From assembly GCF_003259185.1 (NCBI RefSeq), contig NZ_QGMP01000001.1, positions 806,001-870,000 of the forward strand: a stretch of 64,000 bases of DNA, read 5' to 3'. Source of the stretch: Isoalcanivorax indicus (GTDB lineage Bacteria; Pseudomonadota; Gammaproteobacteria; Pseudomonadales; Alcanivoracaceae). The notes under the pieces are model-generated. The model was not told the origin of the DNA. It worked only from the letters and a program-made list of their open reading frames with translations, and made no database searches. The position numbers and the translations under genes were made by a program. Positions 1-64,000 of this stretch are shown here, one piece after another. The first letter of the stretch is position 1, and every line of letters begins with the position of its first letter.

Positions 1-830
1 TGGCGGCGCCGATACTGCAGGCCCGTGATGTGGTCCTGGTGCGTGGCGGCCAACGGCTGCTGAACGCGGTCAGCCTGCGTGTGCAGGCCGGCGAGGTGGT
101 CATGTTGCTCGGCCCTAACGGCGCGGGCAAATCGACGCTGCTGCGGGCGCTGGCCGGGGAATGGGCGGTGCAATCCGGCGATATCCGGCTGGGGGGCGAA
201 GCGCTGACCGGCCTGTCGCTGGTGGCGCTGGCACGTCGCCGCGCGGTGATGCCCCAGCAGGTCACGCTGAGCTTTCCGATGCGGGCGGAAGAGGTGGTGG
301 CGCAGGGCCTGCCGGGTCGCGAGGCCGGCGATGCCGGGCACCCGTCCGTGGCTGCGCAGATGGCCTGGTGCGATGTGGGTCATCTGGCCGGGCGTCTGTA
401 CAACAGCTTGTCCGGCGGCGAGCAGCAGCGTGTGCAACTGGCGCGTGTGCTGGTGCAGCTGCGTGCCATGCCCGGTGAGCGGTTATTACTGCTGGACGAA
501 GCCACCTCGGCGCTGGACCCGGCGCAACAGTACCGGTTGGTGGCGCAACTGGCGCTCCTGGCGCAACAGGAAAATACCGCGCTGATCATGGCTTGTCATG
601 ATCTGTCACTGGCGGCGGCTTATGGCAGCCGGATACTGCTGCTGGCCCATGGCGCGTGTGTTGCCGACGGGCCGCCGGAGAGTGTCTTGACCGAAGAGAA
701 TCTGGCGGCGGTATATGGTCTGGATGCGTGCCTGGATACGCGTGGCCCGTTACGGCAGGTGCGCGTGCGCGGTGCCTATCCTTCCTCGCGCGCTTCGGCA
801 CAGCCGACGCACAAGGTGACGGTGGGATAA
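1..830 (+). CDS. hmuV: Haem ABC transporter ATP-binding protein (5' end cut)
   Basis: ATPase subunit that would power haemin transport from the periplasm through an inner-membrane permease. Numbering from an inferred Met, Walker A GPNGAGKST lies at residues 38-46, the ABC signature LSGGE at 137-141, Walker B ending in D166-E167, and the H-loop histidine near 200. The reading frame is open to the left edge, and the first two bases (TG) are in frame as the end of a start codon, so the window probably begins one base inside ATG and the protein is 276 residues. The HmuV assignment is by family resemblance; the permease and binding protein would lie to the left. Its 3' end overlaps the convergent DksA-like gene by 55 bases. 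Confidence 0.85.
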   Translation, partial: AAPILQARDVVLVRGGQRLLNAVSLRVQAGEVVMLLGPNGAGKSTLLRALAGEWAVQSGDIRLGGEALTGLSLVALARRRAVMPQQVTLSFPMRAEEVVAQGLPGREAGDAGHPSVAAQMAWCDVGHLAGRLYNSLSGGEQQRVQLARVLVQLRAMPGERLLLLDEATSALDPAQQYRLVAQLALLAQQENTALIMACHDLSLAAAYGSRILLLAHGACVADGPPESVLTEENLAAVYGLDACLDTRGPLRQVRVRGAYPSSRASAQPTHKVTVG

Positions 831-1117
831 AGCGCCAGCCGTTTTTCCTGAATCACACAACCGCAGTCTTCGCAGTAGCCGTAATCGTTGTTGTCGAGGC
901 GTGTCAGGGCTGCACGAATGGCGCGGATTTCATGCCGTCGCCGGGCCGTGGAGGATACCGACATGGCTTGCTGCTGCAAGGCGTCCATGCGCGACAATCG
1001 CCCAACGCTTTGCTGATCCAGTTCAACGGGTTTTCGCGCACTGCTGCTATCGGCGTCAATTTGCTCGAGCATGGCCTGACGTTCCAGCAACAGCTTGCGA
1101 AGCGGTTCGAATTTCAT
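776..1117 (-). CDS. DksA/TraR-family zinc-finger protein
   Basis: Small relative of DksA, the protein that enters the RNA polymerase secondary channel and modulates initiation. A coiled-coil-like N-terminal half contains ELDQQSVGRLSRMDALQQQA, which is typical of the short DksA-like group, followed by a C-terminal four-cysteine zinc finger (CEDCGC, then CVGC). Start chosen at the Met at 1117 (113 residues), because family members begin at this point and AAGG precedes it; a longer form from 1183 is possible. It follows the AGCS symporter gene on the same strand by about 80 bases and may be co-transcribed. It is not full-length DksA, which is about 150 residues. Confidence 0.85.
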   Translation of the reverse strand: MKFEPLRKLLLERQAMLEQIDADSSSARKPVELDQQSVGRLSRMDALQQQAMSVSSTARRRHEIRAIRAALTRLDNNDYGYCEDCGCVIQEKRLALYPTVTLCVGCAEAREEG

Positions 1118-1198
1118 GGGCTGGCCTTGGCGTTTTTGCCATTGATCCTGCGCACTATGGCGCGCGCTTTCCTGGCTGTCCATGGTGGCACGACGCCA

Positions 1199-2575
1199 TC
1201 ATTGTTGCCGGGAAAAATAGACCTTGGCGGCAGCATTGACCTTCGGCGCCAGCAGCAATGATGCGATCATGGTCGGGATGGCCATGACCGCATACATGCC
1301 ATCAATCAGCCCCAGCACGGTATCCAGTGACACCACGCTGCCAATCAGGATCAGTGCACCGTAAAACCAGATGTAATGATGCTGCACTTGCGCGCCGCAT
1401 AAAAAACCCAGGCATTTCGCGCCGTAATACCAGAACGTCAGAATCGTGCTGAGGCTGAGCAGTGTGACCATGATGGCCAGCAGGGGGCCGGCCAGCACCG
1501 GCATGACCGTGTTGTAGGCGCTGAGGGTCAGGGATACGCCCCGGTCACTGCTCAGCCCGCCGCCATCGCCGTCCCAGGCGCCCGTTACCAGCACCACCAG
1601 CGCGGTACAGGTGCAGATCAGCAGGGTGTCGATGACTGGGCCAAGCATGGCCACCAGCCCCTCGCGTACCGGCTCGCGGGTGCGCGCTGCACCGTGTGCC
1701 ATCACTTCCGTGCCGATACCGGCTTCATTGGAAAAGGCGCCCCGGCGCACACCTTCGACGATCACGGTCCCGAGAATCCCTCCGGCCACCGCCTGGCCGG
1801 TAAAGGCATCGCGAACGATCCAGGCCAGCGCCGCCGGGATATCAGCGAGATGCTGGCTCAGCACGGCGAAGGTCATGCCCAGATAGAGCAGTACCATGGC
1901 CGGAACCAGCCGGGAGGTAACCAGGCCAATGCGTTGTATCTGACCGAGGACCACCAGCACCACCAGCGTCAGCACTATCAGGCCGATACTGATGTCGAAG
2001 CCGAAGCTGCTGTCCTCGCTGACCCAGCCCTGCGGCACCGCCACCACATCGCGCAGCAACTGAACCAATTGGTTGACCTGAAAGACGGGCAGGGTGCCCA
2101 CCAGCCCGGCCACCGCAAACAGGGTTGCCAGCGGCCACCAGCGCTTGCCCAGGCCCTCGCGCACCACATACATGGGGCCGCCCTGAAGATGGCCCGCACT
2201 GTCGCGGCCGCGATACATGATCGCCAAGGTGCAGGTATAGAACTTGGTGGCCACACCGACGACAGCGGTCACCCACATCCAGAACACGGCGCCGGGTCCG
2301 CCCGCCGTAATGGCCACCGCGACACCGGCAATATTGCCCAGCCCCAGCGTGCCGGACAGCGCCGTGCTCAGCGCACGGAAATGGGAAATATCGCCGTCGT
2401 CGTCGGGGTCATCGTACTTGCCGCGCAAGATACCCAGCGCATGGCCGAAGTGGCGATAGGGGAGCAGACGGGAATAGATCACGAAGAAGAGGCCGCCACC
2501 CACCAGCAACAGCACCAGCGGTGGGCCCCACATGAAATTGGCGAACGCCTTGAGCGCGGCTTCGATCTCGTCCAT
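1199..2575 (-). CDS. Alanine/glycine:cation symporter family protein (AGCS)
   Basis: Inner-membrane sodium-coupled amino acid carrier of about 458 residues with many hydrophobic segments. The N-terminal region holds the family pattern SGTLGLGNIAGVAVAITAGGPGAVFWMW, shown here only by its landmarks GLGNIAG and GGPGA at about residues 78-95, and a later NEAGIGTEVMAHGAART segment, both hallmarks of AgcS/DagA transporters. The Met at 2575 is preferred because AAGG lies about 11 bases upstream; the alternative at 2593 has no ribosome site. Substrate (alanine, glycine or glutamine) cannot be told from sequence alone. The DksA-like gene follows on the same strand. Confidence 0.9.
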   Translation of the reverse strand: MDEIEAALKAFANFMWGPPLVLLLVGGGLFFVIYSRLLPYRHFGHALGILRGKYDDPDDDGDISHFRALSTALSGTLGLGNIAGVAVAITAGGPGAVFWMWVTAVVGVATKFYTCTLAIMYRGRDSAGHLQGGPMYVVREGLGKRWWPLATLFAVAGLVGTLPVFQVNQLVQLLRDVVAVPQGWVSEDSSFGFDISIGLIVLTLVVLVVLGQIQRIGLVTSRLVPAMVLLYLGMTFAVLSQHLADIPAALAWIVRDAFTGQAVAGGILGTVIVEGVRRGAFSNEAGIGTEVMAHGAARTREPVREGLVAMLGPVIDTLLICTCTALVVLVTGAWDGDGGGLSSDRGVSLTLSAYNTVMPVLAGPLLAIMVTLLSLSTILTFWYYGAKCLGFLCGAQVQHHYIWFYGALILIGSVVSLDTVLGLIDGMYAVMAIPTMIASLLLAPKVNAAAKVYFSRQQ

Positions 2576-2629
2576 GGCATCCGACCTTAGCACAGACCCG
2601 GAAGCCGATGCCCGTCCGGTCTGTGGGCG

Positions 2630-3085
2630 TCAGCGGTGCTTGTTGCCGGCGATCCAGCGATCCAGCGCATTGGCAAACGTCTGCTTGTCCTTCAGGCCCA
2701 TGGGCGGCGGCCCGCCGCTGGCCAGCCCGGCGCCGCGCATTTCTTCCATGAAATTGCGCATCGTCAGGCGCTGCTGGATATTGTCGGGGGTGTAGAGTTC
2801 GCCGCGCGGGTTCAGTGCCGTGGCGCCCACCTCGATAGTGCGCGCCGCCAGCGGGATATCGGCGGTAATGACCAGATCGCCTGATGCGACCTGCTCGGCG
2901 ATATAGTCATCGGCTTCATCGAAGCCGCCGGGCACCTGGATGGCCCGGATCAGCGCACCCGGCGGCGTGCGTTGCGGCTGGTTGGCCACCAGAATCATGG
3001 GCATGCCCACCCGCTGCGCGGCGCGAAACAGCACCTCGCGAATCATGTTGGGGCAAGCATCGGCATCAACCCAGATAGTGGGCAT
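2630..3085 (-). CDS. YaiI/YqxD family protein (DUF188)
   Basis: Conserved 151-residue cytoplasmic protein of the YaiI/YqxD family, which has a PIN-like nuclease fold but no firmly known role. Visible marks are WVDADACP at the N terminus, [14 protein letters not shown] in the middle and [13 protein letters not shown] after it; the aspartates in the first two motifs are the expected metal-site candidates. The start is placed at the second Met of an ATGCCCATG pair: GGAG touches the first ATG, leaving zero spacing, but stands six bases ahead of the second. It lies 55 bases upstream of the AGCS gene on the same strand. Confidence 0.88.
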
Positions 3086-3400
3086 GGGCATCTCCAGCGT
3101 CGGACAGGCCGCCTATCATACCCCCATCCCGCAGATAGCGCTGGCGCTTCGACTGCGCCTGCTGTAGACTCCGCCCGCTTGAGTGACAGCATGCCCGTTG
3201 GTAAACGCGCTACTGTCCGTACCGGCTCTGCCGGTACCAAATCCCGTACCGGCCCCTCTCACTGTCCTCGTGGACACGTCATGGGCTTCTCACGGGAAGC
3301 CTGGTGCGATGTCCTGCGGCGATCATATAGCCGCCGCCTGATATCTCTTACATTCGTATGTTGAAGCGCATGGTGCGAGCCACTGCGCACAAGGTGATAC
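3086..3400. other. Leader/intergenic region ahead of deaD
   Basis: 315 bases without a gene between the divergent YaiI-family gene and deaD. It holds a hairpin at 3219-3237 with an 8-bp stem (GTACCGGC/GCCGGTAC) and 3-nt loop. Long structured leaders ahead of cold-shock RNA helicase genes are known, so this may be part of the deaD 5' untranslated region, but no convincing promoter could be picked by eye. Confidence 0.5.
3219..3237 (+). promoter_or_regulatory. Hairpin in the deaD leader
   Basis: Perfect 8-bp inverted repeat GTACCGGC/GCCGGTAC around the loop TCT, about 165 bases ahead of the deaD start codon. No T-run follows, so it is not a standard terminator. A role in leader RNA structure is only a guess. 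Confidence 0.4.
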
Positions 3401-5164
3401 ATGTCTGTTCAAAACGACAGCCCGGCGTTCGACGCCCTGGGCCTCGATGCCGTAGTGCTCAAAGCCATCGGCGAAATGGGCTATACCCAGCCTTCCTCCA
3501 TTCAGAGCGCCATCATTCCGCTGATTCTTGGCGGCCGTGATGTCATCGGTCAGGCCCAGACCGGCACGGGCAAGACGGCGGCGTTCGCGCTGCCGCTGAT
3601 TTCCCGTTTCGGCGGCGTTCCGGCCGAAGGCGTGCAGGTGCTGGTGCTGGCCCCCACCCGCGAGCTGGCCTTGCAGGTGACTGAATCGTTCGAAAAATAC
3701 GGCAAACATGCCCGTGACCTGCGCGTGATCGCGCTGTGTGGCGGCATGGATTACCGGCCGCAGACCAAAGCCCTGCGCGAAGGCGTGCAAGTGGTGGTGG
3801 GGACCCCGGGCCGGGTAGTGGACCATCTCAAGCGCGGCACCCTGCGCCTGGACACCCTGAAGTGTCTGGTGCTGGATGAAGCCGACGAAATGCTGCGCAT
3901 GGGCTTTATTGATGACGTGGAATGGGTCATGGAGCAGACCCCGAAAATCTGCCAGGTCGCCCTGCTGTCGGCGACCATGCCGCCGCCGATCCGCAAGCTG
4001 GCCCAGCGCTATCTGAAAGATCCGGAAGAAATTACCGTGGCCACCAAGACGGCCACGGTAGCCGCCATCCGTCAGCGCTACCTGTTTATCAATCACCGCG
4101 ACAAGCCGGACGCGCTGTTGCGCGTGCTGGAAACCGAAACCTTTGATGGCGTGATCCTGTTTGCGCGCACCAAGGAAAGCACCGTCGAACTGGCGGAGTT
4201 CCTGCAAGGCGCAGGCTTCCGCGCCTCGGCACTGAACGGCGATATGGCCCAGCCGCAGCGTGAGCAGGTGGTCGAGCAGTTGAAGAACGGCCGCGTGGAT
4301 ATCCTGGTCGCCACGGATGTGGTGGCCCGTGGTCTGGACGTGCCGCGCATTTCCATGGTGCTGAACTACGACATTCCGTTTGACGGCGAAACCTATGTGC
4401 ACCGTATTGGCCGCACCGGTCGCGCCGGCCGCGAAGGTGATGCGATTCTGTTCGTGACGCCGCGCGAAAAGCGCATGCTGATGAACATCGAGCGCCTGAC
4501 CCGTCAGAAAGTCACCGAGATGCCGCTGCCCCGTGGCGCGGACATCAATGCAGCACGCCAGGCCAAGTTCATCCGTCGCCTGGGTGAGGTGATCGGCCGT
4601 GGTGGTCTGGAGGATTATCGCGCACTGATCGAGGCCAGCCAGGCAGAAACCGGTGCTGATCCGGTGGATATCGCCGCCGCACTGGCGCGTCTGCTGCAGG
4701 GCGACAAGCCGCTGCTGTCGGAAGATCGCCCGGCGCAGGTGATTCGCCTGAACCGGAATGATCGTGAACCGCGTGCTGATCGTGCTCCGCGCGAAGGGCG
4801 TGCCCGCCGCGAAGGCGGCCGTGAAGACCGCGCGCCGCGTGCGCCGTCCGTGCCGGATGCGGGCATGACCCGTTACCGCATTGACGTGGGCCGCACCCAT
4901 GGCGTCAAGCCGTCCAATATCGTCGGCGCGATTGCCAATGAGGCCAAGCTCAACAGCACGAATATCGGGCGGATTGATATCTTCCCGGAGTACAGCACGG
5001 TGGACCTGCCGGATTCACTGCCGCGTGCCGCGCTGACGCACTTGCAGAAAGTGTGGGTGGCCGGTCAGCAGATGAATATCCGTATGGATAACGGTGCCGC
5101 CGCGCCGGTGCGCGCCCAGCGCAACGCCGGTGGCAGTGGTCGTCCGCGCCGCGCCAATGGCTGA
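3401..5164 (+). CDS. deaD: DEAD-box RNA helicase DeaD/CsdA
   Basis: ATP-dependent RNA helicase of 587 residues, of the kind acting in ribosome assembly and cold adaptation. Motifs in order: Q-motif region near residue 30, Walker A AQTGTGKT at 52-59, PTRELALQ, DEAD at 159-162, SAT at 190-192, and HRIGRTGR at 334-341. A charged Arg/Glu-rich linker (about 450-480) leads to a DbpA-type RNA-binding domain (MTRYRIDVGRTHGVK onward) and a basic tail. This architecture separates it from RhlE or SrmB. The gene stands alone and is closed by a strong hairpin at 5182-5208. Confidence 0.93.
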   Translation: MSVQNDSPAFDALGLDAVVLKAIGEMGYTQPSSIQSAIIPLILGGRDVIGQAQTGTGKTAAFALPLISRFGGVPAEGVQVLVLAPTRELALQVTESFEKYGKHARDLRVIALCGGMDYRPQTKALREGVQVVVGTPGRVVDHLKRGTLRLDTLKCLVLDEADEMLRMGFIDDVEWVMEQTPKICQVALLSATMPPPIRKLAQRYLKDPEEITVATKTATVAAIRQRYLFINHRDKPDALLRVLETETFDGVILFARTKESTVELAEFLQGAGFRASALNGDMAQPQREQVVEQLKNGRVDILVATDVVARGLDVPRISMVLNYDIPFDGETYVHRIGRTGRAGREGDAILFVTPREKRMLMNIERLTRQKVTEMPLPRGADINAARQAKFIRRLGEVIGRGGLEDYRALIEASQAETGADPVDIAAALARLLQGDKPLLSEDRPAQVIRLNRNDREPRADRAPREGRARREGGREDRAPRAPSVPDAGMTRYRIDVGRTHGVKPSNIVGAIANEAKLNSTNIGRIDIFPEYSTVDLPDSLPRAALTHLQKVWVAGQQMNIRMDNGAAAPVRAQRNAGGSGRPRRANG

Positions 5165-5181
5165 TGTCTGATTGAGAGAAG

Positions 5182-5208
5182 CCGGGCTTCGCCTTCGGCG
5201 AAGCCCGG
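5182..5208. terminator. Hairpin terminator shared by deaD and cti
   Basis: Perfect 12-bp stem CCGGGCTTCGCC/GGCGAAGCCCGG with loop TTC, lying between the convergent stops of deaD (5164) and cti (5216). Only a short T-rich stretch follows on the + strand (ACTTTCC), so it may work in both directions or need help from Rho. Confidence 0.75.
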
Positions 5209-5215
5209 GACTTTC

Positions 5216-7600
5216 CTACAGGTTTTCGAACCGGTTGATATCAAACACGCCGGCTTCAATTGGCCGCTGCTCATGCAGCCATGCCGTCACGTCCTCCAGA
5301 ACATTCCAGAAATCCGGATGCGTGCGCCGCACTCCCCAGCGCATCACCAACGCTTCAAAGTCGTCCTGCTTTTCCACCACGCCGAGATGTCGACTGAATT
5401 GCTCCACTTCATTGGCGGGCACATCGAACATGAAGTTCGGGTAGCTGCCGATGATGCCGGGGTAGACCACCAGATAATCATTCTCCGGCTCGTAGCGCAG
5501 TTCCTCACCGAGCATGAAGGCCACATTGCTGTGTGCGCGGTTGCGCACCAGCGTGTAGACGGTGCGCTCGCCGTTCTCATGCTGCACGCGCAGATAGCTG
5601 GCATCGGGCAGTTTGCGAATGCCCGGCAATTGCTCGGCCCGCACGGAGGCCAGGCGTGACAGGTGGGCGTCCGTTTCCTGGATCCATTCGGGTTGATCCG
5701 GGCGCTGGCAGTCGCCGTCTGCGCAGCGGTTGATCGCATCCTGGGCCATGACATTGATGTCGGCAAAACGCTCCAGCATGCGCACTCCCAGCTCCTGCTT
5801 GGGTGCATCCGTGGCAAAGGGCTCGGCGGTGGGTGTGCGGTTATCCAGTGGCGCATAGGTGATATGGCTTTTCAGCTGGCCGCTGCCTCGATACCAGTCA
5901 TCCAGTTCGACCTTGCGCGCGCCGGGAGGGAGCAAACGCAGGAAGTTATGCTCCGATCCGTTGCGGATCAGATCAAAGTACAGACGGGTCTGGAGCTGAT
6001 GCGACACATTGCCGAACACATTGAAATTCACCACCAGTTCATAATAGGTGCGCTCGAACAGCGGGTAATCCATCCACCAGATGGTTTGCGGCACTCGGCC
6101 GATCAGGCCGCGTTCCACCGTGGCGCTGTCGTGGTGGCGGAAAATCGACAGCAGCGCATTGGTGTTGTGGCCGTCGCCATCCCATATCTGATTCAGTGAG
6201 GCGCCATCCTGATAGGCGGCGGCATAGGCCTCGCTGCGCAGGGTCATGTAACGATTGCGCCGATCACGGTACTCGCGCCAGTGGCTGCCCGCTTTGAGCA
6301 GATCATCATCCTGACCGGGCAAGCCGAGCAGTGGTGCGACACGATGATGATAGGCGCCCTCGGTAATGAACAGATCATGGTCCGGATCCTGGAACACCGC
6401 CCAGAAATGATCGCGTATCACGTCCGTGGCAATTTGCCCGCGACACACCGGGCCGCGAATAAAGGTGCGGGTAAAGTATTCGGCATGGTCAAGCATGAAC
6501 TGGTAGCGCGCGCGGGGCGGGATGGCGGCGAAGGTGACGAAGGGATTGGCGCGCTCGGTATAGCTATAGCCGGGCAGGGTGTCGACACGCCAGTCATCGG
6601 CCAGGAACAGTGTTTCGATACGCTCGCGCAGGCCATCGTCCACCGGGAAAGTGATGTGCCGCTTGTGCACGATACTGCCCTGCACCGGACGGATGCGGTA
6701 ATACACTGGCCCTGCAGGCGGATCATTCGGGCGCGGCGTGGCAATCGGTGTTATCGGTTCGCCGGGCGGCGTATGCGAACGCACCATCTGGAAGAAACGA
6801 TCCGGGCGCTCGTCGGCAGCATGCAGATCGGCGAAGTGCAGATGAGCGAGGAACAGATGCTCGAACAGCCAGCGGGATACCAGCTGCTGGCGCTTGTTGT
6901 CCTGATTCAGCCAGGCTTCCCAATCATCAATGACGGCTTGCTCGGCATCATTGGCCCGGGTCGGCTCGGAGGCGATTTCTGCACCCTGTGCCAGCCAGGC
7001 GCTGATGATTGAAAATTCCTTGTCGCTCAGCCCGGTCACGCCGAGGGGCATGCCGCCGAGCGGATGCTTGCGTGCGTAGTCGTCGAATTCATCACGGGCG
7101 ACACACTGGTTGCTGCGGGTGATGCCCAGTTCGAGGTCATCGGGCAGGCGGCTGTTCGGCTGGAACGGGCGTTGCTTGCCGAGGGCCAGCATGTTGTAGA
7201 GCAGGGACTCATGTTCGGCATCGCTCTCCAGCACGGAATGAAAGCCCAGTGCGCGCCAGGCAGCTTCGCCTTGCGCATCCATGCCCAGTCGTGTCGGCGT
7301 TTGCGCGGTGGTGCGGCTGCCGTCATAGGCTTCCTTTTCATGCCCGCCACGCACCAGACCTTCTGCGGTTTCCAGCTTCAACTGACAGGGTGCGTCGTAG
7401 CAGCTGTGGCAGGTCAGGCACTTGGTCTCCAGAATCGGGCGAACGTCATCGTGATAGCTGACGGTGCGCTTGACGGGGTCCGGCAATGGCAGGGGTTCGG
7501 GAAGATTGCGAGCCGGGTCGGCGCAGGCGAGCAGTGTCAGCAGCAGCGCCAGTACAGCAGCCAGTGCAAAGGAGAGGGCAGGCAGGCGAAAAAGGGACAT
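5216..7600 (-). CDS. cti: Periplasmic fatty acid cis/trans isomerase
   Basis: Haem enzyme that converts cis-unsaturated membrane phospholipid acyl chains to trans, a rapid response to solvents and heat known from Pseudomonas and Vibrio. The 794-residue length fits Cti. An N-terminal export signal (hydrophobic residues about 9-25, ending in LLAC at 23-26, so possibly a lipoprotein) is followed by the cytochrome c type haem site C61-x-x-C64-H65. The remaining body is conserved in style with Cti (for example MDYPLFERTYYELVVNFNVF). In a hydrocarbon degrader it would stiffen membranes against alkanes. It is monocistronic and ends at the shared hairpin with deaD. Confidence 0.92.
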   Translation of the reverse strand: MSLFRLPALSFALAAVLALLLTLLACADPARNLPEPLPLPDPVKRTVSYHDDVRPILETKCLTCHSCYDAPCQLKLETAEGLVRGGHEKEAYDGSRTTAQTPTRLGMDAQGEAAWRALGFHSVLESDAEHESLLYNMLALGKQRPFQPNSRLPDDLELGITRSNQCVARDEFDDYARKHPLGGMPLGVTGLSDKEFSIISAWLAQGAEIASEPTRANDAEQAVIDDWEAWLNQDNKRQQLVSRWLFEHLFLAHLHFADLHAADERPDRFFQMVRSHTPPGEPITPIATPRPNDPPAGPVYYRIRPVQGSIVHKRHITFPVDDGLRERIETLFLADDWRVDTLPGYSYTERANPFVTFAAIPPRARYQFMLDHAEYFTRTFIRGPVCRGQIATDVIRDHFWAVFQDPDHDLFITEGAYHHRVAPLLGLPGQDDDLLKAGSHWREYRDRRNRYMTLRSEAYAAAYQDGASLNQIWDGDGHNTNALLSIFRHHDSATVERGLIGRVPQTIWWMDYPLFERTYYELVVNFNVFGNVSHQLQTRLYFDLIRNGSEHNFLRLLPPGARKVELDDWYRGSGQLKSHITYAPLDNRTPTAEPFATDAPKQELGVRMLERFADINVMAQDAINRCADGDCQRPDQPEWIQETDAHLSRLASVRAEQLPGIRKLPDASYLRVQHENGERTVYTLVRNRAHSNVAFMLGEELRYEPENDYLVVYPGIIGSYPNFMFDVPANEVEQFSRHLGVVEKQDDFEALVMRWGVRRTHPDFWNVLEDVTAWLHEQRPIEAGVFDINRFENL

Positions 7601-7686
7601 AGGACCACGCTCCGTGTGAGGTTCAGCCAGTCCATCCTAAAGACCGGCTATCGGTGGTGCTACACGTTCAATGAAATTTTGCGTGA

Positions 7687-8259
7687 TCAGATCCACTCCA
7701 TGATCATCGCCAGGGTCACGCACGAGACGGCCAGGGCGAGGGTCGACAGCGCGATCGCCAGGTAGGTCAGGCCCATCATGTCTGCGGGGGCGTTGCGTCG
7801 TGAGGTGCTGTTGAGTTGGCCGGTGGTGGGGTCGGCGCTGGTGCGTAGCAGATCGACCATTTTTTCGATCTGCTCGTCGTTGAAGCTGTAGGGGTCAAAG
7901 CGGGTCTGGCCGAAGGCGCGGAGTTGCTGGAGCACCTCTCGGGCGGCGGGCACGTATTTCATGGACCAGTCGTTGAAGCTGCGTACGTCGATATCGCGTA
8001 CTCTCAGGACGCGGATATCGGTATGCCGGGGATCGTCGCTGATGCGTGAGAACAGGGCCTGCACGGCGGCGCGCTCGCCTTCGATGCACTGGAAGAAGCA
8101 GCCGTCACCATAGTAGAGGACGCCCACGAGGCGGCGGCGGGGGTTGTTGCGGCGCGACGACATAAGGATGCGACCGACATGCGGTTCTACGCCGTTTTCC
8201 CGTGGCCCGGGCTCGAAGGTGGCGCGGCTGATATAGGTGATCTGGATGAGATCGGTCAT
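7687..8259 (-). CDS. BLUF-domain blue-light sensor with C-terminal membrane anchor
   Basis: 190-residue photoreceptor that would bind FAD. BLUF landmarks are Tyr9 (ITYISRA), Asn38/Asn39, Gln57 (FFQCIEGE) and Trp98/Met100 (FNDWSMKY), which correspond to the flavin hydrogen-bond network of the family. After the BLUF domain and a polar linker, residues about 165-188 form one hydrophobic helix ending near the C terminus, so the sensor is probably tethered to the inner membrane with the BLUF domain inside. No output domain such as EAL or GGDEF is fused and no such gene is adjacent. Its partner is unknown. Confidence 0.88.
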   Translation of the reverse strand: MTDLIQITYISRATFEPGPRENGVEPHVGRILMSSRRNNPRRRLVGVLYYGDGCFFQCIEGERAAVQALFSRISDDPRHTDIRVLRVRDIDVRSFNDWSMKYVPAAREVLQQLRAFGQTRFDPYSFNDEQIEKMVDLLRTSADPTTGQLNSTSRRNAPADMMGLTYLAIALSTLALAVSCVTLAMIMEWI

Positions 8260-8370
8260 GGCTGAAGCCCTTTATTTTCCCCACAAGCAAGGGAAACATG
8301 GCGCGGGGCAGGAGCGCGTGAAGATGCTGGTCAGGCTTGGTGTATTCCGGGTTTGGGCGCTTCGTAGCAC

Positions 8371-8483
8371 GGCATCGGTGAGGGGGAGTCCCTTCCAGAA
8401 GCCGCCGTGAACCCGTCCCTGGGGGCTTGCGTTCGGCGTCCTGCCTCACACACTTCTGGAAGGGACTCCCCCTCACCGATGCC
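8371..8483. repeat. Perfect 31-bp inverted repeat
   Basis: The arm at 8371-8401 (begins GGCATCGGTGAGGGGG) is the exact reverse complement of 8453-8483, around a 51-base spacer. It lies between the end of the lipoprotein gene (8514, minus strand) and the BLUF start (8259). It has no T-run, so it is not a plain terminator. A miniature mobile element or extragenic palindromic repeat are possible. No second copy was noticed in the window. Confidence 0.85.
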
Positions 8484-8513
8484 TTGGATCGGAGGATTCG
8501 TCCACCTGTGAGC

Positions 8514-9113
8514 TCAGTCCTCGGAGTTCGTGCTGGTCCAGCCACTCCAGCAGGAATGGCTGTCGGTGCTCACCCGCCAGCAGCCTTGAACCTGAACCGG
8601 TGTGCCCGCTGAGACATTACCGCTAAGGAATTCGGTTTCGCGATGGAAATACAGCTGAAAGTCTGCATCATCCCTGGATCTGAAGTTAACGTGACCAGAT
8701 ACGGCCAGGAAGATGTCTTCTTCAGTGATCTCATCTCCCTCCATCATCATGAAGTCATGCTTGATCGTGCATTCTCCGCCACTAGTGGGATTGCGCGTTG
8801 CATAACGTCTTACCAAGCGGAATTCATGATCTTCGGCATCCAGGGTTTTATTGTTCAATTCGCTGGCTTCGATATTGAACAACAAGGTCCAGCGGGAGAA
8901 TTGCCCGCTTCCTGAACTGTAGTTGGCCACCTGATACCAGAAAGGCTCGTTGGTGGAGCAACGGGTCCCGAGAAACGCGTTGACTTCACGATCAAGAGGA
9001 ATGGCATTCTGATTGCCGGATAGCATATGCCCCGTCAGAAACCGCCGCTCCTCTGAATCGCCACCACAGGCCGCCACCAGCAGGGCCGCCATAACCACCA
9101 GCACATACCGCAT
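8514..9113 (-). CDS. Lipoprotein of unknown function
   Basis: 199-residue predicted lipoprotein: hydrophobic N terminus MRYVLVVMAALLVAAC with lipobox VAAC, Cys16 being the lipidation site, then GGDSEE. Four further cysteines occur in the mature part (RCSTNE, GECTIK, GCWRV, HSCWSG), which could form two disulfides. Start at 9113 is favoured by GAGG nine bases upstream; longer forms from 9128 or 9131 are possible. No family was recognised. The gene is followed by the 31-bp inverted repeat. Confidence 0.75.
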   Translation of the reverse strand: MRYVLVVMAALLVAACGGDSEERRFLTGHMLSGNQNAIPLDREVNAFLGTRCSTNEPFWYQVANYSSGSGQFSRWTLLFNIEASELNNKTLDAEDHEFRLVRRYATRNPTSGGECTIKHDFMMMEGDEITEEDIFLAVSGHVNFRSRDDADFQLYFHRETEFLSGNVSAGTPVQVQGCWRVSTDSHSCWSGWTSTNSED

Positions 9114-9248
9114 CGTTCTTGTCCTCATCACAGAGCCTGCCCCGCATTCTGCGCAGGTTGGTACTTACGCACAACATCCCTGTCGAGGCGGAAAGCGGAA
9201 ATGCGTCGCATATCCGATATCCGGGCGATCGAGCGGGTTGAACAGCGT

Positions 9249-9728
9249 TCAGGACGCGGCGACTGGAAAAGGTGTGAGATGTTTCGGCAGATACAGGGGG
9301 TGGGCCGGTTCGCCAGAGCCGTTCAAGCGCAGGGCGTGCCAGGGTGGCAGCAGGGCGCGTACCTGGCGGGCGCGGTCCAGATGGTGGCCGTGGTTACCCC
9401 AGCCGCCCACGATCACGGCGGCGTCGGCGGCGAGGCGGCGGAGCCACTGATCGTTGCGCGGGCCGATGGGGTCGGTGGCGGCTTTCAGGTCTTCGGGGTA
9501 GGTGGCGCGCCAGGCGAACAGGTTGGCGACGCACAGGCCGCTGTAGCCCCAGTCGCGGGCAAAGCCGATGCAGCGGCGAATGGTGGGGTCATCCTGGCGG
9601 TGATCGGCGGTGGACGGGTTCAGGCCAATGATCAGTGCATAGTCATCACCGTCGCCCCACCAGCGCCACAGGGCGTAGCGGTACTGGCGGCAGCGGGAAA
9701 AGTTGGCGGCGCGGCGCAGGTCTGTCAT
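9249..9728 (-). CDS. DUF1643 domain protein
   Basis: 159-residue cytoplasmic protein of the DUF1643 family, function unknown. The family core is visible: RYALWRWW near the start, then LIIGLNPSTAD, DDPTIRRCIGFARDWGYSG, NLFAWRAT and the C-terminal GWGNHG and LGLN-type (here LRLNGSGEPAHPLYL) pieces. The Met at 9728 is chosen because homologues begin here; the open frame continues upstream in non-homologous sequence. There is no obvious ribosome site ahead of it. It diverges from the nitroreductase gene. Confidence 0.85.
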   Translation of the reverse strand: MTDLRRAANFSRCRQYRYALWRWWGDGDDYALIIGLNPSTADHRQDDPTIRRCIGFARDWGYSGLCVANLFAWRATYPEDLKAATDPIGPRNDQWLRRLAADAAVIVGGWGNHGHHLDRARQVRALLPPWHALRLNGSGEPAHPLYLPKHLTPFPVAAS

Positions 9729-9889
9729 GGGGCAAGGAGTGTAGGGCCTTGGGCGAGGCGCGCCAACCGCGTGGTGGCTGGCGAACCGACTCACGGGGTG
9801 ATATTTCCGGTCAGTGTGTATCCCCGGGCGGGCGTGTAGTGTCCTGCTTCTCCTATAAGCCGATTCCACGACGTGCACCGGGTGTAACC

Positions 9890-10609
9890 ATGGATTTCAA
9901 CGACGTTCTGCATCAGCGCCGCAGTATCCGCGCCTTCAGCGACCGGCCTGTGGCCCCTGAAACCCTCGACGCGCTGCTGGCGGATGCGCTGGCTTCGCCC
10001 AGCTGGTCCAACACTCAACCGTATCGGGTGGCGGTGGCCACCGGCGAGCAGGTGGAGCGTTTGCGCCGGGTGTTGAGCGAGCGCTTTGCCCGGGTCGCCA
10101 CGCTGCAACGGGCGCCGGCGTGGAAAAAGCTGGCGGCGGCGGTGCGCGGCGGTGTGCTGCCCGACGGTGATTTCAAGCCGATCCTGAAATACCCGGCGGA
10201 CCTGCAACCGCGCCGGGTGGCCACCGGGCATGGTCTGTACCAGACGCTGGGTATCGCCCGGAGCGATCATGCCGCGCGGGACGCGCAAATGGCGCGCAAT
10301 TTCAGTTTCTTCGATGCGCCGGTGGCGATGTTTATCTTTGCGCACAAGGGGTTGGGCGCCTATTCGGCGCTGGATGCCGGCATTTTCCTGCAAAGTCTGA
10401 TGTTGTCGGCGACCAACCGGGGGCTGGGCACGTGTGCGCAGGGCGCGCTGGCGCTGTGGCGTTCGCCGCTGGAGGCCGAGTTCGAGATTCCGAAGGACTA
10501 TCAACTGCTGTGCGGCCTGTCGCTGGGCTATCCCGCTGATGAGGTGGTGAATACCTATCGCCCGGACCGGCGCACGCTGGACGAACTGGTGCTGAGTAAT
10601 AGAACGTAA
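9890..10609 (+). CDS. Nitroreductase family protein
   Basis: FMN-dependent NAD(P)H oxidoreductase of 239 residues. The N terminus MDFNDVLHQRRSIRAFSDRP contains the FMN phosphate-binding RRSIR pattern, followed by SPSWSNTQPYRVAVATG, which is the usual active-site and FMN contact region; the C-terminal ICGLSLGYP-type segment (LLCGLSLGYPADE) is also typical. The ATG at 9890 is the natural start because the upstream open frame has no homology. Natural substrate is unknown: nitroaromatics, quinones or enals are possible. The dodecin gene follows 66 bases downstream. Confidence 0.88.
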   Translation: MDFNDVLHQRRSIRAFSDRPVAPETLDALLADALASPSWSNTQPYRVAVATGEQVERLRRVLSERFARVATLQRAPAWKKLAAAVRGGVLPDGDFKPILKYPADLQPRRVATGHGLYQTLGIARSDHAARDAQMARNFSFFDAPVAMFIFAHKGLGAYSALDAGIFLQSLMLSATNRGLGTCAQGALALWRSPLEAEFEIPKDYQLLCGLSLGYPADEVVNTYRPDRRTLDELVLSNRT

Positions 10610-10675
10610 AGTGACGTTGAGGTGACCAGGGCAGGGGCGCACACTGGAGGTACAGTCATTACACAGGAGCGTGTC

Positions 10676-10891
10676 ATGAGTGATCATCACACTTATCGCA
10701 AGACCGAGGTTGTCGGCTCATCGAAAAAAAGCATCGAGGGCGCGATTGAAAATGCCCTGGCCGAGTGTGCCAAGACCGTGCGCCACATGGAGTGGTTTGA
10801 AGTGACCGAGACGCGTGGGCATATCGTCGATGGCAAACTCGGTCACTATCAGGTGTCGCTCAAGGTCGGCTTCCGGGTAGAAGGGAGTTGA
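10676..10891 (+). CDS. Dodecin family flavin-binding protein
   Basis: 71-residue protein matching dodecin, a dodecameric flavin storage and quenching protein. The conserved body is TYRKTEVVGSSKKSIEGAI, then MEWFEVTETRGHI, with the Trp that stacks on flavin, and YQVSLKVGFRVE at the end. ACAGGAG stands eight bases before the ATG at 10676. It follows a flavoprotein (nitroreductase), which fits a flavin-related role. Its stop codon abuts the stop of the convergent UbiB-like gene. Confidence 0.88.
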   Translation: MSDHHTYRKTEVVGSSKKSIEGAIENALAECAKTVRHMEWFEVTETRGHIVDGKLGHYQVSLKVGFRVEGS

Positions 10892-12490
10892 TCAGGCCGC
10901 CTGTTCCTCGGGCGCCATGAGGTAAGGCAGCAAACACCGCGCCACATCAAGGCGTGGCTGGTAATGCATGAACAGCCCGCTCAGTGATCCGAACACCCGC
11001 GCCAGCAAAATGAAATCGGCGGGCAGGGTGTCCACCGGATCATCGGACGCCTGCTGGAGCAGCTCACGCGCCGTGGCGGCCAGCATTTCTGCCGAGGGCC
11101 ATTCCGCGCCGTCGGCACCGCGCAGTGCAGCATCACGAAACTGCTTCAGCAAGGCTTCCGAAAACGCCAGCAATGTTGCCGGGTTGCCACTGCGGGTGAC
11201 AAAACCCAGTGCCGCCAGTTGCGTGGCGATGGTGTCGCTGTCGCCGATAATGGCGGCTTGCAGAACCCGGAAATAGCCAGCGCGTCGGTTGCCACTGACC
11301 GGGTCATGGCCGAAGAGTGCGGTACAACCGAAATCCAGCAGCACCAGATCGCCGTCTTCGCTGACCAGCAGGTTGCCGGGATGCGGGTCGGCCTGGAACA
11401 TGCCCAGCCGTAATACCTGATGAAAATAGACATCCAGCAGGCGATACAACAGGCGGTCCACCGTGGCGCTGTCCCCGGCGGCGCGGGCTTCATCCAGCAC
11501 TGTGGTGAACTTGCGCCCGTGGATGAATTCGCTGGTCATGACGCGTGCGCTGCACAGCGCTTGTACAGGCTCCGGTGCCCGCACACCCGGCACACAGGCC
11601 AGTTCGTGATGCATGATACGGGTCATGCGCGTTTCACTGATGTAGTCCAGCTCATCGCGCACGCTGCGTTCGATTTCACCCACGATGGTGGGCATGTCGG
11701 TGGGGGGCAGCAGACTGCTGACGCTGTCCAGAAAAATGCGCAGTAATGCCAGATCCATCTCGATGATGTCCGCCAGCCCGGGCCGCTGCACCTTGACCGC
11801 CACATCGCGACCGTCGTGCAGCCGCGCCCGGTGTACCTGGCCGATGCTCGCGCAGGCCAGCGGCTCGGCGTCGAACTCAGCAAACAGCTCGGCCAGCGGC
11901 TTGCCGAAGTCGGCTTCCAGTACCGCGCGCACTTGCTCAAAGGATTCGGGGGCCGCCTGGTCCTGCAACACGGCCAGTTCATCCACCCAGGCCTGCGGCA
12001 ACAGGTCGGGGCGTGTAGACAGCAGCTGGCCGATCTTCAGAAAGGCGCCGCCCTGTTTCAGCGAGGTATCGCGAAAACGTCGTGCGTTCTTGCGGTGCAG
12101 CGTTTGCAGTGCTGCATCACGCTGCGCCATGGGGATAAAGGCACTGCGCGTGCCCCAGAAGCGATAGCTGGCCGCCACCTTGGTCAGCATCCAGCCGGTG
12201 ATGCCCAGGCGCTTCAGACGCGCGGGCCAGCGGCCCACTTCCGCAGCGAGTTGCTGGCATTCGGTGGCCATGTCGCTGGCGCCGCTTTCCACCAGCCGCC
12301 AGGCGGTGCGCGTTTGCTCGGCGAGCGCGCGGCCCTGCCAGGCGGCCTTTTCCAGGGTGGTGATGCTGGCGTCCAGAATCGCCATCCAGGCACGCAGGCC
12401 GCCGTCGGTGCTGCGTTCGTCGGCGAAGTCGTGCAGTGCCTGCCAGCGATCTTCGGTGCGGGGCGTCAGGTCCTTGTTGCCATGAGCCAT
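10892..12490 (-). CDS. ABC1/UbiB-family atypical kinase
   Basis: 532-residue protein of the ADCK/UbiB group. Family marks are the KxGQ-type segment GAFLKIGQLLSTRPDLLP, the alanine-rich ATP loop ASIGQVHRA, VAVKVQRPG, and the catalytic region QADPHPGNLL followed by LLDFG. UbiB itself supports ubiquinone synthesis, but this gene is not beside other ubi genes and is closer to general AarF/ABC1 proteins, so the lipid-linked role is open. The start at 12490 has GGAG nine bases upstream; the open frame extends further left without homology. The promoter region holds a half-palindrome shared with the neighbouring RHH regulator. Confidence 0.85.
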   Translation of the reverse strand: MAHGNKDLTPRTEDRWQALHDFADERSTDGGLRAWMAILDASITTLEKAAWQGRALAEQTRTAWRLVESGASDMATECQQLAAEVGRWPARLKRLGITGWMLTKVAASYRFWGTRSAFIPMAQRDAALQTLHRKNARRFRDTSLKQGGAFLKIGQLLSTRPDLLPQAWVDELAVLQDQAAPESFEQVRAVLEADFGKPLAELFAEFDAEPLACASIGQVHRARLHDGRDVAVKVQRPGLADIIEMDLALLRIFLDSVSSLLPPTDMPTIVGEIERSVRDELDYISETRMTRIMHHELACVPGVRAPEPVQALCSARVMTSEFIHGRKFTTVLDEARAAGDSATVDRLLYRLLDVYFHQVLRLGMFQADPHPGNLLVSEDGDLVLLDFGCTALFGHDPVSGNRRAGYFRVLQAAIIGDSDTIATQLAALGFVTRSGNPATLLAFSEALLKQFRDAALRGADGAEWPSAEMLAATARELLQQASDDPVDTLPADFILLARVFGSLSGLFMHYQPRLDVARCLLPYLMAPEEQAA

Positions 12491-12525
12491 GGGGCCGTCT
12501 CCGTCGAATAATCCGTCAAGGTAAT

Positions 12526-12542
12526 ATTTTGTAGTACAGTGT
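12526..12542 (-). promoter_or_regulatory. Candidate operator ahead of the UbiB-like gene
   Basis: On the minus strand this reads ACACTGTA-C-TACAAAAT. Its right half TACAAAAT equals the reverse complement of the left half ATTTTGTA of the site at 13105-13121, giving an ideal palindrome ATTTTGTA-C-TACAAAAT. It sits 36 bases before the UbiB-like start. It could be bound by the RHH protein encoded next door. Confidence 0.45.
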
Positions 12543-12550
12543 TGCGTCAT

Positions 12551-12573
12551 AAAAAGCCGCCTCGCGGGCGGCT
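12551..12573 (-). terminator. Rho-independent terminator of the RHH/zinc-ribbon gene
   Basis: On the minus strand, AGCCGCC and GGCGGCT form a 7-bp GC-rich stem around CGCGA, followed by TTTTT. It lies 24 bases past the stop codon of the RHH regulator and just before the UbiB-like promoter region, so the two genes are separate transcripts. Confidence 0.85.
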
Positions 12574-12596
12574 GCGGTGGTGCTACATAAAGCGGG

Positions 12597-13085
12597 CTAC
12601 AACTTGTCGATACAGTCCGTGCACAGCCACACCGCCGGTGCACCGGGGACGCTGCTGAGCCCGCGGAAGGCCCGCTGGCCCCGGCCTAATGCCACACCGC
12701 ACCGGATACACTGATCCGGCCGGTTGATGATCACGTCCTGCCAGGCGTCCACCGCCTCCATCAGGGCTGCGGCTTCTTCGCCCCCTTCAGTGGCGGGCAC
12801 ACGCGGTGTATGGCCGCGCTCACCCCGTGCGGAGGCTGCCAGACGGCGGGCATCGCGAGTGACGTTCCCGACCAGGCTGGCGGAATCCGCCACGATGTTG
12901 TCCACCAGATTGAAGGTGTCTTCCAGCACATGGCGGATCAGATGCGACACGCTGACGCGCTCGCGCTCGGCGGCATCCTTCAGGGTGCTTTCCAGATCCC
13001 GGGGGACCCGGGTCTGGATCACCCGATCCTTGCGTTCGGTGTCATCGCTGGGCTTGCGGCCCCGGCGGCGCGGGCTGTCTGGCAT
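12597..13085 (-). CDS. Ribbon-helix-helix regulator with C-terminal zinc ribbon
   Basis: 162-residue protein that appears to join two modules. Residues about 20-62 (VIQTRVPRDLESTLKDAAER, then VSVSHLIRHVLEDTF) look like an Arc/MetJ-type ribbon-helix-helix DNA-binding domain, preceded by a basic tail RRRGRKP. The C terminus has C126-x2-C129 and C155-x2-C158, a likely zinc site. The Met at 13085 is preferred; the frame can be read from a TTG at 13118, but that lies inside the promoter. It has its own promoter and terminator. Partial palindromes in its promoter and that of the UbiB-like gene suggest autoregulation. I know of no named family with this exact layout. Confidence 0.75.
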   Translation of the reverse strand: MPDSPRRRGRKPSDDTERKDRVIQTRVPRDLESTLKDAAERERVSVSHLIRHVLEDTFNLVDNIVADSASLVGNVTRDARRLAASARGERGHTPRVPATEGGEEAAALMEAVDAWQDVIINRPDQCIRCGVALGRGQRAFRGLSSVPGAPAVWLCTDCIDKL

Positions 13086-13104
13086 GTCGCTGTCCGACTG
13101 TCGT

Positions 13105-13151
13105 TTAATGTAGTACAAAATAAAGGATCAGCAGCAGCGGGTCAAGTGGAG
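13105..13151 (-). promoter_or_regulatory. Promoter and candidate operator of the RHH regulator
   Basis: On the minus strand, TTGACC and TATTTT are separated by 17 bases, a good sigma-70 promoter. The palindrome-like site ATTTTGTA-C-TACATTAA (13105-13121) overlaps the -10 end and the probable transcription start, where a repressor would block polymerase. Confidence 0.65.
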
Positions 13152-13154
13152 GGG

Positions 13155-13439
13155 TCAGCTGGTGACCTGCACCGACGCCTCGAAGGCGATATGGTCTGCC
13201 AGGATGGCCAGTTCGCCGGGCGCTTCCGGCGCATGCCAGGCGCCGTTGGCCAGCGTGCCGCCGTCCGGGGAGTGCAGATCGAAGTAGTACAGGGGGCCGG
13301 CGAGGCGATGCTGGCCGCTGAGCGAGGTTTTCACCAGAAAACGCTCGTCCACGGTCGCCCTGGGGAAATAGTGGTGCCCACCGAGAACGATGGTCTGATT
13401 GCTCTGGGCAATGACCTGCCCGCGCCAGATGGCTTTCAT
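13155..13439 (-). CDS. DUF427 domain protein
   Basis: 94-residue protein of the DUF427 family, a small beta-rich fold of unknown function. MKAIWRGQVIAQSNQTIVL, HYFPRATVDERFL and the later YYFDLHSPDGG region follow the usual family pattern, including the FPxxxV and Y-F-D-L elements. The ATG at 13439 has GGGGG about seven bases upstream, and homologues start there, although the frame is open further left. It stands between ectD and the RHH regulator, all on the minus strand, and is probably transcribed on its own because a GC-rich hairpin follows ectD. Confidence 0.85.
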   Translation of the reverse strand: MKAIWRGQVIAQSNQTIVLGGHHYFPRATVDERFLVKTSLSGQHRLAGPLYYFDLHSPDGGTLANGAWHAPEAPGELAILADHIAFEASVQVTS

Positions 13440-13623
13440 GGCATACCCCCGGAAAATGATGCCCTGTAAAAAATGAACCTGATTCATGATTATTGATGCC
13501 TCAAGAATACTGTATTCGGGCATCACGGGAATCATGCCACGACGCAATGGCGCGATGTGACCGGGTGTGGCGTGTACGGACAAAAAAGTGCCAGTGATAG
13601 CGCCGCAGTGGGCCCAGAGCAGG

Positions 13624-13646
13624 GCCCCGCCCGTGCCGGGCGGGGC
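13624..13646 (-). terminator. GC-rich hairpin after ectD
   Basis: 9-bp stem GCCCCGCCC/GGGCGGGGC with a 5-nt loop, beginning eight bases beyond the ectD stop on the minus strand. There is no T-run, so termination is likely but not of the textbook form. Confidence 0.6.
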
Positions 13647-13653
13647 GAAGGGC

Positions 13654-14604
13654 TCAGGAGCCTACCGCCTCGGGCAACGGGCTCGCCGCTGCCACCAGCG
13701 CGGCATAGTCTGGGCTGGCTTCCCTGAGCGCTTCAGGTGCGCCGCGTGCCGCCAGGTACTCGGGGCGCGGCGCTGGCGCTGCATAGGGGCGGCGCAGGCT
13801 GTTGCGCACGCTGTTGAACACAAAAAAGATGTTCGAGCGTGGCAGCGGGCTGATGTTTTCGCTGCTGCCGTGCAATACGTTGCAGTCGAACAGCACGATA
13901 CTGCCTGCCTTCCCGGTGGCCTGGCGGATGCCGCCTTGCGTGCACAGCTGCTGGACAAATTCGGCGGGCGGTGTGCCCAGTTGCTGCGCCTTCAGCGACT
14001 GCTCGTAGTGGCGCGCTGGCGTTTCGCCGGGGCAACTGATGAAAGTGCGATGAGATCCCGGGACCAGCATGAGCGGCCCGTTGAAGGGGGTGTTGTCGGT
14101 CAGGCTGACACTGGCGGACAGCGCGCGCATGCGCGGCATCCCGTCTTCGGCATGCCAAGTTTCGAAATCGGAATGCCAGTAGAAGCCCTTGCCGCTCAGC
14201 CCCGGTTTGAAGTTCACCCGGGCCTGATGAATGTATACCTCATCATCCAGCAGGAAGCGGGCCAGACGCAGCAGGCGCGGGTCGCGCGTCAGTGCGTCGT
14301 ACACCGGGCTGTGACGATGCGGCGCAAACAGGGAGCGCAGGGCGCCGGTGTTCGCTTCGGTGATGGCTTCCGGGCGAGCCAGGAGCCGGGTGTCGCCGCT
14401 CAAGCGGCCCAGTTCCTCGCGGAACAGCGCCACCTCCTCGGCGCTGAACAGACCCTCCAGCACCAGGAAGCCGTCGCGGCACCACTGGTCATATTGCTGG
14501 CGCGTCAGCGGCGCGTCGGCGGACCAGGGTTGCCAGGCGCAGGGTTCAAGACGTGGCAGGGCCGCAGCGGGCCCATGATGACGGGACGGATAAACATCCT
14601 TCAT
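13654..14604 (-). CDS. ectD: Ectoine hydroxylase
   Basis: 316-residue Fe(II)/2-oxoglutarate dioxygenase that converts ectoine to 5-hydroxyectoine, an osmo- and thermoprotectant. The diagnostic EctD stretch FYWHSDFETWHAEDGMPRMR lies at residues 141-160; predicted iron ligands are H144, D146 and H245 (HGSSEN). FNGPLMLVPGSH is also typical. No ectA, ectB or ectC gene is adjacent, so ectoine must be made elsewhere in the genome or imported. An alternative PhyH-family activity is less likely given the exact signature. A good start is the ATG at 14604. Confidence 0.92.
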   Translation of the reverse strand: MKDVYPSRHHGPAAALPRLEPCAWQPWSADAPLTRQQYDQWCRDGFLVLEGLFSAEEVALFREELGRLSGDTRLLARPEAITEANTGALRSLFAPHRHSPVYDALTRDPRLLRLARFLLDDEVYIHQARVNFKPGLSGKGFYWHSDFETWHAEDGMPRMRALSASVSLTDNTPFNGPLMLVPGSHRTFISCPGETPARHYEQSLKAQQLGTPPAEFVQQLCTQGGIRQATGKAGSIVLFDCNVLHGSSENISPLPRSNIFFVFNSVRNSLRRPYAAPAPRPEYLAARGAPEALREASPDYAALVAAASPLPEAVGS

Positions 14605-14688
14605 GACTGACTACTCCATGAATATCAGGTTATCTGTCTTGGGGACTTACCGTGGGTCATCTAGGGGCGATGGTGCAAATTTCAAGGG

Positions 14689-14694
14689 TATAAT
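14689..14694 (+). promoter_or_regulatory. Candidate -10 box ahead of the thioesterase
   Basis: A perfect TATAAT, 35 bases before the thioesterase ATG. No good -35 box stands at 16-18 bases upstream, so the call rests on the -10 element alone. Confidence 0.45.
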
Positions 14695-14729
14695 GCGGCC
14701 TCCTTTTCCGCGTTGTATCCGGAGCTGCC

Positions 14730-15116
14730 ATGCATTGTCTGACCCTCACCCCGCGCTTTTACGAAACCGATGCTTTCGGCCATATCAACAACACCGTGGT
14801 GGCCGGCTGGTTCGAAACCGGCCGTGCAACGGTGTTCGAGCTGTTCGCCGAGGCGGACAAGCCTGCGGTGATGCCGTTGATCCTGGCGCGCATCGAGGTG
14901 GATTTCGTCGGCCAGATCTATTACGGCGCCGAGGTGGAAATCCGCACGCGGGTCGGTGAGCTGGGCAACAGCTCCTTCGAGGTACTTCAGGAAGCCTGGC
15001 AGAAGGGCGCGCTGGTGGCTCGTGGCCGCGCCGTACAGGTGCATTTTGATCATGCGACCCAGCGCAGCGCACCGCTGAGCGACGACAAGCGCCGCCTGCT
15101 TGAAGGGCTGCGCTGA
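14730..15116 (+). CDS. Hotdog-fold acyl-CoA thioesterase
   Basis: 128-residue member of the YbgC/4-hydroxybenzoyl-CoA thioesterase group. The N-terminal active-site pattern YETDAFGHINNTVVAGWFE contains Asp14, which is the catalytic position in this family, and the helix that follows. It would hydrolyse an acyl-CoA to free CoA and acid in the cytoplasm; chain length cannot be deduced. It starts at the ATG at 14730 preceded by GGAGCTGCC. The next gene begins 73 bases later on the same strand. Confidence 0.88.
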   Translation: MHCLTLTPRFYETDAFGHINNTVVAGWFETGRATVFELFAEADKPAVMPLILARIEVDFVGQIYYGAEVEIRTRVGELGNSSFEVLQEAWQKGALVARGRAVQVHFDHATQRSAPLSDDKRRLLEGLR

Positions 15117-15189
15117 ACCCGCGTGGTTTGAACATTCCTGTCGCGTCAGGGTCTTATTCTCCGCGCTGTTTCTTTTTCAGGAGTATCTG

Positions 15190-15765
15190 ATGTTTTTACG
15201 ATGGGTATCCGGGGTGGTCAGTCTGATTGTGCTGTCCGGTCTTGCCATGGTCGCGTTGGCAGCGGAAAAACTGCCTGCCGAACTGGACGTGGACGGCACG
15301 AAGCTGGTGCTCAACGGAGAAGGCGTACGCAACCGCTTTTTCATGGATATTTACACCGCCGGGCTGTATCTGAGCGAAACCAACGGCAACGCCGAAGAGA
15401 TCGTGCAAAAAGATGCAGTGCAGGCGGTGCGCCTGAAAATTACCTCGTCGCGCGTTTCCCGAGCCCGTTTTATCGATTCCATCGAGGACGGTATACGCAA
15501 GTCCGCCGGTGATGACTTTCCACGTTATGCGCCTTTTATCGATGAGCTGCGCGAAGAAATGGACGCCCAGGATATCCAGATCAACGTGGGTGACCTGTTC
15601 GGCTTCGATTACGTTCCCGGCGAGGGCACACGCATCCTGCGCAATGGTGAAGTGATGCGTGTCATCGAGGGTCTGGATTTCAAACAGGTGCTGTTCGGCA
15701 TCTACCTGGGCAACGACCCGATCCAGGATTCCCTGAAACGTGAAATGCTGGGCGAAGGTGTGTAA
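15190..15765 (+). CDS. Exported chalcone-isomerase-fold protein
   Basis: 191-residue protein with a cleavable-looking signal peptide (hydrophobic residues about 6-24, ending ALAAEK) and a chalcone isomerase-like domain: LVLNGEGVRNRFFMDIYTAG, LYLSE, and the later FDYVPGEGTRI and FGIYLGNDPI segments. Bacterial members are periplasmic, are not known to act on flavonoids and have unclear roles, with lipid binding suggested. CAGGAG precedes the ATG at 15190 by six bases, and the open frame upstream is not homologous. Confidence 0.85.
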   Translation: MFLRWVSGVVSLIVLSGLAMVALAAEKLPAELDVDGTKLVLNGEGVRNRFFMDIYTAGLYLSETNGNAEEIVQKDAVQAVRLKITSSRVSRARFIDSIEDGIRKSAGDDFPRYAPFIDELREEMDAQDIQINVGDLFGFDYVPGEGTRILRNGEVMRVIEGLDFKQVLFGIYLGNDPIQDSLKREMLGEGV

Positions 15766-15798
15766 AAAGAAAGGCTGTGTAGAACGAGAAAGTATGGC

Positions 15799-16467
15799 AT
15801 GAGGAAGATGTCCCCCTTGCTGTGCGGGCCGCTGCTCTGGTTTGGCGCTGCCCCCGTCCATGCCGCAGGCGGCCACTATGCGGTGGACGACGCCACCCTG
15901 GCTGATCCGGGCCGATGCCAGTTCGAGGCCTGGTACACCCACGCCGACAGCAACCATCGCAGCGTGACCGCGCTGCCTGCCTGCAACCCCACGGGCAACC
16001 TTGAACTGACTCTGGGCATGACCCGCGAGTGGCTGGAAGACGGCAATGACACCGAAGTGGAGTTCGCCGGGAAGACGCTGCTGCGCGATCTGGAAGAGGG
16101 CGGCATGGGTGTTGCACTGTCGGTGGCCACCTTCTGGCGCAACGAGACCGATCGCTTCGAGGCTGTTGAAGTCGTGCTGCCAGTGAGCGTTCCGGTGAAT
16201 GACCGCCTGCTCACCCACGTCAACGTGGGCTGGGGCCGGGAGCGCGGTGAACAGGACGACGCACTTTGGGGCCTGGGGGCCGAATTGGATCTGAACCATG
16301 GCTTCAGTCTGATTGGCGAGAGCTACGGCAGCCACCGCGGCGGCACCCGGCTGGGCGCGGGTTTGCGCTACGCGATCGGGCCGGTCGATCTTGATCTGGC
16401 CTGGGACCGCTCACGCGCCGAGCGTCACGATGACGCCGTCATCGCTGGTGCCGCCATCGCATTCTGA
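15799..16467 (+). CDS. Predicted outer-membrane beta-barrel protein
   Basis: 222-residue exported protein. A signal peptide is seen at residues 1-22 (LLWFGAAPVHA). The rest alternates hydrophobic and polar residues in short strands (LELTLGMTREWLE, GVALSVATFW, LLTHVNVGWG, LDLDLAWD) and ends in Phe, a common barrel C-terminal signal. It resembles the copper/transporter-like small barrels of proteobacteria, but no named family was recognised. It follows the chalcone-isomerase-like gene by 33 bases, so they may share a transcript and an envelope role. Confidence 0.7.
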   Translation: MRKMSPLLCGPLLWFGAAPVHAAGGHYAVDDATLADPGRCQFEAWYTHADSNHRSVTALPACNPTGNLELTLGMTREWLEDGNDTEVEFAGKTLLRDLEEGGMGVALSVATFWRNETDRFEAVEVVLPVSVPVNDRLLTHVNVGWGRERGEQDDALWGLGAELDLNHGFSLIGESYGSHRGGTRLGAGLRYAIGPVDLDLAWDRSRAERHDDAVIAGAAIAF

Positions 16468-16494
16468 TATCCGGTTAAGGATTTCGACGGCCTG

Positions 16495-17073
16495 TTATCG
16501 AACCACGAATGCATTCGAGGCCAGTGGGTGTAGCGAGGCCACACTGCACGCCTGCCGCGACAGCGTGCTCAGGAAGATGCGCCAGACCGGCATCGGTACA
16601 CCCGGGTAGGGCTTGATGGTGACATCCATGCCACCTTGTCGGGTACCGAGGTAGTGCATTGAAAAAAGCAGATCCAGAGCGCCGCTATCGGGATTCAGTG
16701 GCGCGCGGAACTGGGGCAGGTTCCATCGGGCCGACTGCGCCAGCACCGTGCCTATGGCCTGGCCATCTTGCGAGCGGGCACCCTCGCCGAGGCCGCAGCC
16801 CTCTTCGCCACACAGGATGCTGCCGATCAACAGCAACAGCGCATTGGTGCACAGCGCCTGGGGCGCCATGATGTCATGGCAGTGCGCCACGACAGATTGC
16901 GGCACGCTCAGTATGGCAAACGGGTGGTGATAATGCAGATCGCGGTGGTCGGGCCCCGGCACGCTGTAGGGCACCGAGGGCGTGACAGTGACGGAGAGTG
17001 CCGAGAACAGCGTGTCGGCATCAACCTGGGTGGCCCGATGACGGGCGGCGGCAGGGATAAGTAGCCTGCGCAT
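16495..17073 (-). CDS. Protein of unknown function
   Basis: 192-residue protein that I do not recognise. A very strong ribosome site, AAGGAGG, stands seven bases before the ATG at 17073, which is the main reason to believe it. A short hydrophobic segment (ALLLLIGSIL, about residues 77-86) and five cysteines are present. It is the third gene of a minus-strand run after the GlxA-type regulator and the DUF3301 protein, 54 bases from the latter. Composition is unusual, with many Pro, His and Ala, and a frameshifted or fast-evolving gene cannot be excluded. Confidence 0.55.
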   Translation of the reverse strand: MRRLLIPAAARHRATQVDADTLFSALSVTVTPSVPYSVPGPDHRDLHYHHPFAILSVPQSVVAHCHDIMAPQALCTNALLLLIGSILCGEEGCGLGEGARSQDGQAIGTVLAQSARWNLPQFRAPLNPDSGALDLLFSMHYLGTRQGGMDVTIKPYPGVPMPVWRIFLSTLSRQACSVASLHPLASNAFVVR

Positions 17074-17127
17074 GGGTAACCTCCTTGTGTTTTTCGGGAT
17101 GCATCCTGCATCACCAGAGACCCCACA

Positions 17128-17457
17128 CTAATATATTTGTTCTCCGTCGTCACGATGCGGGGGTAGCATTATGTGACGTGGTGACAATCCCAGCATGGTC
17201 GTTTCGCCCTGGTAGCGTTCCCCACCGGTGACGGTGAACTCGAACTGGTACACGCGCCGCATCCGCAGACGACCGTCGGAGTCCCGCGCCAACCGTGTCT
17301 GGCGCAAGGCCACGGTCTGATCCAGCAACACCACGCCCTCGCGCTGGCAGCGCAACCGGGTCGCCAGCAATGCCCGCTCGCGCACACCCTGACCGCGCCA
17401 GATCAACGCCCCGGCGGCCAGCGCCATCAATAATCCGACCAGCTGGAAAAAACTCAT
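17128..17457 (-). CDS. DUF3301 family membrane-anchored protein
   Basis: 109-residue protein with one N-terminal membrane helix (residues about 4-20) and a short cytoplasmic or periplasmic domain. The family pattern of DUF3301 is visible: ATRLRCQREGVVLLDQTVAL, then RRVYQFEFTVTG and the MLGL segment. Function is unknown. Its start codon overlaps the stop of the upstream GlxA-type regulator by four bases (ATGA), so the two are translationally coupled. Confidence 0.85.
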   Translation of the reverse strand: MSFFQLVGLLMALAAGALIWRGQGVRERALLATRLRCQREGVVLLDQTVALRQTRLARDSDGRLRMRRVYQFEFTVTGGERYQGETTMLGLSPRHIMLPPHRDDGEQIY

Positions 17458-18452
17458 GCGCTACTCCCGTGACGAAATCGCTGGCGGTATTCGCCGGGTG
17501 AAACGGCCACCTCCTTGCGAAACAGGCGCCGGAAGGAGCTGACATCGGCGTAACCCACTTGGGTGATGATGTGCTCCAGGGGCAGGTCGGTCTGTTCCAG
17601 CAGGCGTTTGGCCGTGTCGATCCGCATCTTCTGCAAGTAGTGTCCCGGCGGCATGCCGGCCACTTCTCTGAAGCGGCGGATGAATGAGCGCTCACTCATG
17701 TTGGCCCAGGCGGCCATGTCACTCACAGACAGAGGCTTGTCGAGCTGTTCGCGCATGCGGTCGATCACCCGTTCAAGGGCACTGTCACGGCTGGCGGTGA
17801 GATGCTCGGCGTTCAGATAAGGCGCCTGCGACGCACTGGCCGGGTCCACCAGCATGATGCGCGCGCAGGCGCTGGCCACCTGTGCATTCATGTAGCGGCT
17901 GATCAGCCTCAGGCAGACATGCATCCACGAGGCCGCCGAACCGCCACACAACAGGTTGCCATCCTCGGTCACTACATCCCGCGGATGCAGATCGACCGCC
18001 GGGTAGCGGCGCCGGAACGATTTGGTGAGCCACCAACTGGTGGTGGCGCGGCGACCGTCAAGCAAACCGGCTTCGGCCAGCACAAAGGTACCACTGCAGA
18101 TGCCGCACAGCACCTTGCCCGCGTGATGCTGGGCCTTGAGCCAGCTCAGATAACCTTCGGGCATGGCTGACACATAGTGGCTGACCTCGCGGCCCGTGCG
18201 GTGGTTGAAGCCGGGAATGATGATGATGTCAGCCTCGCGGGCGCGCATGTAATTGCCCTCCACCGGCAGCATGAACCCGGCGGAACTGCGGACCGGCTTG
18301 CCATCCACCGACACCACCGTCCAGCTGAACCGCTGCTGCGCGGGCAAATCGGCCAGGTCTGCCTGGATATTGGCGATATTCAGTACCTCGAGCGGCCCGG
18401 TGACGCCTGTCGCCAATATGTCATCAACAGCGAAAACTGTCACTTTTGGCAT
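17454..18452 (-). CDS. GlxA-family transcriptional regulator (DJ-1/PfpI plus AraC)
   Basis: 332-residue regulator with two domains. Residues about 1-170 form a DJ-1/PfpI-like domain, with CGICSGTFVLAEAGLL as the nucleophile-elbow region, and residues about 225-325 form an AraC-type pair of helix-turn-helix motifs (LSVSDMAAWANMSERSFIRR and HIITQVGYADVSSFRRLFRK). Members often respond to small nitrogenous metabolites such as glycine betaine or arginine; the ligand here is unknown. The Met at 18452 is preferred, with AGGGTG upstream; ATG at 18470 is an alternative. First gene of a three-gene run. Confidence 0.87.
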   Translation of the reverse strand: MPKVTVFAVDDILATGVTGPLEVLNIANIQADLADLPAQQRFSWTVVSVDGKPVRSSAGFMLPVEGNYMRAREADIIIIPGFNHRTGREVSHYVSAMPEGYLSWLKAQHHAGKVLCGICSGTFVLAEAGLLDGRRATTSWWLTKSFRRRYPAVDLHPRDVVTEDGNLLCGGSAASWMHVCLRLISRYMNAQVASACARIMLVDPASASQAPYLNAEHLTASRDSALERVIDRMREQLDKPLSVSDMAAWANMSERSFIRRFREVAGMPPGHYLQKMRIDTAKRLLEQTDLPLEHIITQVGYADVSSFRRLFRKEVAVSPGEYRQRFRHGSSA

Positions 18453-18566
18453 AAATAACACCCTATTCATGGCGTAATCAGCAATAAGAATGTCAATAAC
18501 GCCACTCTTGCCGGGGCCTGTCAAGGCGTAATCTGGGAAACGTCAATCAAGGCAGGGAGGTGCGAC

Positions 18567-19049
18567 ATGCGCACAGTAACCGGCAACTTCTACGACGAAC
18601 TGTCCCGCGAACTGTTTGATCGCGATACCCGCCTGGCGCGGCCCGCCAGTCATATACCGGTGGCCAGCGAGCTGGCTCGCTTGAGTGCGCCACTGGCCAT
18701 GGCCAGTGTAGGGGCCGGATTGCTGATGCTGGCAGGTCTGGCCGGCGCAGCGCTGGGCCTGATACCGGCCCACGCAGGCAGTCTGTTTCTGGTGGCGATG
18801 GCCTGGGTGATGGTGGCGCTGGCACTGGATGGTGAGCGCCCGGTGTTCATGCTGGCGGCGGTGGCCAATCTGTTGGTCACGCTGCTGGCGCTGTACCACA
18901 GCGCGGCACTGCTCCCCATCTACGGCGCTCATGGCCTGCTGGTGGGCATCGCCCTGCTGGATCGCGTGGCCCTGAATCGCGGCGCCGTACAAATCTGGTT
19001 CGGCGCCGAACTGGCCGCGCTCGCCGCACTGGTGGTGACGCACCTGTAA
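18567..19049 (+). CDS. Predicted inner-membrane protein
   Basis: 160-residue protein with a polar N-terminal stretch of about 35 residues and four predicted membrane helices (about 42-65, 70-88, 92-110 and 115-155, the last possibly two). No family was recognised. GGAGG is found eight bases before the ATG. It diverges from the GlxA-type regulator and could be its target, since regulators of this group often control the divergent gene. Confidence 0.7.
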   Translation: MRTVTGNFYDELSRELFDRDTRLARPASHIPVASELARLSAPLAMASVGAGLLMLAGLAGAALGLIPAHAGSLFLVAMAWVMVALALDGERPVFMLAAVANLLVTLLALYHSAALLPIYGAHGLLVGIALLDRVALNRGAVQIWFGAELAALAALVVTHL

Positions 19050-19061
19050 ATGTGCCCCCGG

Positions 19062-19090
19062 CTGCTGCTCGGGGCGAACCCGAGCAGCAG
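19062..19090. terminator. Hairpin between convergent genes
   Basis: Perfect 12-bp stem CTGCTGCTCGGG/CCCGAGCAGCAG with loop GCGAA, 12 bases after the membrane-protein stop and before the convergent LysR stop. It lacks a T-run, so it may be a weak or bidirectional terminator. Confidence 0.55.
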
Positions 19091-19167
19091 GTCCCGCACC
19101 ATGATGGCCTGGTGCGCGTGCGCGCTATCAGCATGCCCGGCCGGTCTGATGGTGCCAGTCAAGGCGG

Positions 19168-20169
19168 TTAATCCACCTCGGCCCGGGCGAGATTGGTGAA
19201 CGGCTCCATCTTGCGGGTGCCACCGCCGTCTGCCGGAGGCACCACCACTTCCTCGCCATCCACTTTGGGTGGGATGTACTCGGTGCCCAGCAGGCGCGAC
19301 TCCGCAAAACGCACGAACTCCAGCGTACGTGCCGGCAACGAACGCTTGTTGCCGAACACCATGTAGTAATCCAGGTTTGGCAGCGTGTACTCCGGTAACA
19401 GATGGACCAGCTTGCCCGACGCGATATCGTGCGGCACCGCATCGTTGTTCAGCACCGCAATGCCCTGGTGGGTGGTCACCCAGTTATAGAGCACCGCCGT
19501 GCTGTTGGTGAACAGCGTGGCGCGTACGTGGGTGGTGCGCGGCCGCGTCCGGGTCTTGAACGGCCAGGTTTCCTTGAAGCCCCCCTCACAATCCAGTGCC
19601 ATGCACAGGTGCTTGCGCAGATCTGCCGGTGTTTCAATGGGCGGCTTGCCCTTGAGGTATTCCGGCGTGGCACACACGAAGGCCGGGTTTTCGAACACCT
19701 TGCGTGCCATCAGGTTGGAATCCGACGGACGGTTCAATACCACCGCGACATCGCAACCATCACGAACAAAATCCACATGCCGATCACTGAACTGCATCTC
19801 CAGTGTTACTTTCGGGAACATGTAGGTGTAGTCCGCCACAATCGGCTCGAAGATACCGCCCTTCAAGGCGGTGCTGATGATGACCTTGAGACTGCCCATG
19901 GGCGTGTGCCCATAGCGATGTACCGTTTGCACCGCATCATCCAGATCAGAAAAGATGGTCTCAAGCCGGTTGTACAGGCGGCAGCCGCTTTCTGTCATGC
20001 GGTTGGACCGGGTGCGGCGGTAAACAAGTTGCGTGCCAATGTCGGTTTCAAGGCGATGCAGGCGCTTTTTGACGGATGCAGGCGCCATGCCTATATGTCG
20101 GGCTGCACCGGCGATGGTCCCTGCCTTGATGACAGCCACGAAGATATCCAGGTCGGTTATACGGTTCAT
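19168..20169 (-). CDS. LysR-family transcriptional regulator
   Basis: 333-residue regulator. The winged helix-turn-helix is at the N terminus: LDIFVAVIKAGTIAGAARHI and PASVKKRLHRLETDIGTQLV, followed by the periplasmic-binding-like effector domain (for example SLKVIISTALKGGIFEPIVA). AAAGGAA precedes the ATG at 20169. It is divergent from the fadL-like gene with an inverted repeat in between, the classic layout for a LysR regulator and its target. The effector could be a fatty acid or hydrocarbon product, but that is inference only. Confidence 0.88.
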   Translation of the reverse strand: MNRITDLDIFVAVIKAGTIAGAARHIGMAPASVKKRLHRLETDIGTQLVYRRTRSNRMTESGCRLYNRLETIFSDLDDAVQTVHRYGHTPMGSLKVIISTALKGGIFEPIVADYTYMFPKVTLEMQFSDRHVDFVRDGCDVAVVLNRPSDSNLMARKVFENPAFVCATPEYLKGKPPIETPADLRKHLCMALDCEGGFKETWPFKTRTRPRTTHVRATLFTNSTAVLYNWVTTHQGIAVLNNDAVPHDIASGKLVHLLPEYTLPNLDYYMVFGNKRSLPARTLEFVRFAESRLLGTEYIPPKVDGEEVVVPPADGGGTRKMEPFTNLARAEVD

Positions 20170-20498
20170 GGCAAGTTCCTTTGTTATTCGCATGATGTCA
20201 AAATGACATCACTCTCCCCGGAACCGTTGAAAATAATTCAATATTCCTTAACTCTGGGTTAAGGATAAGAAATATAGCGTTTGGCTATAAAAACACCCTC
20301 TATTCATACGCCGATCCCCCAGGATTTCAATAGCAAATTTACTAAAGGCAGGTTTTCCTTAATTTGCGTTTTAGTCCCCTTGCCCAGTTACTACTCTGTG
20401 ATGCACCTCGCAACAGCAGGTAACAGGCGGTGACATTGCGCTACAGCCTTGTCGCACAACTTTTTTCTTCGCGAATAAGAAATCAAGGAGATATTCAA
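20170..20498. other. Divergent LysR/fadL regulatory region
   Basis: 329 bases, distinctly AT-rich compared with the neighbours, between the LysR start and the fadL start. Besides the inverted repeat at 20245-20265, it contains TATAAA-like sequence near 20285. No open frame is convincing. It most likely carries both promoters. Confidence 0.6.
20245..20265. promoter_or_regulatory. Candidate LysR operator
   Basis: Inverted repeat TCCTTAAC/GTTAAGGA with a 5-base centre, in the gap between divergent lysR-type and fadL-like genes. The T-N11-A spacing inside TTAAC...GTTAA fits LysR binding sites. Confidence 0.5.
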
Positions 20499-21830
20499 AT
20501 GGGGATATCACGAACCGGAGGCATCCTGCTGGGTGCTGGCGTTTTGCTATCTATGGGTTCTGCAGCCACGGCCAGCATGGGGAATGCACCGTCAACCTAC
20601 GGCATCCTGCCGCATGACGTGGCCACTGCGCAGGCGCTCTCACTGTTCAATAACCAGGCGTCCGCCACCTACTACAACCCGGCCGCCCTGGCGCGTGATT
20701 CCCGCGGGGAACTGACTGGCGGTATTTTCCATGCCGAGCATGATCTGAAGGCTACCAGCCTGGGTGGGCCTGATCCGGCTGCTCGGAGCGGCAGCACCAT
20801 CAACAGCACACCGTCGCAACAACTGCAGCTCGGTCTGAAAACCGACCTGAGCCAGATGACCACCTTCCGTCATCCCCTGTATCTCGGCTTTATGCTGGGC
20901 GCAGAGAAATTCTCCCAGGAACTGCTGGCCCTGAGCGCTGATTCAAGCGAAACCGGGCAATTCCTGGAATACGGTCGCCAGCCGCTGTTTATCTCCGTAG
21001 GGGTAGGCACCAAGCTCTGGCGCGGCATCAACTTCGGCGCCGCCATGCGCGTAACGCTGCACAGTGATGCTGACCTTTATATGGTTACCGACTTTGAAGG
21101 CACCACCGAGCGCGAGCGCGTCAGCGTCAGCGCCGAGCCGGTACTGCGCCCTATCTTTGGTTTTGATATCAACATGGGCGAAACCTTCTGCGCCACCCAG
21201 AACTGCTGGATGGACAATCTGGATATCGGCATTGGCTATCGCGGTTACTCCAACACCCAGGTGCGCATCAATGCCGAAGCGGAAATGGACGACACCATCT
21301 CCGATCCGGGCCTGCTGTTTGCCATCAAGGCCATCGATTCCTTCCAGCCGGAGATCACTACCCTGGGCGTGCAGTATGAGTTCGGCGGCCACACCCGCGT
21401 GGGCGTGACCGGTGAATACCAGGCCTGGCAGCGCCTGAGCCGTGAGTTCGAAGGCGATACCGTTCGCGATCAGGGCAACGTCAAGTTCCATGACATCGTG
21501 ATTCCCCGTGTAGGCGTGGAGCACGACGTAACCGATAACTTCTCCGTAAAAGCCGGCGCCGCCTGGGAAGAGACCCCGCTGGGCAGCCGCCGCAACCCCG
21601 GTGTGAACTATCTGGCGAACGACCGCATGGTGTTTGGTCTGGGCCTTTCGGCCACCGCCAACAACCTGCCGTTCATGGCCTTCCCGGTGCAGTTTGACTT
21701 CGGTTACCAGGCACATGTGCTGAAGAGCCGCACCTGGGATCTGGCAGATTCCGACGGCAACGACCTGGAAACCGTGCGCAGCTCCGGCAACGTGCATGTG
21801 TTTGCAGGCAGCGTCACGCTGAAGTTCTGA
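20499..21830 (+). CDS. OmpP1/FadL-family outer-membrane transporter
   Basis: 443-residue outer-membrane beta-barrel of the FadL family, which imports long-chain fatty acids, alkanes or aromatics. It has a signal peptide (about residues 1-27), then an N-terminal hatch-like region with NNQASATYYNPAALARDSRG, the characteristic NPA motif of the family. Strands follow to a final aromatic residue (VTLKF). A CATQNC pair is an extra. The ATG at 20499 has AAGGAG eight bases upstream. The large lipoprotein gene follows after 27 bases with its own ribosome site, so the two are probably one operon controlled by the divergent LysR. Confidence 0.9.
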   Translation: MGISRTGGILLGAGVLLSMGSAATASMGNAPSTYGILPHDVATAQALSLFNNQASATYYNPAALARDSRGELTGGIFHAEHDLKATSLGGPDPAARSGSTINSTPSQQLQLGLKTDLSQMTTFRHPLYLGFMLGAEKFSQELLALSADSSETGQFLEYGRQPLFISVGVGTKLWRGINFGAAMRVTLHSDADLYMVTDFEGTTERERVSVSAEPVLRPIFGFDINMGETFCATQNCWMDNLDIGIGYRGYSNTQVRINAEAEMDDTISDPGLLFAIKAIDSFQPEITTLGVQYEFGGHTRVGVTGEYQAWQRLSREFEGDTVRDQGNVKFHDIVIPRVGVEHDVTDNFSVKAGAAWEETPLGSRRNPGVNYLANDRMVFGLGLSATANNLPFMAFPVQFDFGYQAHVLKSRTWDLADSDGNDLETVRSSGNVHVFAGSVTLKF

Positions 21831-21857
21831 GCCCCGTAGTATCAAGGAGAGGCGACA

Positions 21858-24800
21858 ATGAAAAAGCATCTTATAATCAGCGCCGTCGCACTGGGCCTGG
21901 TGGCCTGCGGTGGCGATGAAGCAACCGTAACGCCGGGCACCGAGCGTGACGCCGCCCGCCAGGGGCTGGTGTATGCCTACCCGGCACACGAACAACTGGA
22001 AGTACCCACCCCGGCCCCCATCGTGCTGCGCTTCAGCAGCGCCGTGGTGGATTCCAACCCGGAAATGTTCATCACTGTTCGTGATGCGAATGGCGATGAA
22101 GTGCCCTACAGCATCGAAACCGGCATTGGCGATGGCCAGGGCCTGGTGCTGACCCCGGACGAGCGCCTGGCGCCGCGTTCGGAATATACCGTTGAGATCG
22201 ATGGCATTACCCTGGAACGGGGCGCCGCCCAGCCGCGCACCCTGACCTTTACAACAAAAGGCCTGACTGAAGGCCCGCGTGAGCTGGTGGCGAGCGGAGC
22301 AGGGGACTTTGACCTGCTGCGCAAGATCCCGGACGGCAACACCCTGCCGATCATGGATTTCTCCAGCTTCCGCTTGCAGTTCAATCAGCCGCTGGACCGC
22401 ACGACGGTCAGCTACGGTAGCAGTGTTGCCCTGGAAGGCCCGGATGGCGTGGTGGATGCCCACCTGATCGTTCATGGCCCTTATATGACGGTGGATCCGA
22501 AGGAGGATCTGACGCCGGGGGTGGAGTATACACTGAGCTTGAGTAACGCGATCCAGAGTGTTTACACGGTGATCGACGAAGATGACCCCAGTGACAGTGT
22601 GGACGTATTCCCGGGGTATAGCGTTAGCTTTACACCGCTGGATTCTGGCAGCCGCAGCTTTCTGACCCAGGAAGTATCCGAAGGCACAAGCGTGTCCATG
22701 CTGACCGGTAAGCCAGTAAACATGGTGCCGCTGGAGGCGGTGCTGTTGGGGGATGATAATCAGACGCAGCAGTCTGGCTTCCTGCAGGCTGAACTGGCGC
22801 ATATTCCTACCCATCCGGACTTTGCTCCCCTGCGTATCAAGCGGGGTTCCATGCTGAGTGGTACGGATATGGATGTGCTCATTGGTGGTGTGGTGCCTGC
22901 TGGGTTTAACTCAGGTGCTGTGAATATCCACTTTATCTCTGATGCAGTGGGCTATCTGGAGCGAAATCCGTACTCCGAAGCGGAGGGTGCCCGCAGACAA
23001 CTTCGACTGTTCATGGATGTGGCTATCACCACGGAAGACCCCCGTGCAAACGGCGCGGTGACCCAGGACCTGCTGCATCTCGAACTGATTGGTACGGCTG
23101 AAATTCGCGATGGCCGGCTAACGGCAGATGCAGTGAGCGTGGCCGAGCCCAGAGTGCTTGGTAGTGAAAACGCGCGAAGTGTCCTTAGCTTCTTCATGCA
23201 GTCCACTGTGGGTGGCGATGGTGGTCAGCAACCCATCCTTGGTAACCCAGTGTTGCAAAGCTGGTCTTTGGGTACGGATACCTTCACAGGGGATAATAAG
23301 GCTCTACAAGCGAAGCCGGGCGATCCGTTGATCTTCAACTTTGATCAGGCGCTGGACCCTGAAAGCGTGGCGGGAAACGTACGTCTTTTCCATAATGATG
23401 ATCCAATGGATATCGAGTACTTTGTAGACGGCGGCGCACTGGTCGTTAAGCTTTCTGCTATCAGAGAAGTGGGAGATGATGGAATAACCATTACCCGCCC
23501 CGGTTTCCAGCTGAGCCCGGCGGATGCGCCGAATATCTACCGTGTAGAAGTGGATGGCGCAACTAACTTAGCTGGCGATATGGCGGTTGATTTACCGTTG
23601 GTCGAGGAGTTTGAACTGGCGACGATAGTTCCGGACTACGATCTGCTGAGTCCAGAGATCGCTCCTGAGTTCACAACCTCGGATCTATGGGTGGCACGTC
23701 GTACAACGTCACATTCTCCTGTGATTCTAGCAGCATATCCAGGGTTTCCATGCGCCCTACAAGAGGAGTTTATAGCTGCTGGCGGCTTTACGGGTCTGTT
23801 TGACGGGACGACAGATATCGGGTTGACCTATCGCGATCTGGCTAATGATGTGGCTGGCGTATGCGCCGGCGGCGCACCGGCGATTACGGACGGTACAGAA
23901 AGAGAGAATCGCGAATCGGATGATCCAGTTCCAGTGATGAATATGCCCGCAAACCGGCCAATCATCGTTGCCTTTGGTAAGGAGATTGATGCCACGTCGG
24001 TAGTCTTGGGTGAAACATTCTTGGTGGAAAAGATCAGTGAGGACGAGCAGTCACTGGAGTATATCGCAGGTGAAGTCGAAATCTCCGATATGACGTTGAT
24101 CTTCCGACCTGATCAGCCATGGGAACAGGGCGAGTTGTACCGATATACAGTGAAGTCCTCTGGGTGGGCGCTGTGCAGAAGGCAAAGCGGAAGCGTAGTT
24201 GAGCATCGCCAGGTAGCAAACGATGCTACGGAAATTAGGCCTTGTGGTTCGGATAGCTGGAATTTAATGCCAGGAACAGATCAGCGTGCGTTTGAGTGCG
24301 GAATAGACGCGGTATGCGATAATGAAGGCTTGCCGTTACGCACACTGCCGATGGGTATTTCTACGGTTTCAAAAATTGCCAACCCCGGCCCAAATGCGAT
24401 CAGGCACTATAACATGTTTGCTCGAGGATCTTCACCTACCGCCGGTGGCCCAAACATGGTTCACTTCTTTCGAGGTGCTGAGCCAAGTCAGAATGTCCTT
24501 CAAATACTAAGAACACAGCCGGTTGCTGACACAAACCGAAACTTTATCAGTGAGAGATCGAATCTCGGCGCAGCGGACACTGACACGCTTATCACTCTTA
24601 GAGATTTTATGCTGGGTTTTGGTGATCCTAACGCTATGGATATCATATCAGCAGGCACCTTCAGCTTTGATATAGAAGAATATGGGCCTGAGGGCGCTCT
24701 TGTGGCTGGAGATTTGGGTTTTGGTTTGTATCCCGATTATGACCCAAATGGTGTAAAGCCCGCTAAAAATAGCGTAAAAGTGTTATCACGCTTTGATGCG

Positions 24801-25451
24801 CAAGGGGATGTGGGAGCATTAAGTGGGGCTAATGTGGGTTGCAGTTATGACTCAGAGTTTGACCCTAATACATTCCAAGGCACCGTCGGAGAGCCTTTGG
24901 AGTGCCCCGACAATAAGTTCAGCTATCTCATGTCGGCTGCAATTGCAGAGGTGACAGACGAGGTAACAGAGCAAGGCGTGAAAGTTAAGTTATGGCCGTC
25001 TGTGGTCATGGGAACAGCGCTTGATCTTTACATTAATACGGATTTCATCGGTTTCTTTGACTATGCTGCCGGGGCTATAACAGGGCCACAGATACTCAGG
25101 ATGCGATACTCAGGCAATGGCGGGGATGAGCCAATCACAGGATGGATCTCAGAGCAGAGTCAGCATGCGGTTATGAGCATGGATATGGAGCTTTACTTTG
25201 ATGCTCCATACGCAGGTGAATGGTCGCCTATCGAGAATCCGCTTAATCTATCTTCATATCCAATCTTAATGAGTTTGGAGGGCGATGTGAGTTTCCTTGA
25301 TGATGGCCGCATGGAAGTCGAGCAGTATAATAAGAATCGCGTAGATATTGATGTCGAGTTATGGGACAGCTCAGGTAAATCGGGGTACATTGATCTATTT
25401 ATTCCTGAGTATGGAAGTAGGATCAATATGATTTCCGAGCCAATCAAGTAG
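21858..25451 (+). CDS. Large Ig-like domain lipoprotein
   Basis: 1197-residue surface lipoprotein: signal MKKHLIISAVALGLVAC with Cys17 as lipidation site, then GGDEAT. At least three SbsA-type (Big_5) Ig-like repeats are suggested near residues 40-135, 150-265 and 480-590, and a fourth near 695-775. Each carries the phrase PLVLRFSxxV-like strand (IVLRFSSAV, FRLQFNQPL, LIFNFDQAL, IIVAFGKEI). The C-terminal 400 residues have no recognised domain. It follows fadL closely, so it may help capture hydrophobic substrates at the cell surface. The first 600 bases are GC-rich like fadL, while the rest is clearly AT-richer. A terminator follows. Confidence 0.8.
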   Translation: MKKHLIISAVALGLVACGGDEATVTPGTERDAARQGLVYAYPAHEQLEVPTPAPIVLRFSSAVVDSNPEMFITVRDANGDEVPYSIETGIGDGQGLVLTPDERLAPRSEYTVEIDGITLERGAAQPRTLTFTTKGLTEGPRELVASGAGDFDLLRKIPDGNTLPIMDFSSFRLQFNQPLDRTTVSYGSSVALEGPDGVVDAHLIVHGPYMTVDPKEDLTPGVEYTLSLSNAIQSVYTVIDEDDPSDSVDVFPGYSVSFTPLDSGSRSFLTQEVSEGTSVSMLTGKPVNMVPLEAVLLGDDNQTQQSGFLQAELAHIPTHPDFAPLRIKRGSMLSGTDMDVLIGGVVPAGFNSGAVNIHFISDAVGYLERNPYSEAEGARRQLRLFMDVAITTEDPRANGAVTQDLLHLELIGTAEIRDGRLTADAVSVAEPRVLGSENARSVLSFFMQSTVGGDGGQQPILGNPVLQSWSLGTDTFTGDNKALQAKPGDPLIFNFDQALDPESVAGNVRLFHNDDPMDIEYFVDGGALVVKLSAIREVGDDGITITRPGFQLSPADAPNIYRVEVDGATNLAGDMAVDLPLVEEFELATIVPDYDLLSPEIAPEFTTSDLWVARRTTSHSPVILAAYPGFPCALQEEFIAAGGFTGLFDGTTDIGLTYRDLANDVAGVCAGGAPAITDGTERENRESDDPVPVMNMPANRPIIVAFGKEIDATSVVLGETFLVEKISEDEQSLEYIAGEVEISDMTLIFRPDQPWEQGELYRYTVKSSGWALCRRQSGSVVEHRQVANDATEIRPCGSDSWNLMPGTDQRAFECGIDAVCDNEGLPLRTLPMGISTVSKIANPGPNAIRHYNMFARGSSPTAGGPNMVHFFRGAEPSQNVLQILRTQPVADTNRNFISERSNLGAADTDTLITLRDFMLGFGDPNAMDIISAGTFSFDIEEYGPEGALVAGDLGFGLYPDYDPNGVKPAKNSVKVLSRFDAQGDVGALSGANVGCSYDSEFDPNTFQGTVGEPLECPDNKFSYLMSAAIAEVTDEVTEQGVKVKLWPSVVMGTALDLYINTDFIGFFDYAAGAITGPQILRMRYSGNGGDEPITGWISEQSQHAVMSMDMELYFDAPYAGEWSPIENPLNLSSYPILMSLEGDVSFLDDGRMEVEQYNKNRVDIDVELWDSSGKSGYIDLFIPEYGSRINMISEPIK

Positions 25452-25485
25452 ATGAAGAAGATAGATAGATAGCGTTTAGTTTTTT

Positions 25486-25511
25486 GGGGCTCCGAAAAGA
25501 GCCCCTTTTTT
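25486..25511 (+). terminator. Rho-independent terminator of the fadL-lipoprotein operon
   Basis: 7-bp stem GGGGCTC/GAGCCCC with loop CGAAAA, followed directly by TTTTTT, 35 bases beyond the lipoprotein stop. The preceding T-run also allows termination in the other direction. Confidence 0.9.
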
Positions 25512-26575
25512 AATATGATTCCATTTCTATTCGGCATGTCAGTTTTGAGCGCGACGTCCTCTGCTTTCAATCTCAATATTGATTTATAGCAAGGAGGTCG
25601 ACTTTCGTGCGGCTCCTCTTGCATGGGATATTTGTGTCCGGCCGCCCAGGCTCTGCATGGGATTCTCTCCGTTTTATTCCAGTGTCATTCTTCGGTTACA
25701 ACTCGGGTATGCGCTGGATCGATTAACTAATGCTCATTAAGGCATTTCTGCCGGAAGTGTCTTAGAATGATTTAATATCTGCATGTTATTCGGGCTAGAT
25801 CAGAGGCGGTCGCACTACGGGCTCGTGCAACCAGATCAGCGTGTCCTTGCTGCAGAACGTTTTACCAGTGTCAACGCGGAGAGCGTGAGGAAGATCTGGC
25901 CTAGACTGACCAAATCGTGGATGTGTCTCATCTTGGTACCTTGGTGTCGCGCTCAACAGCAATGGTAACTGCTTCATAGGTACGCCATACACGGTCATAG
26001 GACATTTTGGCGTGCGGCCATTGCCCATGCGTTCTAATTCGAAATCTGTTGGGTGGGATCGATCTTCCGCCAGGTAGCTAAAGGGGTGGAGGTGCGAATT
26101 TGAGATACTCCTGCCTTTCGAAGTAGAACTTGAAAGTCGTGCATTGCATCACGTCCGTCAACACGCTTGTTCCTCACCAGAAGCCATTCCCAGTGTGGTT
26201 TCAGGTAAACCATCACGGCCACATACCATCCAGTGATGGTCCAGCACGCGACTATCCGTTCGCAAACGCCCCATTCCGGTTTGACGCAGGCTGAGATTGT
26301 AAAGCGCTGCGCCGCCTGAATCTCCTTCGGTTGCTTGTTATTTGGTGCTCTCTGGCCTCTGGTTTGGTTCCCGGAGTTATTGGCTGGGCTATGCAAAGTC
26401 CTGCTTTATCCGTAGATTCATCAAAAGCGTGCCGGTCTTAGCCTGATTAAGTGGGTCTATGACTTGATTCGGTCTTTGGTGAATCGCTTCTTGATACCTA
26501 ATCTGCTCGTCGGGTGAGTTACACAACAAAGCAAGGTGCCGTTAACGCGGAGGGGTCGGGGAACTATGTGGTCCG
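25512..26575. other. Long stretch without a convincing gene
   Basis: About 1.06 kb between two terminators. Short open frames occur on both strands (for example 26034-26396 on the minus strand), but none has a ribosome site, a recognisable domain or a consistent codon pattern. Base composition is mixed. It looks like decayed, possibly mobile, DNA; translations in all minus-strand frames of 25.8-26.4 kb gave no transposase I could identify. Confidence 0.5.
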
Positions 26576-26601
26576 TAAAAAAGCCCCGCGATTTCGGGGC
26601 T
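26576..26601 (-). terminator. Rho-independent terminator of the cysteine-rich protein gene
   Basis: On the minus strand AGCCCCG/CGGGGCT form a 7-bp stem with a 6-nt loop, followed by TTTTTT. It is 69 bases past the stop of the exported cysteine-rich protein. Confidence 0.88.
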
Positions 26602-26669
26602 GGTAGGAAGGTGCCCAGCAACCGTCTAAGGTAAAGGGACGGAGCTGGGCGCAATTCAAATACTAGTTA

Positions 26670-27365
26670 TCAATGAATATCCAGTGAGGTGGCATTGGTA
26701 ATGCTGAGGGTGCCATTCACGGTGCAACCAAGATCATTTTCGTCGCAGTCATAAAAGGCTGAGTTGAAATTGAAGTTGGCGCCTACGCCCGGGGTGAATA
26801 CCACGTCATGGACGTGTCCGTCTCTGACACGTGAGATACCAAGAACCGTGATGTCGATTTCACCAAAATTGCCGGTGTAGGTGGACGCGTTCGGGTCATA
26901 CGGAATGAAGTTGTCGCAATCATCCGTAAACGGGCAGTGGTTTGAGATTGTAGAATCTTTCGCCAGCCACGGGAAGTTACCCAAGCCAACGGTGCCACAA
27001 GGGAAAGATCCGGTTACGCTGGATGAGTTCACTTGTACACCGATGCGCCAGTCGCCGTTGGAGTCTTGGCATTTTTTAACTTTGCCGCCAAGGTTCAAGG
27101 TGCAGTTCAGGTTCAGGCCGCTACAGGAAAGGGCTGATGCACCACTGAACTGGAAGTCCGCGCCGGTTGTGGGCAGGCCCTTCCATTCGTCTGCTCCAGA
27201 GCCGTCACCGTTGAAGTGGAATGTGTTACCACTTACCACCGCTTCGATACAGGGGGCCGGGCCACCCGGAGAGGGGCACGGGCCTGGATTCCACGCCATC
27301 GCCAAGCTGGAAAGTGACCATGCCGCGACGCCCAAGAGCGTTGAAAGTGCGAGTTTCATCTTCAT
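26670..27365 (-). CDS. Exported cysteine-rich protein, possibly PraB-like
   Basis: 231-residue secreted protein with a signal peptide (about residues 1-23, ending SLAMA). The mature part has ten cysteines (CPSPGGPAPC, SCSGLNLNC, KKCQD, FPCGTV, HCPFTDDC, YDCDENDLGC) and many Gly, Asn and Thr residues, which suggests a disulfide-bonded beta-rich fold. The pattern FPCGTVGLGNFPW recalls PraA/PraB proteins that promote alkane oxidation in Pseudomonas, but that link is weak. The second ATG (27365) is taken as start because AAGGAG is nine bases before it. A DsbC-like isomerase is encoded just upstream on the same strand. Confidence 0.7.
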   Translation of the reverse strand: MKMKLALSTLLGVAAWSLSSLAMAWNPGPCPSPGGPAPCIEAVVSGNTFHFNGDGSGADEWKGLPTTGADFQFSGASALSCSGLNLNCTLNLGGKVKKCQDSNGDWRIGVQVNSSSVTGSFPCGTVGLGNFPWLAKDSTISNHCPFTDDCDNFIPYDPNASTYTGNFGEIDITVLGISRVRDGHVHDVVFTPGVGANFNFNSAFYDCDENDLGCTVNGTLSITNATSLDIH

Positions 27366-27581
27366 GATTATCATCTCCTTGATTGTTGGTATTTCGTGTG
27401 TTGCGAGACCAATGTAGCAATACTTTTAGGTCTTGTTACCGCTTATCCAATGGTTTTGTCTTTGTGTTTTTTCTATTCTCTTTTTGGTCAATGATTTAAA
27501 CAAAAACATCTTCGAATATGTGGCATAGTGCCATCACTTTATGAGCTGCCGGCTGTCCATGGTTGGCGTAGGGAATAGGTA

Positions 27582-28313
27582 TTAATTCAGAGTGCCGGCC
27601 AGTACCTGATCTGGGGTCATGTAGCCGCCTAGGCTTCTTCCGTCCTGATCATAAACTGAGGGAGTCCCTCGAACGCCAATGGATTGCGCCATAGTGTAAT
27701 GCTCGGCGATCGGCGCGCGGCAAGGCATTACCTTTTGTGTGAGTGGACTGCCAGCCTTTACTTCCGTTATGGCGGCGTGTTGGTCCTCAGAGCACCAGAT
27801 CCTGGCCATGGTGTCGGCGACTGGCGCAGTCAGGCCAGATCGCGGCAACGCCAGGTAATGCACGGTAACGCCACGTTCGTTGAACTCTGCTATATTCTTG
27901 TGGAAGTTTCTGCAATAGCCGCAACTTGTGTCGGTGAATACATAGATCTCGCGGACCTGATTCCCGTTGGCCGGAAACGTGATCATCGTCGCTGGGTCGA
28001 GCTCGCTGAACATGCGAGCACGCTCCTGCCTTACCCGGTCTTCGGTGAGATCTACCATGGTGTCTTCCTGAAAGGCCAAAAGTCTGCCAGAGAACAGGTG
28101 GTCGCTTCCGCGCGGTGCGTAGAGAAACTCGCCGTTACTGAGCTGGATCTCCTTGACACCTTCAATGGGGCTATCGGTCACGCTCTCTACGCTCAGCCCC
28201 GGGTTGGTGATCGCCAGTACCTTTGTGACCCGCTCCTTAAGATCAGCATTAGCCAGATACGGTAGCGTTAAAGTAATGAGTAGTACATTGATAATGCAGG
28301 CGTACCTTTTCAT
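27582..28313 (-). CDS. DsbC-like periplasmic thiol:disulfide isomerase
   Basis: 243-residue periplasmic protein. Signal peptide about residues 1-23 (PYLANA), a DsbC/G-type dimerisation region, and a thioredoxin fold with the active site C131-G-Y-C134, preceded by the usual VFTDTS strand. The cis-proline loop is RGTPSVY near residue 214. It would shuffle wrong disulfide bonds in exported proteins. The ATG at 28313 follows GGGGAG. It lies 29 bases after the FKBP gene on the same strand and upstream of the ten-cysteine protein, a natural client. It appears to be an extra copy rather than the usual dsbC, which normally sits beside recJ or xerD. Confidence 0.85.
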   Translation of the reverse strand: MKRYACIINVLLITLTLPYLANADLKERVTKVLAITNPGLSVESVTDSPIEGVKEIQLSNGEFLYAPRGSDHLFSGRLLAFQEDTMVDLTEDRVRQERARMFSELDPATMITFPANGNQVREIYVFTDTSCGYCRNFHKNIAEFNERGVTVHYLALPRSGLTAPVADTMARIWCSEDQHAAITEVKAGSPLTQKVMPCRAPIAEHYTMAQSIGVRGTPSVYDQDGRSLGGYMTPDQVLAGTLN

Positions 28314-28342
28314 GGGTCTCCCCTTCTTCAACATAGTGGTTA

Positions 28343-29053
28343 TCAGCTGTTGTCGATGACTTCGAGCAGCTCAAGTTCGTAGATCATGGTGGATTGTGGT
28401 AGCACTTCGTCGCCTCGGCCGCGATCTCCGAAGGCAAGCTCGGGCGGCAGGGCGATTCGCCATTTTTCACCTTCTCGCATCTGTAGCAGCGCCTCCTGCC
28501 AACCTGGAAGCGCCATGCCCAAGCGCATGAGCATGCCATCACCTTGTGCCAGGCTGCTCTCTATCACGGTGCCATCATGCAGTGCGCCTACGTAATGAAT
28601 GCGCACTGCATCGCGGGGGCCTGGCGTGGCGCCGTTGGTGGAGGTGGTCAGGCGTTCATACTGTAGGCCACTCGGCAGCACTTCTACGTTTGGCTGGTTT
28701 CGATGCTCTTCAAGAAAGGCACGGCCTGCTGCTTCATTGCGAGCGATCTCCTGCTTTCTTTCTTCCGCCTGCCGTTGAGTGACTTCCTCCTGGTAGATGT
28801 CGGAGGCTGCTCGCGCCGCTTCCTCATCAAGCATAAGCTCATTGCCTTTCAGCTTGTCGCGCAGTGCCTGAAGAAAGAGGTCTTCGTCAAGATAGTTGGC
28901 GGAGAGCAGGTTGCCGATCTGCATGCCCAGGAACATACCTGCGGCATAGGACGCTCTCTCCTGGTTTGATTCAAGTTCAGTGGTCTCGACGGGCTTCTGA
29001 CTGCAGCCTGCGAGCAAGGCAACGGACAGGGCACCAAAGATAGCGGCTTTCAT
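28343..29053 (-). CDS. FKBP-type peptidyl-prolyl isomerase lipoprotein
   Basis: 236-residue lipoprotein: signal MKAAIFGALSVALLAGC with Cys17 as lipid site. Residues about 30-120 are helical and resemble the dimerisation domain of Mip/FkpA proteins, and residues about 125-232 form the FKBP domain with VRIHYVGALHDGTVIESS, LPGWQEALLQM and the final YELELLEV. It would catalyse proline isomerisation in the periplasm. It is followed by the DsbC-like gene, so the pair looks like a small operon for envelope protein folding. Start at 29053 follows AGGAG. Confidence 0.9.
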   Translation of the reverse strand: MKAAIFGALSVALLAGCSQKPVETTELESNQERASYAAGMFLGMQIGNLLSANYLDEDLFLQALRDKLKGNELMLDEEAARAASDIYQEEVTQRQAEERKQEIARNEAAGRAFLEEHRNQPNVEVLPSGLQYERLTTSTNGATPGPRDAVRIHYVGALHDGTVIESSLAQGDGMLMRLGMALPGWQEALLQMREGEKWRIALPPELAFGDRGRGDEVLPQSTMIYELELLEVIDNS

Positions 29054-29217
29054 ATCTTCTCCTGGTTTGTTGTTCGCTTTTGGTAAATATTTCCTTTAAA
29101 TCACGCAAGATGATATACACTTTGTTATGCGTGTAAAAACAATGAAAGTGATATCAAAATGATGTCATGTATATCGTAAGTCGTTGTCTTTTCGTGCTTT
29201 CAAAAATGGAGATAAGT

Positions 29218-30036
29218 ATGGATGCGAAGAAGATTTTCCATACATGCATGTTTATATTGGCTTTATTGTTTTTGTCTCTGATTTTCATTCATATGAAGAT
29301 GAACAGTGGCACGAATAATGCGGAACCCTCTGCCATTAAAATAGATGGCAAGATGCCATTACGAGATGAATCTGAGGCCGCCCCGGGCACTCGTTCCGAG
29401 GTAGCCCCTGCAAGCGTATCCCCGCCTTCCCAAGCCGTTGGAGGCGACGATCTGAAGTTGCTGGCGGTTTTCCAGGCCTACAGCAAGTTGGCATCGGTGG
29501 TGATCTTGAAAGAGGGGCATGGTGCATACCGCTATCGCATAGGTGATGCGCTACCTGATGGGCGTGTGCTTGCCGGGATACTGCCGACAAAGGTAATCAT
29601 TAACGATCATGGCGAGCAGATAACACTGCGTATGGCGTTATCGAGCAGCCAGCACGGGCGTGCCGAGGCGCCTGCAGCTCGTGCCGATGCGCCGCCCGCG
29701 CGAACTGATGGTGATTCCCGAATGTCCTGGCAGGTTGTGGACGCTCTGAGGCGACTCGATCTGAGTCCTGTCAGCGAGCACTCAGCGGATGGTTATCTGG
29801 TAGGTGAGAATTTCCCCGCCGAGGGGACAGAAGGGCTTGGTGTGAAGCCGGGTGATGTTGTTGTATCAGTGAATGGCTATCCCGTGGGTGAATACGATAG
29901 CGACTATCTTGTATGGCTCTCGTTCAGGGAGAATTATCGTGCGAGTGTGCTGATACGCCGTGAGAACGGCGAGGAGTTTACCGTTAACTTCCCGGAGGAC
30001 ATGCCCGCCGCCAATTTGCCGGAGCAGGCCCGGTAG
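29218..30036 (+). CDS. Orphan GspC-like protein with PDZ domain
   Basis: 272-residue inner-membrane protein arranged like the type II secretion component GspC: a short cytoplasmic N terminus, one membrane helix (about residues 8-26), a linker rich in Pro, Ser and Ala, a homology-region-like segment (LLAVFQAYSKLASVVIL to QITLRMAL, about 75-142), a second linker, and a C-terminal PDZ domain (about 170-265, GLGVKPGDVVVSVNGYPVGE). GspC passes substrates to the outer-membrane secretin. No other gsp gene is in the window, so it either serves a distant system or has a separate role. It diverges from the FKBP gene. The ATG at 29218 follows GGAG. Confidence 0.75.
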   Translation: MDAKKIFHTCMFILALLFLSLIFIHMKMNSGTNNAEPSAIKIDGKMPLRDESEAAPGTRSEVAPASVSPPSQAVGGDDLKLLAVFQAYSKLASVVILKEGHGAYRYRIGDALPDGRVLAGILPTKVIINDHGEQITLRMALSSSQHGRAEAPAARADAPPARTDGDSRMSWQVVDALRRLDLSPVSEHSADGYLVGENFPAEGTEGLGVKPGDVVVSVNGYPVGEYDSDYLVWLSFRENYRASVLIRRENGEEFTVNFPEDMPAANLPEQAR

Positions 30037-30047
30037 TCAGGGTCTCC

Positions 30048-30704
30048 CTAGCCCGCTTCCTCCTCCGCCAGCTTCTCCTGGACCATCGCCTCGAAACACC
30101 GAGACCCGGTCAGGCCGCCGCTGCACAAGGCGCTTTCGATATGGCGGATCTCATCCGCACTGAGCCCCCCGGCCAGGTAATGTCGATAGTTCTCAATGCG
30201 CTCCCGCCGATCTCGCCCGAGCGCTGCATAGTCTTCATGATTATCCAGCCAGTCCGCCGACGACTTGCCCACCCGCAGGCGGTAGCTGCTATAGGGGTAC
30301 TGGTGCGGTGCGCGGGCCAGGCCAGCCAGCGCCGGCAGGCGCTCGATGTAGTGCATCGTCGCCAGCAGCCACTGCCCGGGTTGAACCGGGCTTGACCGGA
30401 AGCGGCGCTCCCAGGGCGACTGGCCTTCCAGATGTCGTATGCCGCGTGTTACGCGACAGGACAGCGCCTTCACGAACGTCGAGAGGATGTCTGCCTCGGA
30501 AGTGGGTGTCACGAGCAGATGTATCCGGTCTGGCAGTATCGCCCAGGCATGCACGTGAACCGGATGGTTATTCCGCAGAGTGTGCAGGTGGCCAATACAG
30601 CGGGTGAAATCAATCCGCCGACGCAGCAGGTCCGTTCTGTAAGCCGTCTTCCTGACGATATGATGAGGAACGCCAGGGACGAGCAATCGATCTTTCTCCG
30701 ACAT
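30048..30704 (-). CDS. RAYT-like Y1 transposase, active site altered
   Basis: 218-residue member of the REP-associated tyrosine transposase family, single-strand nucleases that mobilise palindromic repeats. GVPHHIVRKT, AWAILPDRIHLLV, SPWERRFRSS and MHYIERLPALAGLA follow the family order. The expected His-x-His metal motif (usually NHVH) reads D59-R60-I61-H62, so the first histidine is lost; the candidate catalytic tyrosine Y119 remains. It is therefore probably inactive as a nuclease or has been taken for another purpose. The start at 30704 follows GGGGGG. No obvious repeat elements flank it. Confidence 0.8.
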   Translation of the reverse strand: MSEKDRLLVPGVPHHIVRKTAYRTDLLRRRIDFTRCIGHLHTLRNNHPVHVHAWAILPDRIHLLVTPTSEADILSTFVKALSCRVTRGIRHLEGQSPWERRFRSSPVQPGQWLLATMHYIERLPALAGLARAPHQYPYSSYRLRVGKSSADWLDNHEDYAALGRDRRERIENYRHYLAGGLSADEIRHIESALCSGGLTGSRCFEAMVQEKLAEEEAG

Positions 30705-31146
30705 GCTATTCCCCCCAACAAACGTTGGACGTCCCAACTGTACTCGCTGGTTCGGGGAAGGCCAGAGTAAGAAAAGTGAATCTTATTTTTCCTTTTTAGT
30801 GTGTTTGGCTATTTTAACGGCAATAAATGGAAATCGAAGATTAACTGAATATGCGGTATGAGTGAGATGCCGGCCAGATCAACGGAGATAAGGCCATAAA
30901 CTCCAGCACACGATTCGGGTCAGGTCTCCCATTTCACATGAGCTTCTGGCATATGCCGCTAAAAGTCCCCACTTTGGGCTTGAGCGGTCTGATGACCTCT
31001 GCAATGGGGGTTCTCGCCGGGATCTGCTTACACAACAAATCATAAAATGCCTACGCGGAATAAAGAGTGCGCTTACAGCCAAACTTGGTTGGCGCAGGCA
31101 AGCTGATCACCCTATGGCTTGTATACGGCATTGCCGTACTGTTGCT
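30705..31146. other. AT-rich intergenic stretch
   Basis: About 440 bases between the RAYT-like gene and the toxin remnant. Apart from short T- and A-rich runs near 30.78-30.84 kb and the palindrome at 31124-31138, nothing was recognised. It has the look of accessory DNA. Confidence 0.45.
31124..31138. promoter_or_regulatory. Candidate operator of a toxin-antitoxin locus
   Basis: Palindrome TACGGC-ATT-GCCGTA located eight bases before the toxin remnant's ATG, where toxin-antitoxin operons usually carry the antitoxin binding site. Confidence 0.45.
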
Positions 31147-31278
31147 ATGCTGTTTATCGAAGCGTCGTTGTTCACCCGCTTGCTGCCTGAGTACCTGGCC
31201 GATGATGACTATGCCTCCTTGCAGCGGTTCTTGTACTTGTACCCGGCTGCAGGTTCGGTTGTTCCTGGGACGGGATGA
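31147..31278 (+). pseudogene. Truncated RelE/HigB-type toxin
   Basis: 43-codon remnant beginning MLFIEASLFTRLLPEYLADD and continuing YASLQRFLYLYPAAGSVVPGTG before a stop (broken here for length). This is the N-terminal third of RelE/HigB-like toxins of about 100 residues, which typically continue with GGxRKxRW after PGTG. The C-terminal part with the catalytic basic residues is missing, so the toxin should be dead. Its stop overlaps an in-frame ATG of the antitoxin (ATGA). Confidence 0.75.
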
Positions 31279-31286
31279 AATCCGAG

Positions 31287-31586
31287 ATGTCTGACAAAAC
31301 ACCAGAGCGCGATCTGGGGGCTGAGATTCTGGAGGGGCTGGCCGAGATTAAGCGTTTTCGGCGCGGGGAGCGTGTGCTCAAGGTGGCCCGCCTGTCGCAA
31401 CCATCACCGCCGCAACAGATCCGAAAGCGCCTTGCGCTCTCACAATCTGCCTTTGCGGCATTGATGGGGGTTAGTGTGCGCACTCTTCAGGACTGGGAGC
31501 AGGGCCGCAGAGCGCCACAAGGCCCCGCGTTGGCGCTACTGCGGATAGCTGAGCAGTATCCTGATGTGTTTGTGAATATTCACTAG
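31287..31586 (+). CDS. NadS/HigA-type antitoxin (HTH)
   Basis: 99-residue antitoxin-like regulator. The C-terminal half is an XRE/Cro helix-turn-helix: IRKRLALSQSAFAALMGVSV, then RTLQDWEQGRRAPQGPALAL, very close to NadS-family antitoxins, while the N-terminal half (ILEGLAEIKRF, then RRGE) is the usual toxin-wrapping region. The Met at 31287 is taken as start; an upstream ATG at 31275 overlaps the toxin stop. Since the toxin is truncated, it is an orphan antitoxin that may still repress its promoter or protect against a related toxin elsewhere. Confidence 0.8.
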   Translation: MSDKTPERDLGAEILEGLAEIKRFRRGERVLKVARLSQPSPPQQIRKRLALSQSAFAALMGVSVRTLQDWEQGRRAPQGPALALLRIAEQYPDVFVNIH

Positions 31587-31612
31587 GAACCCTAGTCAGG
31601 GAGTGGTTGTGA

Positions 31613-31699
31613 CTAGCTAGCAGCCTCACTCTCCCGCAGCGCCTGGTAAGGGTAGTCGAGTATCAGGTTCTTGAAATTCTGGTCATGGCTGTCCGGCAT
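31613..31699 (-). pseudogene. N-terminal fragment of an Rpn/PD-(D/E)XK-type protein
   Basis: 28-codon fragment MPDSHDQNFKNLILDYPYQ followed by ALRESEAAS and a stop. The beginning matches the N terminus of Rpn-like, transposase-related PD-(D/E)XK nucleases (SHDxxFKxLxLDYP), which are about 250-330 residues, so over 90 percent is missing. AAGGA stands nine bases before the ATG. It lies back to back with the toxin-antitoxin remnant, and both were probably cut by the same deletion. Confidence 0.55.
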
Positions 31700-31840
31700 C
31701 GGGCTGTCATCCTTGATCGTCGCCGTGATGTGTTTGGGCAGCGATGATCATGCCGAGCTGACAGCCTGGTGTCTGTCAGCCTGGACGGATGATGCTTGTA
31801 GGCAGGTTGCCACGGTTGTCTCGCAAAAAATGAACCGAGT

Positions 31841-32224
31841 TCACTTCTTGTGACGCTTCAGCATCATGGCCATGTCGATCAGTATTGCGCGCTGGGCCTC
31901 GCTGAGTTCGCTGAAGTGGGGTTTCAGGCGCATCAGGTCGTTATGCCAGTCCGGTGCCCGCATCGCTCGGTTTTTGCCGGGCGGGCGCCGACTCTCCAGT
32001 TCCAGATACAGGCTGGACACCTGGGTTTCCAGGGCGGCCGCCAAGTTGCCCAGGCATGCAACGGAAGGCTTCTGCAGGCCGCGCTCGATGCGCGACAGGT
32101 TGCTGGCGTCGGTGCCGGCGGTAAAGGCCACATCCTCCAGGGTTTCCTTGCGGGCTTCCCGGCGTTCTTTCAGGATGTGGCCGATATGCAGGTCTGTGGG
32201 CGCTGGCTTGGGTGTCTTAGTCAT
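31841..32224 (-). CDS. XRE-family transcriptional regulator
   Basis: 127-residue DNA-binding protein. The helix-turn-helix is at about residues 14-70 (HILKERREARKETLEDVAFT and DASNLSRIERGLQKPSVACL), followed by a helical tail LSEAQRAILIDMAMMLKR that is common in phage- and element-borne XRE proteins and may mediate dimerisation. Its start overlaps the stop of the upstream gene by eight bases, so the two are co-translated. The perfect palindrome at 32631-32655 ahead of the operon is a likely binding site. Confidence 0.82.
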   Translation of the reverse strand: MTKTPKPAPTDLHIGHILKERREARKETLEDVAFTAGTDASNLSRIERGLQKPSVACLGNLAAALETQVSSLYLELESRRPPGKNRAMRAPDWHNDLMRLKPHFSELSEAQRAILIDMAMMLKRHKK

Positions 32225-32564
32225 CGGAGAACAGCGCCTCGAATTCCTCCTGGGTCAGGCAGGCCTTGTGGCTGCCGATCAGCACATCCGCCAGCCAGTT
32301 GAGCCGGGTTTCGAGCAGCTTCTTCGAGAGCAGCAGGGCCATGCTGTTGATCATCCCGCGTTGGTAGCGTTGCTGGATATCCCAGAGTATCTGCCGACGT
32401 TCCAGCGGGAAATCCTCGCCGAGCCGATAGTTGATCATGGCCTCGAACTCGCGCCGCGCCAGGGCACGCAGATCAAGGGGTTCGGGATTTTCGGGCAAGG
32501 CGCTGTTGAGCGCAACAATCAATCGTTCGAACTCACCCTTGCTCAGACGTCTTCCGTGGTTCAT
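32217..32564 (-). CDS. Protein of unknown function, partner of the XRE gene
   Basis: 115-residue, largely helical, charged protein that I do not recognise (RLSKGEFERLIVALNSALP, RREFEAMINYRLGEDFPLE, then a leucine-rich SMALLLSKKLLETRLNWLAD). No membrane segment or metal motif. GAGGGGG stands nine bases before the ATG. Being first in an operon with an overlapping XRE gene, it takes the place of the toxin in reverse-order systems such as HigBA, but this is only an analogy; it could equally be an anti-repressor. Confidence 0.65.
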   Translation of the reverse strand: MNHGRRLSKGEFERLIVALNSALPENPEPLDLRALARREFEAMINYRLGEDFPLERRQILWDIQQRYQRGMINSMALLLSKKLLETRLNWLADVLIGSHKACLTQEEFEALFSDD

Positions 32565-32630
32565 CTGGAGGTCCCCCTCTTGTCCATGTTCCCGGATTAT
32601 TGCAGAGGGGGGCAGGCAACCCTATCGAAA

Positions 32631-32655
32631 TTTATGAAAAGCAGCTTTTCATAAA
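32631..32655. promoter_or_regulatory. Perfect 25-bp palindrome, probable XRE operator
   Basis: Arms TTTATGAAAAGC and GCTTTTCATAAA around one central A, 66 bases upstream of the first gene of the XRE operon. Size and symmetry fit a dimeric repressor site. Confidence 0.65.
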
Positions 32656-32706
32656 ATGGCGGCCCATGGTGGGCCGCCGGGATGCGCTGGCGCCAGCGAA
32701 GGGGTG

Positions 32707-33411
32707 TCAGTGAATGCTCGAAAGGCTCCCCCAGGCACCGAAGGCGTAGCGGCTGTCATGGCCTTTTGGGGGGCAGTCGATGTACTCCATATCGAACTCC
32801 CGCGGATCGGTAAACAGCAGATCCCGTGCCATTTTCTCCACCGCAAGCAGCGAGGCGCGGTGGTCATGCTCCACGCCGAGCTCGCTCCCCGCGACGTTGC
32901 TGACCAGAATCTTGCTCATGTAACCACCCATCTGGCGTGCATAGTCCATCATCCTGACGTCGATACCGTTCAGGCAGGTCGCAGAGGTGTGTTCCAGAAG
33001 CAACGACATGGCCATGGGCTTCGGGCCGCGCCGCTGACCGAACAGGATGGGAGTGTGGTGATACTTTTTGTAACAAAGACTGCGTTCGATGAACGCTTCC
33101 ATGCATTTTGAGTAGCTGTGCCAGTACAGCCGGGAGCAGAGCACGATGCCGTCGGCCTGCATCATCTCGTTACCGAGAAGGTGATACAGGCCGTCGCGAA
33201 TACGGCAGGGTGACGCGCCATCACAATGGCCGCAGCGCGCCAGCATGTCGGGAATGATTTCCGGAAGGAAACGAAGATTGACGTAGCAGTCTGCTGCAAT
33301 AGCGCCGCGCAGTGCGGCGCGCGCCAGTTGCAGTACGCCGTCGTCGAGCCTGTCGTTCCCCATAAGGACAAGAATTCTGCGCCCGGGGGCGCGATTCGGT
33401 TCCATGTGCAT
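32707..33411 (-). CDS. Flavodoxin-fold NAD(P)H-dependent oxidoreductase
   Basis: 234-residue protein resembling iron-sulfur flavoproteins and NADPH-dependent FMN reductases: ILVLMGNDRLDDGVLQLARA for the FMN phosphate loop (degenerate), C-x2-C-x6-C (CGHCDGASPC), then MQADGIVLCSRLYWHSYS, in the place of the usual ADGIIxxxPVYxGxxS, and MEAFIERS. The cysteines suggest a metal or disulfide. The ATG at 33411 is chosen, with AAGGGG eight bases before. It diverges from the small RNA candidate and the LysR gene. Confidence 0.72.
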   Translation of the reverse strand: MHMEPNRAPGRRILVLMGNDRLDDGVLQLARAALRGAIAADCYVNLRFLPEIIPDMLARCGHCDGASPCRIRDGLYHLLGNEMMQADGIVLCSRLYWHSYSKCMEAFIERSLCYKKYHHTPILFGQRRGPKPMAMSLLLEHTSATCLNGIDVRMMDYARQMGGYMSKILVSNVAGSELGVEHDHRASLLAVEKMARDLLFTDPREFDMEYIDCPPKGHDSRYAFGAWGSLSSIH

Positions 33412-33541
33412 GATAGTTACCCCTTGATAGCATTTTGCCACTATTTTTATCGTTCCGAACCCTTGCTATGGTGGCGATGTCACTGGAGCGAAAGCGCCCG
33501 GCGCATCACCGCTGGATCACTCTGGCAGGCATAATAAGGGC

Positions 33542-33633
33542 GCACAATTCAGTTTAATTTTCCCCGGTTAAATTAAACTGAACACAAGTAGCAAGCTTGC
33601 GCCGTGGTTTCCCCGGATCACGGCGTTTTTTTT
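33542..33633 (+). ncRNA. Candidate small RNA with two C-rich hairpin loops
   Basis: A probable transcript of about 92 nt. After a CATAAT box (33530-33535) come a 13-bp hairpin (33548-33582, arms TTCAGTTTAATTT/AAATTAAACTGAA) and a second hairpin (33600-33625, arms CGCCGTG/CACGGCG) ending in eight Ts. Both loops contain the word TTTCCCCGG, which could pair with GGGG-type ribosome sites. No open frame is present. No -35 box was seen, so the 5' end is approximate. Alternatives are a leader attenuator for the LysR gene or a regulator binding site plus a terminator. Confidence 0.5.
33600..33633 (+). terminator. Strong Rho-independent terminator
   Basis: 7-bp stem CGCCGTG/CACGGCG with a 12-nt loop, followed by TTTTTTTT. 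No protein gene precedes it on this strand for kilobases, so it must end a non-coding transcript or a leader. Confidence 0.85.
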
Positions 33634-33720
33634 GTCATGAGATAACTAAAAGAAACCCAGCATTTATTTTTCATGCCGATTTGTTACATTGAATAATTAT
33701 TTATTCTGATGGCTAAATGC

Positions 33721-33743
33721 CACCATTTTTATGGTGTTTTTTT
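33721..33743 (+). terminator. Weak hairpin with T-run before the LysR gene
   Basis: 6-bp stem CACCAT/ATGGTG, loop TTTT, then seven Ts, 40 bases before the LysR ATG. It could be a second terminator or a LysR binding site. Confidence 0.5.
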
Positions 33744-33782
33744 GCCTGTTATTGTGTGGTCACAGAATAACAGGAAAAAGCC

Positions 33783-34712
33783 ATGTTCAGATCCTTGCCT
33801 ATGCAAACGATGCTGGCGTTCGAAAGCTATGCCCGGAACCGGAAACTGAAGGACGCGGCGGAGGAGCTGGGGGTGTCTTCGGGTAATATCCGGCATCACA
33901 TCAACAATCTTGAGGATTGGTTGGGCACGCCGGTATTTCGCCGTAACGGACGCAGCGTGGACCTGACCGAGGCCGGCCAGCAGTTTTTTCACACGGTGCA
34001 CAGTGCCTTGCTGGATATCCACCAGTGTGCCTCCCAGTTGCGCCCGTCACCGGAAGCCTCGTCGTTGCGCCTGGAAGTGCCTGCCGCGTTCGCGGCGTTC
34101 TGGCTGGTGCCGCGGCTGGGCAGCTTTTACCGGCGCCATCCCGACATCACACTGCACATCGGCACAGAGGGCTCCGCCGTAGACTTGAACCGTGACGCTC
34201 ATGTCGACGTTGCCGTGATGCCCGGGACGGGGCACAGCGGCCCTGTGCTGCAGCATTCGACACTGACGGAAGTGCTTGGCGTATTCGGAACGCCTGATCG
34301 CGTGGCCCGCGCACAGCACGGTCAGATTGAACTGGTGGCATTGCGCGCGCCGCTGAGTAGCGCTTCCGCCAACCACTGGGAGACGTGGTGTGACAAGGCC
34401 GGGCTGGCGTGGTGTGGCAGCGCTGACTGTGCCTGGCGCGTTTATGACCACGAGACCCTGGTGTTGCAGGCCGCACTGGCGGGTCAGGGGCTGGTGCTGG
34501 CCAGCACCTTGCTGGTGGGGGATGCCGTGAAGCAGGGCAGACTGGAGCCTTTCCGGCCGGAGGTGACGATTCCGGGGCCGGGTTATGCGGTGCTGTCGGC
34601 GCCGGGCCGCGACCGGCACCCGCCTGTGCGCGCGTTTCTGGACTGGATCGCGCGGACAGACCGGCCCCAGCCCTCTGAGGACCATGGTGCATACACCCTG
34701 TTTAGCCTATAG
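33783..34712 (+). CDS. LysR-family regulator, GcvA-like
   Basis: 309-residue transcription factor. The DNA-binding domain MLAFESYARNRKLKDAAEEL with SSGNIRHHINNLEDWLGTPV and FRRNGRSVDLTEAG at residues about 8-67 has the GcvA-type wording; the rest is a periplasmic-binding-like effector domain (LRLEVPAAFAAFWLVPRLGS onward). The ATG at 33783 is preceded by AGGAAAAAGCC. The RND pump genes start 42 bases downstream on the same strand, so it may control the pump and share its transcript. Inducer unknown. Confidence 0.87.
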   Translation: MFRSLPMQTMLAFESYARNRKLKDAAEELGVSSGNIRHHINNLEDWLGTPVFRRNGRSVDLTEAGQQFFHTVHSALLDIHQCASQLRPSPEASSLRLEVPAAFAAFWLVPRLGSFYRRHPDITLHIGTEGSAVDLNRDAHVDVAVMPGTGHSGPVLQHSTLTEVLGVFGTPDRVARAQHGQIELVALRAPLSSASANHWETWCDKAGLAWCGSADCAWRVYDHETLVLQAALAGQGLVLASTLLVGDAVKQGRLEPFRPEVTIPGPGYAVLSAPGRDRHPPVRAFLDWIARTDRPQPSEDHGAYTLFSL

Positions 34713-34754
34713 TGACGCCCTGTCCCAAAATGTTGTGTACGGGGTTGTCTCTGC

Positions 34755-35837
34755 ATGCGCGTCTCCCAGCCTTCTCGATCCGTATTGCTGGCCGTTGGCC
34801 TGGGTGTCCTGCTGCTGCTGTGGCTGCTCTTGGGGGACCGCCTGCGCTTCCGTGACACAGCGCCGGACGCGGAAGCGCGTCCCCAGGCGCAGTTGGCACG
34901 GGTGGAAGTGCGGGAGCAAACGGCCCAGGACCATGTTCCCCGGGTCAGTGCTCAGGGCGAGTTGCTGCCCTGGCGCGAAGTCGCCTTGCGGGCCCGCGCG
35001 GCCGGGCAGGTGGCGGCGTTGCGTGTGCGGGAAGGCAGCCGCGTCAACAGCAATGCCGTATTGATCGAACTGGACCCGGAAGATCTGCCCGCACGCCTGC
35101 GCCGCAGCGAAGCCGAACTGGCCTCGCAACGCGCCGAACTGGCCGGGGCCGAGCGCCTGCAGGGCCGCCAGCTAGCCTCCGAAAATGAATTGCTGCGTTT
35201 GCGCAGCAGCCTGGCCCAGGCGGAAGCCGAGGAAGCCGCGTTGCGCCAGCAGTTGGCCAATGCGCGGCCACGGGCGCCGTTTGCTGGCGTGGTGGATCGC
35301 CTGGATGTGGAGGAGGGTGACTTCCTGCAGGTGGGCGAGACGTTCGCGCATCTGGTGGAAGACCAGCGCTTGCGCGCCAGTGCCTGGGTCAGCCAGCGTG
35401 AAATCACCGGTATCGAACCGGGCCTGGCGGCCCGAGTCACCTTGCTGGACGGCAGTCAGCTGGAGGGCGAGGTGATCTTTGTGTCTGCGCGCGCGCAGGA
35501 GAGCACCCGCAGCTACCGGGTCGAGGCGGAAGTGGCCAATCCGGAACGGCGCCGTATCGCAGGCTCCAGCGCCACGCTGGAGATCGCGTTGCCCGCACGC
35601 AAGGCCCACGCCCTGTCGCCTGCCTTGCTGGTGCTGGATGACGCAGGCCGTATGGCCGTGCGCCATCTGGATGACGATGACCGGGTGCAATTGACCCGGG
35701 TGCGGTTGTTGTCCGCCAGCAGCCGCGAAGCCTGGGTGGATGGCCTGCCGGAACAGGTGCGCCTGATTACGGTGGGCGGTGGCTTTGTGGCAGAAGGGCA
35801 GCAGGTGGAGGCAGTAAGCGAGGGCGGAGCCCGCTGA
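34755..35837 (+). CDS. RND efflux periplasmic adaptor (membrane fusion protein)
   Basis: 360-residue adaptor that would join the RND pump to an outer-membrane channel. N-terminal membrane anchor (about residues 9-27), then the lipoyl half VALRARAAGQVAALRVREGS, a short coiled coil (about 105-165: RRSEAELASQRAELAGAERL), the second lipoyl half RAPFAGVVDRLDVEEGDFLQ, and the beta-barrel and membrane-proximal domains. Its stop overlaps the pump's start (TGATG), a sign of coupled translation. No outer-membrane factor gene is nearby, so a TolC-like protein from elsewhere is needed. Confidence 0.9.
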   Translation: MRVSQPSRSVLLAVGLGVLLLLWLLLGDRLRFRDTAPDAEARPQAQLARVEVREQTAQDHVPRVSAQGELLPWREVALRARAAGQVAALRVREGSRVNSNAVLIELDPEDLPARLRRSEAELASQRAELAGAERLQGRQLASENELLRLRSSLAQAEAEEAALRQQLANARPRAPFAGVVDRLDVEEGDFLQVGETFAHLVEDQRLRASAWVSQREITGIEPGLAARVTLLDGSQLEGEVIFVSARAQESTRSYRVEAEVANPERRRIAGSSATLEIALPARKAHALSPALLVLDDAGRMAVRHLDDDDRVQLTRVRLLSASSREAWVDGLPEQVRLITVGGGFVAEGQQVEAVSEGGAR

Positions 35838-38800
35838 TGCGAGCATTGATTCTGGCGGCCATGGACCGCTCCCGCACGACGCTGCTGACGCTGGCGTTTC
35901 TGCTGATTGCCGGGGTAGTGGCCTGGCAGGCCATTCCCAAGGAATCCAACCCGGACGTCACCATTCCCTGGATTTACGTGGTGCTGGTATTGGAGGGGGT
36001 GAGCCCCGAAGATGCCGAGCGCCTGCTGGTGCGCCCCATGGAACAGGAGCTGCGTGCCATTCAGGGGGTGCGCAAGATGACGGCGCAAGCGTCTGAGGGC
36101 TATGCCTCCATCACACTGGAATTCGACGCGGGGTTTGATCCGCGCCGGGCGCTGTCGGATGTGCGTGAGCGGGTGGATATTGCCCGCGCCAAGATTCCTG
36201 ACGAGGCCGAAGAGCCGCGTGTACGGGAAGTGAATGTGTCGCAGTTCCCGGTGTTGTCTGTGGGCTTGTCGGGGCCGCTTGCCCAGACCGAATTGCTGAT
36301 GATTGCGCGCCAGTTGCGTGAAGCCATTGAAGGCATCCCCGATGTGCTGGAAGTGGATATCGGCGGCGAGCGCGAAGACCTGCTGGAAATCGTGGTCGAT
36401 CCGCTGGTGCTGCAAAGCTACGGCATCAACTTCGATACCCTGTTCAGTCTGATTTCCCGCAACAATCGCCTGGTGGCGGCGGGCAGCCTGGACACCGGCG
36501 CGGGCCGTATGGCGTTGAAGGTCCCCGGCGTGATCGAGGAACTGGAAGACGTGCTGGCCATGCCGGTCAAGGTGGACGGCGACAGCGTGGTCACCTTCGG
36601 CGATGTCGCCAATATCCGCCGTGGTTTCAAGGATGCCACCGGCTATGCACGCATCAATGAACAGCCCGCAGTGGTGCTGGAAATTTCCAAGCGCGCTGGC
36701 GCCAACATCATTCACACCATTGATGCGGTGAAGGCACTGCTGGAAGAGGCCCGGCCAATGATGCCGGAGCGGCTCGAGATTGATCTCATCATGGATCAGT
36801 CCACCGATGTGAACGATGTCCTGTCGGAGTTGCTCAATAACGTCACCACCGCCGTCGTCCTGGTGTTGATCGTGATCGTGGCCGCCATGGGCTTGCGCTC
36901 GGCCATGATGGTCGGTCTGACCATCCCCGGCGCCTTCCTGACCGGCATCCTGCTGATCTGGCTGGTGGGTTACACCGCCAATATCGTGGTGCTGTTTTCG
37001 CTGATCCTGGTGGCGGGGATGCTGGTGGACGGCGCCATTGTGGTGGCCGAACTGGCAGACCGGAATCTGCGCGAGGGGCAGTCGCCCCGGGATGCCTGGG
37101 CCAATGCGGCCATCCGTATGGCCTGGCCGATTATTGCGGCGACCTTTACCACCCTGGCGGTCTTTTTCCCGTTGCTGTTCTGGCCGGGCATTGTCGGCGA
37201 TTTCATGAAGTACCTGCCTGCCACGGTCATTCTGTGTTTGCTGGCATCGCTGGCCATGGCGCTGGTTTTCCTGCCCACACTTGGGCGGGTGCTCAGTCGT
37301 CGTCATGCACCGGGCGAGCCGACGATCAGTGCAGGGGGGCGCCTGTACCGTCGTCTCCTGAAGAAGCTGCTGCGTGCCCCGGCGCTGAGTTTGCTGGCAG
37401 CCATGGTATCGGTGGGGCTGATCTACGCCGCATACGGGTTTTTCAATCACGGTGTGGAGTTCTTCCCGTCGGTGGAGCCGGATTCGGCCCAGCTGCTGAT
37501 TCGCGCCCGTGGTGATCTGTCGGTGGACGAGAAAGATGCCATTGTGCAGCGCGTGGAAAAGCGCCTGACGGGCATGAGTGAAGTGCGTGCCCTGTATGCG
37601 CGCTCCTTTGCCGCTGCGGGGAGCCAGCAGGGCTCCGATGTGATCGGCGTATTGCAGTTCCAGTTGATCGACTGGCATGACCGCCGCCCGGCACATCTCA
37701 TTTTGCGTGAGATGCGGGAGCGGGTCGGTGATGTGCCGGGCGTGGTGCTGGAATTTCAGGAGCGCGAGCAGGGGCCAGCAGCAGGCAAGCCCTTTCAACT
37801 GGAAGTCAGCGCCCGCGACCCGGCATTGGCGGATCAGGCCGTGGCCCGTATTCGTGAGGAAATGAACAGCGTAGGCGGCTTTACCGGCATCGAAGACAAC
37901 CGCAGCCTGCCCGGCGTGGAATGGCGCTTGCGCGTGAACCGCGAGGAAGCCGCGCGCTTTGACGCCGATGTGACCAGCATCGGTAGCGCGGTGCAGATGA
38001 TCACCACCGGGCTGTTGCTGGCGACCTACCGGCCCGTGGAAGTGACCGATGAAGTGGATATTCGCGTGCGCTTGCCGGAAGACTGGCGCAGCGTCGATCA
38101 GTTGCAGCGCCTGACGCTGAATACCGGTCGGGGCCAGGTGCCGATCAGTCATTTTGTAACGCTGGAACCAGCGCCCAAGGTGGGCACGCTGCACCGTGTG
38201 GACGGTCGCCGGGCGATCACCTTGCAAGCGGATGTCGAAGAAGGCTATCGGCTGGATGAACGCATCCGCGCCCTGCGTCCTGTGCTGCAAGACCTGCCCG
38301 ACGGCGTCATGCTGTCCTTCGCCGGTGAGCAGATGGATCAGCAGGAAACCGCAGAGTTTCTGTTGATGGCGTTCTGTGTGGCGGTGTTCCTGATGCTGAT
38401 TATCCTGGTGACACAATTCAACAGCATTTACCAGGCCATACTGGTGCTCTCGGCCATTCTGTTTTCCACGGCGGGCATTCTGATTGGCCTGCTGGTGAAC
38501 AGCCAGCCGTTTGGCGTGGTGATGGTCGGTATGGGCATCATCGCCCTGGCGGGTATTGTGGTGAACAACAATATCGTACTGATCGACACCTATAATGAAA
38601 TGCGCGCCCAGGGGCTGAATGCCGCCGACGCCGCGCTGGAGGCTGGCAGCCTGCGTTTGCGCCCGGTACTGCTGACCGCCGGCACCACGGTGCTGGGGTT
38701 GATGCCCATGGTGCTGGAAATCAACGTCAACCTGTTCGAGCCCAGTCTCGGCCTCGGCGCGCCCTCCACGCAATGGTGGGCGCAGCTGTCCAGCGCCATC

Positions 38801-38917
38801 GCCGGCGGTCTCGCCTTCGCCTCACTGCTCACCCTGCTGCTGACCCCCTGCATGCTCCTTCTGGGCGCCCAGGCGAACGAAGCGATACGCCAGGCCTTCG
38901 GCCGTAGCGAACCGTAG
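35837..38917 (+). CDS. RND-family efflux pump permease
   Basis: 1026-residue inner-membrane proton-driven pump with the usual 12 helices: helix 1 near residues 10-30, two large periplasmic loops (about 30-325 and 550-855), helices 2-6 and 8-12. The helix 4 segment reads GMLVDGAIVVAELADRN: most relatives have two consecutive acidic residues (DD) in this proton path, but here the second is Gly. The closing helices contain GIVVNNNIVLIDTYNE. Substrates may be solvents, detergents or metabolites. It is coupled to the adaptor upstream and preceded by a LysR gene. Confidence 0.92.
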   Translation: MRALILAAMDRSRTTLLTLAFLLIAGVVAWQAIPKESNPDVTIPWIYVVLVLEGVSPEDAERLLVRPMEQELRAIQGVRKMTAQASEGYASITLEFDAGFDPRRALSDVRERVDIARAKIPDEAEEPRVREVNVSQFPVLSVGLSGPLAQTELLMIARQLREAIEGIPDVLEVDIGGEREDLLEIVVDPLVLQSYGINFDTLFSLISRNNRLVAAGSLDTGAGRMALKVPGVIEELEDVLAMPVKVDGDSVVTFGDVANIRRGFKDATGYARINEQPAVVLEISKRAGANIIHTIDAVKALLEEARPMMPERLEIDLIMDQSTDVNDVLSELLNNVTTAVVLVLIVIVAAMGLRSAMMVGLTIPGAFLTGILLIWLVGYTANIVVLFSLILVAGMLVDGAIVVAELADRNLREGQSPRDAWANAAIRMAWPIIAATFTTLAVFFPLLFWPGIVGDFMKYLPATVILCLLASLAMALVFLPTLGRVLSRRHAPGEPTISAGGRLYRRLLKKLLRAPALSLLAAMVSVGLIYAAYGFFNHGVEFFPSVEPDSAQLLIRARGDLSVDEKDAIVQRVEKRLTGMSEVRALYARSFAAAGSQQGSDVIGVLQFQLIDWHDRRPAHLILREMRERVGDVPGVVLEFQEREQGPAAGKPFQLEVSARDPALADQAVARIREEMNSVGGFTGIEDNRSLPGVEWRLRVNREEAARFDADVTSIGSAVQMITTGLLLATYRPVEVTDEVDIRVRLPEDWRSVDQLQRLTLNTGRGQVPISHFVTLEPAPKVGTLHRVDGRRAITLQADVEEGYRLDERIRALRPVLQDLPDGVMLSFAGEQMDQQETAEFLLMAFCVAVFLMLIILVTQFNSIYQAILVLSAILFSTAGILIGLLVNSQPFGVVMVGMGIIALAGIVVNNNIVLIDTYNEMRAQGLNAADAALEAGSLRLRPVLLTAGTTVLGLMPMVLEINVNLFEPSLGLGAPSTQWWAQLSSAIAGGLAFASLLTLLLTPCMLLLGAQANEAIRQAFGRSEP

Positions 38918-39034
38918 CGCCGTGCCGGTGCGCTCCCTGTCGAAAACATCGACGCCGATTCGATAATGGGCACTTGACCTGAAGCGAGGTTCAGGTGGCA
39001 GACTGCGCCCCGAACCCCTGTCGGAGCCCATACA

Positions 39035-40609
39035 ATGACGACTGCACCACGCCCCGCCGGTAAACGCGAATGGTGGGGGCTTGCTGTTCTGGTACTGCCC
39101 ACACTGCTGCTTGCCCTGGACATGACCGTGCTGCACCTGGCGGTGCCTCATCTGAGCGCCGATCTGAAGCCCACCAGCGCCCAGCTGCTGTGGATACTGG
39201 ATATCTATGGCTTCATGATTGCGGGCTTTCTGATCACCATGGGCACCCTGGGTGACCGCATTGGCCGCCGCAAGCTGTTGCTGACCGGTGCCGTGGCCTT
39301 CGCCATCGCCTCGGTGCTGGCCGCGTTTTCCACCAGCGCCGAAATGTTGATCGTTAACCGCGCCCTCTTGGGGGTGGCGGGCGCGACGCTGATGCCGTCG
39401 ACCCTGTCGTTGATTCGCAACATGTTTGAAGTGGACCGCGAGCGCACCGTGGCCATTACCGTATGGATGACCGGCTTTATCGTCGGCAGCGCCCTTGGGC
39501 CTGTGGTCGGCGGCGCCATGCTGGAGTTTTTCTGGTGGGGGTCGGTATTTCTGCTCGGTGTGCCGGTGATGGTGCTGTTGCTGCTGGCCGGGCCCTTCTT
39601 GCTGCCTGAGTTCCGCGATGAACATACCGCAAAGCTGGACTTCACCAGCTCGCTGATGTCCATCGGGACTTTTTTGGGCGTGATCTACGGCCTCAAGGAC
39701 ATGGCCCGCAATGGCGTGAGCCTGACCGCCCTGGTGGTGATTCTGATCGGCGTGCTGGTCGGCTACCTGTTCATACGGCGGCAGCGTCGCCTGATTGTGC
39801 CGATGTTCGATATGGCCCTGTTCACGAATCGTGCTTTCAGCACCTCGGTGATTGCCCTGATGTTGACCATCCTGGCGATTTCCGGCGCCTGGCTGATGGT
39901 ATTCCAGTACCTGCAGGGCGTGCTTGGTCTGTCGCCGTTTCGCGCCGGGCTGGTGATGGTGCCCGCCACCCTGGTACAGGTGTGCGGTTCCTTGTTTGTG
40001 CCCTGGCTGGCGCGGCGAATAAAACCCGGCGTGCTGGTCAGCAGCGGCCTGCTGCTGGCGGCAGTCGGTTGCGGCCTGATGACCCAGGCCAACGGCATGG
40101 ACACCTTGGGTTTCCTGATGGCGGGCACCATCGTGCTGGGCATCGGCGTGATGCCCATGGCGATTCTGGGCACCGATCTGGTGGTCAGCTCCGCACCCCC
40201 CGCCAAGGCCGGTGCGGCCGCCGCCACCTCTGAAACCGCCAGCGAACTCGGCATGGCACTGGGGATTGCCGTCATCGGCAGCATCGGCGCCGCCGTATAT
40301 CGGCTGCGTCTGAGCGACACCTTGCCGCAAGACCTGCCTGCTGATCTGAGCATGATCGCGCTGGACACCCTGGGCGGTGCCCTGAATATTGCCGAAGAGC
40401 TGGGTGGTGCCCAGGGCGAAGCGGTTCTGCTGGCCGCGCGCGATGCCTTCAGCCTGGCGCTGCACACCAACGCCTGGATCGGCGCTGCGATTGTGACGGG
40501 GACGGCGGTGTTTACGGCGTTGTTTCTGAAACACTTGCCTGCGCAGAAGCCGGAAGAGCAGGAGGAACAAGAGGCCAAGCATCTATCCTTGCATGACAAC
40601 TTGCCCTGA
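39035..40609 (+). CDS. MFS drug exporter (DHA2, 14-helix type)
   Basis: 524-residue major facilitator protein of the QacA/SmvA/EmrB type, which expels cationic biocides with protons. Motif A is seen as GTLGDRIGRRKLLLTGA (about residues 70-86) and motif D1/B-like segments LDMTVLHLAVPHL and RALLGVAGATLMPSTLSLIR near residues 28-40 and 109-128. About 14 hydrophobic helices are spread along the chain. GGAG precedes the ATG by nine bases. It follows the RND pump gene by 117 bases on the same strand but probably has its own promoter. Confidence 0.9.
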   Translation: MTTAPRPAGKREWWGLAVLVLPTLLLALDMTVLHLAVPHLSADLKPTSAQLLWILDIYGFMIAGFLITMGTLGDRIGRRKLLLTGAVAFAIASVLAAFSTSAEMLIVNRALLGVAGATLMPSTLSLIRNMFEVDRERTVAITVWMTGFIVGSALGPVVGGAMLEFFWWGSVFLLGVPVMVLLLLAGPFLLPEFRDEHTAKLDFTSSLMSIGTFLGVIYGLKDMARNGVSLTALVVILIGVLVGYLFIRRQRRLIVPMFDMALFTNRAFSTSVIALMLTILAISGAWLMVFQYLQGVLGLSPFRAGLVMVPATLVQVCGSLFVPWLARRIKPGVLVSSGLLLAAVGCGLMTQANGMDTLGFLMAGTIVLGIGVMPMAILGTDLVVSSAPPAKAGAAAATSETASELGMALGIAVIGSIGAAVYRLRLSDTLPQDLPADLSMIALDTLGGALNIAEELGGAQGEAVLLAARDAFSLALHTNAWIGAAIVTGTAVFTALFLKHLPAQKPEEQEEQEAKHLSLHDNLP

Positions 40610-40664
40610 AGCCATAGCGAGGGCATGATCACTGCATAAAAGCCCGGATTGGGGGAAATACTGG

Positions 40665-41699
40665 GTGCAGATAAAACGGATTATTCAGGCCGGATGCCTT
40701 GCCATTCTCGGTTCGACGAACACCTACGCCGATACCACTCCCCACAGCAGTACTGAACGGGAACATATCGAAGCCACCTGCCAGAATCTGACCGCTGTAG
40801 AGCAGGGCATATCCAGTTCCACCGACAGTGAGTTTGAAAGGTACCTCGCTTTCAGGCGCTTACGCGAAACGATCGAAGCGAATAGGGATGTTTATCCCGA
40901 TTATCGACATCGTGCCTACCTGTGTGTGGGAGGCATGCTGTTTCGCGAGTCCCGTCTTCTTCGCAGCTACGTTGGAAATGTAGTGTTTCTTGAGCAGCAC
41001 GGCTATCACGGCGGGCCGGACTATGAGTATTCGGATTATCAGCAGGACAACTACCTTAAGGTGGGAGAATACTTCCTTGAAGCTCTCCGGCTGGAAAGCC
41101 AGCGACCTAGAGAAGACTGGTTTGAGCCGCGCGAAATCCTGCATGTTGGGAGGGGCCCTTATTCACAGCCAGAACATGCGGAGATAGTGATGAGGCGTAA
41201 CATGGCCGTTGTGGAGGGGCTGGATATTATCGGGGAATGGACGGAGCACCCGATCATGCGAGAGGAATACGAAGCAGGTCTCTATTTTGATGCCGCGACC
41301 TCGTACGCCTATCATGGACGCTTCCCGGACGCTGAACGATTGCTGAATGAACTTGCCTTGCGGTCTGCTTACGGCGCCTATGCTGCGGTTGAAAAGAAGA
41401 CGGAACTGGCGCGCATGCGGGAAGGCTGGGAAGTCGCCAGCCAGGAAAGAGCCCTGATACGTCAGGAAGTTCAGGAGCGAACGCAGCATCTGCAACCCGC
41501 CATATGGGCCATTGCCCAGTCAGACGATGGAAAGATACCCGCGCGCTTACGTTCCCGGATAGAGGCCAGAGAGCGTGCCTCGCTGGCGCCGGAAGTCAAA
41601 GAACCGGAGAAGAAATCAAGCATCGCCGGATATCTGGCCCTTTTGCTGGGGCTGGGCTTTTTCCTCCAGATAATGTTCATATGGGAACGGCGTATGTAG
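40665..41699 (+). CDS. Exported, C-terminally anchored protein of unknown function
   Basis: 344-residue protein starting at GTG, with a signal-like N terminus (about residues 5-22, ending in TYADTT) and one hydrophobic helix at the C terminus (about 322-339, YLALLLGLGFFLQIMFI), followed by WERRM. The body is helical and charged, with possible TPR-like helices (YNYLKVGEYFLEALRLE-like stretch near 130 and FPDAERLLNELALRSAYGA near 225). No family recognised. First of four AT-richer genes on one strand. Confidence 0.65.
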   Translation: MQIKRIIQAGCLAILGSTNTYADTTPHSSTEREHIEATCQNLTAVEQGISSSTDSEFERYLAFRRLRETIEANRDVYPDYRHRAYLCVGGMLFRESRLLRSYVGNVVFLEQHGYHGGPDYEYSDYQQDNYLKVGEYFLEALRLESQRPREDWFEPREILHVGRGPYSQPEHAEIVMRRNMAVVEGLDIIGEWTEHPIMREEYEAGLYFDAATSYAYHGRFPDAERLLNELALRSAYGAYAAVEKKTELARMREGWEVASQERALIRQEVQERTQHLQPAIWAIAQSDDGKIPARLRSRIEARERASLAPEVKEPEKKSSIAGYLALLLGLGFFLQIMFIWERRM

Positions 41700-41762
41700 G
41701 TCAGAGATTGGGTAGAGTAAATGTATGGAATCATTATTCGAACGGTGTAGAGAGATCTAATA

Positions 41763-42374
41763 GTGAAGGCTGTGACTGCGGGGGGCTTGCTTTTAGGAAT
41801 TGCAGGGGCAGCCCTTGCTATCATCGTTGGGATTATTCTTGGTGAAAACGAGTATGTGACACCTTTCCTGTTTTCTTGTGGATTGCTTTTCGTCTTTTTA
41901 CTTGTTTTTAAAGCAAGTGCCAAGTCTAACGGCGGTGCGAGGATTCTGTATGATACCGTTTATACGGTTCTATACATATTGAGCGCTTCATTCTCCATAT
42001 TAATAATCTCTTTAGAGGTGGTGTCGTTCTTCTCGCTGCTGTTGCTGGTATGCTTTCTTGGTTCGCACGGAAGCCAAAGCAGAAGGTACGGCATTTTTAT
42101 ATCTTTATGGCTGATATTTGCTTTTATATTTAATTTATATATGTTGACGATTGTTGATCTGGAGACTCACAATGAGACCGGATTCTCGCCAATGATGTCA
42201 TATGAGCAGATAAGGAACTCATTTGCCTGCTGTTTTATTATGTGGGGCCTTCTTCAGCCGCTGCTGTATCTATACAGGAAGCACGGTGGCGAACAATGGT
42301 CGGGGATTATTATTAATATATTCCTTCTTTATCCCGCATACTATGCGAGCATAAGCCTTCTGCCTGGGAAATAA
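41763..42374 (+). CDS. Multi-pass membrane protein of unknown function
   Basis: 203-residue hydrophobic protein with about six membrane helices (first at residues 5-25, then 33-50, 65-85, 90-105, 110-130 and 160-195). GTG start; no convincing ribosome site was noted. Not recognised. The base composition is markedly AT-rich beside the MFS and SDR genes, which suggests recent transfer together with its three neighbours. Confidence 0.6.
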   Translation: MKAVTAGGLLLGIAGAALAIIVGIILGENEYVTPFLFSCGLLFVFLLVFKASAKSNGGARILYDTVYTVLYILSASFSILIISLEVVSFFSLLLLVCFLGSHGSQSRRYGIFISLWLIFAFIFNLYMLTIVDLETHNETGFSPMMSYEQIRNSFACCFIMWGLLQPLLYLYRKHGGEQWSGIIINIFLLYPAYYASISLLPGK

Positions 42375-42400
42375 TTAAGCTTTGAATAAGGAAATCGATA

Positions 42401-43372
42401 ATGATGCATCCAGATACCAGTGATCCTGCCTGGCGCAAGGCCAGAGAAAAAGCCTGGAAGCGTGTTTGGAAGCTTAACAAGATGGATAATTCCACCCGGG
42501 AAGCCAGGGACTGGCTCTTCGGGGTGTTCATGGGCGACCGCGAGTATGAGTTTGAGTCAGCGCCCTGGGATTATACCAAGCATTATGGACCCGCAGATCA
42601 TTATAGGGCTTTTCATTTTTCACCTTTCCAGTCTTTGGAATTGTGGAAAAGGTATATTGAAGTTGAAGGTCCATGCTATTTGTGCGAAAGGCCTCTTTCG
42701 GAGATAGATAGGGTGGGCGCGGATGCGATGGGGCGCGGCGCGAGAAGGCTTTCCCGATACCTGTTTTGGCCGTCGCTGGACATGGTCAATCACTACGACT
42801 GGGAGCGCGAGGCAGCGATATCAGCAGTTCGTTGGATGCATGGTGATATCTTCGATCCTGAATACTCGGGGCACGGCTTAAGTATTGCCTACCCCGTGAA
42901 ACCGGAGGAGTTCGTGGCTAGGTATTGCGGTGCGCTGTCATGTTGGGGGGTGCTATTTAGCTATCCGGAGGATTCGATAATATTAAATTTTGTTGACCTA
43001 TTTATTTCGGCGATACCCTATGTGAGTCCAGCTATTTTCTATAACGGCCGATCTCGCGTTTTGTATTCACAGCAGGAGACTATTTGCAACTTTGTGAGAA
43101 ATGCAACGGGAAAGGGTCGGGCCTCAATGGAGCGTTGCCGCAAAGGTGGAGTGGCGAGCAAGGAAGATCTGGATTCTTTTTTGAAGCGTGAGAAAATTAT
43201 GTCGGAAATAGTAGATAAGATGCGAGCCTTGAATATTGACTATGTTAATAATTTTATTGATCGTCAGCAAGGTCAGGGAGAGATGAATCAGCCGCAGTAT
43301 GACGAGTACCTTCGTAAAGTTGGTTATGTTCCTGAAGAAATTGATGTTCCGGCGGATTACTTGAAATTCTGA
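42401..43372 (+). CDS. Protein of unknown function in the 40.6-43.8 kb island
   Basis: 323-residue protein rich in aromatic and charged residues. The N terminus is basic (RKAREKAWKRVWKLNK), and a CYLCERPLSEIDRVG segment holds a C-x2-C pair that could be part of a metal site but no matching pair is obvious. Two mildly hydrophobic stretches occur (FVDLFISAIPYVSPAIF near 200). No known family. It precedes the acidic 43382 gene by 12 bases, so both probably belong to one transcript. Confidence 0.65.
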   Translation: MMHPDTSDPAWRKAREKAWKRVWKLNKMDNSTREARDWLFGVFMGDREYEFESAPWDYTKHYGPADHYRAFHFSPFQSLELWKRYIEVEGPCYLCERPLSEIDRVGADAMGRGARRLSRYLFWPSLDMVNHYDWEREAAISAVRWMHGDIFDPEYSGHGLSIAYPVKPEEFVARYCGALSCWGVLFSYPEDSIILNFVDLFISAIPYVSPAIFYNGRSRVLYSQQETICNFVRNATGKGRASMERCRKGGVASKEDLDSFLKREKIMSEIVDKMRALNIDYVNNFIDRQQGQGEMNQPQYDEYLRKVGYVPEEIDVPADYLKF

Positions 43373-43384
43373 AGGGAAGGTGTG

Positions 43385-43801
43385 ATGGATGACTTTGTAG
43401 AGTTCTTTATAAAGCCAGGCGGGTCAACCAGGATCAACGAGGCGCTGGAGATTCTTTCCGAGCCTGACATTGACGATTTTGCGCTTGAGGAAGCGCTTGA
43501 GCCTTCTGATCCCTCTCAAAAGGAAAGCTGGGCACGGCTCTTCGATGCGTTTGGAGACACGCTGTGCCGTGTCGAGGGTGAGGTGGTTGAGTCGGAGGGT
43601 GCCACGATCATCGAGTATGCTATTGAGGGGACTGATGATGTAGAAGAACTGCTCTACTTGTTTATGACGGTTTTTTCTGATGCCGGCGCAGAGGATATCT
43701 ACGCGCATTACAAAAGCCTTTCAGATGAACAGCCGGGATATCAAGTGGCGCGCATCGAGAACGGGAATCTGGTGTTTGTCCGCGTCGAAGATGACGGTTG
43801 A
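43385..43801 (+). CDS. Small acidic protein of unknown function
   Basis: 138-residue, strongly acidic protein (MDDFVEFFIKPGGSTRINEA, EPDIDDFALEEALEPSDP, TDDVEELLYLFMTVFSDAGA). No cysteine-metal motif or membrane segment. ATG at 43385 is taken, with GAAGG upstream; a GTG at 43382 is in frame. Acidity, small size and position at the end of a cluster of unknown genes resemble immunity proteins of toxin systems, but no toxin is recognised, so this is only a thought. Confidence 0.65.
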   Translation: MDDFVEFFIKPGGSTRINEALEILSEPDIDDFALEEALEPSDPSQKESWARLFDAFGDTLCRVEGEVVESEGATIIEYAIEGTDDVEELLYLFMTVFSDAGAEDIYAHYKSLSDEQPGYQVARIENGNLVFVRVEDDG

Positions 43802-43892
43802 TTTTTTCAAAACGCACACTCTGGATCGCCTAATCTCGGTCCCCGGCGGGCATCTGAGTGGCATGGCCGTATTGGCGTTGTCGTCTCATGCA

Positions 43893-44333
43893 TTACAGCC
43901 CCAGAATCACCCCATAAAACAACACCAGAAATCCACCAATCTCCCCGGCAATCAGTGCCCACATAAACACCACCATCAGCCCGCCAGGCAGCGTACCTTT
44001 GCCCAACTGGTGGGGACGTTGCAGCTGGTTGTCGGTATCGGCCAGCCAGCCGTGCAGCACATAAGACAGCACTGCCGCCGCAAAGAAGGCAACCTGCACG
44101 GCCACGGCGATAGTGTTGACGGTATCCGACAGCACGCTCAGTTGCGCGAATTTAGCCAGCAGCAAACACGCAAAGGCATACAGCAGTGCGGTGCGGTGGG
44201 CGATGCTCACATAAGGATGGGCTTCGGCTGATTCGCGGGTATGAATCTGCTGATATTTCCAGACGCCGGTAAGCAGCCCGACCAGAAAAAAACTGCCCGC
44301 AGACAGTATAGCGAGGGTCTCAGCGGCTTGCAT
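43893..44333 (-). CDS. Small four-helix membrane protein
   Basis: 146-residue integral membrane protein with four hydrophobic helices (about residues 5-25, 45-65, 75-97 and 118-143). HAYVSIAHRTALLYAF-like text (HPYVSIAHRTALLYAFACLL) precedes the second helix and is conserved-looking, but I cannot name the family. Its start overlaps the end of the SDR gene by 14 bases, so it is co-translated with a dehydrogenase. Confidence 0.7.
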   Translation of the reverse strand: MQAAETLAILSAGSFFLVGLLTGVWKYQQIHTRESAEAHPYVSIAHRTALLYAFACLLLAKFAQLSVLSDTVNTIAVAVQVAFFAAAVLSYVLHGWLADTDNQLQRPHQLGKGTLPGGLMVVFMWALIAGEIGGFLVLFYGVILGL

Positions 44334-45126
44334 CGGGGCGGGCCTCCACGCTGACCAGCATACTGCGCTCCAGCAACCAGCCGCGCAGGCGGCGGGGGAG
44401 CAGGTTGGTATAAACAGCGAACTTGTTCAGGAGGCCGGGTACATACACCACTTTGCCCCGGTACATGGCGTTCACGCAGAGTCTGGCGACTTCCGGTGAG
44501 GTCATGATGCCAGTCTGTTTCTTGACGTTCTGGCCAGCACTGTCGAGGAAGGGCGTGAGCACGCCACCCGGGCAGGCGGCGGTGACGCTGATGGCGCTGT
44601 CGCGCAGTTCGTAATCGAGCACTTCGGAGAAAAAGCGCACATAGCCCTTGGTGCCGGAATAGGCCGCGTAGCGCGGGGTCGGCAGAATGCCCGCCAGTGA
44701 GGCGACGTTCATCAGATAGCTGCGCTGCCCGTGGGCGCGGGCACGGCGCAGGAAGCCGTGGCTCAAGGTGGTCAGTGCGGTGACATTCAGGTCGATGTCG
44801 CGTTGTACGCCCGCCAGGTCCTGGTCGGCGAAGGGCGCCCAGAAGCCGGTGCCCGCATTATTCACCAGCACGGTCAGGGTGCTGCCGGTGCTGGCCAGGG
44901 CGGCATCCACCTGATCGAACAGGCCGTTCAGCGCGTCGCGGTCAGACAGGTCGCAGGCGATGGAGGTGGCGGTGACGCCGTGCTCGCGGTGCAGGGCACT
45001 GGCCAGGGCATCCAGCCGGTCCTGGCGCCGGGCTACCAGAATCAGGTTCAGGCCGCGGGCGGCCAGTTCTCTGGCAATGTCTTCGCCGATGCCGCTGGAG
45101 GCGCCGGTAATCAGTGCTGTGCTCAT
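44320..45126 (-). CDS. Short-chain dehydrogenase/reductase
   Basis: 268-residue classical SDR with the NAD(P)-binding motif TGASSGIG (residues 7-14), the structural NNAG at 89-92, and catalytic S143, Y156 and K160 (YSGTK). An arginine after the second strand (VARRQDR) points to NADP. The substrate is unknown; in this organism alcohols or ketones from hydrocarbon oxidation are possible. The ATG at 45126 has GGGG before it. It heads an operon with the small membrane protein. Confidence 0.9.
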   Translation of the reverse strand: MSTALITGASSGIGEDIARELAARGLNLILVARRQDRLDALASALHREHGVTATSIACDLSDRDALNGLFDQVDAALASTGSTLTVLVNNAGTGFWAPFADQDLAGVQRDIDLNVTALTTLSHGFLRRARAHGQRSYLMNVASLAGILPTPRYAAYSGTKGYVRFFSEVLDYELRDSAISVTAACPGGVLTPFLDSAGQNVKKQTGIMTSPEVARLCVNAMYRGKVVYVPGLLNKFAVYTNLLPRRLRGWLLERSMLVSVEARPDASR

Positions 45127-45291
45127 GGGCAGGCCCCGTTGCAAAAAAGACCACTATACGCAAGCCACGCCCGAGGTTAAGAGGGGGCGGGCCGATTGGC
45201 GCATCCTGCGCCTTGTGTGGCCGCCTTCACGGTGCGCTTTCACAGGCGGGCGCGTATGATGCGGATTCATCTGTTATCGCCGGAGCCCTCC

Positions 45292-46209
45292 ATGCCAGAC
45301 CTGATCCTGCATCATTACGCCATGTCCCCCTTTGCGGAAAAAGTGCGTGCCATGATGGGTTATACCGGCTTGTCCTGGAGCGGCGTACTGCACCCGCCGC
45401 AGCCGCCGCGCAAGAAGCTGATGCCGTTGGCGGGGGAGTATCGCAAGATTCCGGTGGCGCAGATCGGGGCGGATGTGTTTTGCGATACGCGCCTGATTAC
45501 CCGGGAAATCGCGCGGCTTTCCGGTCAGCCGAGGCTGGCGCTGGCGGGCTGCGATGAAGAGGTCCGGGCGTTCGTGGCCAAGACAGATCTGGAGATTTTC
45601 CTCGCCTGTGTCATGTCAGCAGGCAGCCCGAAGCTGCTGTTCCGTTTCTGGCGCAGCACGTCCACGCTCACGGTGATCCGCTTCCTGCGAGACCGGATCC
45701 AGATGGGCCGCACAGCCACGGTGCGCGCAGCGTCGCCGAAACGGGCACCGGGGGTGGTGAAGGCGCACCTTGAAGACCTCGAGTCTCGTCTGGCGAATCA
45801 GCCGTTCCTGTTTGGCGACACGCCCTGCATTGCGGATTTCAGTGCCTGGCACGGCCTGTGGTTTATCCGCGAGGCGGCGGGCAGCAACGCGATAGCGCCC
45901 TATGCGCAGGTGAATGCCTGGATGGATCGCATGAAGGCGTTCGGCCATGGCCCCAATCAGCCGATGAAGGGCAAGGCCGCCTGGGCCGTGGCGCGTGACG
46001 CCGCGCCGCGCGAGCTGCCGCAAAGCGAGGACTCCCCCCTGCTGGGCAAGCCGGTCACTGTGACGCCCTCGGATTACGGCCAGGTGCCGGTGAGCGGCAC
46101 CCTGGTGGCGCAGCTGGCCGACAGCTGGGTGCTGGCCCGCGAGCATGCCGCCACCGGCACGGTGCATGTGCACCTGCCCCGTGACGGCTTTACGCTGGCG
46201 GCCGGTTAG
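45292..46209 (+). CDS. Glutathione S-transferase family protein
   Basis: 305-residue protein with an N-terminal thioredoxin-like GST domain: LILHHYAMSPFAEKVRAMM, where the serine of SPFAEKVR is the likely glutathione-activating residue, and KIPVAQIGADVFCDTRLITRE around the glutathione-binding cis-Pro. A helical C-terminal domain (about 90-230) and an extra 70-residue tail follow. Proteins of this subgroup often lack known substrates. The ATG at 45292 has GGAG seven bases upstream. Its stop overlaps the end of the convergent lipoprotein gene by four bases. Confidence 0.85.
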   Translation: MPDLILHHYAMSPFAEKVRAMMGYTGLSWSGVLHPPQPPRKKLMPLAGEYRKIPVAQIGADVFCDTRLITREIARLSGQPRLALAGCDEEVRAFVAKTDLEIFLACVMSAGSPKLLFRFWRSTSTLTVIRFLRDRIQMGRTATVRAASPKRAPGVVKAHLEDLESRLANQPFLFGDTPCIADFSAWHGLWFIREAAGSNAIAPYAQVNAWMDRMKAFGHGPNQPMKGKAAWAVARDAAPRELPQSEDSPLLGKPVTVTPSDYGQVPVSGTLVAQLADSWVLAREHAATGTVHVHLPRDGFTLAAG

Positions 46210-46589
46210 TTCAGCCGCTGGCCCTCGCAATCCCAACCCCAGCCATAGTGGTCCGAGCGCGCCTGCTGCAGCTCGATCTTGCCATAGGGCGGTAACCGCC
46301 GCTGGTAGCGAGTGTCGCTGAAAGTGATTTCGCACTGGTAATCATAATCGCTCAGGTTGGTGACAGTGAGGTATTCAGTGTTACAGATGCCCTCGTAGAA
46401 GATGCTGACGCCTTCTTTGCTGGCTGAATCGGTGACGTCATACCAGTTGCACACCTGCTGGTAGCCGGGTGAGCCTCTGTTCGATTCATCCAGCGCCGAG
46501 GCGAAATAGGCCCAGTCTTGCGACGTGCATCCGCTCAGTCCTGCCAGCACCCATACGACCCCCGCCGTCATGCCCATTGATCTCTTCAT
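46206..46589 (-). CDS. Small lipoprotein of unknown function
   Basis: 127-residue protein with an export signal and lipobox LSGC (Cys21). The mature part is rich in Tyr, Asp and Ser, has four more cysteines (VCNWYD, GICNTE, YQCEIT, WDCEGQ) that could form two disulfides, and probably folds as beta strands (EYLTVTNLSDYDYQCEITFS). GGGGAAG precedes the ATG. No family recognised. Confidence 0.72.
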   Translation of the reverse strand: MKRSMGMTAGVVWVLAGLSGCTSQDWAYFASALDESNRGSPGYQQVCNWYDVTDSASKEGVSIFYEGICNTEYLTVTNLSDYDYQCEITFSDTRYQRRLPPYGKIELQQARSDHYGWGWDCEGQRLN

Positions 46590-46646
46590 GTGCTTCCCCG
46601 TGTCTCCGTTGTCCTTTCACGGGGGCTGAGAGGGACAGCAGCGGGG

Positions 46647-47192
46647 TTATCGACAACTTTCCAGCAACGCCTCCAGCGCAGGCTGGCCAAGCTCGTTCAT
46701 GGCCGCGATATTGCGCTCGGGGATCTGTTCCGGGTCGGGGTGGCTGGCGATGGCCTGCTCCAGGCGGTCTTCGCGCAGCAGGTGCAGGGCGGGCCACGGT
46801 GAGCGGTTGGTGTAGTTCTCGGCATCCTCCGGCTCGGTGCCCTCGAACTGGTAGTGCGGATGGAAGCTGGCGATCTGGAATTCGCCTTCCCAGCCGAAGC
46901 GCTCCACCAGCGCTTCCGCCAGATCCAGAAAATCATTGTAGTCGGCGAAATCACTGAGCATATGCGGGATGGCGATGACCGTGGTCTCCACCTCGGTGGC
47001 CGGGCATTGCGCCAGCCGTTCCAGTTCGGCGTGCAGGTCACCCAGCAGTGCGGGCACATCGTCGGCCTGGCTGACGGCGATGCGGATCAGGTTGTTCTCC
47101 AGCGGCTTGCGTGCGAAGGGGCACAGGTTCAGGCCCACGACCACGCGGCGGATCCACTGGTCCATCTGGGTAATGATGGCGTCGTCATGCAT
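46647..47192 (-). CDS. DUF1415 family protein
   Basis: 181-residue cytoplasmic protein of the DUF1415 family, function unknown but widespread in proteobacteria. The hallmark VVVGLNLCPFARKP occurs near residue 17, followed by FADYNDFLDLAEALVE, FQIASFHPHYQFEGT and NRSPWPALHLLRE, all typical of the family. Its start overlaps the stop of the MOSC gene by eight bases, so both come from one transcript. Confidence 0.9.
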   Translation of the reverse strand: MHDDAIITQMDQWIRRVVVGLNLCPFARKPLENNLIRIAVSQADDVPALLGDLHAELERLAQCPATEVETTVIAIPHMLSDFADYNDFLDLAEALVERFGWEGEFQIASFHPHYQFEGTEPEDAENYTNRSPWPALHLLREDRLEQAIASHPDPEQIPERNIAAMNELGQPALEALLESCR

Positions 47193-47646
47193 GGGGTATC
47201 ACCGGGTCGCCGACGCGAATCACGCCGGTATCAAGAATTTCCGCGCGCAGGCCACCCCGGCCCATCAGCGCCTGAATGACCTGCGTCGGGCTCAGGTCAG
47301 GCTGTTGCAGCAGCTTGCCGATTACCGCGCAGGGCTCGCACAGCTCAATGCCGCGCAGGCGCAGGGTGCCCACCGTGAACTCGCGGCCCTCCAGCGCGTT
47401 GAGGTCCACGCCCCGGGTGAGCAGGTTGCGCCGCAGCGCGCTGGCGGGCACGGCCAATCGGTGCGCCTGATTGAAGGCATCAATGGCTTCCTGCTCGATC
47501 AGGGTGATCTGGTTGGCGGGTTGGTTGTTGCGCCGGTAGTTGCGATCCCCCACGATGCCGCCGCCCGCGCGCACCTGCACGGCGGGTTGCTCACTCACGG
47601 GGGCGCGCGAGACCGCCGCCGTAAAGATGGCTGTTACCACAGACAC
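47185..47646 (-). CDS. MOSC domain protein
   Basis: 153-residue protein consisting of a MOSC domain, the molybdenum-cofactor sulfurase C-terminal module found in sulfur-carrier and hydroxylaminopurine-resistance proteins. Landmarks are GIVGDRNYRR, ITLIEQEAIDAFNQ, RRNLLTRGVDLNALEG and LCEPCAVIGK with the conserved cysteine (C at about 102). GTG start at 47646 after GGAGG. Coupled to DUF1415 downstream. Confidence 0.88.
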   Translation of the reverse strand: MSVVTAIFTAAVSRAPVSEQPAVQVRAGGGIVGDRNYRRNNQPANQITLIEQEAIDAFNQAHRLAVPASALRRNLLTRGVDLNALEGREFTVGTLRLRGIELCEPCAVIGKLLQQPDLSPTQVIQALMGRGGLRAEILDTGVIRVGDPVIPHA

Positions 47647-47751
47647 CTGAAGTCCTCCGGATGGATAACGGCGCGCCCAGTGTATGCCAGGCCGCGCGCT
47701 GGCGCGACGCTTCCGCTAGACTGGCGTTCTTTCCTTACCGCAGGCCCTGTT

Positions 47752-49134
47752 GTGACTGATACTGCCTTTTCCTCCCTGCCGCTTTCTGCCCCCATGCTGG
47801 AGACCATTGCGGCACTGGGCTTTACCGAAATGACGCCGGTTCAGGCGCGTACCCTGCCGCTGATCCTCAAGGGCCAGGACGTGATCGCCCAGGCCCGGAC
47901 CGGCAGCGGCAAAACCGCCGCCTTTGGCCTTGGCCTGCTGCATCCGCTCAACCCCCGGTACTTCGGCTGCCAGGCGCTGGTGCTGTGCCCCACGCGCGAG
48001 CTGGCCGACCAGGTAGCCAAGGATTTGCGCCGTCTGGCGCGCGGCGAAGACAACATCAAGATCCTGACCCTGTGCGGCGGCGTGCCCATGGGGCCGCAGG
48101 TGGGTTCGCTGGAGCATGGCGCCCAGGTGATCGTCGGCACCCCCGGCCGGGTGCAGAAACACCTGCTCAAGGGCAGCCTGTCGCTGGATGGCCTGAACAC
48201 CCTGGTGCTGGATGAAGCCGACCGCATGCTGGACATGGGTTTCTACGACAGCATTGCCGAGATCATCAACCAGACCCCGGCCCGGCGGCAGACGCTGCTG
48301 TTTTCCGCCACCTATCCGGCGGGCATCAAGCAGCTGGGCAGCAGCTTTATGCGCGACCCGGTACAGGTGAAGGTGGAAGGTCAGCATGATGCCCGGCAGA
48401 TCGAGCAGCGCTTCTACGAAGTCGAGCCGGAAGGGCGGCTGGATGCGGTAGTGAAGGTGCTCTACAGCCTGCGCCCTGTGTCCTGCGTGGCGTTCTGCTT
48501 TACCCGCCAGCAATGCCAGGAGGTGGCCGACCACCTGAACGCCAAGGGCATCTCCGCCATGGCCATCAACGGTGATCTGGAGCAGCGCGATCGCGATCAG
48601 GTGCTGGGCATGTTCGCCAACCGCAGCCTGTCTGTGCTGGTGGCCACCGACGTCGCCGCGCGCGGGCTGGATATCGAAGCGCTGGATCTGGTGATCAATG
48701 TCGAACTGGGCCGCGACCCGGAAACCCATATTCACCGTATCGGTCGCACCGGCCGCGCAGGAGAAAGCGGCATTGCCGTCAGCCTGGTGGCGCCACCGGA
48801 AGCCCGTCGCGCTCTGGCCATCGAAGCGCAGCAGGGCACACCGCTGAACTGGCAACCGCTGGACAGCATCACGCCCCACCCGGACCGCAGCCCGCTGATC
48901 GCCCCCATGGTGACCCTGTGCATCGGCGCGGGCCGCAAGCAGAAGCTGCGCCCCGGCGATATTCTGGGCGCCCTGACCGGCGAGGCCGGCATTCCCGGCG
49001 CCCAGGTGGGCAAGATCGCCATCTTCGATCACCAGGCCTACGTGGCCGTGGCCCGCGAGGTGGCCGACCAGGCACTGGCGCGGCTGACGACAGGTCGGAT
49101 CAAGGGCAAGTCGCTGCGGGTGCGGGCGCTGTAA
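47752..49134 (+). CDS. dbpA: ATP-dependent RNA helicase DbpA
   Basis: 460-residue DEAD-box helicase that binds hairpin 92 of 23S rRNA and helps assemble the large ribosomal subunit. Motifs: Walker A QARTGSGKT at residues 47-55, PTRELADQ, GTPGR, VLDEADRMLDMGF, SATY, HRIGRTGRAGE, and the DbpA C-terminal domain VTLCIGAGRKQKLRPGDILG. The GTG at 47752 gives the expected N terminus (TAFSSLPLSAPML); the frame extends upstream over the MOSC gene but that part is not homologous. The methyltransferase gene follows by 12 bases. Confidence 0.93.
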   Translation: MTDTAFSSLPLSAPMLETIAALGFTEMTPVQARTLPLILKGQDVIAQARTGSGKTAAFGLGLLHPLNPRYFGCQALVLCPTRELADQVAKDLRRLARGEDNIKILTLCGGVPMGPQVGSLEHGAQVIVGTPGRVQKHLLKGSLSLDGLNTLVLDEADRMLDMGFYDSIAEIINQTPARRQTLLFSATYPAGIKQLGSSFMRDPVQVKVEGQHDARQIEQRFYEVEPEGRLDAVVKVLYSLRPVSCVAFCFTRQQCQEVADHLNAKGISAMAINGDLEQRDRDQVLGMFANRSLSVLVATDVAARGLDIEALDLVINVELGRDPETHIHRIGRTGRAGESGIAVSLVAPPEARRALAIEAQQGTPLNWQPLDSITPHPDRSPLIAPMVTLCIGAGRKQKLRPGDILGALTGEAGIPGAQVGKIAIFDHQAYVAVAREVADQALARLTTGRIKGKSLRVRAL

Positions 49135-49146
49135 TGGAGGCATACC

Positions 49147-49842
49147 GTGCATCAAGATGACATAAAAGCGCTTTTTGACCAGCAGGCCGCCGGGTACGAC
49201 GCCCAGTGGGCCAAAACCGCTCCGATCAGGCATTGCTTGCATCTGCTTCTGGGCTCCCTGTTTTCCGAATTACCGGCCGACGCACGAATACTGTGTGTTG
49301 GCGTGGGCACAGGAGACGAGCTTTTTTATCTCGCATCGAAGTATCCCGGATGGCGCTTTACTGCGGTGGAACCTTCTGGCGCCATGCTGGATATCTGCCG
49401 CCGAAGAGCAGAAAGCGAGGGCGTGGCGTCCCGCTGCCTGTTCCATGAAGGGTACCTCGACTCGCTTCCCGAGGTTGAGCCGCATCAGGCGGCCACATGT
49501 TTTCTGGTATCCCAATTCATTCTGGATCACCGCGAGCGAGCACGCTTTTTCCAGGGCATTGCTGAACGTCTTGAACCGGGCGCGTTGCTGGCCAGCTCTG
49601 ATCTCGCCTCGGATGTTGAATCGCCTGAATATGAGGTGTTGCTTCGTGCCTGGATGAACATGATGTCCGCTGCCGATATTTCCGAAGACGCGATAGCGCG
49701 GATGCGGAAGGCTTACGCCAATGATGTCGCTGTCCTGCCTCCGGGCAGGATTGCATCGATTATAGAAGCTGGAGGCTTTACGCTGCCGGTGCAGTGCTAT
49801 CAGGCCGGGTTGATACATGCCTGGCTGTCGCGGAGGGTCTGA
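49147..49842 (+). CDS. SAM-dependent methyltransferase (class I)
   Basis: 231-residue protein with the Rossmann-like methyltransferase fold. The SAM-binding motif I is ILCVGVGTGDELFYLA (about residues 48-63), followed by FTAVEPSGAMLDICRRRAES for motif II. It resembles small-molecule methyltransferases of the UbiE/Tam kind, but its substrate is not evident. The GTG start at 49147 follows GGAGG by seven bases, so it is probably translated from the dbpA message. Confidence 0.85.
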   Translation: MHQDDIKALFDQQAAGYDAQWAKTAPIRHCLHLLLGSLFSELPADARILCVGVGTGDELFYLASKYPGWRFTAVEPSGAMLDICRRRAESEGVASRCLFHEGYLDSLPEVEPHQAATCFLVSQFILDHRERARFFQGIAERLEPGALLASSDLASDVESPEYEVLLRAWMNMMSAADISEDAIARMRKAYANDVAVLPPGRIASIIEAGGFTLPVQCYQAGLIHAWLSRRV

Positions 49843-49938
49843 GCGGCGTGCTCCGGTCGAGGTTTTACAGTAACAGCGGGAACTCCGGCGATATGAGGGA
49901 GCCAACCTGAAGAGATACCTCAGGTAAAGGAGATTCCC

Positions 49939-50487
49939 ATGAGCACTTCACAGCCGACCCTGAAAGACAAGCGCATCGCCGTTCTGGTCACCGACGGTTT
50001 CGAGCAGATTGAACTGACCAGCCCCCGAGACGCCGCCGAGGAACTGGGCGCGAAGGTGGACATCATCGCGGACAAGCCCGGCGAGGTGCGCGGCTGGCAC
50101 CATACCGACCCCGGCGACGCCTTCCCCGTCGCCAACACCTTCGAAAAGATCCAGCTGGACGACTACGACGCCGTGGTGCTGCCAGGCGGTGTCATCAACG
50201 CAGATCAGATTCGCATGAATGATGCCGCCGTTTCCTTCGTGCAGGGTGCGGCGGGAGCGGGCAAGCCGATGGCGGTGATCTGCCATGGTGCCTGGCTGCT
50301 GATATCCGCAGGTCTGGTCGACGGCAAGGACATCACCAGCTACCCCTCACTCAAGGACGACCTGGAAAACGCCGGGGCGCACTGGCTGGATCAAGAGGTG
50401 GTGCGCGCGGGCAACCTCATCAGCAGCCGCAAACCGGGTGATCTGCCTGCGTTCAACGACGCGTTGATCGGCGCGCTGGCGGCCTGA
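49939..50487 (+). CDS. DJ-1/PfpI family protein (type 1 glutamine amidotransferase-like)
   Basis: 182-residue protein of the PfpI/YhbO group, linked to general stress protection and deglycase-like activity. The nucleophile cysteine is in AVICHGAWLLISAG (about residues 111-124), preceded by VLPGGVINADQIR; a glutamate near the N terminus (TDGFEQIELTSP) completes the usual site. AAGGAG stands seven bases before the ATG. It stands alone. Confidence 0.9.
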   Translation: MSTSQPTLKDKRIAVLVTDGFEQIELTSPRDAAEELGAKVDIIADKPGEVRGWHHTDPGDAFPVANTFEKIQLDDYDAVVLPGGVINADQIRMNDAAVSFVQGAAGAGKPMAVICHGAWLLISAGLVDGKDITSYPSLKDDLENAGAHWLDQEVVRAGNLISSRKPGDLPAFNDALIGALAA

Positions 50488-50568
50488 CCTGCCCGGCCCG
50501 GTGACCCCGTTTGGGTGATACTTGCCTCATCCTTCCGCCCGGTAGACTGCCGTCGGGAGGAACACGTT

Positions 50569-51693
50569 ATGAGACGAGTCAATTGCAAACGGGTGAGTGT
50601 GCCAGTGGCCATGCTGGTCGCGCTGGCAGGGTGTGGTGGGTCATCGGGCGGCGGTGGCGGCGCCAGCGTCGAAACGCTGGGCCTGGTAACCGACGACAAT
50701 GCGACAGAGATCGCGCTGGCGGCCTATCGCAATTTGCTGGTGATGCCCCTGTTGCCACAGCAGATGGATCAGGTCGCCGAGACGGTTGTCCTGAGTGAAA
50801 CCGGTATGGAGACCGGCTCTTTTCCTTGCGAAATCAGCGGCCAGGTAGAGCGCCGCGGGGTGACGTCTGATCGCTATGATGAGCGTCTGAGCGCTGACGC
50901 CTGCCGGTTCGAGACTGACGACTTCGACATCAGGGCGCAGTTCATACTGGAGCGTGGCTTTGATCGTGACTGGCCGGAGTTCGCGCTGGCGTTCCCGCCG
51001 GGCCCGGGGATGGAGGCCGAAGGGGTGCAGGACTATCACGCGCTGCGTACGCCGATGACGCTCAATGAAGTGCGGTTTACGGACGATCTGGCGTTCGACT
51101 CAGAGCTGAGGGGCAGCATTACGCGCCGCTTTGGCATGTTGGCGCCGGACACCTATCCCGCCGAGGGCGAAGATTACCGCTTCCGCTGGGAGTATGAGGC
51201 GCGCGACACACGCATCTCGCAGGCCACCACTGCGGCCGGTGAGGATGAGCCAAGCCAGCAAGTTGGCATTGATCTGGGGCGCCATGCCCGCATGGTGGCG
51301 AACCAGGTGTTCGATATCCAGGATAACGGCAGCCCGACACTGACGACCCGGGCAGCACAGATCGGTATTGAAGGGCGCATTCGTATCGACGATGCCGGGT
51401 TGTTCGATATCAACGGCCCGGAGCTTGTTTTCGATCTGTCGCCAGGCACGCCGCCCTCCTTTGATACGGTACGCCTGCAGCCGGATTTCCTCGGGCTGGG
51501 GAGTATATTCGGCGTGCGTTGCCCGAGTATCGGCGTGATTGACGTGACCGGTGCCGATAACACCGGGATGCGCATCGTGTTCACCGCGGGCGCATCGCAA
51601 GCCGTGTTTGCGCAAGTGTTCACTACCGAGGCCACACGCACGCTGCGGTTTGCCTCCTGCAGCGACTTTCTGGATATGGACCCCATGGATTGA
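50569..51693 (+). CDS. Large lipoprotein of unknown function
   Basis: 374-residue lipoprotein: signal with lipobox ALAGC (Cys22), then a Gly/Ser-rich linker GGSSGGGGG. The mature protein has four cysteines (PCEISG, ACRFET, VRCPSI, ASCSDF) and beta-rich stretches with no recognised domain. GGGAGG precedes the ATG at 50569 by seven bases. An AraC-type regulator follows on the same strand. Confidence 0.75.
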   Translation: MRRVNCKRVSVPVAMLVALAGCGGSSGGGGGASVETLGLVTDDNATEIALAAYRNLLVMPLLPQQMDQVAETVVLSETGMETGSFPCEISGQVERRGVTSDRYDERLSADACRFETDDFDIRAQFILERGFDRDWPEFALAFPPGPGMEAEGVQDYHALRTPMTLNEVRFTDDLAFDSELRGSITRRFGMLAPDTYPAEGEDYRFRWEYEARDTRISQATTAAGEDEPSQQVGIDLGRHARMVANQVFDIQDNGSPTLTTRAAQIGIEGRIRIDDAGLFDINGPELVFDLSPGTPPSFDTVRLQPDFLGLGSIFGVRCPSIGVIDVTGADNTGMRIVFTAGASQAVFAQVFTTEATRTLRFASCSDFLDMDPMD

Positions 51694-51754
51694 ACGGTCC
51701 ATGCGGGGGCCCATTCGGCGGGCGCCCATTCGGGGAATCGGGTACCCTGCGGAC

Positions 51755-52789
51755 ATGTTCCCGTTGATTGACACGGCGAGCCTGTCCCCGGGGGACCAGT
51801 TCGCTTTTTATGAAGCTGCCCTACAGGCGCGCCTCGCGCCGTTCCGGCTGGACCGCCGCGGTGCGGCGAACGCGCCCTTTGTGGCGCGCTTGCGGGCGCG
51901 ATCCCTGGCCGGCATGGATCTGGTGCACGGGCAGGGCGGCGCCCACGCCATCGGCCAGAACCGGGCCTGTGGCGCCGCCAACCCCTATCGCTACGGCCTG
52001 GTGATGGCCTTGCACGGCTGCGTTGCTGTGCAAACACTGGCGGGGCGTACCGATGTCATCGCCCCCGGCACACTGATTCTCACCGACAACCATCATTTGC
52101 CCGGCGCCTTGTCTTTCCCGCGCCGCATGAACGTGCTGACCCTGCAGGTGCCCGCCGGGCGTTTACCGCCGCAAGCGACAGCGCGCCTCGCGGCCGGGCC
52201 GGTGTTGTTCAATCCTGCACAGCGTCACCCTGCGGCGCCCCATGCTCGCCTGTTGGCCTGCTTCATGGCGGGCTTGCCGCGTCTGTCTATCCAGAAGCGC
52301 TCTCAACAGCACTCTCGGCCGCCGCACTCTGTGCAGAGTCAGACCGAAGAGGCCGCGCACGCTGATCAACTCAGCGGCCTGCTGACCCTCGCCTTGCGCG
52401 AACAGGGCATTGTCGGCGAGGCGCCGCTGACCCACGGCGATATGGATCAGGTCTACGCCCGCGCCGCCGACATGCTCATGGCCCGGCGCCTGCACTGCGC
52501 CAGCCTGACCCCCGCGCGGCTGGCCGCCGAACTGGGCATCTCCGAACGCCACCTGTTCCGCGTGCTGGCGGATACCGGGCAACGCTTTGGCCCCAGGCTG
52601 CGTCAGCAGCGCCTGGCTGCAGCGGCAGCCGACCTGGCTGATCCGTTGCAGGCACACCGCAGTGTGCTCGATATCGCCGTGGCACAAGGCTTCGTCAACC
52701 AGAGTCACTTCTCCCGCGCCTTCCGCGACACCTATGGCTGCGCCCCCGGTGTCTGGCGCACACGCCGCCACCCCACCATGTCAGTCTGA
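51755..52789 (+). CDS. AraC-family transcriptional regulator
   Basis: 344-residue regulator. The C-terminal 110 residues contain the two AraC helix-turn-helix motifs (TPARLAAELGISERHLFRVL, then SVLDIAVAQGFVNQSHFSRA and FRDTYGCAPGVWRTRR), while the N-terminal part is a ligand-binding region of the AraC_binding_2-like type (VMALHGCVAVQTLAGRTDVI, GTLILTDNHH). The inducer is unknown. It lies between two lipoprotein genes in the same direction, which may be its targets. Confidence 0.87.
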   Translation: MFPLIDTASLSPGDQFAFYEAALQARLAPFRLDRRGAANAPFVARLRARSLAGMDLVHGQGGAHAIGQNRACGAANPYRYGLVMALHGCVAVQTLAGRTDVIAPGTLILTDNHHLPGALSFPRRMNVLTLQVPAGRLPPQATARLAAGPVLFNPAQRHPAAPHARLLACFMAGLPRLSIQKRSQQHSRPPHSVQSQTEEAAHADQLSGLLTLALREQGIVGEAPLTHGDMDQVYARAADMLMARRLHCASLTPARLAAELGISERHLFRVLADTGQRFGPRLRQQRLAAAAADLADPLQAHRSVLDIAVAQGFVNQSHFSRAFRDTYGCAPGVWRTRRHPTMSV

Positions 52790-52948
52790 GCACAATCCCC
52801 CCTTATCCCATCCATTAGAGTGTTTGCGTCGGCGCCCACCGCAGCGGCCTTGTCAGGCCCGTGGGGAAAGCCCTCCTTGGGGAAGGAGCGAGGCGCCGAC
52901 ACCTTTTCGGTTGTGAATAAATCAGAGTGAAAAAACAAGGTGGGGTCC

Positions 52949-54682
52949 ATGACAACAAGACGTTTTGCCGTAACGTGGCTGCTTGCTGCGCTGTTTCTTG
53001 CTGCCGGCTGCGGAGGCAGTAGCAGCGCCACGCCCAGCTACACACTGCTCTACCTGGCTGCCGACGACGGCGAAGTACAAGGCCCCGCCGAGCAGACCGT
53101 ACGACGCGGTGATGATGGCGCGCCCGTCACTGCGGTGGCGGACCCGGGCTACCGCTTTACCGAATGGTCCGACGGCAACACCGACGCCACGCGCCAGGAC
53201 ATGGCCGTTGAGACCGACATCGAGGTGACCGCCCACTTCGCTGCAATGACGGTGCCCACCGATCTTGAGGCCGACGCCCTGGGCTACGACGGGCAGGTAC
53301 ACCTTGACTGGGCCCCCGTGCCGCAGGGCGCCAGTTATCACATCTATGTGGCCAGCGAGCCCATTCACGACATCGCCGACATTGGCACACTCGCCGATCA
53401 CAACCGCCACACCGTGGACGCACCGCCCGCCCATGTGCGCGGCTTGCAGAACGGCCGCGAATATTATTTTGTGGTCACCCACGTGGACGGCGACAACGAA
53501 AGCCTGCCCGGCAACCAAGCCAGCGCCACGCCTTTCTTTGCCCCGGTGGGCGGATTGCCCGGCACCGGCGTGCCGGCCTGCACCGCCGACGGCGAACGCG
53601 ACCTGCCATGCCCGGTGGCCGACTTCCCCGGCCAGGACGCTGAATTCGGCCGCATGGCCGCAGCACTGGACGGCACCCTGCTAAAAAGCGGCGACGGCCC
53701 GGACGCCTTCGACTTCAGCCGCATCTGCCACAACGGCGATGCCGCCGGGCAGGGCGATTGCCCACCCGAACCCGCCCTGGGCCCCGCCGCTGATCAATGG
53801 GGTTGCACCCGCGACAACGTCACCGGCCTGCTCTGGGAAGCGAAAATCAACCACAGCGGCGCCCTGCGTCACCAGGGCAACACCTACACCTGGCATGACC
53901 CCGACACTGCCACCAACGGCGGCGATGCCGGCGCGATCGATGGCGGCGACTGCAGCGGCAGCGCCTGCGACACCCACGCCTTCGCTGCCGCGGTCAATCA
54001 GGACGGCCTGTGCGGCCAACAGAACTGGCGCCTGCCGTCCATGCACGAACTGCACGCCATTCAGGCGCGCACACCGCAACCTGCAGGCGGCAGCCCACTG
54101 CCCGGCGAGCACTTCCCCAATGTGCCCCGCAGCGCCCTGTGGAGCGCCACCTCATCCGCCGCCACGCCGTCCCGCGCCTGGCTCTTGTCGTTCCTGTCCA
54201 GCACCACCTATGACCGAGACAAAGACGGCGCACGCGCCGTGATGCTGGTCAGCGGCCAGGCCGTGGACGGCCCCCTGGACGAAGCCGGGTTTACCGTCTC
54301 CGACGACACCGCGCTGCACCAACGCACCGGGCAACACTGGCGCCGCTGCGCCGCCGGGCAAACCTTCGACAACGGCGACTGCCTCGGCACCGCAGAGCGC
54401 TTCACCTGGCAGGCCGCACTGGCCTATGCCGACAGCGTCGACGGCTGGCGCCTGCCGAACATCCAGGAACTGTTCTCCATCATCGACAAACAACGCGCCA
54501 CCCCGGCCCTGGACACCAGCGTCTTCCGCAGCGGCCTGAGCAACGGCGCATTCTGGAGCGCGACCCCCGACCTCGGCAGCAGCAACTCCGCCTGGGTAGT
54601 GGGTATTCGCAGCGGGCAGACCAACCGCTACAGCACGACCAGTGATACGCAGCGTTATGTGGTGTTGGTGAGGGAGGATTGA
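52949..54682 (+). CDS. Multidomain lipoprotein with DUF1566 (Lcl C-terminal) repeats
   Basis: 577-residue surface lipoprotein with lipobox AAGC (Cys21). Residues about 30-95 resemble an InlB-type beta repeat (AVADPGYRFTEWSDGNTDAT), about 100-190 a fibronectin type III domain (LEADALGYDGQVHLDWAPVP), and two copies of the DUF1566 domain follow (about 280-430: TRDNVTGLLWEAKINHSG ... NWRLPSMHEL; and about 470-577: GWRLPNIQELFSIID). Such proteins are found on cell surfaces, with unknown ligands. The ATG at 52949 follows AAGG. Confidence 0.85.
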   Translation: MTTRRFAVTWLLAALFLAAGCGGSSSATPSYTLLYLAADDGEVQGPAEQTVRRGDDGAPVTAVADPGYRFTEWSDGNTDATRQDMAVETDIEVTAHFAAMTVPTDLEADALGYDGQVHLDWAPVPQGASYHIYVASEPIHDIADIGTLADHNRHTVDAPPAHVRGLQNGREYYFVVTHVDGDNESLPGNQASATPFFAPVGGLPGTGVPACTADGERDLPCPVADFPGQDAEFGRMAAALDGTLLKSGDGPDAFDFSRICHNGDAAGQGDCPPEPALGPAADQWGCTRDNVTGLLWEAKINHSGALRHQGNTYTWHDPDTATNGGDAGAIDGGDCSGSACDTHAFAAAVNQDGLCGQQNWRLPSMHELHAIQARTPQPAGGSPLPGEHFPNVPRSALWSATSSAATPSRAWLLSFLSSTTYDRDKDGARAVMLVSGQAVDGPLDEAGFTVSDDTALHQRTGQHWRRCAAGQTFDNGDCLGTAERFTWQAALAYADSVDGWRLPNIQELFSIIDKQRATPALDTSVFRSGLSNGAFWSATPDLGSSNSAWVVGIRSGQTNRYSTTSDTQRYVVLVRED

Positions 54683-54808
54683 CTGAACCAATTGAGTCTG
54701 GAGCGGAAGCCAGCTAGTCTTGCTCAGACGATCTTCACCGTTTGGATGCTGGGGCGCCAGGGCAAACAGCGGTGGCAGGGAGTGTCTGAGGCAGTTTTGG
54801 GTCTCGGG

Positions 54809-54859
54809 CGGAATTATTGCGAAACAGGTTGATAGTGGGCGTGTTTCGCAATAATTCCG
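54809..54859. repeat. Perfect 18-bp inverted repeat
   Basis: Arms CGGAATTATTGCGAAACA (54809-54826) and its exact reverse complement (54842-54859), separated by 15 bases. No T-run follows. The sequence is not near a gene start; a recombination site, element end or RNA hairpin are all open. Confidence 0.75.
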
Positions 54860-54977
54860 TGCGAGGAACAGGATATGCTAAGGATAAAAATTGAACTCAG
54901 GATTGACTTGAAAGCGGCTTGGTTAATCATTGCAACGCTTTGATTAACGGGTTTGCAGGCAGTCTTTTAACAGTTCG

Positions 54978-55010
54978 CAGAGAGGCCCGCCCAGAAAGCG
55001 GGCCTCTCTG
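54978..55010. terminator. Strong hairpin before the RHH gene
   Basis: 13-bp stem CAGAGAGGCCCGC/GCGGGCCTCTCTG with a 7-nt loop, followed by TATTTACC. It would stop transcripts entering from the left; the tail is only moderately T-rich. Confidence 0.65.
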
Positions 55011-55081
55011 TATTTACCGACAAAGAATAGCGGACCCCCGAAAGAAGACGAGCACACGCTAGAGCCTATCGAGGCAATCCC

Positions 55082-55321
55082 ATGCCTGAAACGACCACCA
55101 TCACCATCCGACTGCCGCTCGAACTCAAGACGCAGCTGGATCACCTTGCCGGCGCCACTAACCGAAGCAAGTCGTTGCTGGCTGCCGAGGCCATCCGCAA
55201 TTTCATCGAACTGAACGAATGGCGGGTGCGAGAACTGCAAGATGCTGTGCAGGAGGCCGCTGCTGGTGACTTCGCGGCCCCGGAAGAGGTGAGCACGGTG
55301 CTGGCCAAATGGGGTGAATAA
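55082..55321 (+). CDS. RHH (CopG/ParD-like) antitoxin, solitary
   Basis: 79-residue protein with an N-terminal ribbon-helix-helix domain (TITIRLPLELKTQLDHLAGA, then SKSLLAAEAIRNFIELNEW) and an acidic, toxin-binding-like C terminus (AAPEEVSTVLAKWGE). ParD-type antitoxins are normally followed by a ParE toxin with overlapping start, but here no toxin gene follows for over 300 bases. It may be an orphan or a regulator. Confidence 0.8.
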   Translation: MPETTTITIRLPLELKTQLDHLAGATNRSKSLLAAEAIRNFIELNEWRVRELQDAVQEAAAGDFAAPEEVSTVLAKWGE

Positions 55322-55690
55322 AAATTAAGGGCTGAGGAAGGGTCGGCTAGTCTGCATCAGTCGCTGAATATTCAAGTGACGCCCATCCACCAAAGCGTGT
55401 CCCTTTTGGCCTTCGATCCTGCCCTTGCCTCTTGCCCCCTTGGCCCACTAATCAGGCACCCGTGGATTGGTGGTGCCGGGTAATCCTCATAGCGTGTCCT
55501 ACCGGTTTGGCGGTTATCCGGAGCGGGGGGGGCAATTCTATGGAGTGGGAGGGCCGCCGCAACCGTGATAGGCGCCCCGGCGGCTGGATTGGCGGCTGCT
55601 ACAGACGCTATGCCTGATTTTTGTGATACAGTTGACACAATCAATATGTTGTGCTTATTTTAGTATGTGGCACAACATGTGGTGTTTGAG
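55322..55690. other. Gap ahead of the ImmA/IrrE gene
   Basis: About 370 bases. The left part has no recognisable gene; the right end carries the promoter and inverted repeat at 55632-55678. A decayed ParE toxin was looked for after the RHH gene but not found. Confidence 0.5.
55632..55678 (+). promoter_or_regulatory. Promoter and operator of the ImmA/IrrE gene
   Basis: TTGACA (55632-55637) and TATTTT (55656-55661) are separated by 18 bases. The arms ATGTTGTGC (55646-55654) and GCACAACAT (55670-55678) flank the -10 box and the start site, a typical repressor operator. A GTG at 55667 lies inside it, so translation more likely starts at 55691. Confidence 0.7.
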
Positions 55691-56389
55691 ATGACTGAAA
55701 ACGCAGAAAGGCCCTACAGCGAAGCAAGGCGGCTTCATAAAGAACTCTGGTCCAGGCGCTTTGAGCTTCTGGGGAGCGAGCCCTCATCTCCGATTGAGCT
55801 TCTGGAGCCTGAACTTGTGTGTCAGGTGCTAGGCGTTCGTTATCTTGAACTGCCGGACATCCCGAACCACTTCCCGGGAAGTAACCCCAAGTTCCAGATA
55901 GCGGGCTTGCTGGATCGGCAAGCCGGGAAGATAGCGGTTTCGGCGGAGTTTCCCCTAAAGACCATGCGTTTTACCGCGATGCATGAAGTGGGGCATTGGT
56001 GCATGCATGAACAAAATGTCATGCATCGAGACCGGGCTGTAGATGGTGATGTCTTAGTGAGGCCACAGCGTAACCACATGGAGCGTGAAGCGGACAAATT
56101 TGCCGCTTTCTTCTTGATTCCAGAGAACCTACTTCGCAATGCCTTTCAGCATACATTTGGCGTCGTTGCTCCAATAAGATTCTGCAATAACCTGGCGTAT
56201 GCGCTAAAGCCAGAGGATCCAGAGGCGTTGCTTTATTGTGACGCCGATTCGCTACAACGAGAGCTTGCAATTGCGAGGTGTGAATCACTCGGTAATCGAC
56301 GGTTTGTATCATTGGCTGATCAGTTCAAGGTATCAGTTAACGCAATGGCGATCAGGCTCAAGGAAACGGGTTTAGTAGCTTGGCCTTAA
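55691..56389 (+). CDS. ImmA/IrrE-family metallopeptidase
   Basis: 232-residue protein with the zinc peptidase motif H98-E99-V-G-H102 and a downstream acidic ligand region (EREADKFAAFFLIP). Such proteins cleave XRE-type repressors in mobile elements and toxin-antitoxin-like loci. A helix-turn-helix-like end (FVSLADQFKVSVNAMAIRLK) is usual. Normally an XRE repressor gene lies beside it; here none is adjacent, and a small proline-rich ORF follows. Start uncertain: 55691 is preferred, though its ribosome site is weak. Confidence 0.85.
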   Translation: MTENAERPYSEARRLHKELWSRRFELLGSEPSSPIELLEPELVCQVLGVRYLELPDIPNHFPGSNPKFQIAGLLDRQAGKIAVSAEFPLKTMRFTAMHEVGHWCMHEQNVMHRDRAVDGDVLVRPQRNHMEREADKFAAFFLIPENLLRNAFQHTFGVVAPIRFCNNLAYALKPEDPEALLYCDADSLQRELAIARCESLGNRRFVSLADQFKVSVNAMAIRLKETGLVAWP

Positions 56390-56404
56390 TCTGGAGGAAT
56401 CAGA

Positions 56405-56533
56405 ATGGCTAAAAAAACGGTCCCGGTAAAACCCTACAAGCGGTCCCCACCATCATCACCTGCAAAGACATCTCCAAAGCCAGGGCCCAAGACTGTGCCG
56501 GTCGGTCCCCATAAGAGATCGCCGCCGAGCTAA
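56405..56533 (+). CDS. Small basic, proline-rich protein (42 residues)
   Basis: Begins MAKKTVPVKPYKRSPPSS and ends VGPHKRSPPS; 11 prolines and ten lysines or arginines, no hydrophobic segment. GGAGGAATCAGA places a perfect ribosome site eight bases before ATG, 15 bases after the ImmA/IrrE stop, so it is very probably translated with it. The repeated KRSPP motif opens and closes the peptide. Unknown family; could be a nucleic-acid-binding tail protein or an element-borne small protein. Confidence 0.65.
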   Translation: MAKKTVPVKPYKRSPPSSPAKTSPKPGPKTVPVGPHKRSPPS

Positions 56534-56606
56534 GAGCCCATTGGTCCGCGTCTACTGACACAGCCCAAAGTTGCTTCAAGTTCGCTTGCGGAGATGGTTG
56601 TGGGGC

Positions 56607-56897
56607 TCAGATACGCAGCGCATCTCGCTCGATATAGGGCTTGAGTTCAGGGCGGAGTGCTTTCTCCGTGACCAGATCCACGGGATGACCCAGCAGGTCC
56701 TCCAGATAAAACTGGACCCCGAAATAGCGAGCCGATGTGGCCGGGCCGTCAAAGCTGACAAGGATGTCTATATCGCTACCCTCGCGGGCTTCATCACGAG
56801 ACATTGAGCCAAACAGCGCCAGAGAGCGAACATCATATTCGCCAGCCAGGGTTGGCATATGGTCCCGCAGTAGTCGCAGGGTCTGAGCTCTGTTCAT
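56607..56897 (-). CDS. MNT-type nucleotidyltransferase (MntA-like), solitary
   Basis: 96-residue minimal nucleotidyltransferase. The active-site pattern LFGSMSRDEAREGSDIDILV (G30-S31 and D42-x-D44) is intact. MntA antitoxins add AMP to HEPN RNase toxins; the HEPN gene usually follows directly, but neither side shows one. The second Met at 56897 follows GAGG; a GTG at 56906 is in frame. Confidence 0.85.
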   Translation of the reverse strand: MNRAQTLRLLRDHMPTLAGEYDVRSLALFGSMSRDEAREGSDIDILVSFDGPATSARYFGVQFYLEDLLGHPVDLVTEKALRPELKPYIERDALRI

Positions 56898-57037
56898 CTG
56901 GTTCACCTCGTCTCTTGCAATGAGTCTACCGCACGCGCTCAGGCTCTCAAATGTCTGACCCCACCAGCTCTTTAGTCTGCTGCCCGGTCTGAGGGCCCAC
57001 CTCGCCAGCTTGCGGGAGGATTGGCGTGAAACAGGTC

Positions 57038-57061
57038 GTTGATGTAGATCAATACATCAAC
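57038..57061. promoter_or_regulatory. Palindromic operator ahead of alkB
   Basis: Perfect arms GTTGATGTA and TACATCAAC around GATCAA, 59 bases before the alkB ATG. A 24-bp dyad fits a dimeric repressor such as TetR- or GntR-type factors. The regulator gene is not in the window. Confidence 0.65.
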
Positions 57062-57120
57062 AACCGTGACATTGTTCAATGGCATCGAACTGATCCCATT
57101 GACCGGTCCGGAGACAGACC

Positions 57121-58272
57121 ATGCTTGAGAATATCGACCCCAACACCATGATGCGCATCAAGAAGTGGGGCTTCCTGCTGTTCTGGCTGGCAGTCCTGCC
57201 CGTACTGCCGCTGGCGGCCTATATGGGCCGCGAGTCCGGCACTCAGGACTACTGGGCCTGGCTGATCTACTTCACCGTGTTTGGCATTGTCCCGGTGCTG
57301 GACTACATCGTTGGCAAAGACCCGAGCAACCCGGACGAACACACCGATGTGCCTGCCATGACCCGGGAACGCCTCTACCGCGTGTTCCCGTTTATTCTGG
57401 GGGCGGTCTGGCTGGCGGTGCTGTATTTCGCCGGGCATATCTTTGCCACCAACGACTACTCCCTGCTGGGCCAGGCCGGCTGGATTCTCTCGATCGGCAC
57501 CGTGGGTGGCGCCATCGGCATCGTGCTGGCCCATGAGCTGGTCCACAAAGACGCGAAAATCGAGAGCGGCTTCGGCGGCCTGCTGCTCGCCAGCGTCTGC
57601 TATGCCGGTTTCAAGGTGGAGCATATTCGTGGCCACCATGTGTTTGTGGCCACCCCGAACGACGGCGCCTCCGCCAAATTCAACCAGAGTGTCTGGCACT
57701 TTCTGCCGCGCGCCCTGGCGCACAACTTCCTGACCGCCTGGCAACTGGAAGCCCAGCGCCTCAAGCGCCAAGGCAAGCATCCCGTGAGCGTGCACAACGA
57801 ACTGATCTGGTGGTACGCCATCAGCGGCCTGTTCGCACTGTCCTTCTTCCTGCTCTGGGGCTGGCAGGGCGCCGTCTTCTTCCTGCTGGTGGGCCTGGTG
57901 GCCGGCAGCACCCTGGAAGTGATCAACTACGTCGAACACTACGGCCTGCACCGCCGCATACTGGACAACGGCAAATACGAACGCGTTACCCCGGCACACA
58001 GCTGGAACTCCAACTACTTCCTCACCAACCTGGCCCTGTTCCAGCTGCAACGCCACAGCGACCACCACGCCTACGGCAAACGCCGCTATCAGGTACTGCG
58101 CCACTACGAAGACAGCCCACAACTGCCCGGCGGCTACGCCGCCATGTATGTGCTGGCCCTGATCCCACCCCTGTGGAAGAAGGTGATGAACCCCCGCGTA
58201 GAGGCCTACTACCAGGGCGAAATGGACCAACTGTTCCGCGAACGGCCGAGAATCAACAATATTGTTGCCTGA
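57121..58272 (+). CDS. alkB: Alkane 1-monooxygenase
   Basis: 383-residue integral membrane di-iron enzyme that hydroxylates the terminal carbon of medium-chain alkanes with rubredoxin as electron donor. Six membrane helices alternate with the histidine boxes H138-ELV-H142, E167-H168-IRG-H172-H173, the extra NYVEHYG box with H273, and LQRHSDHHA with H312, H315 and H316. All are intact. GGAG precedes the ATG. No rubredoxin, rubredoxin reductase or alkS gene is adjacent. Product 1-alkanol would pass to alcohol and aldehyde dehydrogenases and then beta-oxidation. Confidence 0.96.
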   Translation: MLENIDPNTMMRIKKWGFLLFWLAVLPVLPLAAYMGRESGTQDYWAWLIYFTVFGIVPVLDYIVGKDPSNPDEHTDVPAMTRERLYRVFPFILGAVWLAVLYFAGHIFATNDYSLLGQAGWILSIGTVGGAIGIVLAHELVHKDAKIESGFGGLLLASVCYAGFKVEHIRGHHVFVATPNDGASAKFNQSVWHFLPRALAHNFLTAWQLEAQRLKRQGKHPVSVHNELIWWYAISGLFALSFFLLWGWQGAVFFLLVGLVAGSTLEVINYVEHYGLHRRILDNGKYERVTPAHSWNSNYFLTNLALFQLQRHSDHHAYGKRRYQVLRHYEDSPQLPGGYAAMYVLALIPPLWKKVMNPRVEAYYQGEMDQLFRERPRINNIVA

Positions 58273-58624
58273 ACGCCGGCAACCCCATACCGCTGTATGG
58301 GGTTGCCATCACATTTCCGGCGGGGCAGTATCAGGACAGGGTTACTGGCATGCCGGACAAGCGCCCGATAGAGGTGCTGCCGCAACGCTATCAATACGCT
58401 GGAAAATAGTGATGCTCGCTACGCATGGGATGATGCGTGGGATGTCGGGTAGGGCGGTAGCGTATCTGGGAGCGCCTGAGAACGAAGGCTGGATCAATCA
58501 TTCCCCCATAAATAGGAATTATATCTCTATGGAGGGTTTTAACTGATTTGAGTGAAAAACTAAAAATTATTGGAAATGGTATGAATCCTGAGGCAGGGGA
58601 GCTTATTAAAAAAGGGCATGATGT
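58273..58624. other. Gap after alkB
   Basis: 352 bases. It begins with the alkB hairpin, has no convincing gene up to about 58540, and ends in AT-rich sequence with a short open frame from a TTG at 58548 (about 70 codons, not supported by a proper start or family) that overlaps the next gene's start. Confidence 0.5.
58278..58307. terminator. Hairpin terminator of alkB
   Basis: Perfect 13-bp stem GGCAACCCCATAC/GTATGGGGTTGCC with a 4-nt loop, starting six bases after the alkB stop. No T-run, but the position and stability point to a terminator. Confidence 0.7.
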
Positions 58625-59989
58625 ATGTCGGAAGATACCGCGACGATTAAGGCGACTTTCAAAGATAATAAAATGGCTGCCGCAGTGTGCGACATATTCA
58701 AGAATATGGAACAGCCGCGAAACGGCAAGCGCATTGGAACGGATCAATTTCTGGCACTGATTGGTAATCTTAGCGAAGAGGCGAGAGCGCTATTCGAGCG
58801 ACCCATAAGGGCCAACCAGACTGATTACAAATGGCTCCTGAGGTACGTGCGGGATGAAAATCGCCCGCACTTCAAACACTTTTTCTCCTTTGCTTGCCAG
58901 GTTAGGCCGCAAGCTGATCGCATATGGATGGAACAGGAAGATCTGGCTAGTAATATGGCTCCCGATTTTGTTGAAAGGGAGGGGCGACAAGTCGAGATTT
59001 CCTGGATGTGGGGATTGCATGCAAATTTGGGCCTGCCGTTGCTCACGGCGGTGTTTATGGCGCTGGGGGCAGAGGTGAATGATTCATGGGTTTCATATGA
59101 AGACGGAGATCCACTGGAATGTGAGGAGGATAGTTTCGAATATGATGAGCCAGGATCCCATGACACCGAGACCCAGAATATAGAGGACGATAAGAATGAA
59201 ATTGAAGTTGACCTTTGCTGCTATTTTTATCCTTATGTTGAAGAGGAAATATTAAGGGGTATTTTCTCAAAGCAGTATAAAAACTTTCATTATTATGAAG
59301 ATAAAAATGGAAGTAATATTTCTTGGATACCTCTATCACGAAAGAATCGGGACGCGTCGAGCAAGGCACTCAATAAGATTGTGGGGATTGAAGGCTTGGT
59401 GACGTATGCCAACGAGTTTTACGAAGGGTCTTCATTCCCCTACAAATGGTACAAGATTGAGGATGGGGACATTGAAGTTATTCTTGATAGTGATGACTAT
59501 CCCGAAGAATTAATATCATTTATGACCGAATCAATTGATGATCGAGTCGGGAAGAAAGTGAACTGGTATTCACCTCGCATCGAAGATATAGTAAAAATTC
59601 ATCAGGATTTCTCGTTAAAAGATTATTTTGACTCTGCCTTGATTGATCTTGAAAGGCACAAGAGTGATGAATTTCTGCGTCATGAGAAGATATGGCGGGA
59701 TAATGGTGATAATGTAATATCGATTCTCAAGGATAAGAGGTTCCGCATACACTATTATAGTGATGCGTCATTGGAAATGGCCGAGAATTTAACGAACAGT
59801 ATGATAAAGGTGGGAATGTTCAGAAATGGAATCCTGCGAGAGATAGGTTTTGTAGAGAATAATTGCATCTGTGGTCCTGAGAGTTTGATGGCTGAAATGG
59901 AGTGCTTGCAGAGCAATATTCCAGAGCTTTCAAGCTATAGGATTTATACAGAGAATAATCTGAATGAAATTGAGTTGCACTTCAGGTGA
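58625..59989 (+). CDS. Large acidic protein of unknown function
   Basis: 454-residue cytoplasmic-looking protein, very rich in Asp and Glu in the middle (SYEDGDPLECEEDSFEYDEP), with aromatic-rich beta-like stretches (YEDKNGSNISWIPL, YPEELISFMTE). No membrane segment and no recognised motif. AAAGGG stands about nine bases before the ATG. Base composition is much more AT-rich than alkB on its left or the helicase on its right, suggesting transfer. A run of six As at about 58606-58611, just before the start, could mark a frameshift from the short upstream frame. Confidence 0.65.
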   Translation: MSEDTATIKATFKDNKMAAAVCDIFKNMEQPRNGKRIGTDQFLALIGNLSEEARALFERPIRANQTDYKWLLRYVRDENRPHFKHFFSFACQVRPQADRIWMEQEDLASNMAPDFVEREGRQVEISWMWGLHANLGLPLLTAVFMALGAEVNDSWVSYEDGDPLECEEDSFEYDEPGSHDTETQNIEDDKNEIEVDLCCYFYPYVEEEILRGIFSKQYKNFHYYEDKNGSNISWIPLSRKNRDASSKALNKIVGIEGLVTYANEFYEGSSFPYKWYKIEDGDIEVILDSDDYPEELISFMTESIDDRVGKKVNWYSPRIEDIVKIHQDFSLKDYFDSALIDLERHKSDEFLRHEKIWRDNGDNVISILKDKRFRIHYYSDASLEMAENLTNSMIKVGMFRNGILREIGFVENNCICGPESLMAEMECLQSNIPELSSYRIYTENNLNEIELHFR

Positions 59990-60141
59990 TCTGATCGCTG
60001 AATTCCTGGTTTTTCGTTCAGGGCAGCTGTGAACTTCGCGTCTGGAGGTCAAGGGTGAGGAAGAAACACGGTAACAATTTTGCGGTAGAGTGGGTGATGG
60101 CGTGGAGCGCCCACTATATTGAACGCGAGGGGCAGTAAGGC

Positions 60142-62001
60142 ATGGCCAAGGTCATCCCGCAACTCAACACGCTCCGCAACATGACTTCAGGCGAACGCCG
60201 CTTGGGGCAGCGCTTGGAGTTGCTGTTGGAGGATGACTACACTATCTGGTACGACATCCCGGTTGGCCGTCGGCGGCGCTATCCGGATTTCATCATCCTG
60301 CACCCCGCCCGGGGCCTGCTGTTCCTGGAAGTGAAAGACTGGAAGCTCGACGCCCTCAAGCGCATTACCCCGCAAGACGCCGAAATACATACCTCTCAAG
60401 GCCTGAAGATCGTCAGCAACCCTCTGGAGCAGGTACGTCAGTGCGCCCATGTGGCAGTGAACCAGCTTCAGCGTGACGAGCAGCTTAGGCAACAGGGCGG
60501 GCGCTTCCATGGTCGGCTGTGCTTCCCCTACGGCTACGGTGTGGTGTTCCCGAATATCACCCGCAAGCAATGGGATGAGGCGATCAGCGAGCAAGACCAA
60601 GAGCTGGTGCTGCCGCCTCATCGCCTGATCTGCCGTGATGAAATGATCGCCACCGTCGATCCTGAGGTCTTTCAGTCCCGGCTGTGGGGCATGTTCGAGT
60701 ATGCCTTTGGCGACAAGCTGTCCTTGCCGCAGATTGATCGCATCCGCTGGAACCTGTTTCCGGAGGTGCGCATCAACGCGCCGCAGCAGGACTTGTTTGC
60801 CATTAATACGGAAGATGACACCCCGATAGCCAGCTATAGCATTCCGGATATCGTCCGCGTGATGGATCTGCAACAGGAGCAGCTGGCCCGCAGCATGGGC
60901 GACGGCCACCGCGTGGTGCATGGCGTGGCCGGGTCCGGCAAGACCCTGATTCTGGGCTACCGCTGTCTGCATCTGGCCCAGGCCGTCAACAAACCTATTC
61001 TGGTGCTGTGCTTCAACATCACCCTGGCGGCCAAGCTGCGCAGCTTTATTGCTGAAAAGGGTGTTGGCGATAAAGTACAGGTGCATCACTTCCACGAATG
61101 GTGCGGCCTGCAACTCCAAACCTACAACGTGAACCTGCGGCCAGGGAACGGCGAAGAATACTGGGAACGGCAGGTGAGCACCGTCATACAAGCAGTGGAT
61201 AAAGGCCATATCCCCCGCGCCCAGTACAGCGCCGTGATGATCGATGAAGGCCACGACTTCGAGCAGGAATGGCTCAAGCTCATCGTGCAGATGATTGACC
61301 CGGACACCAATTCCTTGCTGCTGCTCTATGATGACGCCCAATCCATCTATAAAAAGCGGAGCAACCTGAAGTTCCCGCTCTCCAGCGCGGGCATCCAGGC
61401 CCGAGGCCGCACCACCATCCTCAAGCTGAACTACCGCAACACGCGCGAAATCCTCAGCTTCGCCTACGACTTTGCCAAAGACTTCCTGCAAGCCCAGGAT
61501 GCGGATGAAGACCACATCCCCCTGATCGCCCCGGAGGTGGCCGGCAGCAGCGGCCCGGCACCCCAATTCCGCAAGTTCGACAACTTCAACGACGAAGCCC
61601 ACTACATCGCCCGCTGCATCCGCAAATGGCACCTGCAAGGCCACTCACTGGACGATATCGCCGTGATCTACGGCCACCACCGACAGGCCGAGATCCTGCA
61701 GCGCGCGCTGATGAACAATGATATCCCCTGCGCCTGGCTGAGAAGCACCGCTGACAAGAAGCGTTATAACACCAATGCCGACAGGGTGACCCTGCTAACG
61801 CGACAAAGCAGCAAAGGACTGGAATTCGATACTGTGGTGTTGGCAGGCCTGGGCGGCTTGAAAGATGACGAAGAGAATCTGGAGTGGGAGGTGCGCCTGT
61901 TGTATGTGGGCATGACGCGGGCGAGGCAGCAGCTTTTACTGACAGGGAGTGGTGAGAACTGGTTTGTGGGGCGCCTGGATATGACCTATAACGAGATATG
62001 A
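60142..62001 (+). CDS. NERD nuclease-superfamily 1 helicase fusion
   Basis: 619-residue protein. Residues about 14-130 are a NERD nuclease-related domain (YPDFIILHPARGLLFLEVKD, giving the PD...ExK-type active site), followed by a UvrD/Rep-like helicase: Walker A GVAGSGKT at 261-268, IDEGHD at 367-372, LNYRNTREI, SSKGLEFDTVVLAG and YVGMTRARQQLLLTG. Such proteins are linked to DNA repair, plasmid or phage defence, but experimental roles are few. It stands alone after the acidic unknown gene. Confidence 0.85.
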   Translation: MAKVIPQLNTLRNMTSGERRLGQRLELLLEDDYTIWYDIPVGRRRRYPDFIILHPARGLLFLEVKDWKLDALKRITPQDAEIHTSQGLKIVSNPLEQVRQCAHVAVNQLQRDEQLRQQGGRFHGRLCFPYGYGVVFPNITRKQWDEAISEQDQELVLPPHRLICRDEMIATVDPEVFQSRLWGMFEYAFGDKLSLPQIDRIRWNLFPEVRINAPQQDLFAINTEDDTPIASYSIPDIVRVMDLQQEQLARSMGDGHRVVHGVAGSGKTLILGYRCLHLAQAVNKPILVLCFNITLAAKLRSFIAEKGVGDKVQVHHFHEWCGLQLQTYNVNLRPGNGEEYWERQVSTVIQAVDKGHIPRAQYSAVMIDEGHDFEQEWLKLIVQMIDPDTNSLLLLYDDAQSIYKKRSNLKFPLSSAGIQARGRTTILKLNYRNTREILSFAYDFAKDFLQAQDADEDHIPLIAPEVAGSSGPAPQFRKFDNFNDEAHYIARCIRKWHLQGHSLDDIAVIYGHHRQAEILQRALMNNDIPCAWLRSTADKKRYNTNADRVTLLTRQSSKGLEFDTVVLAGLGGLKDDEENLEWEVRLLYVGMTRARQQLLLTGSGENWFVGRLDMTYNEI

Positions 62002-62162
62002 ATACTGGTGTTGATAAGGGGGCTTCATGAGGCAGATTGCGAGCGGGTGGAGGCCCTCGTGATTGGGGTAAGTCCACACTATGTCTAAAGTGTCCGCTAA
62101 AGTGGTAGCAGGTTAATCAGCTTAAGCGAGTGCTATGCTTGGGATTAATTGGGGGGGTTAAT

Positions 62163-62666
62163 ATGAAATGCAAAGTTATTATTTTGGTGCTGTTCGTATA
62201 TCTAGGCGGTTGCTCAGTAAATCCAATTGTCCATAATCCAGACATGTTGCCGGAGTCTGAGCTGGCGAGGGTGTCGACTGAAGACATAGGTCGCTGGTTA
62301 TCTGGCGATCAGTTGTTTACCAACTTTATGAATGTAAGGGATGCGGAGGGTAAAGAAATTGCCGCTGTGTCTTTCATGACTTCTCTTCCATCGACCTTTG
62401 TTTTAAGTGAAGGTGAGTACCTGTTTAATGTGAAATGTTCCAATACAAATGGTATTGGAGACGGCGTCTATAGTTTTAGCCAAATATATGTAGGTATAGA
62501 AGCAGGAGAAGAGTATATAGTTTACTGTTTAAGCAGATCGGAGAAAAATTTTCTGGGTATTTCAATGATCAGGCAGATGGTTGCATTTATCTCAAAAAGT
62601 GAGAACTATGAAAAGGAGAGGGCGGATAATGTTGTACACCTTAAAGAATTGAAAACTGAAGATTAA
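62163..62666 (+). CDS. Lipoprotein of unknown function
   Basis: 167-residue lipoprotein with signal MKCKVIILVLFVYLGGC (lipobox LGGC, Cys17). The mature part is beta-rich (GVYSFSQIYVGIEAGEEYIV) and ends in a charged helix. It resembles small periplasmic lipoproteins such as DUF2846-type in style, but I could not assign a family. GGGGGG stands four to nine bases before the ATG. AT-rich relative to its neighbours; a terminator follows before fadA. Confidence 0.7.
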   Translation: MKCKVIILVLFVYLGGCSVNPIVHNPDMLPESELARVSTEDIGRWLSGDQLFTNFMNVRDAEGKEIAAVSFMTSLPSTFVLSEGEYLFNVKCSNTNGIGDGVYSFSQIYVGIEAGEEYIVYCLSRSEKNFLGISMIRQMVAFISKSENYEKERADNVVHLKELKTED

Positions 62667-62733
62667 GTGTAAGAAGCCCCCGCGCCAGTTTGTACCATGG
62701 TTGGCCGAACATATTCTTGCTCGTCCATAAAAA

Positions 62734-62754
62734 AAGCCCGGCATAGCCGGGCTT
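62734..62754. terminator. Bidirectional terminator between the lipoprotein gene and fadA
   Basis: Stem AAGCCCGGC/GCCGGGCTT with loop ATA. TTTT follows on the + strand and seven Ts on the minus strand, so it can end both the lipoprotein transcript and the fadBA operon. Confidence 0.9.
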
Positions 62755-62783
62755 TTCCGTTCTGATCTTACAGGCTCAAACCA

Positions 62784-64000
<1,217 letters not shown>

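Follow-up and report, generated by a model that had tools for sequence, protein, structure and literature searches.

The 64,000-nt stretch of DNA analysed here (the window) comes from an Alcanivorax-like bacterium of a marine, oil-degrading genus and probably carries a real small RNA gene restricted to that genus, a reading to which we assign a probability of roughly 0.8. An initial annotation had proposed such a gene from the letters of the window, and its proposal is now supported by conservation, by compensated changes in the predicted helices and by a terminator loop that is kept in all four homologues. The RNA may act in trans through this C-rich loop.

The conserved unit and its neighbours

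The stretch is present in four of seven genomes of the genus, namely the window's own (G000), G005, G002 and G006, and the last three are 97%, 74% and 69% identical to the window over their best pieces; the four homologues are a small sample made up of two close pairs. In each carrier it is flanked upstream by a divergent flavoprotein gene and downstream by a LysR gene, and the next frame is HlyD-like (by Pfam in the window, by eye in the other three). The upstream neighbour lies on the minus strand, in line with the earlier remark that no plus-strand gene precedes the hairpins. Elsewhere in the window, a frame at 30048-30737 presumably resembles a REP-associated tyrosine transposase. The features of the locus, in window coordinates, are as follows.

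32707-33411, minus strand: flavoprotein gene, the divergent neighbour, with an FMN_red domain (Pfam PF03358, 27.1 bits against a cut-off of 24)
33425-33443, plus strand: operator-like dyad TGATAGCATTTTGCCACTA on the flavoprotein side, upstream of the RNA's -10-like box and at the same place in all four carriers
33463-33472, plus strand: extended -10-like box TTGCTATGGT, the putative RNA promoter, identical in all four homologues
33473-33510, plus strand: 5' hairpin A, with 92.9% of its cells paired and two pairs changed on both sides
33511-33526, plus strand: small hairpin B (GCTGGATCACTCTGGC), with five pairs, all cells paired and one both-side change
33548-33582, plus strand: hairpin C, a 13-bp AT-rich stem whose loop is C-rich only in the window and G005
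33599-33626, plus strand: hairpin D, a predicted intrinsic terminator of 12 pairs with every cell paired and the loop TTCCCCGG at 33609-33616
33626-33633, plus strand: T8 tract, the probable 3' end of the RNA, the same in all four homologues
33707-33725, plus strand: operator-like dyad TGATGGCTAAATGCCACCA, the second of the two, ahead of the LysR gene and at the same place in all four carriers
33746-33755, plus strand: extended -10-like box CTGTTATTGT, the putative LysR promoter, 19-20 nt after the dyad
33783-34712, plus strand: LysR-type regulator gene, the downstream neighbour, with Pfam HTH_1 and LysR_substrate domains

Strong conservation begins at the -10-like box (33463-33472) and ends at the T8 tract (33633), and the unit counted after the box measures 161, 161, 171 and 172 nt in the four carriers. 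Because conservation spans box to T8 tract, it suggests an RNA of about 155 nt, running from approximately 33479 to 33633, where the length in the window assumes the usual 6-7 nt between box and putative start; a shorter or processed form may also occur. The initial annotation had envisaged a transcript of 90-100 nt beginning at 33530, and in both respects conservation points elsewhere, to the longer RNA and to a unit that begins some 60-70 nt further upstream. The two hairpins and T8 tract that it had recognized make up the 3' half of this unit. A 94-nt RNA starting from the CATAAT at 33530 was also considered and is unsupported, the relatives having GATAAG or GGTAAG at that place.

One full copy of the RNA was found in each carrier genome. 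In a DNA search of 46 family genomes, matches at E 0.1 were obtained in 15, with strong matches in the four carriers only and short ones in the others, and the exact stem pattern, searched in genome contigs, matched a single contig from the G005 relative. A covariance search, suggested at the outset as a check, recovered its own four sequences, as it must by construction, and gave no other match better than E 0.095 among 45 family genomes. Among 390 genomes of the order, only G000 and G006 scored strongly, and four new matches were weak (E 6.5e-4, 0.02, 0.06 and 0.08), the best of them depending mostly on the C-loop terminator. With strict filters, under which only some candidates were scored, no convincing member was found beyond the genus in these 45 family and 390 order genomes. 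One weak match in a genome of the same order (G361, L040:1501-1631) falls on a terminator that has a CCCCC loop and stands between two protein frames; it may be an RNA of like design with no relation to this one.

Folding, compensated changes and the terminator loop

The 13-bp hairpin, the second GC-rich hairpin and the eight Ts of the earlier description are all present (33548-33582, 33599-33626 and 33626-33633, respectively). The first is a perfect 13-bp inverted repeat with arms TTCAGTTTAATTT and AAATTAAACTGAA and a 9-nt loop. A perfect arm of at least 13 arose in just one of 1500 simulated local sequences; arms of at least 12 occur at five places in the window, against 1, 0, 0, 0, 0 and 0 in six simulated windows, so hairpins of this kind are no rarity in the genome. 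The region also folds better than its shuffles (z -2.35 for 33500-33640 and -2.63 for 33479-33633).

A consensus fold of the four distinct sequences contains four helices (A, 33473-33510; B, 33511-33526; C; and D) with 41 pairs, and 97.6% of its 164 pair cells are standard. Both-side changes affect five of the 41 pairs. The covariation score and two cell measures were reached by none of 500 shuffles, and pairing drops to 33-45% when the partner registers are slid; the count of pairs with both-side changes (matched by 74 of 500 shuffles) and the number of further pair types (matched by 377 of 500) are not above chance. Two upper-stem pairs of hairpin D are changed on both sides. In hairpin C the result depends on where the gap is placed, since MAFFT positions it differently from a hand alignment: the MAFFT alignment yields one one-side change and no both-side change, and a gapless hand alignment of the arms yields two compensated outer pairs, a lowest pair broken in two species and one change from U-A to a U-G wobble, in which pairing is kept only in the plus-strand RNA. 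In hairpin A, three pairs depart solely through one unpaired sequence, the lowest pairs precede the putative start site, and the best 5' fold of an RNA starting at 33479 differs from the hairpin. Compensated changes thus support hairpins B, C and D, and hairpin A more weakly.

The initial annotation had laid weight on a C-rich word shared by two hairpin loops. That word, TTTCCCCGG, stands at 33559-33567 and 33608-33616 and at no other place on either strand of the window. At least two copies appeared in 12 of 100 shuffled windows, however, and some 9-mer was repeated in 193 of 3000 simulated RNAs; the repeated word taken alone is poor evidence and lies within chance. Its presence in both loops was confirmed for the window, and its first copy persists in only two of the four homologues: loop C reads TCCCCGGTT in the window and G005, and GGCGTGATG and GGTGAGATG in G002 and G006. 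The shared word in two loops, put forward as a hallmark of small RNAs that mask ribosome binding sites, accordingly does not hold for the family as a whole. As to loop conservation, named initially as a way to refute the small RNA, loop D is unchanged in all four species and loop C varies freely above a 10-bp stem core that is nearly invariant.

Because loop C differs in G002 and G006, the conserved seed candidate is one loop, D, and not two. Loop D (TTCCCCGG) is identical in all four carriers despite the both-side changes in its upper stem, and accessibility prediction leaves only its CCCC fully open in all four; the U and G on either side are predicted to be half or fully engaged in U-G pairs. 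As a control, terminators at orthologous places were compared, few pairs in all, some with unlike stems and possibly not true orthologues: between the window and its relatives the loop was kept in one of six comparisons (four terminators), or three of eight when D is included, and between G002 and G006 in one of six, or two of seven with D.

The operator-like palindrome and candidate targets

In all four carriers the RNA-side dyad lies 19 nt before the box, with 3, 3, 3 and 4 mismatches to an ideal palindrome, and the LysR-side dyad has 2, 3, 4 and 4 mismatches and is followed by a LysR box that reads CTGTTATTGT, CTGTTAATGT, CTGCTATCGT and CTGCTATTGT in the four species. Among the matches listed, the ideal palindrome TGATGGCAnnnTGCCATCA occurs with at most two mismatches 24 times in G000, 27 in G002, 28 in G005 and 29 in G006, against 2, 4 and 4 times in the non-carriers G001, G003 and G004; reversed controls gave zero among the matches listed, except one per strand in G001. 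A pattern derived from the RNA locus was found 9, 23, 12 and 18 times in carriers versus 1, 4 and 5 times in non-carriers. The TGATGGCAnnnTGCCATCA search catches just one of the eight locus dyads because these are degenerate (2-4 mismatches), and the relation of the locus dyads to the ideal palindrome is weak. Operator-like palindromes stand in the window at 1183-1201, 20193-20211, 29343-29361 and 33707-33725, with weaker ones at 27518-27536 and 33425-33443, and four of the 24 listed places in G000 (at most two mismatches) fall in these 64 kb. On one side of the palindrome at 20193 is a LysR-like frame and on the other a frame resembling an outer-membrane transporter; G002 has a comparable arrangement, and G006 has part of it.

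The palindrome also precedes a gene matching NCBIfam NF005526, alpha-hydroxyketone-type quorum-sensing autoinducer synthase, with scores of 569.5-576.1 bits in the carriers against a cut-off of 428; a relative of the protein is encoded in all seven genus genomes. Its 21-letter form stands 162-167 nt before the synthase gene in all four carriers, with 0-2 mismatches; in G001 it lies about 230 nt before the start of the synthase match, with one mismatch, and in G004 and G003 the nearest palindrome is at -452, with 3 and 5 mismatches. By comparison, four of 400 random 600-nt stretches of the window contained a match with at most two mismatches. The four synthase loci (L122 in G000, L123 in G005, L124 in G002 and L125 in G006) all have the palindrome upstream, and the neighbours of the gene in L122 encode a response regulator and a diguanylate cyclase. 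The palindrome regulon may be a quorum-sensing one. In an extended version of this idea, which we consider a long shot, the RNA belongs to a clade-expanded alpha-hydroxyketone regulon, in which a single palindrome-binding regulator would control the RNA, LysR and the synthase, and the terminator loop would feed back on a G-tract in the synthase leader.

With regard to targets, the AAGGGG ribosome site of the adjacent flavoprotein gene, named initially as a candidate, offers a GGGG core plus mismatches and ranks 17th for pairing with loop D among the 53 genes of the window, and it was rejected as the preferred target; the genes were called automatically with script-chosen starts, some of them wrong, and the LysR entry (rank 18) used an internal start. 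Target prediction for G-rich ribosome sites, which the initial annotation had recommended, found such sites to be plentiful and no single outstanding target. The pattern CGGGGAA-N(2-12)-ATG outnumbers its reversed control by 98:26, 95:22, 86:19 and 90:25 in carriers (ratio 3.6-4.5) and by 34:14, 93:22 and 86:28 in non-carriers (ratio 2.4-4.2), where the counts are pattern matches and not confirmed gene starts, some sites being counted twice. Carriers are enriched for CGGGGAA before ATG, and therefore matching ribosome sites exist; there is no clear target footprint, because non-carriers are rich in such sites as well.

Pairing of the RNA with the LysR ribosome site is predicted at -7.4 kcal/mol in the window (annotated start), -14.3 in G005, -11.2 in G002 and -19.9 in G006; as a target this site was rejected, being good in G005 and G006, poor in the window and not conserved. 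In the LysR leader of G006 only (L006), CGGGGAATA occurs three times directly before the start and is complementary to the terminator loop. In all four carriers a run of GGGG stands in the synthase leader, 42-48 nt ahead of the start; none is present within 110 nt of the start in G003 and G004, and G001 is ambiguous owing to an uncertain start. In 500 trials each, shuffled synthase leaders paired equally well in 13% (G000), 21% (G005), 1% (G002) and 35% (G006) of cases, and in 74% (G004) and 82% (G003) for non-carriers, such that pairing of loop D with the leader rises above shuffles in one of four carriers only. The synthase-leader G-tract is thus a lead as a possible target, and of the LysR, flavoprotein and synthase leaders examined for complementarity, none is supported in all four carriers.

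Proposed mode of action, alternatives and known RNAs

Taken together, a conserved -10-like box, a T8 terminator and the lack of any frame common to all four homologues are what a small RNA gene would be expected to display. In the mechanism that we tentatively favour, at a little under even odds for the whole, including pairing and lowered translation, the RNA would be transcribed independently from its own promoter (start near 33479), possibly under control of the operator-like dyad, and would be ended at about 33633 by the strong intrinsic terminator formed by D and T8. Hairpin D would hold open the CCCC of its invariant loop UUCCCCGG, and this CCCC, with any chaperone that may assist, would pair with poly-G or GGGGAA-like sequences in the leaders or at the ribosome sites of target mRNAs, thereby lowering their translation.

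Several other readings of the locus deserve weight. The RNA and LysR are on the same strand, and 149 nt separate the terminator from the start of LysR in the window (101-165 nt across the four). A cis-acting attenuator or riboswitch-like leader, whose conserved 5' part senses something and gates transcription past terminator D into LysR, would account for the strong conservation of the 5' domain; a CGGCGC segment of hairpin A could pair with the GCGCCG arm of D. We nevertheless regard this as unlikely, given that LysR seems to own a dyad and a -10-like box after the terminator in all four carriers and that no Rfam cis-element reached threshold. In G003, moreover, a 30%-identical flavoprotein gene lies about 115 nt from a LysR-like frame and the RNA is absent, so such a pair can exist without it. 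Quite unlikely, in our view, is a structured RNA that binds a protein or other molecule through its 5' domain and keeps its terminator loop for another reason: conservation in the core of hairpin A is roughly as strict as in loop D, yet other orthologous terminators mostly lose their loops, and no Rfam family was matched at threshold.

The nearly invariant 10-bp core of stem C around a freely variable loop resembles a DNA-binding dyad, and hairpin C might be a regulator-bound palindrome next to a plain terminator, with no functional RNA at all. The both-side changes in B and D, the compensated outer pairs and U-G wobble in C and the invariance of loop D make this improbable, as does the conserved box upstream in a place where no plus-strand gene needs terminating. 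That the RNA encodes a small protein is highly improbable; a 26-codon frame in the 5' part of the RNA is present in the window and G005, and in G002 and G006 it is missing, broken by differences in length.

None of 4227 Rfam families matched the window at its gathering score. Below threshold, 23S-methyl (RF01065) scored 20.2 bits where 50 would be needed (E 0.72), and tfoR (RF02100) 15.9 bits where 70 would be needed (E 0.21, the best sub-threshold value); both share with the window RNA a two-hairpin layout ending in a terminator, and these scores are weak. The closest parallel in mode is RepG of Helicobacter pylori, which, in passages of its report, pairs through a C/U-rich terminator loop with G-repeats in an mRNA leader (PMC8295292). 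The window RNA has a C/U-rich terminator loop too (UUCCCCGG); unlike RepG it has four predicted hairpins and operator-like dyads upstream, and no kinship is claimed. CJnc190 of Campylobacter jejuni is described, in part of the source, as pairing through a C/U-rich loop with a G-rich ribosome site and as having RNase III processing and an antisense partner (PMC8687705); here again a C-rich loop is the candidate seed, and again we claim no kinship. The paper on the LhrC sRNAs of Listeria contains the terms terminator loop, C-rich and Shine-Dalgarno, and its title calls them multicopy (PMC4132741), whereas the window RNA has one full copy per carrier genome.

In Alcanivorax dieselolei, passages of an sRNA catalogue state that most sRNAs are locally distributed within the genus, and those passages hold no description of this RNA (PMC9788540). 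The titles and abstract openings of literature on Alcanivorax sRNAs, start sites, C-rich-loop sRNAs, RepG, CJnc190 and alpha-hydroxyketone/LqsR leave the RNA unnamed, and at the same depth no work was found linking Alcanivorax with cqsA, or LysR with this kind of sRNA.

The Qrr sRNAs serve quorum sensing in Vibrio, and their genes use sigma-54 and LuxO; we take the family to be among the 4227 searched. A parallel in logic is possible, in that an sRNA would share a regulon with an alpha-hydroxyketone autoinducer synthase, and the window RNA is unlike Qrr in that its box resembles an extended -10 and it has no Rfam match.

The locus points to an RNA family that lacks any match to an Rfam model and is backed by compensated changes, and it hints at a link between this RNA and a regulon of palindromic operators to which an autoinducer synthase gene belongs. 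If loop D is indeed the seed, it would join RepG as a further case in which a C-rich terminator loop is directed at G-rich leaders, and if the quorum-sensing reading is true, these marine bacteria would have assembled a Qrr-like circuit from unrelated parts.
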